Below are positions 1-41,354 of a stretch of 41,354 bases of DNA, piece by piece. A model generated the notes under the pieces. The model saw only the letters and a list, made by a program, of their open reading frames with translations, ran no database searches and was not told where the DNA came from. The stretch is from NCBI GenBank assembly GCA_947448495.1, contig CANFNX010000003.1, positions 1 through 41,354 on the forward strand. Reading direction: 5' to 3'. Numbering within the stretch: the first letter of the stretch is position 1; each line of letters begins with the position of its first letter. Made by a program: the position numbers and the translations under genes. Origin of the DNA: Bacteriovoracaceae bacterium (lineage in GTDB: Bacteria > Bdellovibrionota > Bacteriovoracia > Bacteriovoracales > Bacteriovoracaceae).

Positions 1-1
1 C

Positions 2-1006
2 ATCACATCATGGTCTGTTTACTCACAGACTTTTAAAATCCAGAAGAGTACGAATCTTGCGGACTACAATATCTGTCAGGAAAATCATAATCGCATTTTG
101 AATAAATTAAATTCTCAAGCAGACTCTCAAATTGCGCGAATGATTAATGGATATTATGTCGAGGACAATCTTAGAACAGCAGCTTACAAACTCGAATTCT
201 ACAAAGAGATTCTTAACCAACTGATTGTTAAAAAGATTTTCTATCAAGAACTTTTAAAACAATTAAGTGCATACTCTATGGATCCCGCTGGAAAAACGAT
301 GAATTCAACTGGTGGCCATTTACTCGATCCAGATAAGATCAATGTTGATTTACCAACAGAATACAAAAAAATATTAGACGCCATCATAAATGCAAAAAAT
401 ATTAAAATAGGAAAAGACTATCTTACAGGTCTCAGAAACAGTCTCGTGAAGGATGTCCTCGTAAAGCTTGTTTCTCGTCGCTTTAGAAAAATCGGTGCGG
501 GGCTCTTTGCTAGAATCGCTTTAGGTGAGGTCGGAAAAATTGCCACTGGTCAGGTGCTTAAATCAGCAGCTATGCATTTTGGCTCGGAGATTTTTGTCTC
601 CGCTGGAACTGGAATACTGATTGATCTTGTGACATTTCCTTTGCATGGTTATCGCTTGCCCCCTGAAACAGAATGGACAAATCTTTTAAATGATCACCCC
701 GAGATCATTATCGTACCAGAGTGGATGAATAAGGCCGGTATCCATGACGCTCCTTGGATGGCCCATTGTTATGCCATTCAGAGAAGGACTAAGCTGATGG
801 AAAAGGCTCTTGCTAACGCCCTTATGAGTGACGAGGTGGAATTTGCCGCCAATGTCAGAAGTGTCTATGAACTCACGAATGATCCCGAGAAGGAAGATGA
901 TCTGCTATATACTCAAAAAAACTATGCTGTTGCCGATAACACCTATGTCGCCCGCCCAGCTGTTTATGAAAAAAGTCCTGGCCCACTTTGGCTCTCAAAA
1001 GACTAA
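2..1006 (+). CDS. Unidentified protein, 5' end cut by the window edge
   Basis: The frame is open from the first bases of the window to a TAA at 1004-1006. The first possible in-window start is a TTG at 98, which has no convincing ribosome binding site, so the true start probably lies outside the window. About 335 residues are visible. The middle (roughly 480-640 nt) encodes a basic then Ala/Gly/Ile-rich stretch that could be a membrane-associated or amphipathic helical segment. The C-terminal third is polar, with several Trp and Pro residues. I do not recognise a family or a catalytic motif. It ends 78 bases before alaS with no clear terminator between them, so co-transcription with alaS is possible. 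A second frame at 828-1028 is a shadow. Confidence 0.7.
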   Translation: MTSWSVYSQTFKIQKSTNLADYNICQENHNRILNKLNSQADSQIARMINGYYVEDNLRTAAYKLEFYKEILNQLIVKKIFYQELLKQLSAYSMDPAGKTMNSTGGHLLDPDKINVDLPTEYKKILDAIINAKNIKIGKDYLTGLRNSLVKDVLVKLVSRRFRKIGAGLFARIALGEVGKIATGQVLKSAAMHFGSEIFVSAGTGILIDLVTFPLHGYRLPPETEWTNLLNDHPEIIIVPEWMNKAGIHDAPWMAHCYAIQRRTKLMEKALANALMSDEVEFAANVRSVYELTNDPEKEDDLLYTQKNYAVADNTYVARPAVYEKSPGPLWLSKD

Positions 1007-1084
1007 AAAAGCTCTGCGTCATCGATAGATAAATCCCCTCTGCTGTGCTAGTCTGAGCGCACTAAAAAATAGCAAAGGGACTCT

Positions 1085-3697
1085 ATGCGCGCGCAAGACA
1101 TTCGTAACGCTTTTTCTAATTATTTTATCAAGCAAGGCCATGAGAAACATAAATCCTCAAGTCTTGTCCCTCATAACGATCCCACTATCCTTTTTGCCAA
1201 CGCTGGGATGAACCAATTTAAAGATTTCTTTACCGGAAAAGCGACACCCAACAATCGTCGTGCTGTGACCATTCAAAAATGTGTTCGCGCCGGTGGAAAA
1301 CATAACGATCTTGAAAACGTCGGCTTCACGGCTCGCCACCACACATTCTTTGAGATGCTTGGAAACTTTTCTTTTGGAGACTACTTTAAAAAAGACGCCA
1401 TCAAATTTGCCTGGGAACTTCTCACTGTTGATCTCAAGATCCCGAAAGAAAAACTACGCGTGACGGTTCATGAATCAGATGATGAAGCGCTCATGATTTG
1501 GCACAAAGACATGGGTGTGCCTCTTGAGTGGATTTATAAACTTGGAGATAAATCGAATTTTTGGGAGATGGGAGACGTAGGTCCTTGTGGCCCCTGTACC
1601 GAAATCTTTTTTGATCATGGCGCAGAAAAATCAACCGGCACTCCAGCTGGTTGCCAAGAGATTGATGATGAAGGTCGCTTTGTTGAAATTTGGAACCTCG
1701 TCTTCATGCAATTTGAAAAATATTATGAAGGCAATGAAATTAAGCGCAAGCCGCTCCCTAAGCCATCGGTAGATACTGGAGCAGGAATTGAGCGGATCGC
1801 AGCTGCTCTTCAGGGCAAATACTACAATTACGATTCAGATATTTTTGAACCGATCATGAATGCCATTGGCGCTCTGTCTGGCAAAAACTACTACACTGAC
1901 AAATCAGAAGAAGTGAAATCTTCTTTTCGAGTTGTGGCAGATCATATTCGCTCCTCCACAATGCTTATCACGGATGGGGTTATTCCTTCCAATGATGGCC
2001 GAGGCTATGTTTTAAGACGTATTATTCGTCGCGCGGTTCGCCACTTGTCTCTTCTTGGACTCAAGGACATTGCCTTTTATAAATTGGTTCCAGCAGTATT
2101 TGAATCTTTAGGTGTTGAGTATCCTGATAATGCGGCCAATGCCTCATTAGCGGAAAAACTTTTAAAACTCGAAGAAGAAAAATTCAGAAAGACGCTGGAT
2201 ACGGGTCTCGCCCTTATTAATGAGGAGCTCACCAAGGTAAAAGCTGGGGAGAAGTTCTCTGGTGAAGTCGCCTTCAAACTCTATGATACGTTTGGATTTC
2301 CTTTGGATTTAACAGAAGTGATTTTGCGTGAGAAAAAACTCGCTCTCGATTCAAAAGCTTTTGAAGAGGCGATGACTAGACAAAAAGAGCTTTCTAAAAA
2401 AGGCACGAAGTTTAAAGTTCAAGAAGATAATTTAAAACTCTTCTACGGCATTAAAGAAAAATTCGGAGCGACGAACTTCACGGGCTACGATGAAATCACT
2501 ACATCGGCGAAGCTTGTGGCCAAAGAAGAGATTGATGGCAAATTCTATCTCGTCTTCGATAAAACTCCTTTTTACGGAGAGGGCGGGGGACAAAATGGCG
2601 ATCAAGGTGAAATCTTCTCAAAAGAAGGAAAACTCGCCACCATTCAAGATACGCAAAAGCCAGTGGATGGACTTCATGTTCATCTCTCGAATGATGCTGA
2701 TGCCCTGAATGTGGGTGAAAGCTATAACCTTAAAGTTAATGCAGCTGAGCGCGAGCTCACGAAGCGCAACCACTCAGCGACTCACTTGCTTCAATCGGCC
2801 CTGATTAAAGTTTTAGGCTCCCACGTGAAACAGGCCGGCTCTTCTGTGGGACCAGATCGCTTGCGCTTTGACTTCACTCACGCTGAAGCTCTTAAGCCAG
2901 AAGAAATTGCGAAAGTTGAAGAACTCGTCAATGCAGCGGTCGGGAGAAGCCTCAGTGTCTCCGCCGATGTGATGACTAAGGATGAAGCGACGAAGAAAGG
3001 AGCGATGGCGCTTTTCGGTGAAAAGTATGGGGATAAAGTGCGCGTGCTCACGATGGGAGATTTCTCTTGCGAGCTGTGCGGAGGAACTCACGTCAAGAAC
3101 ACCAATGAAATTGGTCTTTTCAAAATCATCGTTGAAACATCGCTCGCTTCAGGGGTTCGCCGTATTGAGGCGATTACATCCACCAATGCGATTGACTATC
3201 TTCTCCATCGCTCAAAAATTCTCTCTGAGGTTGAAAAGAACTTTGCTGTCAAAGAAGAAAAAGTTCTGGAAAAAATCTCTGCTCTTTTTGCCGACGTCAA
3301 AGAAAAAAATAAAATGATTGAAACGCTCAATGATAAAGTTCAAGGTTTTGAATCTCAAAATCTTTTCACTCATCAGCGCCCACTGGCCAGTGGCCTCACG
3401 CTTACGGTGGCAAAAGCTCCAAGTTCCGATCAAGGGAATATGCGAAAGTTAGGTGATATCTTTGTAGATAAATTCCCTAAGGGTGTCCTCTTTCTTTACG
3501 CTGTTGAAGCCGACAAAGTATCTTTCATAATGAAAACTCATAAGGCCAATACGGCGGTAGATTGTTCAGCGATCTTAAAGCAAGTTATGCCTGTAGTGAA
3601 CGGTCGCGGCGGTGGTAAACCGGATAATGCTCAAGGCTCAGGAGAGGCAGTCAAAACTCAAGAGCTTCTTAACGCCATTGAAGGAGCTTTGAAGTGA
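1085..3697 (+). CDS. alaS: Alanyl-tRNA synthetase
   Basis: Charges tRNA-Ala with alanine in the cytoplasm. The protein is 870 residues, close to the usual bacterial length of about 875. It has the full architecture: a class II catalytic core starting near residue 1 with HHTFFEMLGNF at about 85-95, a middle tRNA-recognition region, an editing domain with the metal-binding HSATHLL motif at 563-569 and CELCGGTH at 662-669, and a C-terminal region with coiled coil and the glycine-rich 'GRGGGKPDNAQGSG' segment near 835-850. The ATG at 1085 has an AAGGGA ribosome binding site a few bases upstream. The stop codon overlaps the start of the following lipoprotein gene by four bases (GTGA), implying translational coupling. 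Identification is secure. Confidence 0.98.
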   Translation: MRAQDIRNAFSNYFIKQGHEKHKSSSLVPHNDPTILFANAGMNQFKDFFTGKATPNNRRAVTIQKCVRAGGKHNDLENVGFTARHHTFFEMLGNFSFGDYFKKDAIKFAWELLTVDLKIPKEKLRVTVHESDDEALMIWHKDMGVPLEWIYKLGDKSNFWEMGDVGPCGPCTEIFFDHGAEKSTGTPAGCQEIDDEGRFVEIWNLVFMQFEKYYEGNEIKRKPLPKPSVDTGAGIERIAAALQGKYYNYDSDIFEPIMNAIGALSGKNYYTDKSEEVKSSFRVVADHIRSSTMLITDGVIPSNDGRGYVLRRIIRRAVRHLSLLGLKDIAFYKLVPAVFESLGVEYPDNAANASLAEKLLKLEEEKFRKTLDTGLALINEELTKVKAGEKFSGEVAFKLYDTFGFPLDLTEVILREKKLALDSKAFEEAMTRQKELSKKGTKFKVQEDNLKLFYGIKEKFGATNFTGYDEITTSAKLVAKEEIDGKFYLVFDKTPFYGEGGGQNGDQGEIFSKEGKLATIQDTQKPVDGLHVHLSNDADALNVGESYNLKVNAAERELTKRNHSATHLLQSALIKVLGSHVKQAGSSVGPDRLRFDFTHAEALKPEEIAKVEELVNAAVGRSLSVSADVMTKDEATKKGAMALFGEKYGDKVRVLTMGDFSCELCGGTHVKNTNEIGLFKIIVETSLASGVRRIEAITSTNAIDYLLHRSKILSEVEKNFAVKEEKVLEKISALFADVKEKNKMIETLNDKVQGFESQNLFTHQRPLASGLTLTVAKAPSSDQGNMRKLGDIFVDKFPKGVLFLYAVEADKVSFIMKTHKANTAVDCSAILKQVMPVVNGRGGGKPDNAQGSGEAVKTQELLNAIEGALK

Positions 3698-5409
3698 AAT
3701 TTCTTGTTCTCACCCTGATCTTCATCCTGGGTTGTGCGAAAGAAGGCAAAAAGCGAGATACCATTGATGTCTCTATCCCGGGGGAAATCTCAAGTATTGA
3801 TCCTTCCATTTGCTATGATGGTCTTTGCGCAGTCGCCGTGACACAGATGTATGAGTCTCTTTATGAGTTTGAGTATCTTAAGCGTCCGTATGAGCTTCGC
3901 CCGCTTCTTGCCCAGGCGATGCCAGAGGTCTCTCAGGATGGTCTCAAGTACACAATTAAGATTAAGCCTGGCATTCTTTATCACTCCTCTGATGTCCTCG
4001 CTCCTGGACGAACTGTGAAGGCCCAAGACTTCATTAATCAAATTAAGCGTCTTGCCTTTAAAGGTACCCTCGGTACACGAGGCTTTTGGGTCGTGGATGG
4101 TAAAGTCAAAGGCTTAAATGAGTGGCGAGAGAAGGTGAACACTGATCTCAACGCCTTTTTTACTGAACCGGTAGAAGGATTAAAAGCGCTGGATGATCTC
4201 ACTCTCCAGATTGAACTCATTCGCCCGTATCCACAATTGCTTTTTGCTCTCTCTATGCATTTCACCACCCCTCTTCCAGAAGAAGCGATCAGAGCAACGA
4301 AAAACGATTTTTCTCTCAAAGCAATCGGCACTGGCCCTTATTATCTCACCTCCTATAATCCCACCCAAAAAGTGGAGATGACGAAATTTAAAGATTATAA
4401 GACCAGCATTTATCCGACAGAAGCTGATGAATGGGCCAAAAATCACGGGCTGCTTAAAGATGCCGGAGCGAAACTTCCCTTCATGGAGAAAGTTCGCATC
4501 CAAGTTATCAAAGAAACTCAAACGGATTGGTTGAATTTTTTAAAGAAAAAAATCGACTACATTATTCTTACTAAGGATCACTTCCATGTGGCGCTGAATG
4601 CTGATGGAAAATTAAAAGATGAGATCACAAAAGATCACATTGAACTCCAGGCCTCTCCGACGCTGACTTATTGGTGGATTGCCTTCAATATGAAAGACCC
4701 AGTCGTGGGTGCCAATTTGAATCTCCGTAAGGCGATTGCTCACGCTGTTAATATTGATAAGTACATCGAGATTTTTACTTACAATGTGGCCCAAAAAGCT
4801 AACTCCATCTATCCGCCAGGAATTCCCGGTTATAATCCAGCCGCGAAATTGCCGTATAAGTATGATGTTGCCTTGGCCAAAGAATACTTGAAAAAAGCCG
4901 GCTATCCAGAGGGGAAGGGACTTCCTAAGTTGCGCTTTGATATTCGCGGCACAGATACACGTCGCCGCCAGATGGGGGAATTTATTCAGCAAGAACTCCG
5001 TCAAATTGGCATCGAGATGGATATCATCGTGAATGCTTTTCCTGCCTTCATTGAAAAAGCTCGTAAAGGTGAGCTTCAGTTCTGGCAAGGCGGATGGATT
5101 ATGGATTATCCCGATGCTGAAAACGTATTGCAGTTATTAACCGAACAAAATCTTCCACCGGGGCAGAACTACTACAATTATGTGAATAAAGATTTTGATA
5201 AATATTTTCAACAGGCCCGTGAACTAAAAGACGGGAAAGAAAAGTTTGCATTGATGCAAAAGATGGAAGATCTCATCAATACCGACTTACCTTGGGTGAT
5301 GCAATTTTACACCAAGAACTATGTACTCTCTCATCAGTACCTGAAAAACTTCATGTACTCAGATATCATTTATAACAATCTTAAGTACCTAAAAATAGAA
5401 CAACCCTAG
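3694..5409 (+). CDS. Oligopeptide/dipeptide ABC transporter substrate-binding lipoprotein (SBP_bac_5, OppA/DppA-like)
   Basis: Predicted extracytoplasmic binding protein that captures peptides, or a related solute, for an ABC importer. The N-terminus is a short lipoprotein signal ending in ILGC, with the lipidated Cys at residue 14. The mature part (about 555 residues) has the family 5 layout: an N-terminal lobe with 'EISSIDPS' and a 'GTGPY' segment near 215, then the second lobe with the 'LRKAIAHAVN' motif near 350 and a 'FWQGGWIMDYPDAEN' stretch near 465. It starts with GTG inside the alaS stop codon. No permease or ATPase genes follow, so it is an orphan binding protein here. Its ligand cannot be read from the sequence; cell-wall peptide recycling is one possibility. 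Confidence 0.9.
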   Translation: MKFLVLTLIFILGCAKEGKKRDTIDVSIPGEISSIDPSICYDGLCAVAVTQMYESLYEFEYLKRPYELRPLLAQAMPEVSQDGLKYTIKIKPGILYHSSDVLAPGRTVKAQDFINQIKRLAFKGTLGTRGFWVVDGKVKGLNEWREKVNTDLNAFFTEPVEGLKALDDLTLQIELIRPYPQLLFALSMHFTTPLPEEAIRATKNDFSLKAIGTGPYYLTSYNPTQKVEMTKFKDYKTSIYPTEADEWAKNHGLLKDAGAKLPFMEKVRIQVIKETQTDWLNFLKKKIDYIILTKDHFHVALNADGKLKDEITKDHIELQASPTLTYWWIAFNMKDPVVGANLNLRKAIAHAVNIDKYIEIFTYNVAQKANSIYPPGIPGYNPAAKLPYKYDVALAKEYLKKAGYPEGKGLPKLRFDIRGTDTRRRQMGEFIQQELRQIGIEMDIIVNAFPAFIEKARKGELQFWQGGWIMDYPDAENVLQLLTEQNLPPGQNYYNYVNKDFDKYFQQARELKDGKEKFALMQKMEDLINTDLPWVMQFYTKNYVLSHQYLKNFMYSDIIYNNLKYLKIEQP

Positions 5410-5507
5410 CACAACAGCGGACTCCACGACTCAGGTAATGGGGTCCCTCTCAACTTCTCCCTCCATTCGTCGATAAGCTGGGCAAGACCTTCCCCTGCGA
5501 GGCCCAA

Positions 5508-5894
5508 ATGAAAGTCTTAACCCTGCTTGTCCTTTTAAGTTTCTCCCAAAATATTTGGGCAAAATCTTATGTTATTTTTAGTCTAGCGCAAGATCTCTCC
5601 ATGGGAGTAGAGAATGAAGTCGTTCGTAAAAATTACTATATCAACATGGGCAGTGGCCAAGGGGTAAAAAAAGATAGCATCGTTGATGTGTTCAGAATTG
5701 TTTCAGTTCAAAACCCTTACGATAATAAAAAACGCGTCAACTACAAGGTAAAAATTGGTGAACTGAAAGTCCTCCATTCTTCCGATGAAGCTTCTATTGC
5801 AATGATGAATCAATATGAGAAAGATGAGGAAACTCCCATCTTTGAACTTCCACAATTCATGGTGGGTGATCACGTTTCAATTAATGTGGACTAA
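5508..5894 (+). CDS. Small exported protein of unknown function
   Basis: A 128-residue protein with a Sec signal peptide (residues 1-18, ending NIWA before KSY). The mature part contains 'GSGQGVKKDSIVDVF' followed by a beta-rich stretch ('YKVKIGELKVLHSSDEAS'). This looks like the small beta-barrel found in some periplasmic or surface-assembly proteins such as the FlgT C-terminal region, but the match is by pattern only. A GAGG ribosome binding site precedes the ATG. Its stop codon overlaps that of the convergent gene on the other strand. The 98-base gap upstream holds an imperfect GGACTCC/GGGGTCC stem without a T-tract, so I do not call a terminator there. Confidence 0.75.
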   Translation: MKVLTLLVLLSFSQNIWAKSYVIFSLAQDLSMGVENEVVRKNYYINMGSGQGVKKDSIVDVFRIVSVQNPYDNKKRVNYKVKIGELKVLHSSDEASIAMMNQYEKDEETPIFELPQFMVGDHVSINVD

Positions 5895-6172
5895 GATCGA
5901 TCCCAGCAGTCACTTAAAAATTTGTATTTTATCACTTCCCCTTTCAAGACTCCATTTGAGATCGAATGTAGTGATACATAAATAAGATACTCTTCACCAA
6001 CTTGAAAAAAATCCTCACGATTATGTCTTAAAAGTATCTTATTCAGAACTTCACCAGAGCAAACGCCTCTGAAATGAAATTCATACCACTTTTCGAAAGA
6101 GTTCAACTTGATAACTTTAGTACATTTTGAAATGATAATTACTGTTTTCATAATGACCGATAAGGCAATCAT
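5891..6172 (-). CDS. Small hypothetical protein, convergent with the preceding gene
   Basis: A 93-codon frame; an alternative start at 6151 would give 86 residues. Neither ATG has a good ribosome binding site. The sequence alternates hydrophobic and polar residues ('FHFRGVCSGEVLNKILL', 'EEYLIYVSLHSISNGVLKG'), consistent with a compact beta-barrel, possibly OB-fold-like. It fills an otherwise empty 380-base gap and has the composition of a real protein rather than a shadow frame. No family is recognised. If it is not a gene, this stretch holds only the promoter region of the acyl-CoA synthetase. Confidence 0.55.
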   Translation of the reverse strand: MIALSVIMKTVIIISKCTKVIKLNSFEKWYEFHFRGVCSGEVLNKILLRHNREDFFQVGEEYLIYVSLHSISNGVLKGEVIKYKFLSDCWDRS

Positions 6173-6203
6173 GAGACCAACATTTTAGTGGCCAACCTGT
6201 TAA

Positions 6204-6209
6204 TATAAT
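6204..6209 (+). promoter_or_regulatory. Possible -10 element for the acyl-CoA synthetase gene
   Basis: A perfect TATAAT lies 65 bases before the ATG at 6275, in the divergent gap after the small minus-strand gene. No good -35 hexamer is seen 16-18 bases upstream, so the call rests on the -10 box and its position alone. Confidence 0.3.
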
Positions 6210-6274
6210 AAAATGTTTGCTGCACCTAATAGCTTTTTTGATCTCTCTGTTTTGTAAAAAAGGACTTTGTAATT

Positions 6275-8116
6275 ATGCTTAATGGACCAAAAACTCTTGG
6301 ACGTCTTTTAAAATATAGAACGGAAAAAACTCCCGATATGAAGGCCATTGGATGGATCGAAAATGGCGAAGTAAAAAGTTTGAACTTTTCTGAATATAAA
6401 AAGCAAATTGAAATCCTGGCAGCCGCCTTCCCAAAAATGGGAATGAACGTTGGTGATAAAATTGCTATTCTTGCTCAAACCTGCAAGGAATGGCATTTCC
6501 TAGATATGGCCGCACTTTGCTATCGCGCTTGTGTCGTTCCTATTTATCCGAGTTATCTCACCAAAGAAATTGATCATATCTTTCGTCATTCTGATAGCAC
6601 GATCCTAGTGGTAGAGAATGATAAACAGATGGAAAAAGTCATTCCAAATTTACCAGAGTGGACGAACCTGAAAGCGATCATTGCCTTAAATGATCTATCA
6701 GAGGAAGTTCTGAAAAAATTTAGGAATAGTTGTACCTACTTTTCTTATCGAGAACTAATTCGAATTGGGACTGAAGAGATAAAATCTCATCCCGACTTGC
6801 TTGATAATCAGATAATCAACCAGCTACCGGAGGAGTACGCTTCCATCATCTATACCTCTGGAACAACCGGTGAACCAAAGGGAGCCGTCATTACCCACCA
6901 TGCTCTTGCGACGATGTTATCTAACATTGAAAAAAGTATTCAGGGTGGCTTTTCCTCAAAAGACCGTGCCTTAGTTTTTCTTCCTCTGTCTCATGTTCTC
7001 GGAAGATGCGATTCTTTTCTTCCGCTCGTTTTTGGATGGCAGTCCGTTTATGCTGAAAACCTTGAAAAACTTATTGATGATATTCAAATCGTTAAGCCCA
7101 CTGTGATGATTGCTGTTCCTCGTATATTTGAAAAAATTTATGCGGGAGTCATGGCACAAGTTGAGTCTGGCAACATGCTTGAGCGTCACGCCTTCAAATG
7201 GGCGACTCACATTGCAAAAAATTATTTTTATAAAATTGATAGAGATCTTTCACCCTCAGCTTCTGAAATTATTGAATTTAAATTAGCGCAAAAATTAGTC
7301 TTCTCTAAAATTTATGAGAGATTTGGTGGAAAGATTCGTTATTTTGTCTCAGGGGGAGCACCTTTATCTCCGGCGATTATCGAATTTCTACGTTATGCCA
7401 ATTTAACTGTTCTTGAAGGCTATGGGTTAACGGAAACCATCGCGCCATGTTGCCTAAATCCGCTTTCTAAACAAGTCAGTGGCACTGTTGGTCGCCCTAT
7501 TGGTGATGTCCAATTTGCCTTTGAAGCTGATGGTGAAATCCTTATTAAATCAGAGGCACTCTTTAAGGAGTATTATAAAAATCCTGAAGCCACTCAAGAG
7601 GCGATAAGGGAGGGCTGGTTTCATACTGGTGATATTGGAGAATTTACGCCAGAAGGGTATCTAAAAATTACTGATCGCAAAAAAGATCTTATTAAAACGA
7701 GTGGTGGAAAATACATCGCCCCTCAGAAAATAGAAAACATCGCCAAAACTCAGGCACACATCTCTCAAATCGTTGTGGTTGGGGATCAACGCAAATATGT
7801 TTCTGCTCTCATTGGTATAGAAAAAGAGCGCTTTCTGTCTCTATTGGAAGATTTTGGGCTGGCTTCTGACTGTAGTATTGCTGAGATAGCCGAAAATGAA
7901 GGTGTCAGGAATCTGATTGCCCAAGAAGTTGACGCCATCAATCAAGAACTGGCCCAGTATGAGAGCATTAAAAAGTTCAGTATATTGCCAGTGGAATTAA
8001 CAGTTGAGAATTACCTAACTCCTTCCCTTAAAATTAAGCGAAAAGTGATTACAGCTGAGTACGTTAAAGAAATTGAAGCAATGTATCAAGAGTCTCCCTT
8101 TGACAAAAGAGCCTAA
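6275..8116 (+). CDS. Long-chain fatty acid-CoA ligase (AMP-forming)
   Basis: Activates fatty acids to acyl-CoA through an acyl-adenylate, feeding lipid synthesis or beta-oxidation. The 613-residue protein is a full-length ANL-superfamily enzyme of the FadD15/eukaryote-like type. The P-loop is at 194-203 (TSGTTGEPKG), the substrate-binding GYGLTET is at 382-388, and the hinge region has WFHTGDIGEF around 448-457 and DRKKDLIKTSGGKYI. The catalytic C-terminal Lys region around 'SLKIKRK' lies near the end. The ATG at 6275 is preceded by AAGGA. rpoZ follows after 45 bases. Exact chain-length preference is unknown. Confidence 0.93.
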   Translation: MLNGPKTLGRLLKYRTEKTPDMKAIGWIENGEVKSLNFSEYKKQIEILAAAFPKMGMNVGDKIAILAQTCKEWHFLDMAALCYRACVVPIYPSYLTKEIDHIFRHSDSTILVVENDKQMEKVIPNLPEWTNLKAIIALNDLSEEVLKKFRNSCTYFSYRELIRIGTEEIKSHPDLLDNQIINQLPEEYASIIYTSGTTGEPKGAVITHHALATMLSNIEKSIQGGFSSKDRALVFLPLSHVLGRCDSFLPLVFGWQSVYAENLEKLIDDIQIVKPTVMIAVPRIFEKIYAGVMAQVESGNMLERHAFKWATHIAKNYFYKIDRDLSPSASEIIEFKLAQKLVFSKIYERFGGKIRYFVSGGAPLSPAIIEFLRYANLTVLEGYGLTETIAPCCLNPLSKQVSGTVGRPIGDVQFAFEADGEILIKSEALFKEYYKNPEATQEAIREGWFHTGDIGEFTPEGYLKITDRKKDLIKTSGGKYIAPQKIENIAKTQAHISQIVVVGDQRKYVSALIGIEKERFLSLLEDFGLASDCSIAEIAENEGVRNLIAQEVDAINQELAQYESIKKFSILPVELTVENYLTPSLKIKRKVITAEYVKEIEAMYQESPFDKRA

Positions 8117-8161
8117 CTCTTTTAAAAATGGAGATTCTATTTATCCCTTAAAGAGGTAACT

Positions 8162-8374
8162 ATGGCACGAGTCACGGTCGAAGATTGTTTAGAGCATGTT
8201 GAAAATCGTTATGAGTTAGTTCATCTAACTGCTAAACGTGTAAAGCAACTTCGTGAAGGTGATGATTCAACTGTTAAGAGTAAAAACAAGGAAGTGGTAA
8301 CTGCCCTTCGTGAAATTGCTGCCGGAAACGTTAAGCATACTCTTAAGAGCGAATACGACTCAGACGAGTTCTAA
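8162..8374 (+). CDS. rpoZ: RNA polymerase omega subunit
   Basis: A 70-residue cytoplasmic subunit that helps assemble beta-prime into RNA polymerase. It begins MARVTVEDCLEHVENRYELV and contains the conserved 'TALREIA' helix, matching the family in length and motif order. A strong GAGG ribosome binding site precedes the ATG (AAAGAGGTAACT). A strong terminator lies 20 bases after the stop. In other bacteria rpoZ often sits by gmk or spoT; here its upstream neighbour is an acyl-CoA synthetase. Confidence 0.95.
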   Translation: MARVTVEDCLEHVENRYELVHLTAKRVKQLREGDDSTVKSKNKEVVTALREIAAGNVKHTLKSEYDSDEF

Positions 8375-8392
8375 GAAATTTTCTAAAATTCT

Positions 8393-8427
8393 TAAAAAAA
8401 AAGGGAGCTTAAAGCTCCCTTTTTTTA
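8393..8427. terminator. Bidirectional rho-independent terminator between rpoZ and lon
   Basis: A GGGAGCT/AGCTCCC stem (8403-8419, three-base loop) is flanked by an A-run on the left and a T-run on the right, so it can stop both the + strand rpoZ transcript and the - strand lon transcript. The lon stop codon lies at its right edge. Confidence 0.9.
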
Positions 8428-10995
8428 TTTGCCCTTTAAAGCAATCTTTAACACTTCATCAAAATGTTTTACAGGATAAAACTTCATCCCCTTACGGTGA
8501 CGTTCAGGAACTTCTTTAAGATCCTTCTCGTTTTGCCACGGAAGAATGATGGTTTTGATTCCTGCTCTCTTCGCAGCAAGAACTTTTTCCTTAATCCCTC
8601 CAACTGGAAGAACTTTACCAGTCAAACTCAACTCTCCTGTCATCGCCACATCCCCTCTCACCATTTGCTTCGTTGCAAGGGAATAAAGAGCAAGCGCCAT
8701 CGTGATCCCGGCCGATGGACCATCCTTAGGAGTCGCTCCAGCTGGTAAATGCAAATGGATTTCATGGGTCGCAAGATAATCCGTAGCTTCTTCTGCATTC
8801 GGAGCAACAGGAGCTGGAGTTGGAGCTGCCCCTTTCGCTGGTTTCTTGGGCTTAGGAAGTTTCTTATTGGCCTCTTCAATCTGAGATTGAAGAAGACCCT
8901 TCACATAACTGTATGCAAGGTTAGCCGACTCGCCCATCACCTCACCTAATTGACCAGTCAGTTTAAATCCTTTTCCTTTTAATGGAATCGATTCAACAAA
9001 CAGAATATCGCCACCAAAAGCGGTCCACGCCAATCCAGTGACAATTCCTGGCATCAGCGGCTTTTGTGCCTTATCAGTCTCAAAACGTTTAGGTCCTAAG
9101 AACTTTTCAAGGTCGGCCACTGAAGGAGAAAACTTTTTAAATTTTTTGGATGAAACTTTTTCAAGCGCAGCTCGACGGCAGAGCTTTGCCACAATTTGCT
9201 CCATCACGCGAACTCCAGGCTCACGAGCATAATCGGCCACCAGTGCTTTTAAGACCTGTGCAGAGAGAGTAAATTCTTTTGCTGTAAGACCATGTTTTTT
9301 AAGCTGCTTCGGAATGACCCACTTAGTGGCAATCGAAAGTTTTTCTTCAATTGTATAACCTGAAAGCTCTATGAGCTCCATACGGTCCAAAAGAGCCTCT
9401 GGAATTTCTCCAATATAGTTTGCCGTTGCAATGAAGAGCACTTTAGAAAGATCAAAAGGAACATCGAGATAGTTATCAATAAAAGTTTTATTTTGTTCTG
9501 GATCGAGCACTTCAAGCAAAGAGGAAGCAGGATCACCTTGATAAGATTTACCTATTTTATCAATTTCATCCAACATAATCACAGGATTGTTCACTTCCAC
9601 ACGTTTAAGTGCTTGTATGATTTTTCCTGGCATGGCACCAACATAAGTTCTTCGGTGACCTTTAATCTCAGCTTCATCTTTCATTCCCCCAAGCGAGAAG
9701 CGATAAAACTTTCTTCCTAGCGCCTTTGCAATAGAGTGTCCGAGTGATGTCTTACCAACTCCTGGAGGACCGGCCAGACATAGAATTGTACCATCGTATT
9801 CTGGTTTAAGTTTTCTTACTGCTAAGAACTCCATGATTCGCTCTTTAGGCTTTTCTAATCCGTAGTGGTCCTTCTCCAGAATTTTTTTTGCACCTTCGAT
9901 GTCCACTTTGTCATCTGTCGCCTTATTCCAAGGGAGTTGAATCATCCAATTCAGATAGGTTCTAGTGACATTGTATTCAGGTGAAGAATCAGGAATAGAT
10001 TCTAGTCTTTCAAGTTCTTCAAGTGCCGCTTTTTTAGCATCTTCCGGTAGATGGCATTGCTCAATGCCCTCCTCAATTTTTTTCATGTCCTTGGCTTTTT
10101 CATCTTCGTCCATACCAAGTTCGCTGCGAATAACTTTTAATTGTTCTCTTAAAAAGTATTCACGCTGATACTTATTAACCTTATCGTTAACCTCATCAGT
10201 AATTTTCTTTTGGATATCAGCTACATCTTTTTCACGTTTCAAATAGACAAGAAGTTTGGCAAAACGCTTTTTGACAATCAGTGTTTCTAGGAAATCTTGC
10301 GCTTCAGGCACATCAAGGGAAAGAGCGAAGGCTACAAGATCCGCAAGTGAGCCAGGTGAAGGCGAGTTCAACATCGCCAGTTTCATCTCTTCATTAAAAT
10401 AAGGATTAATTTCTGAGAGTTTTTTGACTTGGTTAATGACTGAGCGGGTGTAGGCATCTAGCTCCTCATCCGGCTCGTGAATATCATTAAAGACTTCCGT
10501 TTTAGCAATTAAAAGTGGGGCATCGACGACGTATTCAACCGCACGATAGCGCTTCATCCCGTGAACAAGAAGATTTACACTTCCATCAGGCAATTTTAAT
10601 TTCTTAACAACTTTACAGAGGACCCCTACTTTATAAATGTCTTTAGGAGTAATTCCTTTTGGCGTAATATCCGCAACAGAACTTAGTCCCTCGTGTTTTT
10701 CTTCATCATCCTCTGACTCATCTTCGTAATTAATCTGTTCCTCATCCATCTCTTGAAGAACTTCTTGGGCTTCGCCAAAGTCTTTGAATTTGACTAAATT
10801 AAGAGCAACATAATTGTTCTTGGCCAAATATGTATCTAGCTCAGGAGTATACTTATCCTCCGATAGAATAATCGGAGCTATCATTCCTGGAAAAATGGGA
10901 CTATTCACGATAGGAATAATGACCACTTCTTTAGGTAGCTCTGCTATCACCCCGGCCTCTGAATTGGCCTTAACTGCTTTATCTTTTGGTGCCAT
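8425..10995 (-). CDS. lon: ATP-dependent protease Lon
   Basis: Cytoplasmic AAA+ serine protease for damaged and regulatory proteins. The 856-residue protein has an N-terminal substrate-binding domain (about 22-310), an AAA+ domain with Walker A GPPGVGKT (Lys415), and a C-terminal protease domain with the Ser761 (KDGPSAG) and Lys802 (GGIKEK) dyad. Two non-standard segments are present: an acidic Glu/Asp stretch at about 80-101 in the N domain, and a Lys/Pro/Ala-rich linker at about 712-737 just before the protease core. The ATG has an AAGGA site upstream. The AMIN-domain gene ends 19 bases before it, so they are probably co-transcribed. Confidence 0.97.
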
Positions 10996-11014
10996 AAATC
11001 ATCCTTGTTTTAAA

Positions 11015-11482
11015 TTATCGAATATCAATTACTAAACGACCTGGATTCTCAAGGTAAAAGACATCAAAACTTGATTTTCCTTTCATTGAGAGATTCATCG
11101 TAAGTGATTTTCCATCTACATTTATGAAGTCGATTGATTTTACATTTTTTGAATTTTTCAGATTGGCCTGATTCGTCGACATCATGGCATCAAAAAAATC
11201 AATTGAAATAAACTGATCATTCGCCGAAATATGTCCATAAATTTTTGGAATACTAGGTGTATTAAAATCTATCACCACGCGCTCATACCCTTGACCAGCA
11301 GCCGATGAGTTTCTCACTCCAACGATACCAGCATTTTTCAAATCAGAGTTATGGTGAAACACACCAGAATCAAGAAAAATAGATTTCTTTCGTGGAGAGA
11401 CTTTCCAGATTCTTTCCTCTAAAAGATTTTGTGCAAAAACAGGAAGAGAAAGGCAGAAAGTAATTAAAAGCAATTTCATCAT
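11015..11482 (-). CDS. Exported AMIN-domain-like protein
   Basis: A 156-residue secreted protein. The chosen start at 11482 has a GGAG site about nine bases upstream and begins directly with a Sec signal peptide (MMKLLLITFCL...VFAQ); a longer frame to 11500 adds residues that would spoil the signal. The mature protein has the beta-rich pattern of AMIN domains, ending 'ENPGRLVIDIR', which closely resembles how PilQ and AmiC AMIN domains end. AMIN domains bind peptidoglycan or localise envelope proteins. With only this domain, it may be a periplasmic accessory factor. It sits directly upstream of lon. Confidence 0.75.
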   Translation of the reverse strand: MMKLLLITFCLSLPVFAQNLLEERIWKVSPRKKSIFLDSGVFHHNSDLKNAGIVGVRNSSAAGQGYERVVIDFNTPSIPKIYGHISANDQFISIDFFDAMMSTNQANLKNSKNVKSIDFINVDGKSLTMNLSMKGKSSFDVFYLENPGRLVIDIR

Positions 11483-11521
11483 GCAGTGACTCCAATGCAA
11501 GGTAGAAGAAAGAACTGTTTT

Positions 11522-11550
11522 ATTCTATTAAAAAGGTTTGGCTAAGACAA
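11522..11550 (-). promoter_or_regulatory. Candidate sigma70-type promoter for the AMIN gene and lon
   Basis: On the minus strand, TTGTCT (11545-11550), a 17-base spacer and TAGAAT (11522-11527) stand about 40 bases upstream of the AMIN-gene start. The -35 box overlaps the last codons of the matrixin gene. Recognised by eye only. Confidence 0.4.
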
Positions 11551-13245
11551 AAAATTCTTCGCTCTTTTCGGCCTAAGAGACACGAGGATTGAAAGCATAA
11601 AACCGAGGCTAAAAATACCAAGGAAACTACCCGGACCGTCACCAGGCCCCTGATGAGAAGCGATGGTTCCACAAGCAGCAACTGCAGCGGCTTTTTGATC
11701 TGATGAAATTGTTGCTGCGTTAGCAGTAACAGACTCTCTTTTCTTAACCGCGTAAGCAAAGGGTGCATCCAGGCATGACTGATTATCCGACAAGTGGTGT
11801 CCAGTATCCACGATCTGCCCAGAAGCGTTTTCAATACTGAGCATCAGTAGATAAGGCAAATTAGTGGTTGATCCAAACTTAGAAAAATCCGGAACGCTGT
11901 AAGCAATATCTACATTCATTAGCTTCTTTGCCCTGATTTCAATTTCAAAAATATTATTCGTTAGTGTTGAAGATAACGGGATTGATGTTGAAACATCTAA
12001 ATTCAATGTTCCCTCAGCGATATTGATCGTTTTTCCAAGGCTAGCGCCAGTGACGACTGAATTATTTTGTAAAATCGTTACTGAGTATTCAACTGGGTTC
12101 CCAAAGGGTTGAGATAAAACCGTTACTTTTAGAAATTTTCCTGAAGGAGATCCTAAAGCAGTTAAATCGACATTTAATTTATCAGGATTTGAGAATTCTG
12201 ATGTTGAAAGATAATTATTCGTAAAATATCCGACATAGGCTTTCTCCCATCGAGACTCAAGTTGATAGTCAAAAACGGTCAAAGGATGAAAAGAAGACTG
12301 TAGCTTTTCTAGACTGTAATCTTGTTGAGATCGTAGCGCACAGTTGATGGTTACAACTCCAACATCTAATTCTGGTTGAGAATTTGTCAAATTTAAAGCT
12401 TGTGGTAACCCATCATGCTCTCTTCCACATTCGCTAAAAAAAGATCCCACATAACGTGCAGGGCAAAATTCGTTTTGTACATTTGAATAATAAATAGGAA
12501 GTGCATCAACGTTTTTCAATGGGGAAGTATACAAATAGTAGGTATCATCTAGTGGAAGCCCACCAATTTCAAAAGAACCATCTTCGCTAGTAATACCACC
12601 AACAATTTCACCGCTTCGTCTTGAAATGGCCTGAACATGAACACCTAAAATTCCAATATGATCTCCGCCCATAACATGACCAGATATTTTTCCAAATCCA
12701 GTTCTATACTTGTCACGAATACCAGCGCGATCATCACTGCTCAAATCTGATTGGCCTGGAAAATTCGAAAAAAACATAGTCGAATTCAGGACCTCTGAGT
12801 GCGCTAGTCCGAGAAAATGTCCTAATTCATGAGTGACAACGTCTTTGAGATAAACCTGATTTCCAATTGTCATTCCTGGCGTATCAGTAAAATCATAATT
12901 TTCCTCATTCAAATAAACAGTAGCAGAATTCACAGAGCCTGAATCAGAGTAATTTACCTCTGTGACGCCAATGACTGCTGACCCATACATTGAAAAGTTA
13001 TTTGAAAATTTCAGCTGATTATTGCCCGCATTAGTCCGATAAATATTCAATCCAGAAGCTGAGTTCCATTCAGTAATCGAACTATCAACAACACTTGTAG
13101 AAGACGGGAGAGATGAGGATGTGTTGATGACTTTCAAAGGAATATCTGTCCGACGCCATTTCAATTTATTTTGAGTAGCAGTCAGAGAACTCTGATGAGC
13201 AAAAACATTAAAAGAGATGAATAGAATAGGCCAAAGTTTATGCAT
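11542..13245 (-). CDS. Secreted matrixin-family zinc metalloprotease with C-terminal membrane tag
   Basis: A 567-residue exported protease. A signal peptide (residues 1-16, ending NVFA) is followed by a matrixin-like catalytic domain with the complete zinc site HELGHFLGLAH at 139-149 and the Met of the Met-turn at about 157. Next comes a beta-sandwich module (about 190-245, 'GHVMGGDHIGILGVHVQ', 'SEDGSFEIGGLPL') of the carboxypeptidase-regulatory type, then a long beta-rich region. The C-terminus has a Gly/Pro linker, a hydrophobic helix and a basic end (SLRPKRAKNFLS). This is the layout of GlyGly-/MYXO-CTERM-like sorting tags, though no exact consensus is claimed. It lies 31 bases downstream of the gene at 13277 and is probably coupled to it in function. 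Confidence 0.88.
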   Translation of the reverse strand: MHKLWPILFISFNVFAHQSSLTATQNKLKWRRTDIPLKVINTSSSLPSSTSVVDSSITEWNSASGLNIYRTNAGNNQLKFSNNFSMYGSAVIGVTEVNYSDSGSVNSATVYLNEENYDFTDTPGMTIGNQVYLKDVVTHELGHFLGLAHSEVLNSTMFFSNFPGQSDLSSDDRAGIRDKYRTGFGKISGHVMGGDHIGILGVHVQAISRRSGEIVGGITSEDGSFEIGGLPLDDTYYLYTSPLKNVDALPIYYSNVQNEFCPARYVGSFFSECGREHDGLPQALNLTNSQPELDVGVVTINCALRSQQDYSLEKLQSSFHPLTVFDYQLESRWEKAYVGYFTNNYLSTSEFSNPDKLNVDLTALGSPSGKFLKVTVLSQPFGNPVEYSVTILQNNSVVTGASLGKTINIAEGTLNLDVSTSIPLSSTLTNNIFEIEIRAKKLMNVDIAYSVPDFSKFGSTTNLPYLLMLSIENASGQIVDTGHHLSDNQSCLDAPFAYAVKKRESVTANAATISSDQKAAAVAACGTIASHQGPGDGPGSFLGIFSLGFMLSILVSLRPKRAKNFLS

Positions 13246-13276
13246 TTCAATCCATTGAAAGCAACGTTAAGAAATC

Positions 13277-13996
13277 TTATTTTAATTCTGATTTCTGAGT
13301 CATCATGCGTGAGATTCCCCCAGCAAAACCTAAAATCAAAATCAGCCAAAACACATTGAGTGTGTGAGCCTCATCTTTATTGTCAGACTTTGGGGCCTGC
13401 GAGGCAATGGAGCGATTTTGCCTCTCTGAAGCAGGAGATCTTTTGACGTTTTCTTGGCCTTCAAAAGTCGGGTATTGTTGATTTTGAACCACTTTGAGGT
13501 TTGATCCCTTGATCTCTCTAACGATTCTTTCGAAATCTTTAAAATTCACCTGACCAACCGTTGGATTTTCCGGGAATAAAGTATTTACCATGACAACATC
13601 GCGCCCGTAATTTATGACCTTAAATGTACCAAAGCCTAAATTCATGCCCCAGTATCGATTGTCGACATTTTTAATAAACAGCACGACTTTCTCACCGGCA
13701 ACAAACTTCGGAACACCTTCGACAACGACGTGCCGATCACCTAATTTGCCCCCAGGGTAATGAACAATGACTTCATCCATGCCAAAATACTCAGACTGAA
13801 GCCCCACTTCTTTGGTCATTTTGAATATCATTTGAGTCGCTAGAGATCCATTTTCCAACAGGACAGACTTTTTGCGGAGGTAATGACCTACAAAAACCCC
13901 ATCTGACTCCCTGACCTGCTGCTGAATAGGTTGTGGCCTAAAAGTTGTGGCCCCTAAAGTGAAACTAAAGCAAAGTAAGCAGATTAAGCGAATCAC
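13277..13996 (-). CDS. Exported, C-terminally anchored protein paired with the matrixin protease
   Basis: A 239-residue protein starting with GTG. It has an N-terminal signal peptide (MIRLICLLCFSFTLGAT), a beta-rich domain with 'DEVIVHYPGGKLGD' and 'GVPKFVAGEKVVLFIKN', a polar low-complexity linker (about 165-205), and a final transmembrane helix (FWLILILGFAGGI) with a short tail. From memory, similar 'PGG...GxPxFxxGExVLLF' proteins occur beside secreted matrixins in myxobacteria and relatives; that association is recalled, not checked. It could act as a substrate, propeptide or chaperone for the protease. Its ribosome binding site (GGAGGA, 6-base spacing) is buried in a strong hairpin. Confidence 0.78.
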   Translation of the reverse strand: MIRLICLLCFSFTLGATTFRPQPIQQQVRESDGVFVGHYLRKKSVLLENGSLATQMIFKMTKEVGLQSEYFGMDEVIVHYPGGKLGDRHVVVEGVPKFVAGEKVVLFIKNVDNRYWGMNLGFGTFKVINYGRDVVMVNTLFPENPTVGQVNFKDFERIVREIKGSNLKVVQNQQYPTFEGQENVKRSPASERQNRSIASQAPKSDNKDEAHTLNVFWLILILGFAGGISRMMTQKSELK

Positions 13997-14003
13997 GTCC
14001 GTC

Positions 14004-14042
14004 CTCCGGTATGTCCTACAGAACTAGTCGGACATACCGGAG
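14004..14042 (-). promoter_or_regulatory. Perfect 13-bp inverted repeat that masks a Shine-Dalgarno sequence
   Basis: Arms CTCCGGTATGTCC (14004-14016) and GGACATACCGGAG (14030-14042), as written on the + strand, are exact reverse complements with a 13-base loop. In the minus-strand mRNA the 3' arm ends in GGAG, the core of the GGAGGA ribosome binding site of the gene starting at 13996. No T-tract follows on the minus strand, so a plain terminator is less likely than a translational control hairpin or a protein-binding palindrome. Confidence 0.75.
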
Positions 14043-14057
14043 ACAAACTTGAGTTTT

Positions 14058-16694
14058 TTAATCCAGTTTCAGCAGTTTAATTTCCCCATTTTCAAAACTC
14101 ATCCGAGATGTCGCTAAGTGTTTGAAACAAGGTGATGAATCGATGATTAAAAGGGAGTTTTCAAATTGAATGAGGTCCTGCAAGAACAATCCCAATTGCT
14201 TGAGCTCTTTTTCAGATAGGCCAAAAGAAAGATTTTCAAAAATGATAAGTGAATTCTGAATCGTTTTCATTAACTTGGAGAGCAAATAAATTCTTTGTTT
14301 TTCTCCACCTGAAAGTGAATTGAGGGCCCGATCTAAAGATAGATAATCCAAATTTAAAATTTTCAGATACTCCCAAATACGTCTAAATTTAGGAGTCAGT
14401 TCGATTCTCTCTAATACTTGATTCAGCGGTAAATTATAGGCTTCAGCAACGGTCATCTTACCGTCGGAAATATTCGCATAGAGCGGTTTTATTTTTAAGC
14501 CTTTGCAGTCTTCACACTCCAAAACAATATCTTCTAAATACTGCATTTCAATAACGATGGACCCCTTCCCTTCACAGCGAGAACACATTCCAAGCTCTGA
14601 GTTAGATGAGAAATGTCCCTCTTTAAGATTCATACTTTTTGAGATAGGTAATTTTAAAAAATGCTTCCTAATAACGGAGGCAAACTCAGTAATTGTGCCA
14701 ACAGATGAGCGTGAGGTGAAACGATTGAGTTCAGAAGAAATCACAATAATATCTTCAAACTTCTGGGGAGACTTTATCGACTTTGCTTTAAATTCAACAT
14801 CTTCAAGCCAGTCTCCCGAGATCTTTTTATAGAGAGAATTCGCCATAATTTTTATCAAGGCTGAACTTTTACCTGTTCCAGAATTCCCTGTTACCCAAAC
14901 CATCTCATGAAGAGGGACTTTAAAATCTGAATATGTTTTTCCGTAAATAGATGGTTCAAAGACTTCAATAAATTCTTTCGTCTTGGGTCTTTTTTTAATT
15001 AAATTCCAGGCGGTAGAGTCTTTCTTTTTAAAATATTGAACAGGAGATCCTTCATACATTATTTCTCCGCCTGCTTTTCCTGAAGACGGTCCCATGACAA
15101 CTAAATAATCGCAATTTTTTTGTAGGAATTCAGAGTGGTCAATAAGTATAACAGTGTTTCCCTGTTTGATAATCTCCTCTAGTCCTCGAAGAAGCATCTT
15201 TAATTCATTATCACTTAAGCCTAAGCTGGGTTCATCAAGAACGAATAAACTATCAACACCTTTGAACGAGAGATATTTGATCAGAAGGAGTCTCTGATAC
15301 TCTCCAGCCGAAAGTGACTTTGCCTTTCGCAAGAGTGACAAATGATTCAATCCCATATCACTTGCAAGCTGAAGTTTTTCTGTAATTTCTAAAATAAGGC
15401 GAGCCTCATGAGTTTCTCCCTTAACAGTCTTTTTAGAAAACAATTCAAGAGCATCCTCTACTGTCAGTTGCATAATTTCCGCAAGTCCCATAAATTTTCC
15501 ACCAAGACTAATTTGATAATGGTGAACATCTTTATTGAGACGTGTTGAAGAACAAATCTGGCAGGGTTCTTCTTTTTGTAAATTGCGGATATAGATTCGA
15601 ACAGAAGGTTTATATTTTTTACTCTCTAGATATCCTTTCAATTCTCCATAACCAGGATACTGACCAAGACCGTCTTCAAGAATTTGAAAAAAATCTTTCG
15701 ATTGTTTTTTTATAGGTATATCTGTTGCATATTTTTTCTTCTTACAAATTTTAAGAAATTCTTCGTAGGCAAATTGAAAGGGAGCGTAATTGAGCAATCT
15801 AAGTCCCCCCTCTTCAATACTCAGGTCCTTATCCACAATTTTATTTTCATCATAAATAAGATTAGCACCATACCCATTACAACTTTGACAGGCCCCCAAA
15901 GCACTATATGGGGAAAATGCTGAGACAGTAGAAACGGGACGGGATTCAAAACCACATTTCGGACACACTTTTTCGAAATGAAACTCTAACTTTTGAGGCT
16001 TTTTCAAATCTGGGCCGATGATCATGTAATTTAAAGGCCACTGATTAAGCTTAAGCTCGGTCCACTTTTTTTCTAAGCTATCTAAGTTTTCAAATTTAAA
16101 TCTAAGAACTTCCCAGTATTCATCTTCTGGATTGAAAGTCTCAATCGTTTTTCTTTTAAGTGAATAAGAACGAGGAGGTAAAAATCCCTCACCAAATACG
16201 CGAATAAATTCATGAGGTGATAAAACAACATGATAGGCACCACCAGGAATCACACTCTTTACTTGCTGCTTCATCTGGTCAGACAAAGCGCGTATTTCAA
16301 GCTCACACTTATGATCCGGACACATTTCTTTTGAAGAGCCAAAAAATAAGTTTTGTAATGAGTCCGTTAGTCTCATCAAATCAGAAACAACAGATCTTGA
16401 GCCCACCAATGGATTAATCTGAGGAAGTCCAAAAACAGGGAGCACAGGATAAATAAGATCGACATCTACGGCAGCAGGTCTTTCCGTAAAAAACTTCATG
16501 GAATTTGGGAAAGAGTTCACAAAACGCCGCTTGGATTCATTGTGAAGTGTATGAAAAGCTAAAGATGTTTTTCCGGAGCCAGAAGGGCCAGCAAAACAAA
16601 TCAGCTTTCTAAGGGGGATGTCGAGGTCGATATTTTTTAGATTATGAACCCTGGCACCGCGAATTTGAATAAAGTCTACGTCGCGTTTTTCCAT
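14058..16694 (-). CDS. Divergent UvrA paralogue (twin-ABC ATPase)
   Basis: An 878-residue member of the UvrA family, about 60 residues shorter than canonical UvrA. The N-terminal ABC half is intact: Walker A GPSGSGKT with Lys42, zinc module CPKCGF...CQSC, signature LSAGEYQR, Walker B LDEPSLGL with Asp487/Glu488, and switch His520. The C-terminal half keeps a Walker A-like GNSGTGKSS (Lys609), the zinc finger CSRC...CEDC and signature LSGGEKQR. However, its Walker B reads FENLSFGL (Glu820/Asn821 in place of Asp-Glu) and the switch His is Ser853. It is therefore probably not the housekeeping UvrA but a UvrA2-like or otherwise specialised paralogue, with DNA binding or resistance as possible roles. 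The start has no clear Shine-Dalgarno and lies just behind the rpsI terminator. Confidence 0.85.
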   Translation of the reverse strand: MEKRDVDFIQIRGARVHNLKNIDLDIPLRKLICFAGPSGSGKTSLAFHTLHNESKRRFVNSFPNSMKFFTERPAAVDVDLIYPVLPVFGLPQINPLVGSRSVVSDLMRLTDSLQNLFFGSSKEMCPDHKCELEIRALSDQMKQQVKSVIPGGAYHVVLSPHEFIRVFGEGFLPPRSYSLKRKTIETFNPEDEYWEVLRFKFENLDSLEKKWTELKLNQWPLNYMIIGPDLKKPQKLEFHFEKVCPKCGFESRPVSTVSAFSPYSALGACQSCNGYGANLIYDENKIVDKDLSIEEGGLRLLNYAPFQFAYEEFLKICKKKKYATDIPIKKQSKDFFQILEDGLGQYPGYGELKGYLESKKYKPSVRIYIRNLQKEEPCQICSSTRLNKDVHHYQISLGGKFMGLAEIMQLTVEDALELFSKKTVKGETHEARLILEITEKLQLASDMGLNHLSLLRKAKSLSAGEYQRLLLIKYLSFKGVDSLFVLDEPSLGLSDNELKMLLRGLEEIIKQGNTVILIDHSEFLQKNCDYLVVMGPSSGKAGGEIMYEGSPVQYFKKKDSTAWNLIKKRPKTKEFIEVFEPSIYGKTYSDFKVPLHEMVWVTGNSGTGKSSALIKIMANSLYKKISGDWLEDVEFKAKSIKSPQKFEDIIVISSELNRFTSRSSVGTITEFASVIRKHFLKLPISKSMNLKEGHFSSNSELGMCSRCEGKGSIVIEMQYLEDIVLECEDCKGLKIKPLYANISDGKMTVAEAYNLPLNQVLERIELTPKFRRIWEYLKILNLDYLSLDRALNSLSGGEKQRIYLLSKLMKTIQNSLIIFENLSFGLSEKELKQLGLFLQDLIQFENSLLIIDSSPCFKHLATSRMSFENGEIKLLKLD

Positions 16695-16704
16695 AGGTAT
16701 TTAT

Positions 16705-16732
16705 AAAATAAAAAGGGCTCCTTGCGGAGCCC
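16705..16732 (-). terminator. Rho-independent terminator after rpsI
   Basis: On the minus strand GGGCTCC-GCAA-GGAGCCC (16715-16732) is followed by TTTTTATTTT. It lies 27 bases after the rpsI stop and only 10 bases before the UvrA-paralogue start codon. Confidence 0.9.
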
Positions 16733-16759
16733 CTTCCAACAAATGTTGAAGTCTTAAGA

Positions 16760-17161
16760 TTAACGTTTAGAGAATTGGTAAGACTTACGAGCACCAGACT
16801 TACCTGGTTTCTTACGCTCAACTTTTCTAGCATCACGAGTAAGGAAGCCAGCAGCTTTAAGCTCAGGACGACCATTTGGTGCCAATTTAAGAAGTGCGCG
16901 AGCAATACCAAGGCGGATAGCTCCAGCTTGACCAGTTACACCGCCACCTTTTACATTAATTTTGAAATCGTAGTTTTCGTTAACCTTGAGAAGATTCAAA
17001 GGTTGGAAAACAATGTATCGGCTTGTAGCTTTAGGGAAATAATTTGCAACATCGCGATCATTGATAACGATTTTGCCATTGCCGCGTGAAACGTAAACTC
17101 TTGCAACTGAAGTTTTACGGCGACCTACTGTGTGAACATCATAAGATTTAGCTTTAGACAT
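16760..17161 (-). CDS. rpsI: 30S ribosomal protein S9
   Basis: A 133-residue small-subunit ribosomal protein whose C-terminal tail reaches the P-site tRNA. It has the expected '[12 protein letters not shown]' start, the '[19 protein letters not shown]' centre and the basic end [17 protein letters not shown]. It follows rplM after 17 bases in the conserved rplM-rpsI operon and is closed by a strong terminator. Confidence 0.98.
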
Positions 17162-17178
17162 ATCTCTGATCCTTTAAA

Positions 17179-17625
17179 TTAAATTTTGAAAGTAAGAGGT
17201 TCAGGCTTTTGAGCTTCGTGGCCGTGAGTTGGACCAACAACAACTTTAAGCTTAGTGAACTGTTTACGGCCAAGAGTGTTTTTACCAAGCATACCTTTAA
17301 CCGCTTCTTCAACGATCAGCTCAGGGTGCTTTGCCAATTGTTCTTTAGCAGTACGGGCCTTAATTCCACCAATGTGGTTCGTGTGCCAGTTATAAACCTT
17401 TGAGTCCCACTTTTTACCAGTAAATTTAACTTTTTCAGCATTCACAACGATAACATAGTCACCAGCATCGTTATTTGTACAGAAAGTAGGTTTATTCTTA
17501 CCACGAAGAACTTTTGCCACTTCTGACGCTAAACGACCAACAACCATATCTGTTGCGTCTACTACGTACCACTTCTTGTTTGCCATTTCGGCTTTCGTGA
17601 TCGCATACGAACTTTGCTTGATCAT
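17179..17625 (-). CDS. rplM: 50S ribosomal protein L13
   Basis: A 148-residue large-subunit protein. The start at 17625 is chosen because GGAAGG stands seven bases upstream and the protein then begins MIKQSSYAITKAEMANKKWY; a longer frame to 17685 would run into the promoter. Conserved motifs include 'WYVVDATDMVVGRLASEVAKVL', split across the N-terminus, and 'VVGPTHGHEAQKPEPL' at the C-terminus. It is the first gene of the rplM-rpsI operon. Confidence 0.97.
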   Translation of the reverse strand: MIKQSSYAITKAEMANKKWYVVDATDMVVGRLASEVAKVLRGKNKPTFCTNNDAGDYVIVVNAEKVKFTGKKWDSKVYNWHTNHIGGIKARTAKEQLAKHPELIVEEAVKGMLGKNTLGRKQFTKLKVVVGPTHGHEAQKPEPLTFKI

Positions 17626-17656
17626 AATCAACCTTCCATTAATAAAAATTTTATCC

Positions 17657-17685
17657 CTTATAAATAACGCTGGGCCGTACGTCAA
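17657..17685 (-). promoter_or_regulatory. Sigma70-type promoter of rplM-rpsI
   Basis: On the minus strand, TTGACG (17680-17685), a 17-base spacer and TATAAG (17657-17662) lie about 32 bases before the rplM start. This is the best-matched promoter in the window and fits a highly expressed ribosomal operon. Confidence 0.65.
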
Positions 17686-17753
17686 GAGTGCTCACTAAGC
17701 CAGCTTGCTAAGGGCCAGCGGGAGGACATCAGGCTCTTCTAAAATTCGGGGGA

Positions 17754-20591
17754 TTAAAAGAAGCCAATTGACACATGGAAGCGTCCGGGGTCCTCTAAAC
17801 TACCATCCTTATTCCTTTCTCTCAAGAGTTTTATCCCGTAATCGAAGTCTAAGGTGCCAACTGGCGTGAGAATTTTGAAGGTGACACCTACGGAATCTCG
17901 TAATTGACCCATATTTACCTGATTCACAAAGACGCGGCCCGCGTCATAAAAAACACCGGCCATGAGTGCATCATTAATTAGATAGCGTGGTTCAAATTTA
18001 AAATTCGCCAAATAGGCCCTCTCCTCTACCTTAACTTGTGAAATATCGTCTCGATTGGTTCCAGGAACTCTATTAATTTCTTCATCGTTAAAACCTCTTA
18101 CAATATCCATTCCTGTTAGACGAAAAACCTTAATATTAGGAATGTATCCTGAGGTTTGGCTGTTTCCATTAACGACCACTTTATCTCGCGCCAGATTTTC
18201 TTGAACTCCGGCTACCATAGAAATCGCCACTGTTCCGCGTTTGAATGGTATATAAAATCTATTTCTAGAAACTAACTTGTAATAATTAATTGTGAGATCA
18301 CTTTCTTTTTGTGAGAGAAAATAAGGATTGGCAAATTCACAAGAAAGATTGAAGAAAGCTCCATTCAATGGGTTAACAGGACTGTTTCGTAAATCATAGG
18401 TTAAGCTTGGAGTTATCGCTCCAATTTTGAAGCTTCCATTATCTCTAGTTTCTGTAGCATCGGCCTGGGTAATCGCTTCATATTGGTATCTAAGTGAAGT
18501 TGAAAGCCTATTCGAGATATCCCTAGTGAAAGTGTTATTAATCCTAAAAATTTCAGCATCGAATGAATAGAATCTTTTCACCTGGTATGAAGCCCCAGTA
18601 GAGGAATTAATTTGCGAGTTAAAAATATCACCCTGAGTGTAAGTCAGAGTTTCAACGTGCTCAACAAGTTGTCGACGTTCCTTTCTTCTTCTAGGATCAA
18701 AAGTTTGATAATTTAACCTCTGGTTTACCTGACTACGAAGAGAGACAGCGCGATTGAGCCCCCCGATATTCATGTAGGAGGCAGTGGCAGTTAATTTAGC
18801 ACCAATATCAGTTCTAAAACCTGGGGCAAATTCAACTAAACCGTAATCGCGCTCTAAAACCTTTACAATCAAATCCGTTGAAGAAGAGGTCGAATTGAAA
18901 TGCCTCATAGGCAGAATAGAGACAGAATTAAACAATCCTGTCGCAGAGAGGTTTGCCTCGAATTCTCTTGTTTTATTCGGAGATATTATCTCACCCTTCT
19001 TCATCAGAATCTTTTTCTCTAAAACTTCTCTTTTTGTCTTCACATTACCAAGGTAAATAACACGATTGAGCTTAAGAACGGGACCAGACTCAATCACATA
19101 TTTGATATCCACATCAGCACCAGACTTTGAATAATTGACTAATGAATCGAGATTCGCATTTGTGACTTCGGCAAAATAATATCCCCTATCCTGTAGGAGA
19201 TTCGTAATAATTTTGATGTCCTCTGCCATTGCAATAGGGTTGAAGGGTTGACCCGTAATATTCTTAATTTTACCCAGGGCAAGAATCTCGAGATCCGGCG
19301 GTAGCCCTTCAAAGGAAAGCGAACGAATAAGTGCTCTTTGACCTTCAAGGATGACGTACTCAATAGACGCAGATTTCTTTTCATGATCAAAAATTTTTGA
19401 AGGGCCTGTCACCTTAACTTGAACAAACCCGCTTTCGATATATTTGGACTTAATGAAACCAGTAAAATAATTAAAAAATTCTTCATCATAGAATTGGCCT
19501 TGCGCCAATTCAAACGATTCTTTTTGAAACATCCCTCTAAGATCAGATCTCGTAAAAAAATTATTTCCAACGAAATTCACGTCATTAAGAACTGTCTTTT
19601 GGTTTTCTTCAAAAAAAATGCGATAGAGTGTAACCTCTTCCCGATATTTATTGGTGTATTTTTCAGTACTTATTTTAACATGAGCATTTAAAAGTGCTTT
19701 TAGCTTGTAGTGATCCTCTATCGCCAGCTTGAGAACTGAATCTGTTAACGGACGCTTGTATTTTCTGAAAAGATCCTTAACGAGGTTATGGATAATGTCT
19801 CGTTGCTCACGCTTGAGATTCTGAAAGTCAAAAGCAAATGGCTTGTCTTGCGAAATCAAAATATCGAGCATTACTCGATTCTTTTTTATAATCGGTGAAA
19901 AATCTAGATTGATAAGATAGTAGCCATAATTGAAAAGTTCTTTCTGGGCATCATCAAGGTAAAGCTTGAATCGTGTTAATTCAAATGGCTTATTGTAAAA
20001 ACTGAGAAACTTCTTTTTTAAAAATTCATTTACGAATACTGAAGTCGAATTTGATTTTATACGTTTAAAGACTCGTGGCTTCCCCAGTGTAATTAAAAAA
20101 TTAAGTTTAATTTTACTATTATTTGTACTCGTTTTTATCTCGACCTTGTTTTGTGGATATCCCATTGACTCGAGTCGTTTATGGATTAAATCTAATTCAT
20201 TTGTCATCTTCATTGGTTCGAAGAAGTCACCTTCCTTAATTGAAAGTAGCTGAACAGGGTCCATATCGAGATTTCGATCAATTGTTCCAATATTGATTTC
20301 CTCGATTAAAGGCTTAAGCTTAATCCGTAAATTTAACTTAAAAGTACCCTTGCCGCCCATGACATCATAAGAGAGCGAAGAATAACCACCATCTGAAGCC
20401 AGAATACGTATCGTTTCTTTTAAGTGCCACAAGCTGCGATAGTCACCAATCAAATTTGCGAATCGCTGTTTTCTGCTTAAACACTCAGATGAATCGAAGC
20501 ATTCAACTTCGACTTCAGACAAAACAAAAGCCTTATCATCTGCAAGGATGAAACATGGTAGACAAAATAGTAAAATGAGTAAAAATCTCAT
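17754..20591 (-). CDS. Omp85-family outer membrane assembly protein (TamA/BamA-like)
   Basis: A 945-residue outer membrane protein. A signal peptide (ending FILA) is followed by a long periplasmic part (about 25-570) with several POTRA-type repeats; segments such as 'LNDVNFVGNNFFTRSDL', 'IRSLSFEGLP' and 'LNRVIYLGNVKTKREVL' mark their starts. The C-terminal part is a 16-strand-type barrel, with 'LTGMDIVRGF' near 835 corresponding to the conserved VRGF motif of loop 6. The last residue is Phe, as expected for BAM-dependent barrels. It overlaps the upstream TamB-like gene by four bases (ATGA), which supports a TamA role, but the N-terminal region is longer than that of E. coli TamA, whose three POTRAs are fewer than seem to be present here. 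It could also be a second BamA. Confidence 0.88.
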   Translation of the reverse strand: MRFLLILLFCLPCFILADDKAFVLSEVEVECFDSSECLSRKQRFANLIGDYRSLWHLKETIRILASDGGYSSLSYDVMGGKGTFKLNLRIKLKPLIEEINIGTIDRNLDMDPVQLLSIKEGDFFEPMKMTNELDLIHKRLESMGYPQNKVEIKTSTNNSKIKLNFLITLGKPRVFKRIKSNSTSVFVNEFLKKKFLSFYNKPFELTRFKLYLDDAQKELFNYGYYLINLDFSPIIKKNRVMLDILISQDKPFAFDFQNLKREQRDIIHNLVKDLFRKYKRPLTDSVLKLAIEDHYKLKALLNAHVKISTEKYTNKYREEVTLYRIFFEENQKTVLNDVNFVGNNFFTRSDLRGMFQKESFELAQGQFYDEEFFNYFTGFIKSKYIESGFVQVKVTGPSKIFDHEKKSASIEYVILEGQRALIRSLSFEGLPPDLEILALGKIKNITGQPFNPIAMAEDIKIITNLLQDRGYYFAEVTNANLDSLVNYSKSGADVDIKYVIESGPVLKLNRVIYLGNVKTKREVLEKKILMKKGEIISPNKTREFEANLSATGLFNSVSILPMRHFNSTSSSTDLIVKVLERDYGLVEFAPGFRTDIGAKLTATASYMNIGGLNRAVSLRSQVNQRLNYQTFDPRRRKERRQLVEHVETLTYTQGDIFNSQINSSTGASYQVKRFYSFDAEIFRINNTFTRDISNRLSTSLRYQYEAITQADATETRDNGSFKIGAITPSLTYDLRNSPVNPLNGAFFNLSCEFANPYFLSQKESDLTINYYKLVSRNRFYIPFKRGTVAISMVAGVQENLARDKVVVNGNSQTSGYIPNIKVFRLTGMDIVRGFNDEEINRVPGTNRDDISQVKVEERAYLANFKFEPRYLINDALMAGVFYDAGRVFVNQVNMGQLRDSVGVTFKILTPVGTLDFDYGIKLLRERNKDGSLEDPGRFHVSIGFF

Positions 20592-23500
20592 TTAAACGTC
20601 CACCTGAACTTCAAATCTCCTCCAATTGAATTATCAATGATATCCTCTTCTCCATCCGCATTGGTTTTTAATTCATAGACTCCCTCAAGTTGAACTTTTT
20701 TATTTAAACTATAATTCAAGTTCATGCTCTGTCTTTGTCCAATACTGCCGCCCATCGTACTCGAAACAGACAAGTTAAGGGCTTCATCTAGTCGTTTCTT
20801 TAGCTCGATTCTCGTGGCGGTCCTGGTTCTTCCTAAAGTCGTCTGACCTTCCTGCGTGCGCCCAGAGAGCATACTTGCCGTCGTCGATTGCTCAAAGACG
20901 GTTCCCAGATTCACCTGCAACCCGAACTGCTTATTCAAAATGTCACTGATCTTAAATCGATCAAAAACAAATGAACCAACACCGACCTGGGTTAGATTCT
21001 GCTGTTGCTGCTGAGTCAAACTACTCTGGATTTCGTCTGAATAACCAAAGGCAATAAGAGAAAGAATCGAATTTCTTGTTAAGGATGGTTCCGAAGTCAG
21101 GTCAAAATTGAATCTTTCTAAATCGCCATAGGCCTTAGCATTTACTTTATAAGTCGAAATAAAAGTCAAAGCCTGTAAATCAAAATCAGGATTAGTGATT
21201 TCTTTTTTAGGATTGAATGTTATATCTGCATTTAAAATTGTGTATTCATTGTTTTTAAAAAACACACGCGCACTATTTGGTACAGACTTTAAACGTCCAT
21301 CGCCTCGTGGTCTTGTTGGGCTACCAGTAACATTCACTTCTCCCCTGAGGCTAATATCCATTAATGAATTTGCGATTCTGATTGGATTATCTGTCTTCAC
21401 ATCCAAATTTAGATTAAAAAACTTTCCAAGCTGTGACTCCTGATCAGGAGGCAAATAACGAACCTGCGACAATGCGTCCGACTTTGAAGAGAAATCTGTT
21501 AACTCATTTAATATTTGTGTTTTATTGAGAATAATTTCACCTGTCACGTTGTATGGCGGCGAACTCCCTAAAATGATACCGTCCCCACTTACATTCACAA
21601 AAGATTTACCCATAATTGGAAATTCTGCTTTATCCAATTGGAACTTCAAATTCACATCTGGGTATTTAGAATTCAGATAAACGTCACCAAGAAAACTAGC
21701 ATAACCGTTTTCAAGACTTGATCGAAGTTCCCGTATCGTAAGCTTGTTCTTGCTAAAATCTAAATTGTAACTCAAGTGATTAAGCGGGAAGGGTACTGAT
21801 TCAACTGTTAAATTTAAATCATTGGCCTGAAGATTTCCTGAAATTTCATACTTGGAAGATTTCCCTTCGATGGTAAAAGAATTTCTAGAAAATCCTTCAG
21901 CTGAAAGGATGGGGGCAAATAAAATTTCAAAAATCTTTGAATTTAAATTTGCTTCATGAACAAGTTTTACAGTCTCTCCAAAGACACCATTGCCTTTTGT
22001 TTTTATGAAAATATCTGGCTGCTCGATATAGAGGTTCCACCTTTTGACATGATTATCTTCAATCAAAAACTGAGGTGTTTTAGATGAAAAATCTACATTA
22101 AAGCTTTCATGCTTGAATTTAAACTTCTCAAGATTTGCGACCAAATTCATATTTTCAAAGTTTTTTCTGAAGCTTGTACTCAAATTTAGCTTTAACTCTC
22201 CATCAAACTCTTCTGTCTCTAAATGTTCGCCCAAGATTGCTGTAGCCACAGGTTTTATATGTGGTGAGTTTATGACAACATTAATTTTTGATTTAAGGTT
22301 TTGGTCAAGACCTATGTCGAATTCAGATTTCAAAAATTTTCCAAAAATGTCGATGTCACCAGATAGCACTTGGGGTGTTAACTGGATGGAGATCAAACTG
22401 TCAGGAAATTTATAATCCTGGGATTTTGTTTCATCAATCTTTGCTTCGAGGTTAATCTTGTAATCCTTCTGTTTTCCTTTTCCCTTGAGAGATCCTGATA
22501 GAGTTCCATCAAAATTAAGCTGCGTTTTTTTGGCAAAACGGAAACTGGATAACTTAAATTCGTCCCACTCATAATCAATATTGAATTGATGATCTGCCAA
22601 ATTAAAAAGAAAATCACCTCTGAACTGCCCTCTGCCCTTATTCGCGAGAAAGTCCTTAATGATTAAATTTTGATTATTGAGACCGATGGTCATCTCACCA
22701 GTGCTAAAAGATTCACCCAAGACAGATAAGTCGTTAAAGACAACTTCAGATTTCAACTTTAATTTGTCTAATTTTGTTTTACCAAAAATATTTGCGTCAA
22801 TTTTTGCGATCATATCAAGATCAGTTGGTAAAAAATCTAGTTGCTTAAAAATAGGATGCAATATCTCCTTGAGATCGTGAAGACTGGCCTTAGTCGAATT
22901 AATCCCTAGAGCAATATCAAGATTTTTATAATTAATAGTGCCTGTTCCAGAGATCGGAGTTGTTCGATAAATTGATTCAAGTTTAGTTACAAGAACTGTG
23001 GAGTCTTTAAGAGAAATTGAAATATCCTTATCAGCTGAACCCAATTTATACCCAAGAACTTCAAATCCGGAAGTTCGGCCCTTAAAATTGAGAATTGTAT
23101 CGTCTGGTGAACCAAAAACGGAGATATCTAAAATGCCTCGCCCTTTTATATCGAGTTGAGAGATATTTCCAAAATCTTCAAAATCCACTTTTGACTCTTT
23201 AACATCAAAATTGATGGCCTTGGAGTTGACTGTTCCAAGTACATGGAGTTTTGAATTCTTTAGGGCTATCAAACTATCCATTTTAAATGTTTTATCCTCA
23301 ACTTCAAAAATGGTATTCGTTAGATTGGCCTGTTGAATGGACAGGATGGTAAAAGGTTTATCATTGCCGACCACGAGTTTTAAATCATTTATTCTTGATA
23401 AGTCGGTGACGTGAATTTTGATATCTTTTTGTTTAACCGCCAACGAGATACCACCAGTAACGCGTCCTTTGAGAATTTTTAATTCAGGCATGAATCCAAG

Positions 23501-24592
23501 AGCATTTGATAGACTGAAGTTCTCAAGGTTAATATCAATTGGCCCAGGGAGGAGAATCTTTTTTTCAATATTATAAATCTCTCGAGGAGATTTAATTTTT
23601 AAAAATTCTTTACCATAAGTGATGTTGAGTTTTTTTAATATTAAATGATTTTTCTCCAACCCTATTGAACCAATGATCTGATCAGCTTTAAGAACATCAG
23701 AATCTAGATCCGAAATAGATATATCTGCATTTGCATTAGCAACTTGATTTTTAAATGAGCCATTAAAACTTAGATGAGTGTAGCCTTTTTTAAGGTTTAC
23801 GAAATCCGGTAAGATCAGGTCATCTTTTAAGTTCCCTAAAAAAACGACTGACTCTCCTGACAAATTAATATCTGCATTTCTCAACAATCGATAATCCTTC
23901 ACCTTTGCTTTAACAAGTAGTGTGTGAACATCGTGTTGAATTTTTAATCTTTGGATGGAGAGATTTTTTCTTCCTAACTGAATATCTCCCCACAATTCAT
24001 CAATAGAAATGGGATCTTCCGCCAATGGTTTCAGATTTGCGATATGAAAACGCAAAAGAAAACTTCTTCCTTTTTTCGTAAGCTTCAATCTCTTTGCATC
24101 TAAAAGTTCATGATTGTAGATTATTTTTGTATTTTGCAATAACAATGTATCAATTCTTAAGGGTAGGCTCTCAGCTGCATCAAAAATATTATTTATGACT
24201 TTCTCATCTATTTCCTTCAACTCCTCTTTGTCCTGAGGAGCGTAATATTCCACCACCGAATCTGAAACTCTCATTTCACCAAGACTTAATTTCATTTCAT
24301 CGAATTCAATTAATCCAATGTAAAGACCCACTTTACCAAGTTCGAAACTGATGCTCTTCTGCTCACTTATTTTTTTTGCGAACTTAACTTCTTCAAACTC
24401 AATTCCTGGTGGGAAATAATTTATATCCACGCGAGATAACGAAATTTTCGCGTCAGCTTTTTTATGGCCAAGGTCAGTAATAATTCGTGATAAAACTCTT
24501 CCAAAAGATTCTGTTTGAATATAAAACAAGGCACTGACAAAAGATGCCATGACAAAGAAGCTGAATGCACCGATTAGGCTTCTAAATCGCAT
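20588..24592 (-). CDS. TamB/AsmA-like envelope-spanning protein (DUF490 C-terminus)
   Basis: A 1334-residue protein with an N-terminal membrane anchor (about 8-28), an AsmA-like start ('LSRVDINYFPPGIEFEEVKF'), a very long repetitive beta-rich region typical of bridge-like lipid-transfer proteins, and a C-terminal TamB domain (about 950-1334). That domain includes 'GRLKSVPNSARVFFKNNEYTI'-type sequence (shown here in part), 'SLIAFGYSDE' and a final strand ending KWTFK after 'GGDLKF'. TamB-like proteins link the inner membrane to the Omp85 partner and help supply phospholipid to, or assemble proteins in, the outer membrane. It overlaps tamA by four bases and the preceding TPR gene by eleven. Confidence 0.9.
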   Translation of the reverse strand: MRFRSLIGAFSFFVMASFVSALFYIQTESFGRVLSRIITDLGHKKADAKISLSRVDINYFPPGIEFEEVKFAKKISEQKSISFELGKVGLYIGLIEFDEMKLSLGEMRVSDSVVEYYAPQDKEELKEIDEKVINNIFDAAESLPLRIDTLLLQNTKIIYNHELLDAKRLKLTKKGRSFLLRFHIANLKPLAEDPISIDELWGDIQLGRKNLSIQRLKIQHDVHTLLVKAKVKDYRLLRNADINLSGESVVFLGNLKDDLILPDFVNLKKGYTHLSFNGSFKNQVANANADISISDLDSDVLKADQIIGSIGLEKNHLILKKLNITYGKEFLKIKSPREIYNIEKKILLPGPIDINLENFSLSNALGFMPELKILKGRVTGGISLAVKQKDIKIHVTDLSRINDLKLVVGNDKPFTILSIQQANLTNTIFEVEDKTFKMDSLIALKNSKLHVLGTVNSKAINFDVKESKVDFEDFGNISQLDIKGRGILDISVFGSPDDTILNFKGRTSGFEVLGYKLGSADKDISISLKDSTVLVTKLESIYRTTPISGTGTINYKNLDIALGINSTKASLHDLKEILHPIFKQLDFLPTDLDMIAKIDANIFGKTKLDKLKLKSEVVFNDLSVLGESFSTGEMTIGLNNQNLIIKDFLANKGRGQFRGDFLFNLADHQFNIDYEWDEFKLSSFRFAKKTQLNFDGTLSGSLKGKGKQKDYKINLEAKIDETKSQDYKFPDSLISIQLTPQVLSGDIDIFGKFLKSEFDIGLDQNLKSKINVVINSPHIKPVATAILGEHLETEEFDGELKLNLSTSFRKNFENMNLVANLEKFKFKHESFNVDFSSKTPQFLIEDNHVKRWNLYIEQPDIFIKTKGNGVFGETVKLVHEANLNSKIFEILFAPILSAEGFSRNSFTIEGKSSKYEISGNLQANDLNLTVESVPFPLNHLSYNLDFSKNKLTIRELRSSLENGYASFLGDVYLNSKYPDVNLKFQLDKAEFPIMGKSFVNVSGDGIILGSSPPYNVTGEIILNKTQILNELTDFSSKSDALSQVRYLPPDQESQLGKFFNLNLDVKTDNPIRIANSLMDISLRGEVNVTGSPTRPRGDGRLKSVPNSARVFFKNNEYTILNADITFNPKKEITNPDFDLQALTFISTYKVNAKAYGDLERFNFDLTSEPSLTRNSILSLIAFGYSDEIQSSLTQQQQQNLTQVGVGSFVFDRFKISDILNKQFGLQVNLGTVFEQSTTASMLSGRTQEGQTTLGRTRTATRIELKKRLDEALNLSVSSTMGGSIGQRQSMNLNYSLNKKVQLEGVYELKTNADGEEDIIDNSIGGDLKFRWTFK

Positions 24593-25961
24593 TCAGTTTT
24601 TCCAATTTTTCTTTTGCCAATCGGTAACGTTCATCTATTTTAACGATATGGCTTAGATCTTCCTTGGCGTTACTGTAATCTTCAAGGTGGATATAGGCAT
24701 CAGCTTTGGCATAGAGGAATGAGAGAAAATCATTTTCATTTTCTGAGATCATAAGTGCTTCAAAGCACTTATCAATGACCGAGCGATAATCTCCTAACTT
24801 TGAAAGACAAATAATTTTCAAGTAAAAACATCTTAATGTAGAAATGGTATCTTCATGATCCAGGGGCATCAGTTCACAAGCCTTTAGTCCGGCATAGTAA
24901 AATTCCGACTGAATGAACCCTGAGGCGACATCCCACAGTTGCTCTTTGCTGAACTCATTATATTTCAATAATTGTGCAAGAAGTTTTTCTTGCTCAGAGA
25001 CTTCTACTACCTCCCGATTAACATAAAAATCTGGCTTTGTATTTTCTAAACTAAGATCCACGTTTTCATCTGTTTTATTTTGATCAACAAGTACATGACC
25101 AGACTTTTTAACAAAGTGGTGCTTTAAGTTTGAAAAATATTTTTCAATATAAACAAAACTGTAATCCTTGTTTTGCCGTAATATCAATGAGTAATCATGA
25201 GTGAGATCTGACCATGATTGATTTGAAAAAAAATCGAGTAAGATGACCTGAAGTTTAAAGTCCTCAATATAGATCACAATTTCAATTAGTTTTTTAAAGT
25301 CACGCTTATCGCTTATTCCACCAAGAATGACTTGAATTAAATTTCTATAAATCTCTAGTGAAAAAAGTTTCTCGGCATCGTTCAAAATACTTAACAAACC
25401 TTGAAGCTTTTCTCGTCTACCTTTTTGAGATGATTTTTCAAAACAACTGACAATGAGTTCTATAATCTTTTTTTCGGAGGCAACAAAATTATACGTCAAA
25501 AGATCAAGGGCAAGTTTTTGTAACTTCAGGTTAAAATCATGCATGAAGTATTTTTCAATCAAACTATCGAGACTCAAAGGAATAGTGGGAGTTCGCTTCT
25601 CCCATCTCAAGACTTGGTAGTTTGAAATATGTTGATACAACTCTTCAGGATGGCCTTTATTTTCAGCTATTAAGATCTTGATTAACAAAACTCTTTGCCT
25701 AAACTTTTCATCCTCTTTAACCTGAACTAACCATTTTGATGCGCGATCAATATCGACAGCAATGAGTTTCTCAATAAAATTTACAAGATATTCAGTCGGT
25801 AGTTCTTTGTTTTGTTGTTGAAGAGAACGAAATAAAAGCTCCCAAAGATCGATATTTTCCGATCCTTCAGATTTAATTAATTCCGTTTCTGCGGCTTTCT
25901 GAGCATCAACAAATCTGGACTCCGCCAACATTTGTTGAATCATTCGAATACTATCCACCAT
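24582..25961 (-). CDS. TPR-like helical protein of unknown function upstream of tamB
   Basis: A 459-residue, Leu/Lys/Glu-rich, almost fully helical protein with no signal peptide, so probably cytoplasmic. The C-terminal 115 residues show two or three TPR-like helical pairs ('FLSFLYAKADAYIHLEDYSNAKEDLSHIV'-type repeats, quoted in part). The ATG at 25961 has a GGAAGGGG ribosome binding site. It overlaps the TamB-like gene by eleven bases and follows accC by 43, so it is the first gene of a tightly coupled trio. A role in regulating or assembling the TamAB-like complex is only suggested by position. Confidence 0.75.
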   Translation of the reverse strand: MVDSIRMIQQMLAESRFVDAQKAAETELIKSEGSENIDLWELLFRSLQQQNKELPTEYLVNFIEKLIAVDIDRASKWLVQVKEDEKFRQRVLLIKILIAENKGHPEELYQHISNYQVLRWEKRTPTIPLSLDSLIEKYFMHDFNLKLQKLALDLLTYNFVASEKKIIELIVSCFEKSSQKGRREKLQGLLSILNDAEKLFSLEIYRNLIQVILGGISDKRDFKKLIEIVIYIEDFKLQVILLDFFSNQSWSDLTHDYSLILRQNKDYSFVYIEKYFSNLKHHFVKKSGHVLVDQNKTDENVDLSLENTKPDFYVNREVVEVSEQEKLLAQLLKYNEFSKEQLWDVASGFIQSEFYYAGLKACELMPLDHEDTISTLRCFYLKIICLSKLGDYRSVIDKCFEALMISENENDFLSFLYAKADAYIHLEDYSNAKEDLSHIVKIDERYRLAKEKLEKLNAI

Positions 25962-26004
25962 GCCCCTTCCTGTGGCACATTAAACACTTAATTTTATTAT
26001 ACTT

Positions 26005-27363
26005 TTAAATGAGTTTTTTGGATAAATAATTGGTGGAAAACTTACTTTCTACAAACTCTGGGTCATCGAGAATTTGCTTATGAAGATTGATGTTTGTTTG
26101 AATTCCGCTCACAACCGTTTCATTTAAAACTCGTTTCGCCCTTGTGATACAATTTTCACGGGTATCGGCCTGAACGATAATCTTAGAAACCATTGAATCG
26201 TAGTAAGGTGGTACGGTATATCCCGTATAAATATAGTCGTCTGTCCGAACACCTAGACCGCCAGGTCTGTGATAATGCGTAATATGACCAGGGGAAGGCA
26301 TACCCGTTTTTGGATCCTCAGCATTAATTCGGAATTCAATGACATGATTACTGAATGTAATATCAGATTGAGTGTATCTGGATTTATCACCTTGAGCATG
26401 GCGGATCTGTTCACTAATGAGATCTACCCCAGTTCGACCTTCCGTTACCGGATGTTCAACTTGGATACGTGTATTCATCTCCATGAAGTAAAATTTCTGA
26501 GTATCTTGATCGTATAAAAACTCTACGGTACCAACAGAATCGTAATTCACAAATTTTGCTAAACGTACGGCAGCCTCACATATTTCTTCACGAACTTTCT
26601 GAGTTAAAACGGGAGAAGGAGCTTCCTCTAGAATTTTTTGGAAACGTCGCTGAATCGTGCAGTCCCGTTCACCCAAGTGAACGACACTTCCATGTTTATC
26701 AGCGAGAATTTGGACCTCGATATGTCTCGGATTCTGAATATATTTTTCAATAAAAAGAGTTCCATCTCCAAAAGCAGCTTTTGCTTCCTCTTGTAGACGA
26801 CTTAGCGCCGGCCAGAGTTCTTCAAAATTTTCAATCCGCTTCATTCCTCGTCCACCACCACCAGCGGAAGCTTTAACTAAAATCGGAAAGCCCATTTTCT
26901 CGACGGACTTTTGAATTTCAGCTTCAGTACTTTCCTTCACATAAATAGGCTCAAGTGTAGGAACATTGGCTTTTTTGGCAGTGATCTTGGATTCAATCTT
27001 ATCACCCATGGCCTGGATACATTTCACACTTGGACCAATAAAAGTGAGGCCCCATTTTTCACAAAGCTCTGCAAACTCATCATTTTCAGAGAGGAATCCA
27101 TAACCAGGATGGATCGCATCTGCTCCCGTAATATCAGCAGCAGATAAAATTTGTGGCACATTCAAGTAAGAGAGGCTCGATTTAGCTGGCCCGATACAGA
27201 CTGACTCATCGGCCATCTTCACATGCAAAGAATCTTCATCTGCAGTTGAATGAACTGCAACAGTTTCAATTCCTAGCTCTTTACAGCTACGAATAACACG
27301 GATGGCGATTTCACCACGGTTAGCGATTAAAACTTTTTTGAATTTCTTTGCTTCTGATTTCAT
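26005..27363 (-). CDS. accC: Biotin carboxylase subunit of acetyl-CoA carboxylase
   Basis: Carboxylates the biotin on AccB with ATP and bicarbonate, the first step of fatty acid synthesis. At 452 residues it is very close to E. coli AccC. Clear marks are the N-terminal 'KVLIANRGEIAIRVIR', the ATP-grasp glycine loop 'KASAGGGGRGMKRI' near 165, 'ERDCTIQRRFQKILEEAPSP' near 235, and 'MNTRIQVEHPVTEG' near 295. Its ATG overlaps the accB stop by one base (TAATG), giving stoichiometric coupling of the two subunits. Confidence 0.98.
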   Translation of the reverse strand: MKSEAKKFKKVLIANRGEIAIRVIRSCKELGIETVAVHSTADEDSLHVKMADESVCIGPAKSSLSYLNVPQILSAADITGADAIHPGYGFLSENDEFAELCEKWGLTFIGPSVKCIQAMGDKIESKITAKKANVPTLEPIYVKESTEAEIQKSVEKMGFPILVKASAGGGGRGMKRIENFEELWPALSRLQEEAKAAFGDGTLFIEKYIQNPRHIEVQILADKHGSVVHLGERDCTIQRRFQKILEEAPSPVLTQKVREEICEAAVRLAKFVNYDSVGTVEFLYDQDTQKFYFMEMNTRIQVEHPVTEGRTGVDLISEQIRHAQGDKSRYTQSDITFSNHVIEFRINAEDPKTGMPSPGHITHYHRPGGLGVRTDDYIYTGYTVPPYYDSMVSKIIVQADTRENCITRAKRVLNETVVSGIQTNINLHKQILDDPEFVESKFSTNYLSKKLI

Positions 27364-27812
27364 TAGTTAGGCTTAATTTTAAATAGTGGTTGCCCAAATT
27401 CTACAAGGCTTTCATTCTCTACGCAGATTTCAACAATTTCACCGTTAATATCAGCGTCGATCTCATTCATAATTTTCATCGCTTCAAGAACACATAGAGC
27501 CTGGCCAACTTTAACTTTATCGCCCACTTTCGCATAAGTTGGTTTCCCAGGACCCGGAGCCGCATAGAATGTTCCAACAAAAGGTGACTTAATCACATGA
27601 TGTTTAGATTCTATGACTGGAGCAGCCTTTGCAGCAGGTGCTGCAGCCTGAGGAGCATGATGAACAACAGGTTGAGCGTGGTGGACAACAGGAGCTACGA
27701 CGCCAGTTGAGAAGCGGACTTCAACTTTAAAGTCTTTGGCCTCAACCTTAAGTTCAGCTACGCCTTCGTCTTTGGCCACTTTAACAATATGCTTAAGAGT
27801 ATCTAAATTCAT
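27363..27812 (-). CDS. accB: Biotin carboxyl carrier protein of acetyl-CoA carboxylase
   Basis: A 149-residue carrier. The start at 27812 (MNLDTLKHIVKVAKDEG) is preferred over a longer frame because it matches the family and lies one base after the efp stop, with AAGG upstream. The N-terminal helix-strand domain is joined by a His/Ala/Pro-rich linker (about 55-75) to the biotinyl domain with EAMKIMNEI, where the biotinylated Lys is residue 113. It works with AccC downstream; accA and accD are not in this window. Confidence 0.97.
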   Translation of the reverse strand: MNLDTLKHIVKVAKDEGVAELKVEAKDFKVEVRFSTGVVAPVVHHAQPVVHHAPQAAAPAAKAAPVIESKHHVIKSPFVGTFYAAPGPGKPTYAKVGDKVKVGQALCVLEAMKIMNEIDADINGEIVEICVENESLVEFGQPLFKIKPN

Positions 27813-27813
27813 A

Positions 27814-28380
27814 TTAAACCTTAGCGCGTTCGATATATTCACCTGTACGCGTGTCAATTTTAAGGATTTCACCTTCTTTAATAAAAAGAGGAACGTTAAC
27901 TTGTAATCCCGTTTCTAGAATGGCTTTTTTATTTCCACCTGCAGCGGTATCCCCTTTCATTCCTGGATCAGTCTCAGTCACTTTTAGGTTAATGAAGTTT
28001 GGAAGCTCAATCGAGATTGGGCGACCATTATAATAAAGGATATAAACTTTGATGTTCTCTTGAAGGTAATACTTATTTTCCCCAACTTGATCGTGTGACA
28101 GGTGAACCATTTCAAAAGTCGTCTGGTCCATGAAGTTATAACCATCGATATCCGAATAGTTATATTCCATTTCTTTTTCTTCCATATCTGGCTTACCAAC
28201 AGTTTCAACACCAGCTTTAAAAGTTCTTTCGATTGTTTGGTTTGTTTCAAGATTTCTGATACGAGTTCTCACAAAAGCCGAACCCTTTCCAGGATTAACG
28301 TGTTGGAAATCAACAATAATCCAAGGTTTCCCTTCAATCTCAATTTTTAAGCCTTTTCTGAAATCTGTTGTTTGGTACAT
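27814..28380 (-). CDS. efp: Translation elongation factor P
   Basis: A 188-residue factor that enters the ribosomal E site and relieves stalling at polyproline stretches. All three beta-domains are present. The tip loop VNPGKGSAF carries Lys32, equivalent to the residue that is beta-lysylated in E. coli; the modifying enzymes are not in this window, so its state here is unknown. The ATG has an AAGGA site eight bases upstream. It lies between aroQ (11 bases before) and accB (one base after). Confidence 0.97.
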   Translation of the reverse strand: MYQTTDFRKGLKIEIEGKPWIIVDFQHVNPGKGSAFVRTRIRNLETNQTIERTFKAGVETVGKPDMEEKEMEYNYSDIDGYNFMDQTTFEMVHLSHDQVGENKYYLQENIKVYILYYNGRPISIELPNFINLKVTETDPGMKGDTAAGGNKKAILETGLQVNVPLFIKEGEILKIDTRTGEYIERAKV

Positions 28381-28391
28381 AGCTATGTCCT

Positions 28392-28817
28392 TTACTGGAG
28401 CTGCGAATTTATCGCGATGTAATAAGTCTGGTTTCCGAATCCGCCCATTATGGCCGTAGCGGCTTTTGCCGTCAACATTGTATGACGGAACTCTTCCCTC
28501 TTATAAACCTGGCTTAAATGCACCTCAATTACTGGAATTTTCAGGATTTTCAGAGCGTCATGAATGGCGACACTGGTATGGGCATACCCACCAGGATTGA
28601 TAATAAGAGCGTCAAAAGCATGAAGTGATGCCTCCTGAATTTTGGTCACAATCTCACCTTCAATGTTTGATTGAAACCATTCCAGCTCTACATTGCTCTG
28701 AAGTTTTTCTGCAGTTAACTTCCTAATATCGTCTAATGTTTCTTTTCCATAGACTTCAGGTTCCCTGGTCCCAAGCATATTTAAGTTGGGTCCATTGATG
28801 ATTAAAAACTTCTTCAT
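28392..28817 (-). CDS. aroQ: 3-dehydroquinate dehydratase, type II
   Basis: Third step of the shikimate pathway, dehydrating 3-dehydroquinate. At 141 residues it has the type II flavodoxin-like fold: 'INGPNLNMLGTREPEVYG' with the active-site Asn, Arg and Tyr, 'INPGGYAHTSVAIHDAL' with a His, 'IEVHLSQVY' with the catalytic-region His, and 'REEFRH' supplying substrate-binding Arg residues. It lies four bases after the TPR gene and eleven bases before efp. Confidence 0.97.
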   Translation of the reverse strand: MKKFLIINGPNLNMLGTREPEVYGKETLDDIRKLTAEKLQSNVELEWFQSNIEGEIVTKIQEASLHAFDALIINPGGYAHTSVAIHDALKILKIPVIEVHLSQVYKREEFRHTMLTAKAATAIMGGFGNQTYYIAINSQLQ

Positions 28818-28821
28818 ACAT

Positions 28822-29874
28822 TTACCTATAGTGTTGGGATTTTTCTCTTAGCTCAAAAAGAAATTTATCAAAAACTTTTTCTAGTTTTTGTTCTTGAGGA
28901 GATTTTGATTTAACTTGATTCTCAATAATAGAAATTAATTCATCGTGGCCATCTTCTTCAGATGAATGCTGAATGGGAGCAACATCAGCGACCTTCATTT
29001 TAAGAACATCTGCCAATTTTTTTTGTGACGAAACATCATGGGGATTTAGTTCAAGAATTTTATTTAAAAGTTCTATCGCTTTATCGAAATACTGCTGTTT
29101 TATATAAAGGTCGATTAATGTATGAGAGACAATCGGTGCTTCAACATTTACTTGGTCAGGGATATCGTCCTCAATCGCTCCGAATTCTTCGAACTCATCA
29201 GCGAAAAAATCGTCTTCTAAGCTCCGCGACTCAATCGTTTCGACTTTTAAGATCGGATGTTTTTCTATTCCACCCTTTTCCATCACCCAATCATTTTCTA
29301 CCGGCTTAATCTCGGGTTGAGGTAAATCTGTTTCTTGGTCTTTTTGATTGAAGTCCACTTGAACCCAATCATCATCCAAAGAATCAGAGGTTGGGAGTTT
29401 TTGAAGATTTGGAGCTTTAATGAGTTGATCAAGGCTTAATTTCTTATGCCCAACCATTAAATCATCTTCGAGCTTTTTAACTTGCTCACCAAAAAATTTA
29501 TCTCTCGGATTTAAAAAGAGTAAATATTTGTAGGTGTCTAGAGCTTCATCAAGATGACCTAAATTTAAACAGGCCTGTGCAAAAATTTTTTGCATAGAAA
29601 TATTGTCAGCATTTTGAGCAACAATAGGTCTTAACGTATTATAAGTAAGTTCGAATTTACCTTGATCAAAGTAGCAGTGAGCAAGAACGATATAGCCAAG
29701 AGTATAGTTTGGATGATGACGTATTCCATCTCTCAGGATTTTAAAAGCATCATCTAACATCCCAAGCTTTCTAAAAGATTCTGCCAATGGAGCAAAAACC
29801 TTCGAGCGAGGGTTCTTTTTGTACATGCTGAAATATTTGGCCAGTACCGCAGACTGGTTTCTTCTTCCTAACAC
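28822..29874 (-). CDS. TPR-repeat protein linked to the pilus operon
   Basis: A 350-residue protein starting with GTG behind an AGGAAGG ribosome binding site. The N-terminal half (about 5-140) has three or four clear TPR units ('AESFRKLGMLDDAFKILRDG', 'AQACLNLGHLDEALDTYKYL'), then an acidic low-complexity middle (about 165-230), then another TPR pair (about 250-295) and a charged C-terminus. There is no signal peptide, so it is probably cytoplasmic. It follows pilQ by 12 bases and may be an assembly or regulatory partner of the pilus machinery, but this is only positional. Confidence 0.8.
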   Translation of the reverse strand: MLGRRNQSAVLAKYFSMYKKNPRSKVFAPLAESFRKLGMLDDAFKILRDGIRHHPNYTLGYIVLAHCYFDQGKFELTYNTLRPIVAQNADNISMQKIFAQACLNLGHLDEALDTYKYLLFLNPRDKFFGEQVKKLEDDLMVGHKKLSLDQLIKAPNLQKLPTSDSLDDDWVQVDFNQKDQETDLPQPEIKPVENDWVMEKGGIEKHPILKVETIESRSLEDDFFADEFEEFGAIEDDIPDQVNVEAPIVSHTLIDLYIKQQYFDKAIELLNKILELNPHDVSSQKKLADVLKMKVADVAPIQHSSEEDGHDELISIIENQVKSKSPQEQKLEKVFDKFLFELREKSQHYR

Positions 29875-29886
29875 TGACGGACCTTC

Positions 29887-31677
29887 CTAAAGAGGTGCTG
29901 TTTGGCCATCGGTTTTAGACGCTTGTCTCTCAACAAATCCAGCTTCTTCTTGGTTGATAATTCTCGGTGTAATAAAGATGATCAGTTCATTTTTTTGAAG
30001 AACTAAGTTTTTTGGTGTTCTGAATAGCCAACCAACAAGCGGTAGGTCCTTTAAATAAGGAATACCGCTGACCGTTTCAAGCGAGTCTGTCTGATAAAGA
30101 CCACCAATGACAATGGTTGAGCCGTTATCCACCAATACGTTGGTTTGTAAGTTTCTTGTATTCAAGTTAGGCGGAGCATCTGCACTTGGTCTTAAGCCGA
30201 ATGAAGATTTTTGCAAATTGATGGTCATCGAAATCGCCCCATCATTAGTCACTTGAGGAGTCACATTGAGAGTGAGCTGGGCCTGAATTTGGTTAAACGT
30301 TTGGGTGACGGCTCCCACAGCGACGGTTGCGGCCCTGAAACTAGTTTGATTCGTACTTGTAATAACAGCCTGTTTCTTATTCTGGGTGACAATTCTTGGC
30401 GTGGAAATGATTCGGCCTTTAGATTCTGACTCAAGTAATTGTAATCTGAAATCCAAGTTAGCCAATCTTTTATAAACAGCAATTGATCCTAAGACGACGT
30501 TGGTACCGGCAGTATTAAAAGAAAAACCTGCTCCACTAGGTGCGGCGGTAGATGTGTCTCTGATTGGATCGTAACCGACCGTCAAACCGTTTTGAAGTCC
30601 GAAGTTTTGTTGGAAGTTATCATTGGCTTCGACAATCTTTGATTCAATGAGAATTTGCGGAGTCTGAGTATCAAGTGTTTCAATAATTTTTTTTATGCGC
30701 TCAATTGACTCAACTGTATCTTTTACAATCAAACTATTCGTTCTCTCATCCATCTGCATACGAGCACGCTCAGGAGTGAGGTAGTCCTTAACAATCCTTT
30801 CCATGTCGATCAGAGCTGCATAATTGATCAGAAAGACTCGAGTTACAAGTGGCTCAAGACCTTGCTTGAGTTTTTCATTTTTGAGCTCTTCTTCTTTTTC
30901 TTTTGAAGCTTCGGCCAATGTTTTCATGATGAGAATATTGGCGTTTTTATCTGCCACAAGCTTTGAAAGACCCATGATGGTATCTAAGGCCTGATCCCAA
31001 GGAACATTAGTCAGAGTAAGAGACAATGGAGGCAATTTTGAAATTTCTTGATCAATAATAATGTTAAAACCAGATGTATCCGCAATCATATTTAACAGAT
31101 CAGGAACTGGAATTTCTTTCACGTTAATGGAAATTCTTTTACCAATGTATTTCTTTGGACCGGACAAAGTTAGATTGGCCAGGATATCTTCTAGGCTGTT
31201 GGATTTTGGGATATTCAAGCCTATTGAATCCTCGGCAGTCGCACCGGGCTTCAGGGATGTCGTTTCACTGTTACGTAATTTGTTTTGTGAAAACACGCCA
31301 AAACGATTTTCAATATTCAGGATAATCTTCTTCTCTTTATTTTCAAGAATCGAGCGAACGTTATCTCTTAATTGAATCGCAAATCTAATGTCTTTCGTTG
31401 ATCCAGGTTTTTTATAGCCGGAAATAAAAACAGTGCTGCCGGGGAATTCAGAGGTGTCAATCCCACGTAGCAGCTTTGGCGATACTTTTACGTCTTTGAG
31501 GTCGAGGATAATTTGCTTGTCTTCGTTAACATGAAATCGTTCAGCGAAAATATCTTTATCGGTTTCAATGACAAGTTTACTGACTTCGCCCTCCTGGACG
31601 AAGCTAACATTCGTAATCTCTTGGGCATAAATGCCAGAGGTTATGAAAAGGCAAAATAGAAAAAATCCTTTCTTCAT
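29887..31677 (-). CDS. pilQ: Type IV pilus secretin PilQ
   Basis: Outer membrane secretin through which the pilus fibre exits. At 596 residues, with a signal peptide ending GIYA, it has one AMIN domain (about 20-120), an STN/N0 domain (about 175-250, 'LNMIADTSGFNIIID'), a secretin N1 domain (about 270-340), and the secretin channel domain (about 395-585) with 'SKGRIISTPRIVTQNKKQA' and the final 'ELIIFITPRIINQEEAG'. It has a single AMIN domain, as opposed to two or three in some species. It is the last pil gene in the run, 45 bases after pilP. Confidence 0.96.
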   Translation of the reverse strand: MKKGFFLFCLFITSGIYAQEITNVSFVQEGEVSKLVIETDKDIFAERFHVNEDKQIILDLKDVKVSPKLLRGIDTSEFPGSTVFISGYKKPGSTKDIRFAIQLRDNVRSILENKEKKIILNIENRFGVFSQNKLRNSETTSLKPGATAEDSIGLNIPKSNSLEDILANLTLSGPKKYIGKRISINVKEIPVPDLLNMIADTSGFNIIIDQEISKLPPLSLTLTNVPWDQALDTIMGLSKLVADKNANILIMKTLAEASKEKEEELKNEKLKQGLEPLVTRVFLINYAALIDMERIVKDYLTPERARMQMDERTNSLIVKDTVESIERIKKIIETLDTQTPQILIESKIVEANDNFQQNFGLQNGLTVGYDPIRDTSTAAPSGAGFSFNTAGTNVVLGSIAVYKRLANLDFRLQLLESESKGRIISTPRIVTQNKKQAVITSTNQTSFRAATVAVGAVTQTFNQIQAQLTLNVTPQVTNDGAISMTINLQKSSFGLRPSADAPPNLNTRNLQTNVLVDNGSTIVIGGLYQTDSLETVSGIPYLKDLPLVGWLFRTPKNLVLQKNELIIFITPRIINQEEAGFVERQASKTDGQTAPL

Positions 31678-31722
31678 GCTTTCTCTTCCTTAAGATGAGC
31701 TTCTAACTCAATTGTAAGGACA

Positions 31723-32181
31723 TTATTTCGAAATGGGTATAACTGTTTCTAAATATTCTTCTTGTCCGTATACGTTAATAATCTTCTCAACTAATATAAT
31801 CCCACCAGGAAGAATGGCCTTCAACTCTGCCCCATCTTCACCGATCTTCATTCCTTCTTTTAAGATAATGACTCCACTGGAAGAAGAAACCATCGCTCTT
31901 CTCTCCTTTCCAATCAGTACACCCACCAATTTTATTTCTTCAACGGTTTTGACCGTTTTATCAACGATATTAGTATATTGTCCCTTTCCAGAGACTGAAT
32001 ACCCAGCCTTCTCTTTATTTTTCTCTGATTTAAATTGCGGCTGCTTAAAAGGATCTCGCAGCTCAAAAGGTTTTTCAATTTTGGTTTTGTCTTTGAAGAA
32101 TACGCTCAAAGGATCGCTTGTCGGGGCAGCCCAGCCCCTACATGTTATAAAAATTAAAACGACGAAAATAAAATTCATCAC
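31723..32181 (-). CDS. pilP: Type IV pilus assembly protein PilP
   Basis: A 152-residue periplasmic linker between the PilNO inner-membrane complex and PilQ. After a signal sequence there is an unstructured segment with 'ELRDPFKQP', the conserved RDPF-type element of PilP, and a C-terminal beta-domain (about 75-145, 'VGVLIGKERRAMV'). PilP is usually a lipoprotein; here the Cys at residue 14 follows Phe-Ile-Thr, a poor lipobox, and a signal-peptidase I site after GWA is equally plausible. It starts three bases after pilO. Confidence 0.92.
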   Translation of the reverse strand: MMNFIFVVLIFITCRGWAAPTSDPLSVFFKDKTKIEKPFELRDPFKQPQFKSEKNKEKAGYSVSGKGQYTNIVDKTVKTVEEIKLVGVLIGKERRAMVSSSSGVIILKEGMKIGEDGAELKAILPGGIILVEKIINVYGQEEYLETVIPISK

Positions 32182-32184
32182 AAC

Positions 32185-32802
32185 CTATTGTGGAGTATTC
32201 TCACTGCTTTCAAAACCACGATCGACTTTGAAATCAGGATTGAATCTAAAAGCCTCAATGGAACTTTCACAGTTAATCATCTGGAAGCGACCCCGTTGAG
32301 TTGATTCAGTGTTAGTTAATTTAAAATTTTTCACGTTATAAATCCTGGCTGCATTTCCGATTCGCTCAAAGTAGATCAACATCTGAAGAAATGTACCCTT
32401 AGATTTTATGGTATAGTCTTTTGAAATAAAATATGTGCTCGCCTGCTCTGAGCCCGGGGTAATATTGGGGTCTTTAATATTGAGGTTCTGAATTTCCTGA
32501 TTAAAAAAAGTCAGAATCTGGTTGTCATTAATTTCTGCAGGTAATTGACGTTGGGCTGCCTCAATATTTTTTGCGACCTCTTCAACCCTAATTTTAGATT
32601 CTTCTGTCTTTTTTTGAAATTCTTGAATTTCTTTAACTTTCTTTTTATTCGTTTTAATTTCCGCTTCAATAGGAGCGAACTGTAATTCAAGATCCTCCAT
32701 CTGCCTTGTATGCTCTTCATAAAGAGTCCACATATTCCATCCAGCATAAAGCAAAAAGAGGAAGTGAAGATTAGCGATGAGTTTGCTGACCAAGTCTTTC
32801 AT
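32185..32802 (-). CDS. pilO: Type IV pilus assembly protein PilO
   Basis: A 205-residue inner-membrane protein with one N-terminal transmembrane helix (about 10-28), a long coiled coil (about 30-80, rich in Lys, Glu and Gln) and a periplasmic ferredoxin-like domain (about 95-190). It pairs with PilN. Its ATG overlaps the pilN stop by one base (TAATG). Confidence 0.93.
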   Translation of the reverse strand: MKDLVSKLIANLHFLFLLYAGWNMWTLYEEHTRQMEDLELQFAPIEAEIKTNKKKVKEIQEFQKKTEESKIRVEEVAKNIEAAQRQLPAEINDNQILTFFNQEIQNLNIKDPNITPGSEQASTYFISKDYTIKSKGTFLQMLIYFERIGNAARIYNVKNFKLTNTESTQRGRFQMINCESSIEAFRFNPDFKVDRGFESSENTPQ

Positions 32803-33392
32803 TAATCAAGCCTCGCTAGTGAGAAGAGTATTTCAAAACTTTCTATGCGACGCTTGTCGCTCTCACGTACAGAACTTGTCGTACTTTTTATGTTCGAATC
32901 TTTGATGAAGACTGAAGATCTTAAGTTATTAACGAAGTTACCTACACTCACATAGGACAAAGCTTGTCCCTTAACCAGCATCGTATCACCTTCAACCGAC
33001 AATTCTTGTATCCAAAGATCTTCGGGAATATTCTTAGCGACATAAAGTAATAAATTTGCTGGATTTCTCTTTTGAGAGATGGCCTGTTTAACTGCGGTTA
33101 GTTTTTTACTAAGATTGTCCTCTTGCGCCTTCAATTCTCTAATTTGTTTTTCGAGAACAGCAGATTGTGACACTTTTCTTTTAAGAGAATTTAGCTCTCT
33201 TTGGATAACAGTTAACTCATCATTTCTGGTATTGAATGTTTCTTGCCACATATCCACAAATACGATGTCCGGTATATAGATAGCAAGAATAGAAAGTGCG
33301 ACAGGAACGAGCTTGATCTTACTAAAATCGAAACCACCTAAATTGGAAATATCGACCTGGTTCTGAGCGACGGATAAGTTAATCTTAATCAT
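32802..33392 (-). CDS. pilN: Type IV pilus assembly protein PilN
   Basis: A 196-residue inner-membrane protein. The short cytoplasmic N-terminus MIKINLSVAQ matches the PilN motif (consensus 'INLLP') that docks in PilM. A transmembrane segment (about 28-45), a coiled coil (about 55-105) and a small periplasmic domain follow. It starts two bases after pilM and overlaps pilO by one. Confidence 0.93.
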   Translation of the reverse strand: MIKINLSVAQNQVDISNLGGFDFSKIKLVPVALSILAIYIPDIVFVDMWQETFNTRNDELTVIQRELNSLKRKVSQSAVLEKQIRELKAQEDNLSKKLTAVKQAISQKRNPANLLLYVAKNIPEDLWIQELSVEGDTMLVKGQALSYVSVGNFVNNLRSSVFIKDSNIKSTTSSVRESDKRRIESFEILFSLARLD

Positions 33393-33394
33393 AA

Positions 33395-34483
33395 TTAATT
33401 AACTTTCCTCATGGCCAAACCAATCACAACAGATGAAACCGCTGCTAACTGCTCTAAACCACCATCGGCTTTTCTCTCATCAACCTTAATTGTTGAGAAG
33501 GTATCTAGACGCTGAACTTCTAATCCAGTGGACGCTGATAATTTATCAATCAGCCCTGGTGCCAGGGACGCGCCCCCAGTGACAAAACAAAAATCTACTT
33601 TTTCAGAACTTCCTTGAGTCACATAAAAATTAATATTTTTTCTAATCTCGGCTACGGCCTGATCAACTTGGGCATTAAAAATATTGAGAATTTCCTGAGG
33701 CAGATTTCCGTTCTCATCAGTTGTAACTTTTAAGTCCTCTGCTTCTTCATAACTAACGCCCATTTGTCGCTGAATTTCTTCGGTAACTAAACTTCCGCCA
33801 ATTGGAAGCTCTTTGGTAAATATGGGACCATTCCTTTTATAAACAACTATCTTCAAACTTTGAGCACCGTAGTCGATTAGGATAGTTCCTTGGGAATATT
33901 TTTCTAAATCATCAGCATAAACTTCTTCAAAAATATTTGAGAGAGCTAACACATTAAGATCGATAATTTTCGGATTTATTTTTGCATCATTCAGGATATT
34001 AGAGAAACTCTCAATGAGATCTGTTCTCGCAGCTGCGACGAGAGCATCTTTACCGCCACCTTCATTCTCACCAATGATATGAAAACCAATTTGAGACTCA
34101 TCTGCGCCGAAAGTAATATATTGTTCAGCTTCCCACATAATATGGTCTTCAATCTCTTCTTTGGTTCCTTCAGGTACGTTCAAGCGCTTAGTCATCGTAC
34201 TTGGCCCATGCAAGCCTATACAGGCCACTTTTGACTTGATACCAGCACGCTTCATCGCCTCTAAAATACCTTCTACAATTTCCGATGGTTTTTGAAACTG
34301 ATCTTCAATAATAGCAGCTTCAGAAAGGACAAAAGTTCCGAACTTATCAACCCTGAATTTTCCGGGAGAGCCGCTAACTTCACACACTTTGATACTGTGA
34401 GATCCTATATCGATCCCAAAAACCCCACCTGGATTTAATTTTGCTAGCAAGTCATCTAACTGTTCTTTAAGTGAGGCTGCCAA
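33395..34483 (-). CDS. pilM: Type IV pilus assembly ATPase-fold protein PilM
   Basis: A 362-residue cytoplasmic actin/FtsA-like protein that binds the N-terminal tail of PilN. Phosphate-binding motifs are present: 'GIDIGSHSIKVCEV' near 22-36, 'ILIDYGAQSLKIVVY' near 195 and 'FVTGGASLAPGL' near 300. The best start is a TTG at 34483 with AAGGA upstream. It begins 89 bases after the end of pilD; that gap shows no clear terminator. Confidence 0.95.
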   Translation of the reverse strand: MAASLKEQLDDLLAKLNPGGVFGIDIGSHSIKVCEVSGSPGKFRVDKFGTFVLSEAAIIEDQFQKPSEIVEGILEAMKRAGIKSKVACIGLHGPSTMTKRLNVPEGTKEEIEDHIMWEAEQYITFGADESQIGFHIIGENEGGGKDALVAAARTDLIESFSNILNDAKINPKIIDLNVLALSNIFEEVYADDLEKYSQGTILIDYGAQSLKIVVYKRNGPIFTKELPIGGSLVTEEIQRQMGVSYEEAEDLKVTTDENGNLPQEILNIFNAQVDQAVAEIRKNINFYVTQGSSEKVDFCFVTGGASLAPGLIDKLSASTGLEVQRLDTFSTIKVDERKADGGLEQLAAVSSVVIGLAMRKVN

Positions 34484-34572
34484 AGTCGTCCTTGCCTTTG
34501 ATATAAAAAGAAACTTATTTAATTATAGTCAGAGCAAAGACGGAGTTTCAAGAATTTAGTGCGACTTGCTAT

Positions 34573-35343
34573 TCAGAAGAACCAAGACTCTACAATGTGA
34601 GCGAACTGTGGAAGAAAAATTTGAAAGGAGGCCACTAAGATAATGGCAGGACCAAACGCCATTGGCCTATCTTTATTAAGCTTCTTTGTAAGAATGAGGG
34701 TCATTCCTACGATTGCCCCGACCATGCAACTCAAGAAAATTGTAAAGAAAACACCTGTAGGACCAAGAAGTAAACCAAGCAGACCAAAGAGTTTTATGTC
34801 TCCGCCACCAAGACCTACCTGTCCTTTAATTTTATAAAACAACCAGGTAATCAATAAAGGAACTCCAAATCCAAAAAGTCCGCCCAATAACCAGTGCATC
34901 CAATAAAAGTTCAAAACAGCAAAGGGAAGGATCAAAACGAGCAAATAGATATTCAACTTATCCAAAAGGAGATGGTGATCGAGATCAATAAAAAAATGAC
35001 AAATGAATACGCAGGCAATGGCAAAATAAAACAGATAAAAGCCTAAACTGAGGGAAGAAAGTTCAGCGGGGAAAAGCCATAATGAGACAAGTCCGGTCAG
35101 AAGTTCAATCAGTGGATAGCGCCAGGAGATAGGACTTTGACAAAAGGCACATTTCCCTCGAAGCATCAAAAAACTGACCACCGGTATGTTATGGTACCAT
35201 CTCAACTTGGCCTGACATTTGGGACAACAAGATCGGTCAGAAACCAAATTTTTACCAACGGGAAGTCTCAGAATGACGACATTCAAAAAACTTCCGATAA
35301 GAAGACCAAAGATAAAGGAATAGGCTTCAAAAAGTGGCTGCAT
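34573..35343 (-). CDS. pilD: Prepilin peptidase/N-methyltransferase
   Basis: A 256-residue polytopic inner-membrane aspartyl protease that cleaves and methylates prepilins. It has the zinc-binding Cys pairs CPKC and CAFC (about 39-72) of the methyltransferase domain and the two catalytic aspartates, one in 'FIDLDHHLLLD' near 125 and one in the GxGD motif 'GGGDIKLFG' near 187. It overlaps the ABC permease gene by one base and has PilA as its evident substrate. Confidence 0.96.
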   Translation of the reverse strand: MQPLFEAYSFIFGLLIGSFLNVVILRLPVGKNLVSDRSCCPKCQAKLRWYHNIPVVSFLMLRGKCAFCQSPISWRYPLIELLTGLVSLWLFPAELSSLSLGFYLFYFAIACVFICHFFIDLDHHLLLDKLNIYLLVLILPFAVLNFYWMHWLLGGLFGFGVPLLITWLFYKIKGQVGLGGGDIKLFGLLGLLLGPTGVFFTIFLSCMVGAIVGMTLILTKKLNKDRPMAFGPAIILVASFQIFLPQFAHIVESWFF

Positions 35344-36116
35344 TAATCAAGATTCTTTCGGTTGAAGAGAAAAATTATCATAAAAAATAAAAAGAGGCTG
35401 TAGCAAACTCCATAGGCAAATGAGCCGAGAAGGAAGTCCAAACTCAAAGTTTGATTATAAATGACGTAATCTTTCAGATTGAGCTTGTAAAAATTGGGAA
35501 GAACAAAATGATAAAGATCGAGAACATATTGAATATAAGGTCGCTGTTGGACAAAAAGAATATTTTTGGTGTCCTTGATGGCGTGCCCAAGCAAAAGAAC
35601 AGTGAGTGAAATGATGGTCGCAAGAGTGTTATTTATGAAGAGTGATAAAAAAACAACGACGAGAAGGAGCAGAACTGATTCAAGAAAATTAAAAAGAATC
35701 GACATGAGAATTGCTTGATTGATCTCCCCACCCAGTAGATAGGAACAGGTCAAGGTCATAACGGTCAAAATACCTATATTTAAAAGGAGAATGAAAATGA
35801 GACCGGTAATTTTCCCAGTGATGAAAACCCATCGCGGAACTGGCCTTGAAATCACCATATAGACTGTTCTGGAATCAATTTCTTTAAACAGCAAACTGGC
35901 GCCCATAAAGAGCGAAATTCCCACGGACGAAAGGGATAACATCCCTAGGCCAAAATCAAGGGCAACTTTCTCAGGAACCCCATAGGTAAACTCAGTCGCC
36001 ACATAGGTCACGACCATGAGTGCAATACCGATAATCAAAGTGACGTAGAGGATCCGACTTTTGATCAATTCCTTAAAAGTATATTTTGAGATGATGAGAA
36101 TTTTATCAAGCATCAT
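35343..36116 (-). CDS. pilI: ABC-2 type permease, PilI-like
   Basis: A 257-residue membrane protein with six predicted transmembrane helices (from about residues 20, 55, 105, 140, 165 and 235) and the ABC-2 layout, including 'LLFKEIDSRTVYMVISRPVPR', which marks the cytoplasmic coupling loop (quoted in part). The ATG abuts the stop of the ATPase gene. Position between the ATPase and pilD matches pilI of Myxococcus xanthus; the gene name is assigned by this synteny, and the transported substrate is unknown. Confidence 0.82.
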   Translation of the reverse strand: MMLDKILIISKYTFKELIKSRILYVTLIIGIALMVVTYVATEFTYGVPEKVALDFGLGMLSLSSVGISLFMGASLLFKEIDSRTVYMVISRPVPRWVFITGKITGLIFILLLNIGILTVMTLTCSYLLGGEINQAILMSILFNFLESVLLLLVVVFLSLFINNTLATIISLTVLLLGHAIKDTKNILFVQQRPYIQYVLDLYHFVLPNFYKLNLKDYVIYNQTLSLDFLLGSFAYGVCYSLFLFFMIIFLFNRKNLD

Positions 36117-37028
36117 TTAATTTGCCTTAATGTGATAGAAAATTTCTTCAAGTGATGGCTTAATCAAATCAATCCCACTTAAGTCGACATCAAGGGCCAT
36201 AAGCTCTTTCAAAATAAGTTTTTTATTTGATTCTGTGACAGTAATGGAATGAAGTTGACCAGGAAAAGTCTGATGTGACTTTATTGTGCTCTGAAGATTA
36301 ATTTTTTTATCTGTCTTAAACTTGATAACATAATCTATCTCCTGACCAGATCGTAGGAGCTTATCAACTGGGCCATCATAGACAAGTTTACCCTCTTTAA
36401 GAAAAACAACGCGGTCACAAATCTCTTCAATATCAGGTACAATGTGACTACTAAAAAAAACCGTTTTCCCTTCCCTGTGAACCTCAACGATGACGTCTTT
36501 TAGTTCTTTTCTTCCAATAGGATCTAATCCTGATAATGGCTCATCAAGTATGATGAGTTTAGGCTCATGTAGGATGGTCGCCAGAAATCCGATTCTCTGA
36601 AGCATTCCTTTAGAATAAGTGCGAAGTGGTCTTTCGAGAGCATGATCAATCTTAAAACGTGAAGCCCATTTCGCAATTCCAGCTTTAATCTGATCTGAAC
36701 TTAATTCGGAAATTTGGCCCATAAACGTCAGAAATTCACGACCAGTGAGATTAGGGTAAAAGTAGGGACGTTCTGGTAAGAACCCGATGTTTCGAAAAAC
36801 ATCATTACGCTTTTCACCGAGCTCTGAAGAAAAAGTCACAAGACCTTTATCAGCACGAATGAAATCCATAATAATTTTTAAGGAAGTGGTTTTTCCTGCA
36901 CCATTAGCACCTAAAAAACCAACCATTGAACCAGAAGGTATTTCAAAACTAACGTCACTCAAAGCAACAAATGGTTGATTGAAAAACTCTGGCTTGAAAA
37001 TCTTTGTAATATTTTCGAACTTAAGCAT
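36117..37028 (-). CDS. pilH: ABC transporter ATPase, PilH-like
   Basis: A 303-residue ATPase with Walker A GANGAGKT (near 40), signature 'YSKGMLQRIGF', Walker B 'LIILDEPLSGLDP' and switch His in 'FFSSHIVPDIEE', all intact. The C-terminal 80 residues form the extra domain typical of ABC-2 exporters (CcmA/NatA type). It pairs with the permease just downstream. In M. xanthus the equivalent pilH is needed for piliation and social motility. Its start region is only six bases from the start of the divergent gene on the + strand. Confidence 0.88.
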   Translation of the reverse strand: MLKFENITKIFKPEFFNQPFVALSDVSFEIPSGSMVGFLGANGAGKTTSLKIIMDFIRADKGLVTFSSELGEKRNDVFRNIGFLPERPYFYPNLTGREFLTFMGQISELSSDQIKAGIAKWASRFKIDHALERPLRTYSKGMLQRIGFLATILHEPKLIILDEPLSGLDPIGRKELKDVIVEVHREGKTVFFSSHIVPDIEEICDRVVFLKEGKLVYDGPVDKLLRSGQEIDYVIKFKTDKKINLQSTIKSHQTFPGQLHSITVTESNKKLILKELMALDVDLSGIDLIKPSLEEIFYHIKAN

Positions 37029-37034
37029 AATGTG

Positions 37035-37865
37035 ATGATGATGGTTAAAAGTAAAAATAGCAATAATTTTCTCATTCTCATAATGGGTTCTGTTTTCTTC
37101 ATAGCTGCAAACATTTTACAATCAAAAATTCATCGGCCTATACTCGTTATTTCTAAGCAGCAATCGGCGGTGACTTTAAATCAAAATTTCATTAATTTTT
37201 TTTCTTTGGGTAATAAAAGACTCATTTCAGATATGATCTGGATTCAAACACTCCTTGAATCAGATACCGAGAAGTACGGTTTACACGATAAAAATTCCTG
37301 GATGTTTCATCGCTTTCGTTCCATTTCAGAACTTGATCCCCTCTTTTATCAAAACTATCTCTGGGGTGGTCAGTATTTATCCATTGTGAAAGATGACTTG
37401 GAAGGGGCCAGTGAAATCTATGGCCGAGGACTCATTCATTTTCCCAATGACTACAAATTGAATTTTAATAATGGCTTTAATTATTATTTTGAGTTGGGTG
37501 AATTTGAAAAAGGTCTCTACTATCTCAAAAAAATTGTGAATCATCCTGACCTTCCAGATCCCCTTAAGCATGTCATTAATAAATTAGAATTTGAAACAAG
37601 TGGTGACTACGACACTGCTCTTAACTTCCTCATTCTTAGTTATGAACAGAACAGCGACGAGACGATAAGAAAAAAACTTTTGGCAGAAATTTATAGTCTT
37701 AAAGCTGAGAAAGATCTGAATTGTCTGAACAAGGGTGAACTTGGTTGTGATAAAAACGATGCCGAAGGAATCCCTTACGTTTTTAAAAATGGAACCTACA
37801 AAGCCCACAAAGAGTTTACACCCTTTCGGATTCACAAAAAAAATAGGCCTACTAATAACCGTTAA
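37035..37865 (+). CDS. Membrane-anchored helical-repeat protein in the pilG position
   Basis: A 276-residue protein if the first of three consecutive ATG codons (37035) is used; a TTG at 36975 would add 20 residues inside the pilH frame and is not preferred. After a short basic tail comes one transmembrane helix (about 12-28, 'FLILIMGSVFFIAANIL'), then a TPR-like helical domain outside the cytoplasm, with aromatic-rich helices such as 'DPLFYQNYLWGGQYLSIV' and 'YKLNFNNGFNYYFELGEFEKG'. No Shine-Dalgarno is obvious. In M. xanthus pilG lies here, upstream of pilH; this gene is inverted relative to that order, and homology to PilG is not established by eye. Confidence 0.82.
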   Translation: MMMVKSKNSNNFLILIMGSVFFIAANILQSKIHRPILVISKQQSAVTLNQNFINFFSLGNKRLISDMIWIQTLLESDTEKYGLHDKNSWMFHRFRSISELDPLFYQNYLWGGQYLSIVKDDLEGASEIYGRGLIHFPNDYKLNFNNGFNYYFELGEFEKGLYYLKKIVNHPDLPDPLKHVINKLEFETSGDYDTALNFLILSYEQNSDETIRKKLLAEIYSLKAEKDLNCLNKGELGCDKNDAEGIPYVFKNGTYKAHKEFTPFRIHKKNRPTNNR

Positions 37866-37973
37866 ATCTGAAGTCGCGACACAATTTGCTAGATTATCAA
37901 TCGAGTTATATCCAACTGCGGACATTGAAAAAACCATGTTAGCGGATTCCACCTGGGGGCCAAGAAAAGTTCC
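37854..37973 (-). pseudogene. Decayed C-terminal fragment of a second type IV pilin gene
   Basis: Read on the minus strand, this piece encodes a peptide that aligns with the C-terminal part of the intact pilin over 39 residues with 20 identities by eye; the shared core includes ESANMVF-SMSAVGY against DSANMAF-QFSAVGY. The N-terminal pilin helix and the last pilin codons are missing, and an in-frame TAA stands a few codons upstream. It begins right after the stop of the pilG-position gene and ends about 100 bases before pilA stops, so it looks like a tandem duplicate that has decayed. Confidence 0.75.
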
Positions 37974-38025
37974 CTCTCTAAGCTCATTTTTTTAGAATTC
38001 TAAAAATTAATAACTAAAAAAGAGT

Positions 38026-38052
38026 AAAAAAAAGGGCTCCACATGGAAGCCC
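38026..38052 (-). terminator. Rho-independent terminator after pilA
   Basis: On the minus strand GGGCTTCC-ATGT-GGAGCCC (38034-38052, one bulged base) is followed by a run of eight T. It lies 25 bases after the pilA stop and should separate pilA from the pilH operon. Confidence 0.85.
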
Positions 38053-38077
38053 TTTTCCTGATTTTTTTCTAAAAGAC

Positions 38078-38767
38078 TTAGTAACCGTTAACTACCGACT
38101 TAATAATCTTGTTGTGGTTAATCGTAAGACCGGAAGCCACCGCACCACTTGAGACGTTGTCACCAGAGATGTAACCCACTGCTGAGAATTGGAAGGCCAT
38201 GTTGGCGGAGTCTGCTTGTGTTCCAACGCAAGTCCCGTTATTTGCAGTCCCCCCAATACCTGTTTCAGTACAAGCAGCGGCAGGAGCACCAGCAGTATTT
38301 GCAGTAGCATCAGCAACAGCAGCTATGATTTTACCACCCACACCCTTACCAGCAGGGAACCAAGACGTGTTGTTAGTTGTATCGTCCAAAAGTACAGCGT
38401 TTGTTGCGACACAGTCAGAAGCTTGCATACCTGAGTTAAGGGCAGCAGAATGCGCAGAAGCGTTACGAGTGTTGGCACCGGCACTTAAGCCGATTCCGTA
38501 GTAACGGTTACCAATTTCTTTTGATGGATCGTAACCCATATAGCGAAGGCACTGACCATACATATTGTAATCACTGAAAAATGCCGACTGAGCTGTGTAA
38601 AGAGAAGCTAGCTGAAGTTTAGCCTCAGAAATTTTTGCTTTTGCTTGATACTTTTTGAAATTCGGAATAGCAACGGCAGATAAGAGACCGATAATAGCTA
38701 CCACCACCATCAATTCCACGAGCGTGAAACCATCTTGTCGCTTAAGCGACTTCATAAAGCCTTTCAT
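38078..38767 (-). CDS. pilA: Type IV major pilin
   Basis: The structural pilus subunit, 229 residues. The start at 38767 is chosen because a strong GGAGG lies six bases upstream; a longer frame to 38860 is rejected. The prepilin leader is 13 residues and PilD should cut after Gly13 in DG/FTLVELMVVVAIIGLL, with the conserved Glu at mature position 5 (residue 18). The globular part has 'YGQCLRYMGYDPSKEIGNRYY', four or more Cys that could form disulfides, and long Ala/Thr/Gly-rich stretches. It is flanked by a candidate promoter and its own terminator, as expected for a highly expressed pilin. Confidence 0.97.
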   Translation of the reverse strand: MKGFMKSLKRQDGFTLVELMVVVAIIGLLSAVAIPNFKKYQAKAKISEAKLQLASLYTAQSAFFSDYNMYGQCLRYMGYDPSKEIGNRYYGIGLSAGANTRNASAHSAALNSGMQASDCVATNAVLLDDTTNNTSWFPAGKGVGGKIIAAVADATANTAGAPAAACTETGIGGTANNGTCVGTQADSANMAFQFSAVGYISGDNVSSGAVASGLTINHNKIIKSVVNGY

Positions 38768-38832
38768 GTGAACCTCCGTAAACCGAATCATTAAGAGACT
38801 CGGATAGTGTATAATTTGTTGATCTACTTTCC

Positions 38833-38860
38833 ATGATATTAAGAACCGTGAAAATTTCAA
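38833..38860 (-). promoter_or_regulatory. Candidate promoter for pilA
   Basis: On the minus strand, TTGAAA (38855-38860), a 16-base spacer and TATCAT (38833-38838) lie about 65 bases before the pilA start, in the only gap between the pilC-linked small ORF and pilA. No sigma54-type TGGCAC-TTGC element was seen. Confidence 0.35.
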
Positions 38861-38885
38861 TCAACTTCATTCAATTCTAGCACAA

Positions 38886-39068
38886 TTATGAACCAGTAGT
38901 TAAAAAAGGCTCCATTGCCCCTACGACGACCATCGAAATATTGAAATTCGTCTTATTTCTACCTCTTAGATTTTGTCCTAATAAAGGATCAAACTCAATC
39001 GCCTCACTTACACCGACAATATTTGTGGGCGGTTCATGAATTAAGCAGCTCAGTTTCACGATCTCCAT
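38886..39068 (-). CDS. Small protein between pilC and pilA
   Basis: A 60-codon frame starting three bases after the pilC stop with a GGAG site upstream inside the pilC end, so it looks translationally coupled. The product starts MEIVKLSCLIHEPPTN and has a hydrophobic patch 'NFNISMVVVGAMEPF' but no signal peptide or recognisable domain. In M. xanthus pilS and pilR lie between pilC and pilA; this is far too short to be either. Confidence 0.5.
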   Translation of the reverse strand: MEIVKLSCLIHEPPTNIVGVSEAIEFDPLLGQNLRGRNKTNFNISMVVVGAMEPFLTTGS

Positions 39069-39071
39069 GGT

Positions 39072-40304
39072 TTATTCTCCGCCAGCACTTGCCCCACCTG
39101 CAGACATAAAAATAGGGAGGTACATGGCAATCAGAACAAATCCTATAATCCCACCAAGAACCACGAGGATAAGAGGCTCAATTAATTTGGTTAAGTTTGC
39201 CACCAGTTCTTCCACTTCATCCTGAAATACATCGGCCACTTTAACTAACATGTTATCTAGGTTACCGGTTGATTCCCCTACTTTCATCATTTGTGTTACA
39301 AGTGGTGGAAAATAAGTAATACGTCCCAAGGGCTCAGTGATGGATTTACCCTCAATTACCGCCTGCCTTACTTTCGTTAAATCTTTTGCAATCTGAGTGT
39401 TATCTAGAGTATCAATACAAATTTCAAGTGAATCAATAATCGGCACACCTGCAGAAAGCATCGTCGCCAAAGTTCTGGTAAAGGCTCCCAGGTTACCTTT
39501 AATAATAAGCATCCCAAATAATGGCGCCTTCATGGTAAAGCGATCCCATTGCGCTTTTCCTTCTTTGGTCTTAATAAAATTCACAAAAAACATGGAGCCG
39601 GCCACACCACCAGCAAGCAGGAGTAAGGTGTAGTTGCGAAAAAAATCAGAAACGTCGATCACAGTCTGAGTAACCCAAGGTATCTCTTGATTAGATTCTT
39701 TCAACATCCCCACAAAAGTAGGAACCACAAAAGTCATGAGACCAAAAATAACAGCAATCCCTACCAGGACAACGATCACTGGATAAGTCAGTGCTGACTT
39801 GACTTGTTTTTTTAACTTTTCTTGCTTCTCTAAAAATTCGGCTAGCTTATTGAGAATCGAATCTAAAATACCCGCAGCTTCACCCGCTTTCACAAGAGAG
39901 CAGTAGAGCTTGTTAAAACCTTGCTGAGAGGAAAGAGCATCAAATAAACTTTTACCTTCTTCAACCTGGGTGGAAACATTTTTTACCACACGTTTGAGTA
40001 CCATGTTTTGTTCTTGCTTATGGAGAATCTCAAGACACTCCAAGATAGGCACACCCGCATTAATCAAAATTGCCAACTGCCTCGTGAATCGCATCAATTC
40101 GGCTTGACCAAATGGTTTTGCAATCCCCTTATCAACCATCCATTGACCTAGATCAACCTCAAAGACTGAAGGAGCAATCACTTTCGTAGTTCTGATGTTT
40201 TGTCGTCGGAGCATTTTCTTGGCATCACGCTCAGTCTCGGCCTCAATCGTATTTTCGACCTTTTTCCCCTGAGCAGTAAATCCGACGTATTTAAACTTTG
40301 GCAT
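39072..40304 (-). CDS. pilC: Type IV pilus inner-membrane platform protein PilC
   Basis: A 410-residue polytopic protein that couples the pilus ATPases to pilin insertion and removal. It has two T2SSF domains (about 70-195 and 275-395), each with the 'FTRQLAILINAGVPILECLE' or 'FTRTLATMLSAGVPIIDSLE' type motif, and three transmembrane helices (near 172, 225 and 380). It begins six bases after pilT. Confidence 0.97.
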   Translation of the reverse strand: MPKFKYVGFTAQGKKVENTIEAETERDAKKMLRRQNIRTTKVIAPSVFEVDLGQWMVDKGIAKPFGQAELMRFTRQLAILINAGVPILECLEILHKQEQNMVLKRVVKNVSTQVEEGKSLFDALSSQQGFNKLYCSLVKAGEAAGILDSILNKLAEFLEKQEKLKKQVKSALTYPVIVVLVGIAVIFGLMTFVVPTFVGMLKESNQEIPWVTQTVIDVSDFFRNYTLLLLAGGVAGSMFFVNFIKTKEGKAQWDRFTMKAPLFGMLIIKGNLGAFTRTLATMLSAGVPIIDSLEICIDTLDNTQIAKDLTKVRQAVIEGKSITEPLGRITYFPPLVTQMMKVGESTGNLDNMLVKVADVFQDEVEELVANLTKLIEPLILVVLGGIIGFVLIAMYLPIFMSAGGASAGGE

Positions 40305-40310
40305 AAAATT

Positions 40311-41354
40311 TTATGGTTTCTTCTTTTTGACTGCAGTATCAATTCCTAGCATACGTGCAAGTTCTTCTGGGTTATTCGAATAGGTCATCGCTGTTTCAGG
40401 AGAAATCATCCCTGAATCCAAGACTTTTTTAATGTTTTGGTTCATGGTAAACATCCCCGTCTGATCCTGACCGATCTGCATCTGAGAATAAATCTGATGA
40501 ACCTTGTCTTCACGTATGAGGTTTCGAATCGCTGGAGTAATTCGTAAAATCTCTTGTACGGCAATTCGGCCCTTAGGAACTTTTGGTAAAAGTTGCTGAG
40601 CGACCACTCCCTGTAAAACAAAGGAGAGAAGTGTCCTGATCTGCTCCTGTTGCTCATGAGAGAAAACGTTGATAATCCTGTTAATCGTCTGAATCGTTGA
40701 GTTGGTGTGGAGTGTCCCAAAAACGACGTGGCCCGTTTCGGCAATGGTTAAAGCAGCTTCAATCGTTTCGGGATCTCTTAACTCACCAACCAGGACAATA
40801 TCAGGATCTTGACGTAGAAGAGATTTAATTCCTTTACCAAAACTAAGGGTATCTGCTCCCACTTCCCGCTGATTCACCAAACTCATTTTATGAGCGTGGA
40901 CAAATTCAATGGGGTCTTCAAGCGTGATAATATGGCATGCAGAATTGGTATTCAGCTTATCAATAATCGATGCCAGGGTCGTGGACTTACCGGAACCCGT
41001 TGGACCAGTCACAAGAAAAAGTCCAGACGAGACATCCACCATTTCTAAAAGAACGGGTGGAAGACCAAGAGCTTCAAAATCAGGAATCAAACTTGGAATC
41101 TGACGAAAAACTGCGGCGACAGACCCTTTTGAATAAAACACATTGGCACGAAAACGCGCCAGTCCTTTAATCCCGAAGGAAAAATCGAGCTCAAGGTTTT
41201 TCTCAAGTTCTGCTTTTTGTTTTTCCGTAAGAATTTGATAAATAAGTCGCTTGGTATCGTCAGGCTGGAGACTGCCCACTTTAACTCGTACGATATCACC
41301 GCTGATTCTCATGCCGGGAGCACTGCCAACAGTTAAATGTAGATCTGAGGCTCC
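40311..41354 (-). CDS. pilT: Pilus retraction ATPase PilT, 5' end cut by the window edge
   Basis: Hexameric ATPase that powers pilus retraction. The frame stays open to the right edge, where GASDLHLTVGS, a typical PilT N-terminal motif, is encoded at 41354-41322; the ATG at 41312 is therefore internal, and only a short N-terminal part is missing. Visible motifs are Walker A GPTGSGKST, the Asp box 'TLEDPIEFVHAH', Walker B 'DPDIVLVGELRDPETIE' and the His box 'GHVVFGTLHTN'. The PilT-specific AIRNLIRE motif (40509-40532) separates it from PilB and PilU. pilC follows after six bases. Confidence 0.97.
   Translation of the reverse strand, partial: GASDLHLTVGSAPGMRISGDIVRVKVGSLQPDDTKRLIYQILTEKQKAELEKNLELDFSFGIKGLARFRANVFYSKGSVAAVFRQIPSLIPDFEALGLPPVLLEMVDVSSGLFLVTGPTGSGKSTTLASIIDKLNTNSACHIITLEDPIEFVHAHKMSLVNQREVGADTLSFGKGIKSLLRQDPDIVLVGELRDPETIEAALTIAETGHVVFGTLHTNSTIQTINRIINVFSHEQQEQIRTLLSFVLQGVVAQQLLPKVPKGRIAVQEILRITPAIRNLIREDKVHQIYSQMQIGQDQTGMFTMNQNIKKVLDSGMISPETAMTYSNNPEELARMLGIDTAVKKKKP

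What the first reader, a model, noticed from the sequence alone, without database searches (positions are those of the whole stretch)
14004..14042. Hairpin hiding the ribosome binding site of the matrixin module
A perfect 13-bp inverted repeat ends exactly on the GGAG of the Shine-Dalgarno for the GTG-started gene at 13996. In RNA this would block initiation unless opened by temperature, a protein, a small RNA or ribosomes arriving from the upstream gene. No T-tract follows, so it is not a standard terminator. Such a control on a secreted protease module would be notable.
Basis: partly seen in the sequence, partly recalled or inferred. Interest (0 to 1): 0.6.

Follow-up and report, generated by a model that had tools for sequence, protein, structure and literature searches.

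The report
Read-through-silencing hairpin around a flagellar-type promoter
In this relative of predatory bacteria, a protease operon has its own flagellar-type promoter built into an RNA hairpin, so that (by prediction) only transcripts started at that promoter can be translated, while accidental read-through RNA from the gene upstream folds up and is silenced.

Summary
The hairpin is real (13 bp perfect, extendable to about 20 bp; z = -5.45) and occludes the Shine-Dalgarno of the GTG-started gene. The 5' arm fills the -35/-10 spacer, the -10 opens the loop, the predicted start lies at the loop/3'-arm junction, and the 3' arm carries the Shine-Dalgarno. The operon's own transcript should therefore lack the 5' arm and be translatable; only read-through from the UvrA-like gene 61 nt upstream, with no terminator between, would fold and be silenced. 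In 25 same-genus genomes the promoter is kept while the arms change together (22-sequence alignment: 58 double-compensated cells versus 28.3 expected, 0/500 shuffles). 22/25 have spacer-dependent folding z < -2, against 1 of 31 other sigma-28-like promoters of the genus. Modelled RBS opening costs 5.9 kcal/mol in native RNA and 26.6 in read-through RNA for the window (5.6 and 14.3 on average). This is the logic of T4 gene e/I-TevI and B. subtilis sigG: a new member of a known kind, with unusually strong comparative support. Not shown: mapped start, read-through transcription, translation effect.

The parts
14058..16694 (-). upstream UvrA-like gene (878 aa), source of read-through RNA; stop codon 14060-14058
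   Evidence: ORF; UvrA family hits; same strand with its stop 2-39 nt before the -35 in 24 of 25 genus loci
14045..14052 (-). -35 element of sigma-28/FliA-type promoter, TCAAGTTT
   Evidence: conserved in genus loci; pattern hit; Bdellovibrio attack-phase consensus TTAAG-N16-CCGATA (PMC3627812)
14024..14031 (-). -10 element CCGACTAG; its first two C are the last two bases of the 5' arm, the rest opens the loop
   Evidence: invariant CCGA in alignment A1
14030..14042 (-). 5' arm CTCCGGTATGTCC, lying in the -35/-10 spacer
   Evidence: covariation
14017..14029 (-). 13-nt loop GACTAGTTCTGTA
   Evidence: loop length kept in most genus loci
14016..14020 (-). predicted sigma-28 transcription start (best guess 14018); not mapped
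   Evidence: inference from standard sigma-28 -10 to +1 geometry; TSS placed 13 nt after the first C of CCGA
14004..14016 (-). 3' arm GGACATACCGGAG, contains most of the Shine-Dalgarno
14003..14007 (-). Shine-Dalgarno GGAGG, 6 nt before the GTG
   Evidence: sequence
13997..14048 (-). full extended stem-loop in read-through RNA (outer pairs 14048-14043 with 14003-13997)
13277..13996 (-). regulated gene: 239-aa exported protein of unknown family, GTG start
   Evidence: homologues in 107 of 129 family genomes; no Pfam or NCBIfam hit
11542..13245 (-). matrixin-type metalloprotease (Peptidase_M10), presumed co-transcribed
   Evidence: next gene in 23 of the 24 genus loci with enough downstream sequence
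11015..11500 (-). AMIN-domain protein, next gene downstream

Best explanation
A promoter-in-hairpin, read-through-silencing device. SHOWN by sequence: a conserved sigma-28-type promoter between the UvrA-like gene and the protease operon, with an SD-occluding hairpin whose 5' arm lies in the promoter spacer and whose arms covary across species. INFERRED: transcription starting at that promoter begins at the loop/3'-arm junction, so the RNA carries the 3' arm with the Shine-Dalgarno but not the 5' arm, and is translated. RNA polymerase running on from the UvrA-like gene makes an RNA with both arms; these pair, the RBS is buried, and the exported 239-aa protein (and perhaps the matrixin behind it) is not made from that RNA. 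The operon's output is thereby tied to sigma-28 activity, in Bdellovibrio the attack-phase programme.
For: Promoter: TCAAG-N15/16-CCGAY precedes the gene in nearly all genus loci and in variant form across most of the family. The motif class is real in this genus: 66 hits in 8 genomes against 2 for the reversed pattern, 6 against 0 in the own genome, one of them upstream of a flagellin gene. FliA is encoded, 273.5 bits against cut-off 189.6. Published attack-phase consensus TTAAG-N16-CCGATA (PMC3627812). Covariation: 76.0% of cells paired versus 63.2 +/- 1.8 shuffled, 58 double-change cells versus 28.3 +/- 4.2 (0/500), 12 of 14 pairs with compensatory changes, slid registers worse. Own arms pair better than swapped arms: 10.12/14 versus 8.36 +/- 0.27, maximum 9.44 in 20,000 permutations. 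Even the -10 variant C/T covaries with the base before TAGG. Specificity: mean z -4.19 at 25 focal promoters, -0.20 at 31 other sigma-28-like promoters of the genus, Mann-Whitney p about 1e-9. RBS opening cost native / read-through / spacer-shuffled: 5.9 / 26.6 / 10.3 in the window, 5.6 / 14.3 / 7.4 genus mean. The result does not depend on the exact start, +/- 3 nt. No terminator in the 61-nt gap. In L027 the upstream gene has been replaced by another same-strand gene and a differently built hairpin still covers both promoter and SD.
Against: No transcription start, no read-through RNA and no translation effect has been measured. In some species the SD is only partly buried, and the drop in SD accessibility alone is often not beyond spacer-shuffled controls. 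Three of 25 genus loci have weak or no hairpin (L022, L025, L029). The outgroup genus g10 keeps promoter and upstream gene but not the hairpin (L028). Outside the genus the link between hairpin and a close UvrA-like gene is not significant (12/35 versus 2/15 with z < -2, p = 0.16). Other tandem sigma-28-like promoters of the genus lack such hairpins.
Confidence: 0.75

Rival explanations
1. Conditional switch in the operon's main mRNA (RNA thermometer, protein- or sRNA-opened RBS), with an unknown promoter further upstream.
For: The SD is buried and the pairing conserved.
Against: A conserved sigma-28-type promoter sits inside the hairpin and its RNA would lack the 5' arm. The opening cost of about 26 kcal/mol in the window is too high for a thermometer. 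Arms and loop have no conserved recognition sequence apart from promoter bases. No Rfam match.
Confidence: 0.08
2. A 3'-end element of the UvrA-like mRNA: a stem that stabilises or processes its 3' end (for instance an RNase III site), or attenuates read-through transcription.
For: It lies 15 nt after the UvrA-like stop; any RNA stem would show covariation; the UvrA-like gene is upstream in 24 of 25 genus loci.
Against: No T-tract. The stem register is locked to the -10 element and the 3' arm runs into the SD in species after species. In L027 another gene is upstream and a new-geometry hairpin still covers promoter and SD. In L029 the UvrA-like gene remains while both hairpin and matrixin are missing.
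Confidence: 0.12
3. A DNA operator: a dyad-symmetric binding site for a regulator overlapping the promoter.
For: A dyad over a promoter is a classic operator position.
Against: Arm sequences differ almost completely between species of one genus while complementarity is kept; an operator would keep its sequence.
Confidence: 0.03
4. Chance inverted repeat.
For: A 13-bp perfect stem somewhere in 2.9 Mb is not rare by itself (own estimate, about one per genome).
Against: z = -5.45 locally and covarying hairpins at the same place in most of the genus.
Confidence: 0.01

Closest known systems
Bacteriophage T4 gene e (lysozyme), soc, 49 and I-TevI/segB/mobE hairpins (PMC3014915, PMC2988022)
   Same: Long read-through RNAs fold a hairpin that buries the RBS; a later-acting promoter lies in the 5' part of the hairpin, so its transcripts lack the 5' strand and are translated; the product is a potentially damaging enzyme.
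   Different: Phage late promoter instead of cellular sigma-28; the effect is demonstrated there (about 100-fold for gene e) and only predicted here; no sequence relationship.
Bacillus subtilis sigG read-through hairpin (PMC5942855)
   Same: Cellular gene with its own alternative-sigma promoter and a GTG start; a hairpin of 20+ bp proposed to block translation of read-through RNA from the upstream spoIIG operon; it cannot form in RNA from PsigG.
   Different: Sporulation sigma F/G and a regulator gene, versus sigma-28 and an exported protein plus metalloprotease; here the arms covary across more than 20 species.
FliA (sigma-28) attack-phase promoters of Bdellovibrio bacteriovorus (PMC3627812)
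   Same: -35/-10 consensus and spacing TTAAG-N16-CCGATA; that regulon includes proteases.
   Different: No hairpin is described for them in the text searched, and 31 other sigma-28-like promoters of this genus show none as strong.

Membership tests
Read-through-silencing promoter-in-hairpin (T4 gene e / I-TevI / sigG type) | RBS lies in the 3' arm of a stable hairpin formed in the long RNA | tested here: met
Read-through-silencing promoter-in-hairpin (T4 gene e / I-TevI / sigG type) | Gene's own promoter placed so that its RNA lacks the 5' arm | tested here: met
   Met at the level of promoter motif; the start itself is not mapped
Read-through-silencing promoter-in-hairpin (T4 gene e / I-TevI / sigG type) | Co-directional upstream gene without terminator in between | tested here: met
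Read-through-silencing promoter-in-hairpin (T4 gene e / I-TevI / sigG type) | Measured low translation of long RNA, high translation of short RNA | not testable with these tools
   Needs reporters; only modelled energies
Sigma-28/FliA promoter | -35/-10 consensus at the right spacing, and FliA encoded | tested here: met
RNA thermometer | Marginally stable stem that opens near growth temperature | tested here: not met
   Stem -35.9 kcal/mol; RBS opening about 26 kcal/mol in the read-through RNA
Intrinsic terminator | T-tract directly after the stem | tested here: not met
Riboswitch or other Rfam RNA family | Covariance-model match above gathering score | tested here: not met
DNA operator dyad | Sequence conservation of half-sites between relatives | tested here: not met
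   Arms diverge with compensatory changes

The most novel reading that the evidence does not exclude
The whole predator family is under recurrent selection to keep read-through RNA from expressing this exported-protein/matrixin operon outside the sigma-28 phase. It does so by different devices that arose several times: spacer-armed hairpins in genus g1 and again in g13, g16 and g18; near-leaderless starts in g43 and g14, where read-through RNA would have no Shine-Dalgarno; and weak GTG/TTG start codons throughout g1. The -35/-10 spacer would then be a general place to encode the antisense arm of such devices.
Probability: 0.3. Interest if true: 0.65.

Novelty: new member of a known kind. Interest (0 to 1): 0.5.

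Why it matters
If true, an operon for an exported protein and a metalloprotease in predator-related bacteria is locked at the translation level to one sigma factor, with transcriptional leakage from the neighbour made harmless. It gives a clean comparative case, with arms covarying inside a promoter spacer in more than 20 species, that read-through-silencing hairpins are selected features of cellular genomes and not phage curiosities. It also suggests a simple search: alternative-sigma promoters whose spacer is complementary to the RBS downstream.

Tried and rejected
Dispersed repeat: rejected, unique in the assembly. Intrinsic terminator: no T-tract. Rfam element: none. General feature of sigma-28 promoters: rejected, 31 others average z -0.20. 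Operator dyad: rejected by arm divergence. SD-only accessibility as a statistic was weak and mixed; the opening cost of the whole RBS is clearer. The first structure string given to the pair counter was one character too long, and a version with inner pairs was out of register, so its counts are ignored. L022, L027 and L029 were left out of alignment A1 because their register differs, which favours the structure somewhat; the swap test and z-scores include them. The outside-genus test for dependence on a close upstream UvrA-like gene was not significant. The genome-contig scan found one relative only. A solved-structure search for the 239-aa protein found nothing convincing. Most flagellin genes of the own genome have only a weak match to the promoter motif; one has a good match.

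Full report
Observation. The inverted repeat is as described: minus-strand arms 14042-14030 and 14016-14004, 13 of 13 complementary, 13-nt loop, with the 3' arm ending on the GGAG of GGAGG, 6 nt before GTG 13996. The folded region has MFE -35.9 kcal/mol, z -5.45, with 0 of 200 shuffles as good, and further outer pairs take in the rest of the SD. It is unique in the 2.85-Mb, 202-contig assembly, matches no Rfam family and is followed by no T-tract.

Setting. Upstream and co-directional is a UvrA-like gene (14058-16694), with its stop 61 nt before the GTG. The 239-aa exported protein gene (13277-13996) is followed by a matrixin-type protease (11542-13245) and an AMIN-domain protein. The 239-aa protein has homologues in 107 of 129 genomes of the taxonomic family. 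The closest named record is a Bacteriovoracaceae MAG, so the host belongs to the predatory Bdellovibrionota or is close to them.

Lining up the upstream regions of same-genus homologues shows an invariant block, TCAAGTTY-N13/14-CCGA(C/T)AAG-N4-(G/A)TAGG. In the notation of Karunker et al. 2013 (PMC3627812) this is TCAAG-N16-CCGAY (N15 in a few), against their attack-phase consensus TTAAG-N16-CCGATA, which they assign to FliA/sigma-28. The motif class is real here: 66 hits in 8 genus genomes against 2 for the reversed pattern, and 6 against 0 in the own genome, one of which lies upstream of a flagellin gene. The own genome encodes FliA. Variant forms (GTAAAG, CTAAAG, CTTAAG) precede the gene in most other genera of the family.

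Anatomy. The -35 is 14052-14045. The 5' arm occupies the spacer and ends on the CC of the -10. The rest of the -10 is the start of the loop. With normal sigma-28 geometry the start is near 14018, at the end of the loop. The 3' arm with the SD is the first part of the mRNA. The operon's own RNA therefore cannot form the hairpin, and this holds if the start is moved by 3 nt either way. Only RNA coming from upstream has both arms. No terminator-like site lies between. The 5' arm begins 15 nt beyond the UvrA-like stop, so a terminating ribosome is not expected to reach into the stem (inference).

Selection on the pairing. In a gapless alignment of 22 genus sequences, the 14 pairs in the expected register are formed in 76.0% of cells, against 63.2 +/- 1.8 in shuffles; 58 cells have both sides changed, against 28.3 +/- 4.2; 12 of 14 pairs show compensatory change; slid registers fall off, with +1 intermediate because some species have a one-base bulge. 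Relatedness is not modelled in that control. In all 25 loci, a species' own arms pair better (10.12 of 14) than swapped arms (8.36 +/- 0.27, maximum 9.44 in 20,000 permutations). RNAalifold independently finds the apical helix, and a covarying pair between the -10 variant base (C or T) and the base preceding TAGG (G or A).

Specificity and size of the effect. Shuffling only the spacer gives a per-locus test of whether the spacer was chosen to pair. The focal promoters average z -4.19 (22 of 25 below -2). 31 other sigma-28-like promoters from nine genomes of the genus average -0.20, with one below -2. The modelled cost of opening the RBS is 5.9 kcal/mol in the sigma-28 RNA, 26.6 in read-through RNA and 10.3 with shuffled spacers for the window; genus means are 5.6, 14.3 and 7.4.

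Natural experiments. In L027 (G091) the UvrA-like gene has been displaced by another same-strand gene ending 12 nt before the -35, and a hairpin of different geometry still covers both promoter and SD. In L029 (G103), the one genus member clearly without the hairpin, the matrixin is also missing downstream. Both fit a device serving the downstream operon rather than the 3' end of the UvrA-like mRNA. They are single cases.

Beyond the genus. Similar spacer-armed hairpins occur in g13, g16 and g18 and in single members of other genera (12 of 35 loci with the UvrA-like gene upstream have z < -2, against 2 of 15 without; difference not significant, p = 0.16). In g43 and g14 the predicted start is 1-6 nt from ATG. 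Genus g1 uses GTG or TTG in all 25 loci, other genera mostly ATG (start codons are predictions).

Comparison with the known. T4 gene e: long early RNAs form an RBS-burying helix, late promoters lie in its 5' strand, and the effect is about 100-fold (PMC3014915). I-TevI and other homing endonuclease genes are built alike (PMC2988022). B. subtilis sigG has a 20+ bp hairpin proposed to block read-through RNA from spoIIG that cannot form from PsigG, and a GTG start (PMC5942855). The present case works like these by anatomy; function is untested. It is a new member of a known kind. I found no report of it in this lineage in the papers searched, which is not proof of absence.

Status of each step. 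Shown: the hairpin, its covariation, the interleaved promoter motif and its conservation, locus specificity, the co-directional upstream gene. Inferred: sigma-28 use, start position, existence of read-through RNA, translational silencing, and benefit (keeping an exported protein and protease tied to one phase).

Noticed in passing
L030, L031, L032 (genus g43); L066, L078, L080 (genus g14): Same sigma-28-type promoter, but the predicted start is only 1-6 nt before the ATG, so these homologues may be translated from near-leaderless mRNA; read-through RNA would then lack a Shine-Dalgarno, possibly another way to the same end.
   Followed up: partly
genus g1 loci L003-L029: All 25 same-genus homologues have a predicted GTG (19) or TTG (6) start, none ATG, whereas other genera of the family mostly have ATG (57 of 64).
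   Followed up: no
window 14058-16694 (-): UvrA-like protein of 878 aa scoring well below the UvrA equivalog cut-offs: a divergent paralogue kept next to this operon across most of the family.
   Followed up: no
L029 (G103): The one same-genus locus clearly lacking the hairpin also lacks the matrixin gene downstream.
   Followed up: partly
L027 (G091): A lipoprotein-like gene of about 380 codons lies between the UvrA-like gene and the operon; the hairpin was rebuilt with the -10 element inside the 5' arm.
   Followed up: partly
L057 (G001, genus g2): GCATTACC/GGTAATGC perfect dyad around a CCGATATG -10-like element in a distant genus; a start codon lies inside or after the hairpin, not resolved.
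   Followed up: no
window 16709-16738 (-): Strong intrinsic terminator between the rpsI-like gene and the UvrA-like gene, so the UvrA-like gene probably has its own promoter.
   Followed up: no
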